DNA of 6,438 nucleotides from Candidatus Rokuibacteriota bacterium (GTDB lineage: Bacteria > Methylomirabilota > Methylomirabilia > Rokubacteriales > JACPHL01): the NCBI GenBank assembly GCA_016188625.1, contig JACPHL010000208.1:1-6438 (forward strand), read 5' to 3'. The notes under the pieces are model-generated. The model had not been told where the DNA came from and ran no database searches. It saw nothing but the letters and a program-made list of their open reading frames with translations. A program made the position numbers and the translations under genes. Numbering within the stretch: the first letter of the stretch is position 1; every line of letters begins with the position of its first letter. This document shows positions 1 to 6,438 of this stretch, piece by piece.

Positions 1-2
1 CG

Positions 3-680
3 CTCGCCGTCAAGAAGGCGGCTCCATCGACCCCCCTCGTCATGGTCGCCGTCGGCGACCCTGTGGGAACGGGTCTCATCGCAAGCCTCGCCAAGCCCGG
101 CGGGAACATCACCGGATTGACCTCGATCGCGGCGGACCTGGAGGGGAAGCGGCTGGAGCTGCTCCGGGAAGTGGTTCCTGAACTCTCGCACATCGCTGTC
201 CTGTGGAATCCGGCCAGCCCGTTCCAGGTGGTGTCCGAGAAGGAGGTGCAGGCTGCAGCCCCGGCGTTACGCATGAAGGTCCAGTCCCTGGGGGTCCGAA
301 CCCGCGAAGAGTTCGACAACGCGTTCGCGGCAATCCTCAGGGAGCGGCCCGGCGCGCTGGTGGTCCTGGCGGATCGTCTGTTCCTGCACAACCGTGCCCT
401 GATCATGGACTTCGCCACCAAACACCGCTTGCCAGGGGTGTACGCGTACCAGGAGCTGGTCGAGGCGGGCGGGTTGATGTCCTTCGGGCCGAGCTATCCG
501 GGCATGCACCGGCGGGCCGCCTACTTCGTAGACAGGATCCTCAAAGGCACGAAGCCCGCGGACCTGCCCGTGGAGGCACCGGCCACGTTCGAGCTGGTCA
601 TCAATCTCAAGACGGCCAAGGCGCTCGGGCTGACCGTCCCCCCGTCGGTGCTCGCGCGGGCGGACCGGGTGATCGAGTGA
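3..680 (+). CDS. ABC transporter substrate-binding protein, 5'-partial (ABC_sub_bind family)
   Basis: This is the C-terminal part of a periplasmic solute-binding protein of the ABC_sub_bind (PF04392, TrpX-like) family. Proteins of this family deliver a small ligand, often an amino acid or aromatic compound, to an ABC importer. The frame is open from the first base of the window. The residues before the first ATG (codon 42) already match the family (LAVKKA..TPLVMVAVGDP), so ATG 42 is internal and not the start. The visible 225 residues include VAVGDPVGTGL and SLAKPGGNITGLT, which are family hallmarks; then ELLREVVPELSHIAVLWNP (start of the second lobe), and a conserved end with FVDRILKGTKPADLPVE and FELVINLKTAKALGL. 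The family usually runs to about 320-330 residues, so roughly 100 N-terminal residues, including any signal peptide, lie upstream. No permease or ATPase gene is visible, so the substrate cannot be named. Confidence 0.93.
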   Translation, partial: LAVKKAAPSTPLVMVAVGDPVGTGLIASLAKPGGNITGLTSIAADLEGKRLELLREVVPELSHIAVLWNPASPFQVVSEKEVQAAAPALRMKVQSLGVRTREEFDNAFAAILRERPGALVVLADRLFLHNRALIMDFATKHRLPGVYAYQELVEAGGLMSFGPSYPGMHRRAAYFVDRILKGTKPADLPVEAPATFELVINLKTAKALGLTVPPSVLARADRVIE

Positions 681-684
681 GGGC

Positions 685-703
685 CGCGCCGGAGGCCGGC
701 GCG
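685..703. terminator. GC-rich hairpin after the substrate-binding protein gene
   Basis: A perfect 8-bp inverted repeat (CGCGCCGG, loop AGG, CCGGCGCG) begins four bases after the TGA stop. The position suits an intrinsic terminator or a 3'-end stabilising hairpin. No T-run follows, so it is not a textbook rho-independent terminator. Confidence 0.4.
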
Positions 704-721
704 ATGGCGCGCGACGATCGC

Positions 722-750
722 TCGTGATCCGCCGCCGATTGGGGTAGACT
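722..750 (+). promoter_or_regulatory. Possible promoter for the zinc-ribbon gene
   Basis: TAGACT at 745-750 could be a -10 element. It shares a TAnnCT form with the candidate -10 boxes of the Nudix gene and the dehydrogenase further right. With a 17-base spacer the -35 would be TCGTGA (722-727), a weak match. The box lies about 30 bases before the ATG at 781. This is a tentative call. Confidence 0.22.
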
Positions 751-780
751 GGAGGGGACTTCCAGGGGAGGGAGGCGGCT

Positions 781-1182
781 ATGGCCGACAGACGATACCG
801 GCAGCCGGGCTATAGGGACGCCTCGAGGGAAAAGCCGGGAAAGCGCCAGGGGCCCTCCGGCTCGCGCCCCCCGGGGATGCCCGGCAGCCGCAGCGTCGCC
901 CGCTGCGCGGACTGCGGCACGCTCCTGCCCGCCACGACCGACCCGTTCGGCCAGTGCCCCCAATGCCGGGCGGAGCTGCACGCCTGCAAGCAGTGCTCGC
1001 ACTTCGATCCCGGCCACCGCTTCGAGTGCACCCAGCCCATCCCCGAGCGCATCCCCGACAAGGGCGCCCGGAACGCGTGCCCCCTCTTCGCGCTCCGCGT
1101 CACGGTCGAGCGCACGACGTCCTCGGGGTCGATACGACCTGAGGACGCCCGGCGCGCCTTCGACAACCTCTTCAAGCCGTAG
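781..1182 (+). CDS. Zinc-ribbon-like hypothetical protein with eight cysteines
   Basis: A 133-residue protein of unknown function. The first 40 residues are basic, rich in Pro, Gly and Arg, and probably disordered. The core follows with four cysteine pairings: C42/C45 (CADCG), C59/C62 (CPQC), C69/C72 (CKQC), and single C83 (FEC) and C100 (NAC). The spacing of the first four fits one zinc ribbon, and the second four could form another treble-clef or ribbon site. The tail ends PEDARRAFDNLFKP, likely a short helix. No signal peptide or membrane segment is visible, so it is probably cytoplasmic. The start is well supported: a strong purine-rich site (GGAGG at 771-775) lies five bases before ATG 781. 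I recognise it as a conserved-hypothetical type, with DNA, RNA or protein binding possible, but no reaction can be assigned. Confidence 0.85.
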   Translation: MADRRYRQPGYRDASREKPGKRQGPSGSRPPGMPGSRSVARCADCGTLLPATTDPFGQCPQCRAELHACKQCSHFDPGHRFECTQPIPERIPDKGARNACPLFALRVTVERTTSSGSIRPEDARRAFDNLFKP

Positions 1183-1225
1183 CGCGCGGCGGGGCGGTCG
1201 CGGGGCAGGGCCTCGACGTGTCCAC

Positions 1226-2134
1226 ATGAAGCGTGCCAGGCTTCTCGTGGGATCCACGGACGGTCTCTACGGGTTCGGGGCCGCCGGGCGGCGGGCCTTC
1301 GACGGCCACGAGGTCACCGCGCTCGCCCGCGAGGCCGCCCGGGCCTGGGCCCTGGTCGACGGCCGGGCGGTGTGGCGCTCGCGGCCGGACGGCGCGTGGG
1401 AGGAGGTGGCCCGGCTCGAGGCCGGCCCCGCCACCTGCCTGGCGGCGACCGCCCCCGGGCTCCTCGTCGGCACGGCGGGCGCGCACCTCTTCCGCCTCGA
1501 CGACGGTCGGCTCCGCCGGGTCGAGGCCTTCGAGCGCGTCGAGGGGCGCCGGGCCTGGCACACGCCCTGGGGAGACCCGCCCGACACCCGGTCGATCTCC
1601 GCGGATGCCGGCAGCGCCGTCTACGTGAATGTCCACGTGGGGGGCGTGGCGCGCTCCACCGACGGCGGCCGGTCGTGGCACCCCACCCTCGACATCGAGG
1701 CCGACGTGCACCAGGTCCTCTGCCATCCGCGCCGCGAGGGGTTCGTGCTGGCGGCGGCGGCGGTCGGGCTGGGGATCAGCGACGACGGCGGCCGGTCCTG
1801 GCGGTTCGAGACCGCAGGCCTTCACGCGCGGTACCTCCGCGCCGTCGCCGTGGCCGGGGAGTACCTGCTCGTCTCGGCCTCAACCGGCCCCGGGGGGAAG
1901 CGGGCGGCGATCTACCGGAAGCGCTTCGGGAGCGACGGCCCGTTCGAGCGGTGCCGGCAGGGTCTTCCCGAGTGGTTCCCCAGCAACGTCGACACGGGCT
2001 GCCTCGCGGCGTCCGGGATGACCGTGGCGGTCGGGACCGATGAGGGGCTCGTGTTTCTCTCCGCCGATGCCGGGGCGAGCTGGGAGCTCCTCGCGAAGGA
2101 CCTCCCCCCGGTGCAGGGCCTCGTCCTCGCGTGA
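1226..2134 (+). CDS. BNR/Asp-box repeat beta-propeller protein (sialidase/YCF48-like fold)
   Basis: A 302-residue protein that opens MKRARLLVGSTDGLYGF, a typical first propeller blade in proteins annotated as WD40/YVTN/BNR-like repeat proteins or exo-alpha-sialidase-like. Three Asp-box motifs are visible: STDGGRSW (about residues 144-151), SDDGGRSW (185-192) and a degenerate SADAGASW (279-286). Each sits at the turn of a propeller blade, and strand-rich segments such as VLCHPRREGFVLAAAAVGLGIS lie between them. Asp-boxes are structural and do not show enzymatic activity. The sialidase arginine triad and a FRIP motif are not evident, so hydrolase function is not supported. There is no signal peptide. 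The ribosome binding site before ATG 1226 is poor, the best purine run being around 1202-1210. The gap to the upstream zinc-ribbon gene is only 43 bases, so co-transcription is plausible. Confidence 0.85.
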   Translation: MKRARLLVGSTDGLYGFGAAGRRAFDGHEVTALAREAARAWALVDGRAVWRSRPDGAWEEVARLEAGPATCLAATAPGLLVGTAGAHLFRLDDGRLRRVEAFERVEGRRAWHTPWGDPPDTRSISADAGSAVYVNVHVGGVARSTDGGRSWHPTLDIEADVHQVLCHPRREGFVLAAAAVGLGISDDGGRSWRFETAGLHARYLRAVAVAGEYLLVSASTGPGGKRAAIYRKRFGSDGPFERCRQGLPEWFPSNVDTGCLAASGMTVAVGTDEGLVFLSADAGASWELLAKDLPPVQGLVLA

Positions 2135-2162
2135 TCTGACGGCCGCCCGCCGCCACCCCGAC

Positions 2163-2190
2163 TTGACATCTATGATATTAGCAGTATAAT
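2163..2190 (+). promoter_or_regulatory. Consensus sigma70-type promoter of the toxin-antitoxin operon
   Basis: TTGACA (2163-2168) and TATAAT (2185-2190) are both exact consensus hexamers, separated by 16 bases. The surrounding AT-rich island is conspicuous in this GC-rich window. A start of transcription 6-7 bases past the -10 box would fall on or next to the ATG at 2197, so the transcript should be leaderless. Antitoxins usually bind their own promoter, but I could not find a convincing perfect operator palindrome here. Confidence 0.85.
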
Positions 2191-2196
2191 GCCACT

Positions 2197-2448
2197 ATGC
2201 GTGCTCGAACGATGCTGTATATCGATCCCGAAGAGTTAAAAGCCTTGCGGGCCGAAGCCCGCGCCCAAGGGGTCTCACTGGCCGAGCTGCTCCGCCGGCT
2301 GGTGAGGGCGTACCTGGAGGCCCAGCGTCGGCCTCCGAGCCCGCCGTCCCCGAGCGCCTACCTGAAGCTCGTGGGGCTGGGGGCCAGCGGGCGGTCGGAC
2401 ATCGCCGCCCGCCACGATGCCTATCTCGGGGACGCCGTCCGCCGGTGA
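2197..2448 (+). CDS. Ribbon-helix-helix antitoxin (VapB-like)
   Basis: An 83-residue antitoxin predicted to repress its own operon and neutralise the PIN toxin that follows. Residues 3-9 (ARTMLYI) form the DNA-contacting beta strand, 11-25 (PEELKALRAEARAQG) helix A and 27-41 (SLAELLRRLVRAYLE) helix B of a ribbon-helix-helix fold. A Pro-rich linker (46-53) leads to the C-terminal toxin-binding tail, whose GRSDIAARHDAYL motif is typical of antitoxins paired with PIN toxins. There is no Shine-Dalgarno sequence, and ATG 2197 lies six bases past the -10 box, implying leaderless translation. An in-frame ATG at 2212 (residue 6) is the alternative, but it would remove half of the DNA-binding strand and also lacks a ribosome site. 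The stop overlaps the toxin start by four bases. Confidence 0.88.
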   Translation: MRARTMLYIDPEELKALRAEARAQGVSLAELLRRLVRAYLEAQRRPPSPPSPSAYLKLVGLGASGRSDIAARHDAYLGDAVRR

Positions 2449-2870
2449 GCGTGCTCGTCGATACCGGCGCCTGGTACGCCCTGGCCGATACCTCCGACCG
2501 CCACCATGAGGCGGCGCGGCGGTTTTACACCGAGCAGGCCGGCCGGACGCCGTTCGTCACCACCGACCTCATTGCCGCGGAGACCTGGGCGCTCCTGAGC
2601 GCCCATCTCGGGCGGGCCGCCGCCCTCACCTTCTGGGCGACGTTGCGGGAGGCGCGGATCCCCATCCTCGCCCTGGAGCCGGCGGACCTCGAGGCGGCCT
2701 GGCACATCGCCCAGGCCTTCCCCGACCAGGCCTTCAGCTTCACTGACTGCACGACCTTCGCGCTCATGGAGCGGCAGGGGCTGACCGAGGCGTTCGCCTT
2801 CGACACCCACTTCCTCGTCTACCGGTTCGGCCCCAGCCGGCAGCGTGCCTTCCGCCGCCTGCCCGACTGA
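2445..2870 (+). CDS. PIN-domain ribonuclease toxin (VapC-like)
   Basis: A 141-residue PIN-domain endoribonuclease. VapC-type toxins cleave RNA, commonly tRNA or rRNA, with a metal-dependent acidic site. The expected residues are all present: D6 (VLVDTGAWYAL), E46 (LIAAETWAL), D101 (FSFTDCTTFALM) and D120 (AFAFDTHF), so the enzyme should be active. The length is normal for the family. It starts with GTG at 2445, inside the antitoxin stop (GTGA overlap), and has no clear ribosome site of its own, which points to translational coupling that keeps toxin below antitoxin. An in-frame GTG at 2451 is a second possible start. The C-terminus is basic (RQRAFRRLPD). The target RNA cannot be inferred. Confidence 0.93.
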   Translation: MSVLVDTGAWYALADTSDRHHEAARRFYTEQAGRTPFVTTDLIAAETWALLSAHLGRAAALTFWATLREARIPILALEPADLEAAWHIAQAFPDQAFSFTDCTTFALMERQGLTEAFAFDTHFLVYRFGPSRQRAFRRLPD

Positions 2871-2958
2871 CACCGACGCCTCCCTCGCGGGCCCACCCAC
2901 CCTGCCCCCCCTGAGAGCCGGAGCCCTGTCACCCGATGCCGCTCGCGCGCTCTGGCCC

Positions 2959-3035
2959 CTCGGCTCGCGGAGGGATGGTCCGCTCCGAGCGCGGGCTCTG
3001 CCCGCGCCACTTGGGGGGAGGCTCGGCTCGCGGAG
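2959..3035. repeat. 14-base direct repeat in the convergent intergenic zone
   Basis: CTCGGCTCGCGGAG occurs at 2959-2972 and again at 3022-3035, 63 bases apart. The two copies flank the first hairpin and part of the second. No gene fits this stretch, and the repeat appears to be part of the structured non-coding zone between the toxin gene and the Nudix gene. Confidence 0.6.
2989..3007. terminator. Hairpin downstream of the PIN toxin gene
   Basis: A perfect 8-bp stem (GCGCGGGC / GCCCGCGC) with a TCT loop lies about 120 bases past the toxin stop. It may end or stabilise the toxin-antitoxin mRNA. No T-run follows (CACTTGGGG does), so termination is only inferred. Its GGGCTCTGCCC core reappears, on the opposite strand, in the hairpin at 3085-3103. 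Confidence 0.4.
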
Positions 3036-3059
3036 CGGTTCTCGCGGGAGCGAGACCGC
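3035..3059. repeat. Bulged hairpin in the convergent intergenic zone
   Basis: The inner stem TCTCGC (3040-3045) and GCGAGA (3050-3055) closes a GGGA tetraloop. The outer stem GCGG (3035-3038) and CCGC (3056-3059) continues it past a single bulged T at 3039, giving ten base pairs in total. It is the middle of three strong hairpins between the converging genes, and no coding sequence explains it. Confidence 0.5.
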
Positions 3060-3084
3060 GGAGCGCCCGACCGCCAGGGAGGGT

Positions 3085-3103
3085 AGGGGGGCAGAGCCCC
3101 CCT
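3085..3103. terminator. Terminator-like hairpin just past the Nudix stop
   Basis: AGGGGGGC and GCCCCCCT form a perfect 8-bp stem around an AGA loop. Read on the minus strand it begins ten bases after the Nudix TGA, the usual place for an intrinsic terminator, and being symmetrical it could act in both directions. The run after it on the minus strand is TACCCTCCC, not a U-tract, so efficiency is uncertain. Confidence 0.5.
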
Positions 3104-3112
3104 TCGAGTGTA

Positions 3113-3637
3113 TCAGGGCTGACCGGCGACCCAGTCGCGGAGGGCGTCGGCGGTGGAGGGGAAGGCCAGCTCCTCCCAGGGGATCTCCGCCGGCGCCACG
3201 AAGGCGGCCTCGAGGACCTCGGACCCGCAGACCGGCTCGCCGGCGATGACGGTGGCGAGGTAGACCACGATCACGACCGAGACGCCGGGGTAGGAGTAGA
3301 CGCCGTGGAGGCGGTCGAGCCGGACCTCGAGCTGCACCTCCTCGCGGGTCTCCCGGATCGCGGCCTCCCCGACCGCCTCGCCCCAGTCCACGAACCCGCC
3401 CGGGAACGTCCACTTCCCCCGCGCCGGGGCATGGGCCCGCCGGATGAGCAGGACCCGGCCGTCGCGGCACGGGAGCGTGCCCGCCACGAGCTTCGGGTTC
3501 AGGTAGAAGACGAACCCGCAGCCCTCGCAGACGGCCTCGCGCCGGCCGTCGGGGGGCACCGGCTGGAGCCCGAGCGTGCCGCCGCAGAGCGGGCAGAAGC
3601 GGCGGGTGTCGGGGCGAAGCTCGCGGTGGGGGTGCAG
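3113..3637 (-). CDS. Nudix hydrolase with N-terminal zinc ribbon, probable CTG start
   Basis: A 174-residue hydrolase of nucleoside-diphosphate-linked compounds, in the zinc-ribbon Nudix group that includes ADP-ribose and NADH pyrophosphatase relatives. C15/C18 (FCPLCGG) and C37/C40 (CEGCG) form the zinc ribbon. The Nudix box spans residues 81-103: G81 x5 E87 x7 R95 E96 x2 E99 E100, with all metal-binding acids present. The usual Gly near its end is Gln102. The NudC motif SQPWPFP is absent, so the substrate is open. Start choice: CTG 3637 has GGGAGG (3649-3644) at six bases and a candidate promoter just upstream, and it gives the usual short lead MHPHRELRP. In-frame GTG 3709 and TTG 3697 lack a ribosome site and lie at or upstream of that promoter, so I prefer CTG. 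A GTG start would give 198 residues. Confidence 0.88.
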   Translation of the reverse strand: MHPHRELRPDTRRFCPLCGGTLGLQPVPPDGRREAVCEGCGFVFYLNPKLVAGTLPCRDGRVLLIRRAHAPARGKWTFPGGFVDWGEAVGEAAIRETREEVQLEVRLDRLHGVYSYPGVSVVIVVYLATVIAGEPVCGSEVLEAAFVAPAEIPWEELAFPSTADALRDWVAGQP

Positions 3638-3667
3638 CGCTGACCTCCCGGGTCGCTCTCGCCCTCC

Positions 3668-3697
3668 AGCATAGCCGGACGGCCGGCACCGAGGCAA
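3668..3697 (-). promoter_or_regulatory. Probable Nudix promoter (minus strand)
   Basis: Read on the minus strand, TTGCCT (3697-3692) and TATGCT (3673-3668) are separated by 18 bases. Transcription would begin near 3661, leaving a leader of about 24 bases that contains GGGAGG (3649-3644) before CTG 3637. This spacing is consistent at every step and is the main support for the CTG start. Confidence 0.5.
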
Positions 3698-3719
3698 GGC
3701 CGAAGCCACCCCAGCCCCC

Positions 3720-3748
3720 TTGCAATCCCGCGAGGCTCTTGCTAGGCT
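3720..3748 (+). promoter_or_regulatory. Probable acyl-CoA dehydrogenase promoter
   Basis: TTGCAA (3720-3725), a 17-base spacer and TAGGCT (3743-3748) form a sigma70-like promoter with a TAnnCT -10 box. It would start transcription near 3755, about 45 bases before the GTG at 3800. It diverges from the Nudix promoter at 3668-3697, and the two do not overlap. Confidence 0.45.
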
Positions 3749-3787
3749 GTCGCTCGTCCCCCTGAGCGGCATGGACCCTCGCGTCCC

Positions 3788-3793
3788 GGAGGA
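3788..3793 (+). promoter_or_regulatory. Ribosome binding site fixing the dehydrogenase GTG start
   Basis: GGAGGA lies six bases before GTG 3800. No competing in-frame start is needed, since the protein from this GTG (MLKPLTDEQRQIV) has the normal N-terminus of the family. Confidence 0.75.
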
Positions 3794-3799
3794 CCCCCG

Positions 3800-4897
3800 G
3801 TGCTGAAGCCCTTGACCGACGAGCAGCGCCAGATCGTGGCGACCATCCGGGCCTTCGTCGAGAAGGACGTCCTCCCCGTGGTCACCCGGCTCGAGCACGA
3901 GGACCGCTACCCCCACGACCTCGTCGAGCAGATGAAGGGCCTCGGGCTCTTCGGCGCCGTCATCCCCGAGGCCTACGGCGGCCTCGGCCTCGATTACGGC
4001 ACCTACGCCCTCATCATCGAGGAGCTGGCCCGTGGCTGGATGTCCCTGGCCGGGATCATCAACAGCCACCTCATCATGGCCCACTGCGTGGCGAGCTTCG
4101 GGACCGAGGAGCAGCGGCGCCGGCTCCTCCCACCCATGGCCCGCGGCGACCTCCGCGGCGGGCTCGCCCTCACCGAGCCCCACGCCGGCTCGGACCTCCA
4201 GGCGATCCGGACCACCGCGGTGCGGCACGGCGAGGAGTACCTTCTCACCGGGACCAAGATGTTCGTCACCAACGGCCGCTACGGCCGGGCCTTCGCCCTC
4301 CTGGCCAGGACCGACCCCGCGGCCGAGCCGCCCTACCGGGGGCTGAGCCTCTTCATCGTCGAGAAGGGGCACCCCGGCTTCCAGGTCGGCCGCGACATCG
4401 GCAAGCTCGGCTACAAGGGGGTCGAGACCGTGGAGCTCGTCCTCGAGGCGGTCCCGGTCCCGGCGGCCAACCTGGTGGGCGGGGTCGAGGGGCGGGGGTT
4501 CCAGCAGGTGATGGCCGGGCTCGAGGTGGGGCGGCTCAACATCGCCGCCCGGGCGGTGGGGGTGGCGCGGGCGGCCTTCGAGGAGGCGATCCGCTACGCC
4601 CAGCTCCGCCACGCCTTCGGCCGGCCGATCGCCGAGCACCAGGCGATCCAGCTCAAGCTCGCCGACATGGCGACCAGGGTGGAGGCGGCGCGCCTGCTCA
4701 CCCACCAGGCTGCCGAGGCCAAGGACCGCGGGGCGCGCGCGGACCTCGAGGCCGGGATGGCCAAGCTCTTCGCCTCCGAGGCGGCCCAGGAGGTGGCCCT
4801 GGAGGCGATGCGGATCCACGGCGGCTACGGCTATACTACCGGGACACCCCGCTCATGCTCATCGGCGAGGGGACCAACGAGATCCAGCGCCTGCTGA
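3800..4897 (+). CDS. Acyl-CoA dehydrogenase, first tandem copy, C-terminally frameshifted
   Basis: An FAD-dependent enzyme type that makes the alpha-beta double bond in acyl-CoA thioesters and passes electrons to ETF. Residues 1-347 are normal: an N-terminal helical domain (LGLFGAVIPEAYGGLGLDY, RGWMS), signature ALTEPHAGSD (123-132), the FAD/substrate strand GTKMFVTNG, and the C-terminal helical domain up to RIHGGYGYTT. From residue 348 the frame is wrong, and the protein ends in 18 unrelated residues (GTPRSCSSARGPTRSSAC). The loop TEFPVER, the catalytic glutamate (in GEGTNEIQ) and the last helix are lost from this ORF. They are found in the next frame from 4834 on. Comparison with the second copy shows that exactly 25 bases are missing after 4833. 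As written, the product should be inactive. The domain is about 70% identical to copy 2 (hand count, no gaps). Substrate unknown. Confidence 0.88.
   Translation: MLKPLTDEQRQIVATIRAFVEKDVLPVVTRLEHEDRYPHDLVEQMKGLGLFGAVIPEAYGGLGLDYGTYALIIEELARGWMSLAGIINSHLIMAHCVASFGTEEQRRRLLPPMARGDLRGGLALTEPHAGSDLQAIRTTAVRHGEEYLLTGTKMFVTNGRYGRAFALLARTDPAAEPPYRGLSLFIVEKGHPGFQVGRDIGKLGYKGVETVELVLEAVPVPAANLVGGVEGRGFQQVMAGLEVGRLNIAARAVGVARAAFEEAIRYAQLRHAFGRPIAEHQAIQLKLADMATRVEAARLLTHQAAEAKDRGARADLEAGMAKLFASEAAQEVALEAMRIHGGYGYTTGTPRSCSSARGPTRSSAC
4290..4342 (+). repeat. 53-base identical block shared by the two dehydrogenase copies
   Basis: Positions 4290-4342 equal 5438-5490 base for base, including third codon positions (encoding FALLARTDPAAEPPYRG). 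Two further 48-base identities are 4628-4675 with 5776-5823, and 4735-4782 with 5883-5930. These blocks are much more similar than the regions between them. Confidence 0.85.
4833..4841 (+). other. Junction of a 25-base deletion in dehydrogenase copy 1
   Basis: Identical blocks in the two copies lie 1148 bases apart up to position 4833 (matching 5981) and 1173 bases apart from 4834 onward (matching 6007). The bases corresponding to 5982-6006 are absent. The sequence at the junction, TACTACCG (4834-4841), could have been present on both sides before the event, since TAT-ACT-ACC-G and TAC-TAC-CG both contain it. That would give a replication-slippage route. Confidence 0.85.
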
Positions 4898-6105
4898 TCG
4901 CCCGCCGGCTCCTTCAGCGCTACGGCGAGCGCGCCGGCGCCTTCCGCAGCCTGGAGGAGCTCCCCGCGGAGCAGCGGCGACTGGTCCAGGCCGTCCGCAC
5001 CTTCGTGGAGAAGGACGTCATCCCCGTCGCGGCGCGCTACGAGCAGGCCGACGAGTACCCCCACGAGCTGGTCGAGAAGCTCAAGGAGCTGGGGCTCTTC
5101 GGCGCGACCATCCCCGAGGCCTGCGGGGGCCTCGGCCTCGACTACACCACCTACGCCATGGTGGTGGAGGAGATCTGCCGGGGGTGGATGTCGGTCTCGG
5201 GGGTCCTCAACACCCACCTCATCATGGCCTACATCGTGCTCCACTTCGGGACCGAGGAGCAGCGCCGGCGCTTCCTGCCGGCCTTCGCCCGCGGCGACAA
5301 GCGCGGCGGCCTGGCCCTGACCGAGGCCGGGGCCGGCTCGGACGTCCAGGCCCTCAGGACGGCGGCCCGGCGCGAGGGTGACCACTACGTGATCAACGGG
5401 ACGAAGATGTTCATCACCAACGGCCGCCACGGGAACACCTTCGCCCTCCTGGCCAGGACCGACCCCGCGGCCGAGCCGCCCTACCGGGGGATCTCGTGCT
5501 TCATCATCGAGAAGGGCGCCCCGGGCTTCACGGTGAGCCGCGACCTCGACAAGCTCGGCTACCGGGGGCTCGACACCTGCGAGCTGATCTTCGAGGAGTT
5601 CCGGGTCCCGGCGGCCAACCTGGTGGGCGGCCGGGAGGGCCAGGGGTTCAAGCAGGTCATGGCCGGGCTCGAGACCGGGCGCGTCAACATCGCCGCCCGC
5701 GGGGTCGGGATCGCCCAGGCGGCCTTCGAGGCGGCCCTCCGCTACGCCCGGGAGCGGACCGCCTTCGGGCGACCCATCGCCGAGCACCAGGCGATCCAGC
5801 TCAAGCTCGCCGACATGGCGACCCAGCTCGAGGCCGCCCGCCTCCTCACCTACTGGGCGGCGGCCAAGAAGGACTCGGGCGAGCGCGCGGACCTCGAGGC
5901 CGGGATGGCCAAGCTCTTCGCCTCCGAGGCCTGCTACCAGATCAGCCTCGAGGCGATGCGGATCCACGGCGGCTACGGCTACACGACCGAGTTCCCCGTG
6001 GAGCGTTACTACCGGGACGCCCCGCTCCTGATCATCGGCGAGGGGACCAACGAGATCCAGCGCCTGGTGATCGCCCGGGGCCTCCTCCAACGCTACGCCG
6101 TGTGA
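4855..6105 (+). CDS. Acyl-CoA dehydrogenase, second tandem copy (intact domain)
   Basis: A 416-residue flavoprotein dehydrogenase with every family landmark: LGLFGATIPEACGGLGLDY, signature ALTEAGAGSD (about residues 154-163), GTKMFITNG, GRPIAEHQAIQLKLADMAT, RIHGGYGYTTEFPVERYYRD, and catalytic Glu396 in GEGTNEIQ. The base is in the position used by MCAD/SCAD-type enzymes, so activity is expected. The first 31 residues (MLIGEGTNEIQRL...) are not native to this domain: they are the C-terminal tail of copy 1, including its catalytic glutamate (Glu5). True domain 2 begins at residue 32, where there is no ATG, GTG or TTG. ATG 4855 is therefore the only canonical start, and it has no clear ribosome site. 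Expression may depend on coupling to the overlapping ORF upstream (4855-4897). Acyl chain specificity cannot be told. Confidence 0.93.
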   Translation: MLIGEGTNEIQRLLIARRLLQRYGERAGAFRSLEELPAEQRRLVQAVRTFVEKDVIPVAARYEQADEYPHELVEKLKELGLFGATIPEACGGLGLDYTTYAMVVEEICRGWMSVSGVLNTHLIMAYIVLHFGTEEQRRRFLPAFARGDKRGGLALTEAGAGSDVQALRTAARREGDHYVINGTKMFITNGRHGNTFALLARTDPAAEPPYRGISCFIIEKGAPGFTVSRDLDKLGYRGLDTCELIFEEFRVPAANLVGGREGQGFKQVMAGLETGRVNIAARGVGIAQAAFEAALRYARERTAFGRPIAEHQAIQLKLADMATQLEAARLLTYWAAAKKDSGERADLEAGMAKLFASEACYQISLEAMRIHGGYGYTTEFPVERYYRDAPLLIIGEGTNEIQRLVIARGLLQRYAV

Positions 6106-6278
6106 GCCGAGTTTTGCAGGACCCCTCGGTCAGGCTGTATCATAAGGTGTACGAGGAGACGCCCGTAAGTCGAAAATACATGCTCGTGGCGGTGAAGATC
6201 CTCACCGGCGATGCGTTCGTGATCACGGCGTTCTTCACCGACCGAGAAAAGCAGGGGAACAGGATATGGGGAAGATAA
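6102..6278 (+). CDS. Small ORF, probably the 5'-truncated end of a toxin-like gene
   Basis: Fifty-eight residues if started at GTG 6102, which overlaps the dehydrogenase stop (GTGTGA). The body LYHKVYEETPVSRKYMLVAVKILTGDAFVITAFFTD reads like a real folded C-terminus, with beta strands followed by DAFVITAFFTD and a final IW. It resembles the ends of small conserved-hypothetical proteins of about 90-120 residues that sit next to DUF2283 genes and are suspected nuclease toxins. That resemblance is from memory and is not certain. The usual N-terminal half is missing, and no good ribosome site precedes the GTG, so a truncated remnant is more likely than a complete gene. Base composition here is clearly less GC-rich than in the dehydrogenases. 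It overlaps the next gene by 13 bases. Confidence 0.5.
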   Translation: MSRVLQDPSVRLYHKVYEETPVSRKYMLVAVKILTGDAFVITAFFTDREKQGNRIWGR

Positions 6279-6438
6279 AGGTTTGGTATGACGAGGCGGG
6301 CGATTACCTCGAGGTTGCCTTTGCCGACGCCGAGGGCTATTTCCGAGAGGTGGCCGAGGATGTGTTCGAGCGCGTAGACGAAAGCGGCCGAATCCTCGGG
6401 TTCGCCGTGTTCAACTTCAAGAAGAAGTCATTGACCCC
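6266..6438 (+). CDS. DUF2283 family protein, 3'-partial
   Basis: The first 57 residues of a small protein that runs off the window. The pattern MGKIKVWYDEAGDYLEVAFAD...VFERVDESGRILGFAVFN matches DUF2283: a strand with (Y/W)D-x-(E/A)-x-D-x-L-x-(V/I), then an acidic strand, then D-x-x-GRI-x-G-(F/I)-x-(V/I). Family members are about 60-90 residues and often sit beside toxin-like genes, for which an antitoxin or partner role has been suspected but is not shown by this sequence. The start is sound: AGGGGA (6253-6258) lies seven bases before ATG 6266. The 13-base overlap with the preceding ORF indicates co-transcription. Confidence 0.85.
   Translation, partial: MGKIKVWYDEAGDYLEVAFADAEGYFREVAEDVFERVDESGRILGFAVFNFKKKSLT

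Follow-up and report, generated by a model that had tools for sequence, protein, structure and literature searches.

The window that we analyzed, a 6,438-nt stretch of contig JACPHL010000208.1 from a Candidatus Rokuibacteriota bacterium, carries a promoter with two perfect hexamers that abuts the start codon of a small antitoxin gene, which in turn overlaps the gene of a PIN-domain toxin. The features of the locus are:

2163-2168, plus strand: -35 hexamer TTGACA, 6/6 consensus, read directly and by scan
2169-2184, plus strand: spacer between the -35 and -10 hexamers, 16 nt
2185-2190, plus strand: -10 hexamer TATAAT, 6/6 consensus, read directly and by scan; the related locus L006 has the same -10 hexamer and distance
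2191-2196, plus strand: gccact, the six bases between the -10 box and the ATG
2197, plus strand: predicted transcription start, the A of the ATG, based on spacing, purine preference and the preferred distance between -10 motifs and starts
2197-2448, plus strand: VapB-type ribbon-helix-helix (RHH) antitoxin, 83 aa, ATG start (PF01402 RHH_1, E 2.1e-7)
2445-2870, plus strand: VapC-type PIN-domain toxin, 141 aa, GTG start (PF01850 PIN, E 5e-13)

The PF01402 and PF01850 matches are both over their cut-offs, and the acidic motifs of a PIN toxin can be read in the translation of the second gene (LVDTGAW, AAETW, FSFTDC and FAFDTHF). A small DNA-binding antitoxin followed by an overlapping PIN-domain toxin is also the arrangement of the VapBC type II systems, but the present genes reach no NCBIfam VapB/VapC cut-off (22.2 bits for TIGR00028 against a cut-off of 73.6, and 15.1 for VapB_Myco against 60), and because these curated models miss their cut-offs we limit the name to 'VapBC-type'. 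Relatives of the toxin on plasmids are distant only, with less than 50% identity. We read the locus as a chromosomal type II VapBC-type operon. The GTG of the toxin overlaps the TGA of the antitoxin in a GTGA at 2445-2448, and four-base overlaps of the GTGA type are also present in several related operons, which points to translational coupling of the toxin to the antitoxin.

The original prediction had described this GTGA overlap, exact TTGACA and TATAAT hexamers with a 16-base spacer, an ATG six bases further on and the lack of a Shine-Dalgarno (SD) sequence. The overlap is real and can be read directly, the promoter geometry was confirmed by reading and by scan, and there is indeed no SD sequence before ATG 2197 because just six bases separate it from the -10 box. 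Apart from this 12/12 site, our scan found no promoter-like site in the window at 9/12 or better, and dinucleotide shuffles lead one to expect 0.1 such sites per window. Across the whole 2.6-Mb genome, exact TTGACA-N15..19-TATAAT has four matches as against none in the backwards control, so the promoter is not a chance match. Inspection of the translations suggests that the genes behind the other three perfect promoters are a YceD-type gene, guaB and a cold-shock gene, and their leaders, also judged by eye, measure some 45-65 nt; the antitoxin's promoter is alone among the four in abutting a start codon. When an operator palindrome was sought in 2156-2215, the best inverted-repeat arms were not clearly above those of shuffled sequences.

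In-frame stops lie upstream of 2197, and no start codon falls between the last of them and 2197. The N-terminal MRARTM is identical in two relatives with 53-60% identity (L006 and L119, both beginning (M)MRARTM), and its codons differ among the relatives mainly at third bases or between the arginine codon families, so that the changes are mostly synonymous. Given the lack of an upstream in-frame start and the encoding of MRART by differing codons in three species, the antitoxin frame is protein-coding from 2197, and this conservation identifies ATG 2197 as the true start of the antitoxin. ATG 2212, which the original prediction had named as a possible competing start, is ruled out by the conserved MRART codons; conservation of MRARTM runs from ATG 2197. 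At the level of sequence and comparison, then, the promoter, the start codon, their spacing, the identities of the genes and the overlap are established.

Because the perfect promoter ends exactly at the antitoxin start, the transcript very probably has the start codon at its 5' end. A2197 is a purine at the usual +1 distance, seven bases beyond the -10 box. From this layout we infer where transcription starts, that translation is leaderless and that the two genes are coupled: a strong sigma-70-type promoter would place the start of RNA polymerase at, or about one base from, the A of the antitoxin AUG, the antitoxin would be translated from this 5'-terminal AUG without SD pairing, and the toxin would follow through termination and reinitiation where the two genes overlap at GTGA. 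That the locus is a VapBC-type operon on a strong promoter, with a leaderless antitoxin and a toxin coupled at GTGA, we consider quite probable.

Two other transcript starts have to be weighed. The main message could carry a leader, through read-through from the preceding gene or from a farther-upstream start, with the perfect promoter being minor or repressed by the antitoxin. The preceding gene, on the same strand, stops at 2134, leaving an intergenic region of 62 nt in which no terminator was found, but the same gap holds the 12/12 promoter, ATG 2197 lacks an SD sequence and the -10 to ATG spacing fits a genome-wide peak (see below), all of which make a leadered main message unlikely. Transcription could also begin at 2194 or a nearby base, giving a leader of 1-5 nt that would act as nearly leaderless; start sites do vary by a few bases and A2194 is a purine, but it lies only four bases past the -10 box, below the usual distance, whereas A2197 sits at the preferred one, and we regard this start as improbable.

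The leaderless reading of the operon can be compared with gene starts elsewhere in the genome, for which we used whole-genome pattern searches and sample stretches. TATAAT-N6-ATG has six matches in the genome and none backwards, and in five cases the ATG begins a long reading frame (by the look of their sequences an ABC transporter, this antitoxin, a HEPN-type protein, LpxK and RarA). The genome-wide spectrum of TATAAT-to-ATG distances from 0 to 30 nt peaks at 6-9 nt (21 of 49 matches against 6.3 expected, p 2e-7), and long frames are opened by 18 of these 21, including transporters, LpxK, RarA and others. This peak is weaker in two other genomes of the order (p 0.01 and 0.03); in a complete genome from another family of the class, TATAAT-ATG matches are as many as in the backwards control, and any peak among the first 49 matches listed is marginal at best (p 0.04). 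In a 175-kb sample, TAnnnT-ATG at 6-9 nt is slightly in excess, by about five sites, which is too few events for a spectrum; the sample suggests that only a minor fraction of the genes are leaderless. The GGAGG SD spectrum of the same sample showed no usable peak in this GC-rich DNA. Since ordinary housekeeping genes share the leaderless layout here, it is not special to the antitoxin. Judged by these motifs, the layout is one ordinary type of gene start in this genome, and it is common for antitoxins in the phylum. We also noted that the ABC transporter and RarA genes (L045 on contig C12 and L050 on contig C274), which are unrelated, have a near-identical GC-rich stretch that lies within about 60 nt before the ATG and extends to the TATAAT, apparently a repeated element.

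Searches of genome contigs for close relatives of the antitoxin gave none with the single protein as query and one with a two-sequence alignment as query. The closest antitoxin of the same order (L006, at G058:C335), from another family and with 53% identity over the alignment or 56% over the matched part, reads TATAATgccgccATG and retains TATAAT-6 nt-ATG, with a weak -35. It is truncated and has lost its PIN toxin, and is for that reason a weak witness for a working operon. Downstream of it lie a Phd-like antitoxin and then the start of another PIN protein. The second relative, L119, has 60% identity and comes from a metagenome-assembled genome labelled Candidatus Nitrosymbiomonas (Armatimonadota); its upstream region reads TTGACT-18-TATGCT with a leader of about 35 nt that contains an SD-like GGGG. 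Because an operon with 60% identity has a leader and an SD-like sequence, the leaderless arrangement is not fixed in the family. From these upstream regions, the -10 to ATG spacing is kept within the order and not everywhere.

For a wider set, we started from PIN-toxin loci in 95 genomes of the phylum, located the antitoxin before each and counted TAnnnT by its distance to the start. Half (20) of the 40 antitoxins that precede PIN toxins have TAnnnT 6-8 nt upstream of the start, with 4, 8 and 8 matches at 6, 7 and 8 nt and none at 2-5 or 9-12 nt, and an SD-like stretch is found in 16 of the 20 antitoxins without it. Among neighboring ORFs, even with generous counting, TAnnnT occurs at that distance in only 1 of 30 (Fisher p 1e-5, ignoring relatedness). 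The 20 are dominated by one related group of 13 'RPLQVYL' antitoxins; counted by groups, at least one member with TAnnnT at 6-8 nt occurs in 7 of 14. Conservation of the -10 to ATG distance, which the original prediction had proposed as a check, is mixed, holding in L006 and in these 20 of 40 antitoxins (6-8 nt) and failing in L119. Its claim of a leaderless message starting at or beside the A of the ATG is well supported, though by sequence and comparison only, through the +1 position of A2197 and the spacing in L006 and in the 20 of 40.

The related group of 13 consists of RHH antitoxins that start M-x-R/K-P-LQVY (L034-L037, L039-L042, L103, L107, L109, L113 and L114) and have TAnnnT 7-8 nt before the ATG. 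They carry TCATGA(T)-like sites, as a rule one ahead of the -35 and another inside the spacer; these probably serve as the operator of the antitoxin, here on a leaderless promoter. Two further loci, L008 and L009, have an inverted repeat, TTATCA-N-TGATAA, just before the antitoxin ATG (in L008, GTTATCAC-N11-GTGATAAC), likely an operator overlapping the antitoxin start.

Leaderless toxin-antitoxin (TA) operons are known from Mycobacterium tuberculosis, where, among the 37 TA pairs that have a primary start, 32 are leaderless and TA modules are enriched among leaderless messages (Cortes et al. 2013, PMC3898074); the present operon is therefore a further case and not a new kind. Like those, it is a type II operon whose transcript is predicted to start at the start codon of the first gene, but it belongs to another phylum, its -35 is perfect, its start is predicted from sequence and the genome-wide share of leaderless genes looks smaller. 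In Deinococcus radiodurans, a TAnnnT box 6-7 bp before ORFs was reported to act as a promoter (Zhong et al. 2025, PMC12340547), and TA-led genes are widespread in bacteria (Zheng et al. 2011, PMC3160421). The present layout resembles these Deinococcus-Thermus and TA-led genes in the position of TAnnnT or TATAAT, about 6-7 nt from the start codon, in being read as leaderless and in occurring across gene classes, and differs from them in its full -35. NC10 and Methylomirabilis were sought in PMC3160421 and not found, and literature searches on leaderless genes in Methylomirabilota gave nothing beyond a soil coassembly containing both words.

What is mildly new is the enrichment of leaderless starts among the phylum's antitoxins, in counts that ignore relatedness. 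The contrast of 20 of 40 with 1 of 30 makes it testable whether antitoxins, rather than whole genomes, favor leaderless starts, and the operon itself is a clear example, at the sequence level, of a type II TA operon outside Actinobacteria with a leaderless start. We propose only tentatively that leaderless starts are much more frequent among antitoxins of this phylum than among its other genes, independently of mycobacteria; if true, leaderless initiation would have been repeatedly selected for type II antitoxins. More speculatively, and along the lines of the original prediction, the leaderless antitoxin start might respond to stress, altering the balance of toxin and antitoxin under conditions that favor 70S or leaderless initiation. 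Leaderless TA messages have been discussed in connection with stress (PMC8485053), leaderless messages of M. tuberculosis increase in starvation (PMC3898074) and starvation affects a leaderless reporter less than an SD reporter (PMC8485053), but with the toxin coupled on the same message both products should move together, and housekeeping genes in this genome have the same start type, so that we find such a switch doubtful.

Elsewhere in the window, two acyl-CoA dehydrogenase genes lie in tandem, and around the part coding for TTEFPVER (4830-4900) the first lacks about 25 bases that the second has. This gap shifts its frame, and its C-terminus runs on into the second gene; the gap is either a real deletion or an assembly slip.

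Follow-up and report, generated by a model that had tools for sequence, protein, structure and literature searches.

The window, by which we mean the whole 6,438-nt stretch of Candidatus Rokuibacteriota DNA analysed here, is contig 20 of a 2.6-Mb draft genome (344 contigs, 84% completeness) and carries two acyl-CoA dehydrogenase (ACAD) units arranged head to tail, between which the frame of the second unit contains zero stops (Table 1). Both units hold the domain set of the ACAD superfamily (Pfam Acyl-CoA_dh_N, _M and _1), with _1 truncated in unit 1, and both encode the GEGTNEIQR motif, the unit-1 copy being out of frame with its own start. As assembled, unit 1 ends after 365 codons because 25 nt are absent near 4835, and the same absence explains why the repeat period of the units jumps from 1148 nt (3816 vs. 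4964, 75% identical), which holds up to about 4834, to 1173 nt, or 391 codons, thereafter (4834 vs. 6007, 87% identical). An earlier note, made from the sequence alone, had proposed this 25-base loss, and the proposal is borne out by the period shift, by unit 2 and by the N half of the homologous gene in G025, an independent genome of the same order. Its further reading that no stop would separate the units once these bases are restored agrees with what we found, as the unit-2 frame is open across the junction, and so does its remark that unit 2 lacks a start codon of its own: the codon at 4948 is AGC, and the sole ATG upstream of the unit-2 core, at 4855, lies within the tail of unit 1. Further genes noted in the window are also listed in Table 1.

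Table 1. Coordinates of the ACAD units and of other features noted in the window.
Feature	Position	Strand	Remark
RHH antitoxin-like gene of a VapBC-like pair	2197..2448	+	Overlaps the PIN-domain gene
PIN-domain gene of the same pair	2445..2870	+	
NUDIX hydrolase with N-terminal zinc ribbon	3116..3652	-	Divergent from the ACAD gene
Unit 1 (N half), in-frame part, GTG start, 347 codons	3800..4840	+	72% identical to G025 N half
Point of 25-nt loss (approximate), breaking the unit-1 frame (stop ends 4897)	4834..4838	+	Seen against unit 2 and G025 N half
Unit-1 tail in the unit-2 frame: MLIGEGTNEIQR motif and linker LLQRYGERAGAFRSLEELPAEQRR; includes ATG 4855	4838..4942	+	Linker homologous in all fused relatives
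Unit 2 (C half), catalytic GEGTNEIQR intact, stop TGA	4943..6105	+	82% identical to G025 C half
DUF2283 protein	6266..6436	+	Preceded by a short ORF without Pfam match

The fused gene in related genomes

Our searches covered 59 genomes of the order and then 95 of the phylum. Of the 59 other genomes of the order (Rokuibacteriota), 36 have a homologous fused gene with a single open frame across both units, and no relative was found in which a stop and a start separate the units, the pattern expected by the earlier note if the fusion had arisen only in this assembly. The gene of G025 is intact, with an ATG start, no internal stop and GEGTNEIQR in both halves; its product has two ACAD domains in one chain, which is the FadE34-type trait, each with the full domain set, and at 776 residues it has exactly the length predicted in the earlier note, which had also suggested looking in the lineage for double-ACAD proteins of 770-780 residues. 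Judged from these sequences, the fusion is real and old, and not an assembly accident. The 35 genomes sampled from other orders of the class showed no fused open frame, and no fused gene turned up in the 10 outgroup genomes that carry the nearest single-unit relatives, where single genes were present at good identity and matches spanning both halves were either of 35% identity or less, with stops, or short. Likewise, nothing at E<=1e-200 came from 198 genomes of the phylum to which the close single-unit relative L040 belongs. In other draft genomes of the order (G022:C150 and G030:C2) the fused gene is interrupted by a frame change or a stop.

The interrupted copy in the window

The window copy is frame-broken as assembled, and therefore it is G025, and not the window, that provides the intact enzyme gene. 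It is reasonably likely that the 25-nt loss is an error of assembly or strain mixture, limited to the window copy, and that the organism carries an intact 776-residue gene: the draft is fragmented and incomplete, interrupted forms occur in other drafts too (e.g. G022), and omega between the window and G025 is below 1 in both halves (0.36 in the N half and 0.22 in the C half, values that are rough because third positions are 98% GC), both window halves showing coding constraint. The loss is, however, a single clean deletion, and with a chance that we would put somewhat below even it is real, the fused gene of the window being in decay, or else divided in two, with a truncated N half and an active C half that has its own start and from ATG 4855 could yield a protein of 416 aa overlapping the end of ORF 1 by 43 nt. 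In support of this second reading, the frame is in fact broken in the assembly, a complete ACAD that is predicted to be active remains in the unit-2 frame, and the window and G025 diverge more in the N half than in the C half (72.5% vs. 81.9% identity), as the omega values also indicate; but no Shine-Dalgarno-like sequence was seen before 4855, constraint is still visible in the N half, with 344 contigs in the draft, a single indel may stem from misassembly or from a minority strain, and the operon neighbours of intact relatives do not lie beside the window copy. Because it is limited to the window copy, a real loss would not contradict the explanation that we propose below for the family.

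Complementary loss of half-sites and single origin of the fusion

In each half of the fused proteins we scored seven columns belonging to the half's own site (S155, S161, T187, E392, T394, E396 and Q398) and four belonging to the site of the partner (R297, F300, G301 and G369). T394, Q398, F300 and G301, neighbouring residues in ACAD structures, were added to the scoring. The assignment of the scored columns to own or adjacent monomer follows the structure of human SCAD, in which FAD contacts from the same monomer include S155, S161, T187 and E396, with Glu392 as the catalytic residue, and those from the adjacent monomer are R297, Q365 and G369 (PMC13027082). Expressed as N-own/N-partner/C-own/C-partner, the window (scored as pieces) and G025 both reach 7/4/7/4, with the catalytic Glu in (Y/G)EGT and the FAD-contact residues present in both G025 halves and in the window pieces, and among the scored genomes only these two early branches have 7+4 in each half. 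Of 78 single-unit ACADs, 67 likewise score 7/4. In the other scored relatives one half is catalytically dead, and all 30 rows of this dead type (29 genomes, L103 seeming a repeat of one) score 7/0-1/0-2/4. Among 78 columns, unselected for function, whose conservation in single ACADs is 90% or more, N halves alone retain 26, C halves alone 8 and both halves 28, with 16 intermediate and none lost in both halves, an outcome whose probability by chance is 0.03. At Q365 most of the family has Arg, which both halves retain.

For the trees, unit 1 of the window was entered as two pieces, each read in its own frame and separated by a gap, with no base added. The N halves, window included, formed one group and the C halves another in a tree of 145 rows (SH-aLRT 96 and 98), and in a more careful tree of 59 rows the two clades were each supported at 100/100; the window and G025 sit basal in both groups. 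Although the stem branch of the C halves is long, their clade is fully supported. With the N halves making up one clade and the C halves another, a single duplication and fusion therefore made all of these genes. Independent fusions were dropped as a candidate, the linker (xLLxRYGERxGALxSLExEPxERRQ) being recognisably common to all fused proteins. It is also very improbable that the tandems of the window and G025 come from a later, second duplication of the active N half, or from gene conversion of the C half, and are not ancestral: the two halves of each protein are indeed 70% identical, and unit 2 resembles other N halves more than it does the dead C halves, but shared constraint accounts for the resemblance of active halves, and dead C halves change quickly (stem 0.67 in the 145-row tree), the linker is shared, and we dropped this scenario on the tree evidence, as the C halves of the window and G025 group with the dead C halves, and N with N, with strong support in both trees.

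We thus consider the fusion, its single origin, the complementary loss and the retention of both residue sets in two lineages to be established at the level of sequence. The covalent double-active dehydrogenase envisaged in the earlier note is represented at the sequence level by G025, both halves of which have the Glu and all scored FAD residues, but the window copy, with its broken frame, falls short of it. That such a protein is unlike the arrangement with one dead half holds for the window and G025, which have the Glu in both halves; their closest relatives, however, do have the one-dead-half form, which according to the trees evolved from the double-active form.

Proposed architecture and evolution of the enzyme

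Our results make it highly probable that the window holds a copy of an ACAD gene whose product has its halves covalently fused into an internal dimer, and that this represents the ancestral state of a one-site pseudo-heterodimer. The ancestor of this Rokuibacteriota order would have acquired a tandem copy of an ACAD gene, and a linker of about 20 residues would have come to join the two units. Where both halves are of the active type (G025 and, apart from the frame break, the window), they most likely pair as two ACAD subunits do, each completing the FAD site of the other, which would give two FADs and two catalytic Glu per chain. In the other sampled fused lineages the halves then lost complementary residues, the N half keeping the flavin and substrate chemistry and losing the residues that hold the partner's FAD, as an alpha-like subunit, and the C half keeping just the partner-FAD residues, as a beta-like FAD cap, so that each chain would end up with one composite site, the condition known from the ChsE alpha-beta dehydrogenases. 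For such complementary loss, an N half has to meet a C half across the interface of the ACAD dimer, and the simplest case is that both belong to a single chain. We infer pairing within the chain from the complementary residue loss and from the fold predicted for the dead-type fused protein of Candidatus Rokuibacteriota isolate AR17 (pLDDT 81, pTM 0.83), even though two chains pairing with each other would give the same pattern of residues; the predicted model has two ACAD folds whose overall arrangement is confident. In structure searches with this protein the N half matched single ACADs only, and no solved fused ACAD was among the matches listed. Two FADs and two active sites are expected per G025 chain because both sites are complete, and two working sites per chain would be the condition of the double-active form, whose intact version is represented, by its sequence, in one genome, G025. 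The enzyme would oxidise a short or branched acyl-CoA and hand the electrons on to ETF.

Comparison with known ACAD systems

Actinobacterial cholesterol-side-chain dehydrogenases include alpha2beta2 complexes encoded by adjacent genes, while FadE34 (ChsE3) of cholesterol-degrading actinobacteria has two ACAD domains fused in one chain and a single active site. Among the papers covered by our literature search, none described fused or tandem ACADs in Rokubacteria or the anatomy of FadE34. The dead-type relatives appear to divide labour as do the alpha2beta2 enzymes ChsE1-ChsE2 and ChsE4-ChsE5 (FadE28-29 and FadE26-27), in which flavin and Glu belong to the alpha subunit, whereas the ADP-ribose part of FAD is held by the beta subunit (PMC11153573). 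ChsE alpha and beta, however, are products of two genes, whereas in the Rokuibacteriota family a single open frame spans both units in 36 relatives, and the window and G025 differ further in having both residue sets in both halves. FadE34 is likewise one fused two-domain chain, a likeness drawn from its description; on the same description it differs from the Rokuibacteriota family, whose halves are mutual closest relatives and whose window and G025 members have two Glu. Homotetrameric single-unit ACADs such as SCAD, butyryl-CoA dehydrogenase and M. smegmatis FadE3, which is the closest solved chain to unit 2 (4iv6), are matched by each G025 half in domain set and residue score, but their units are separate while those of G025 and the window are covalently joined.

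We regard it as probable that the double-active fused ACAD is a surviving intermediate, and that in Rokuibacteriota a covalent homodimer became, by reciprocal half-site loss, a pseudo-heterodimer that is obligate and has one site, independently of actinobacterial ChsE and FadE34 (the latter by its description), with both stages found within one order. Arguments about how homo-oligomers give rise to obligate hetero-oligomers usually start from end states. In this order a fused double-active form and about 30 putative descendants with complementary half-site loss coexist, and with both stages side by side, the question of which losses are tolerated when the partner is in the same chain is therefore directly testable. 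One FAD per chain would be predicted for most Rokuibacteriota fused ACADs and two for the G025 type. The gene, in fact, looks like a surviving early stage in the evolution of a two-part enzyme.

Gene neighbourhood and annotation of the fused proteins

In relatives, the genes that follow the fused one encode a MaoC hydratase, a second ACAD, ClpS and, in some cases, a class III CoA-transferase, and a phosphodiesterase-like gene is often found divergent upstream, a neighbourhood that suggests acyl-CoA breakdown in general. None of these operon neighbours lies beside the fused gene in the window, the genome of which has weaker homologues of the relatives' MaoC (46%) and second ACAD (38%) elsewhere. 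At L159:4799-7184 (G003, family f4 of the order) a single-unit ACAD lies beside a class III CoA-transferase, with a MaoC-like gene nearby, and groups with actinobacterial single ACADs, not with the fused clade.

On the practical side, NCBIfam profile scores sum across both halves and can exceed cut-offs meant for single units, and therefore fused ACADs can be mis-named. Unit 2 of the window alone stays below the cut-offs in question, while the whole-protein scores at L010:1495-3825 (minus strand) are 753 for acryloyl-CoA reductase, against a cut-off of 640, and 572 for glutaryl-CoA dehydrogenase, against 470.
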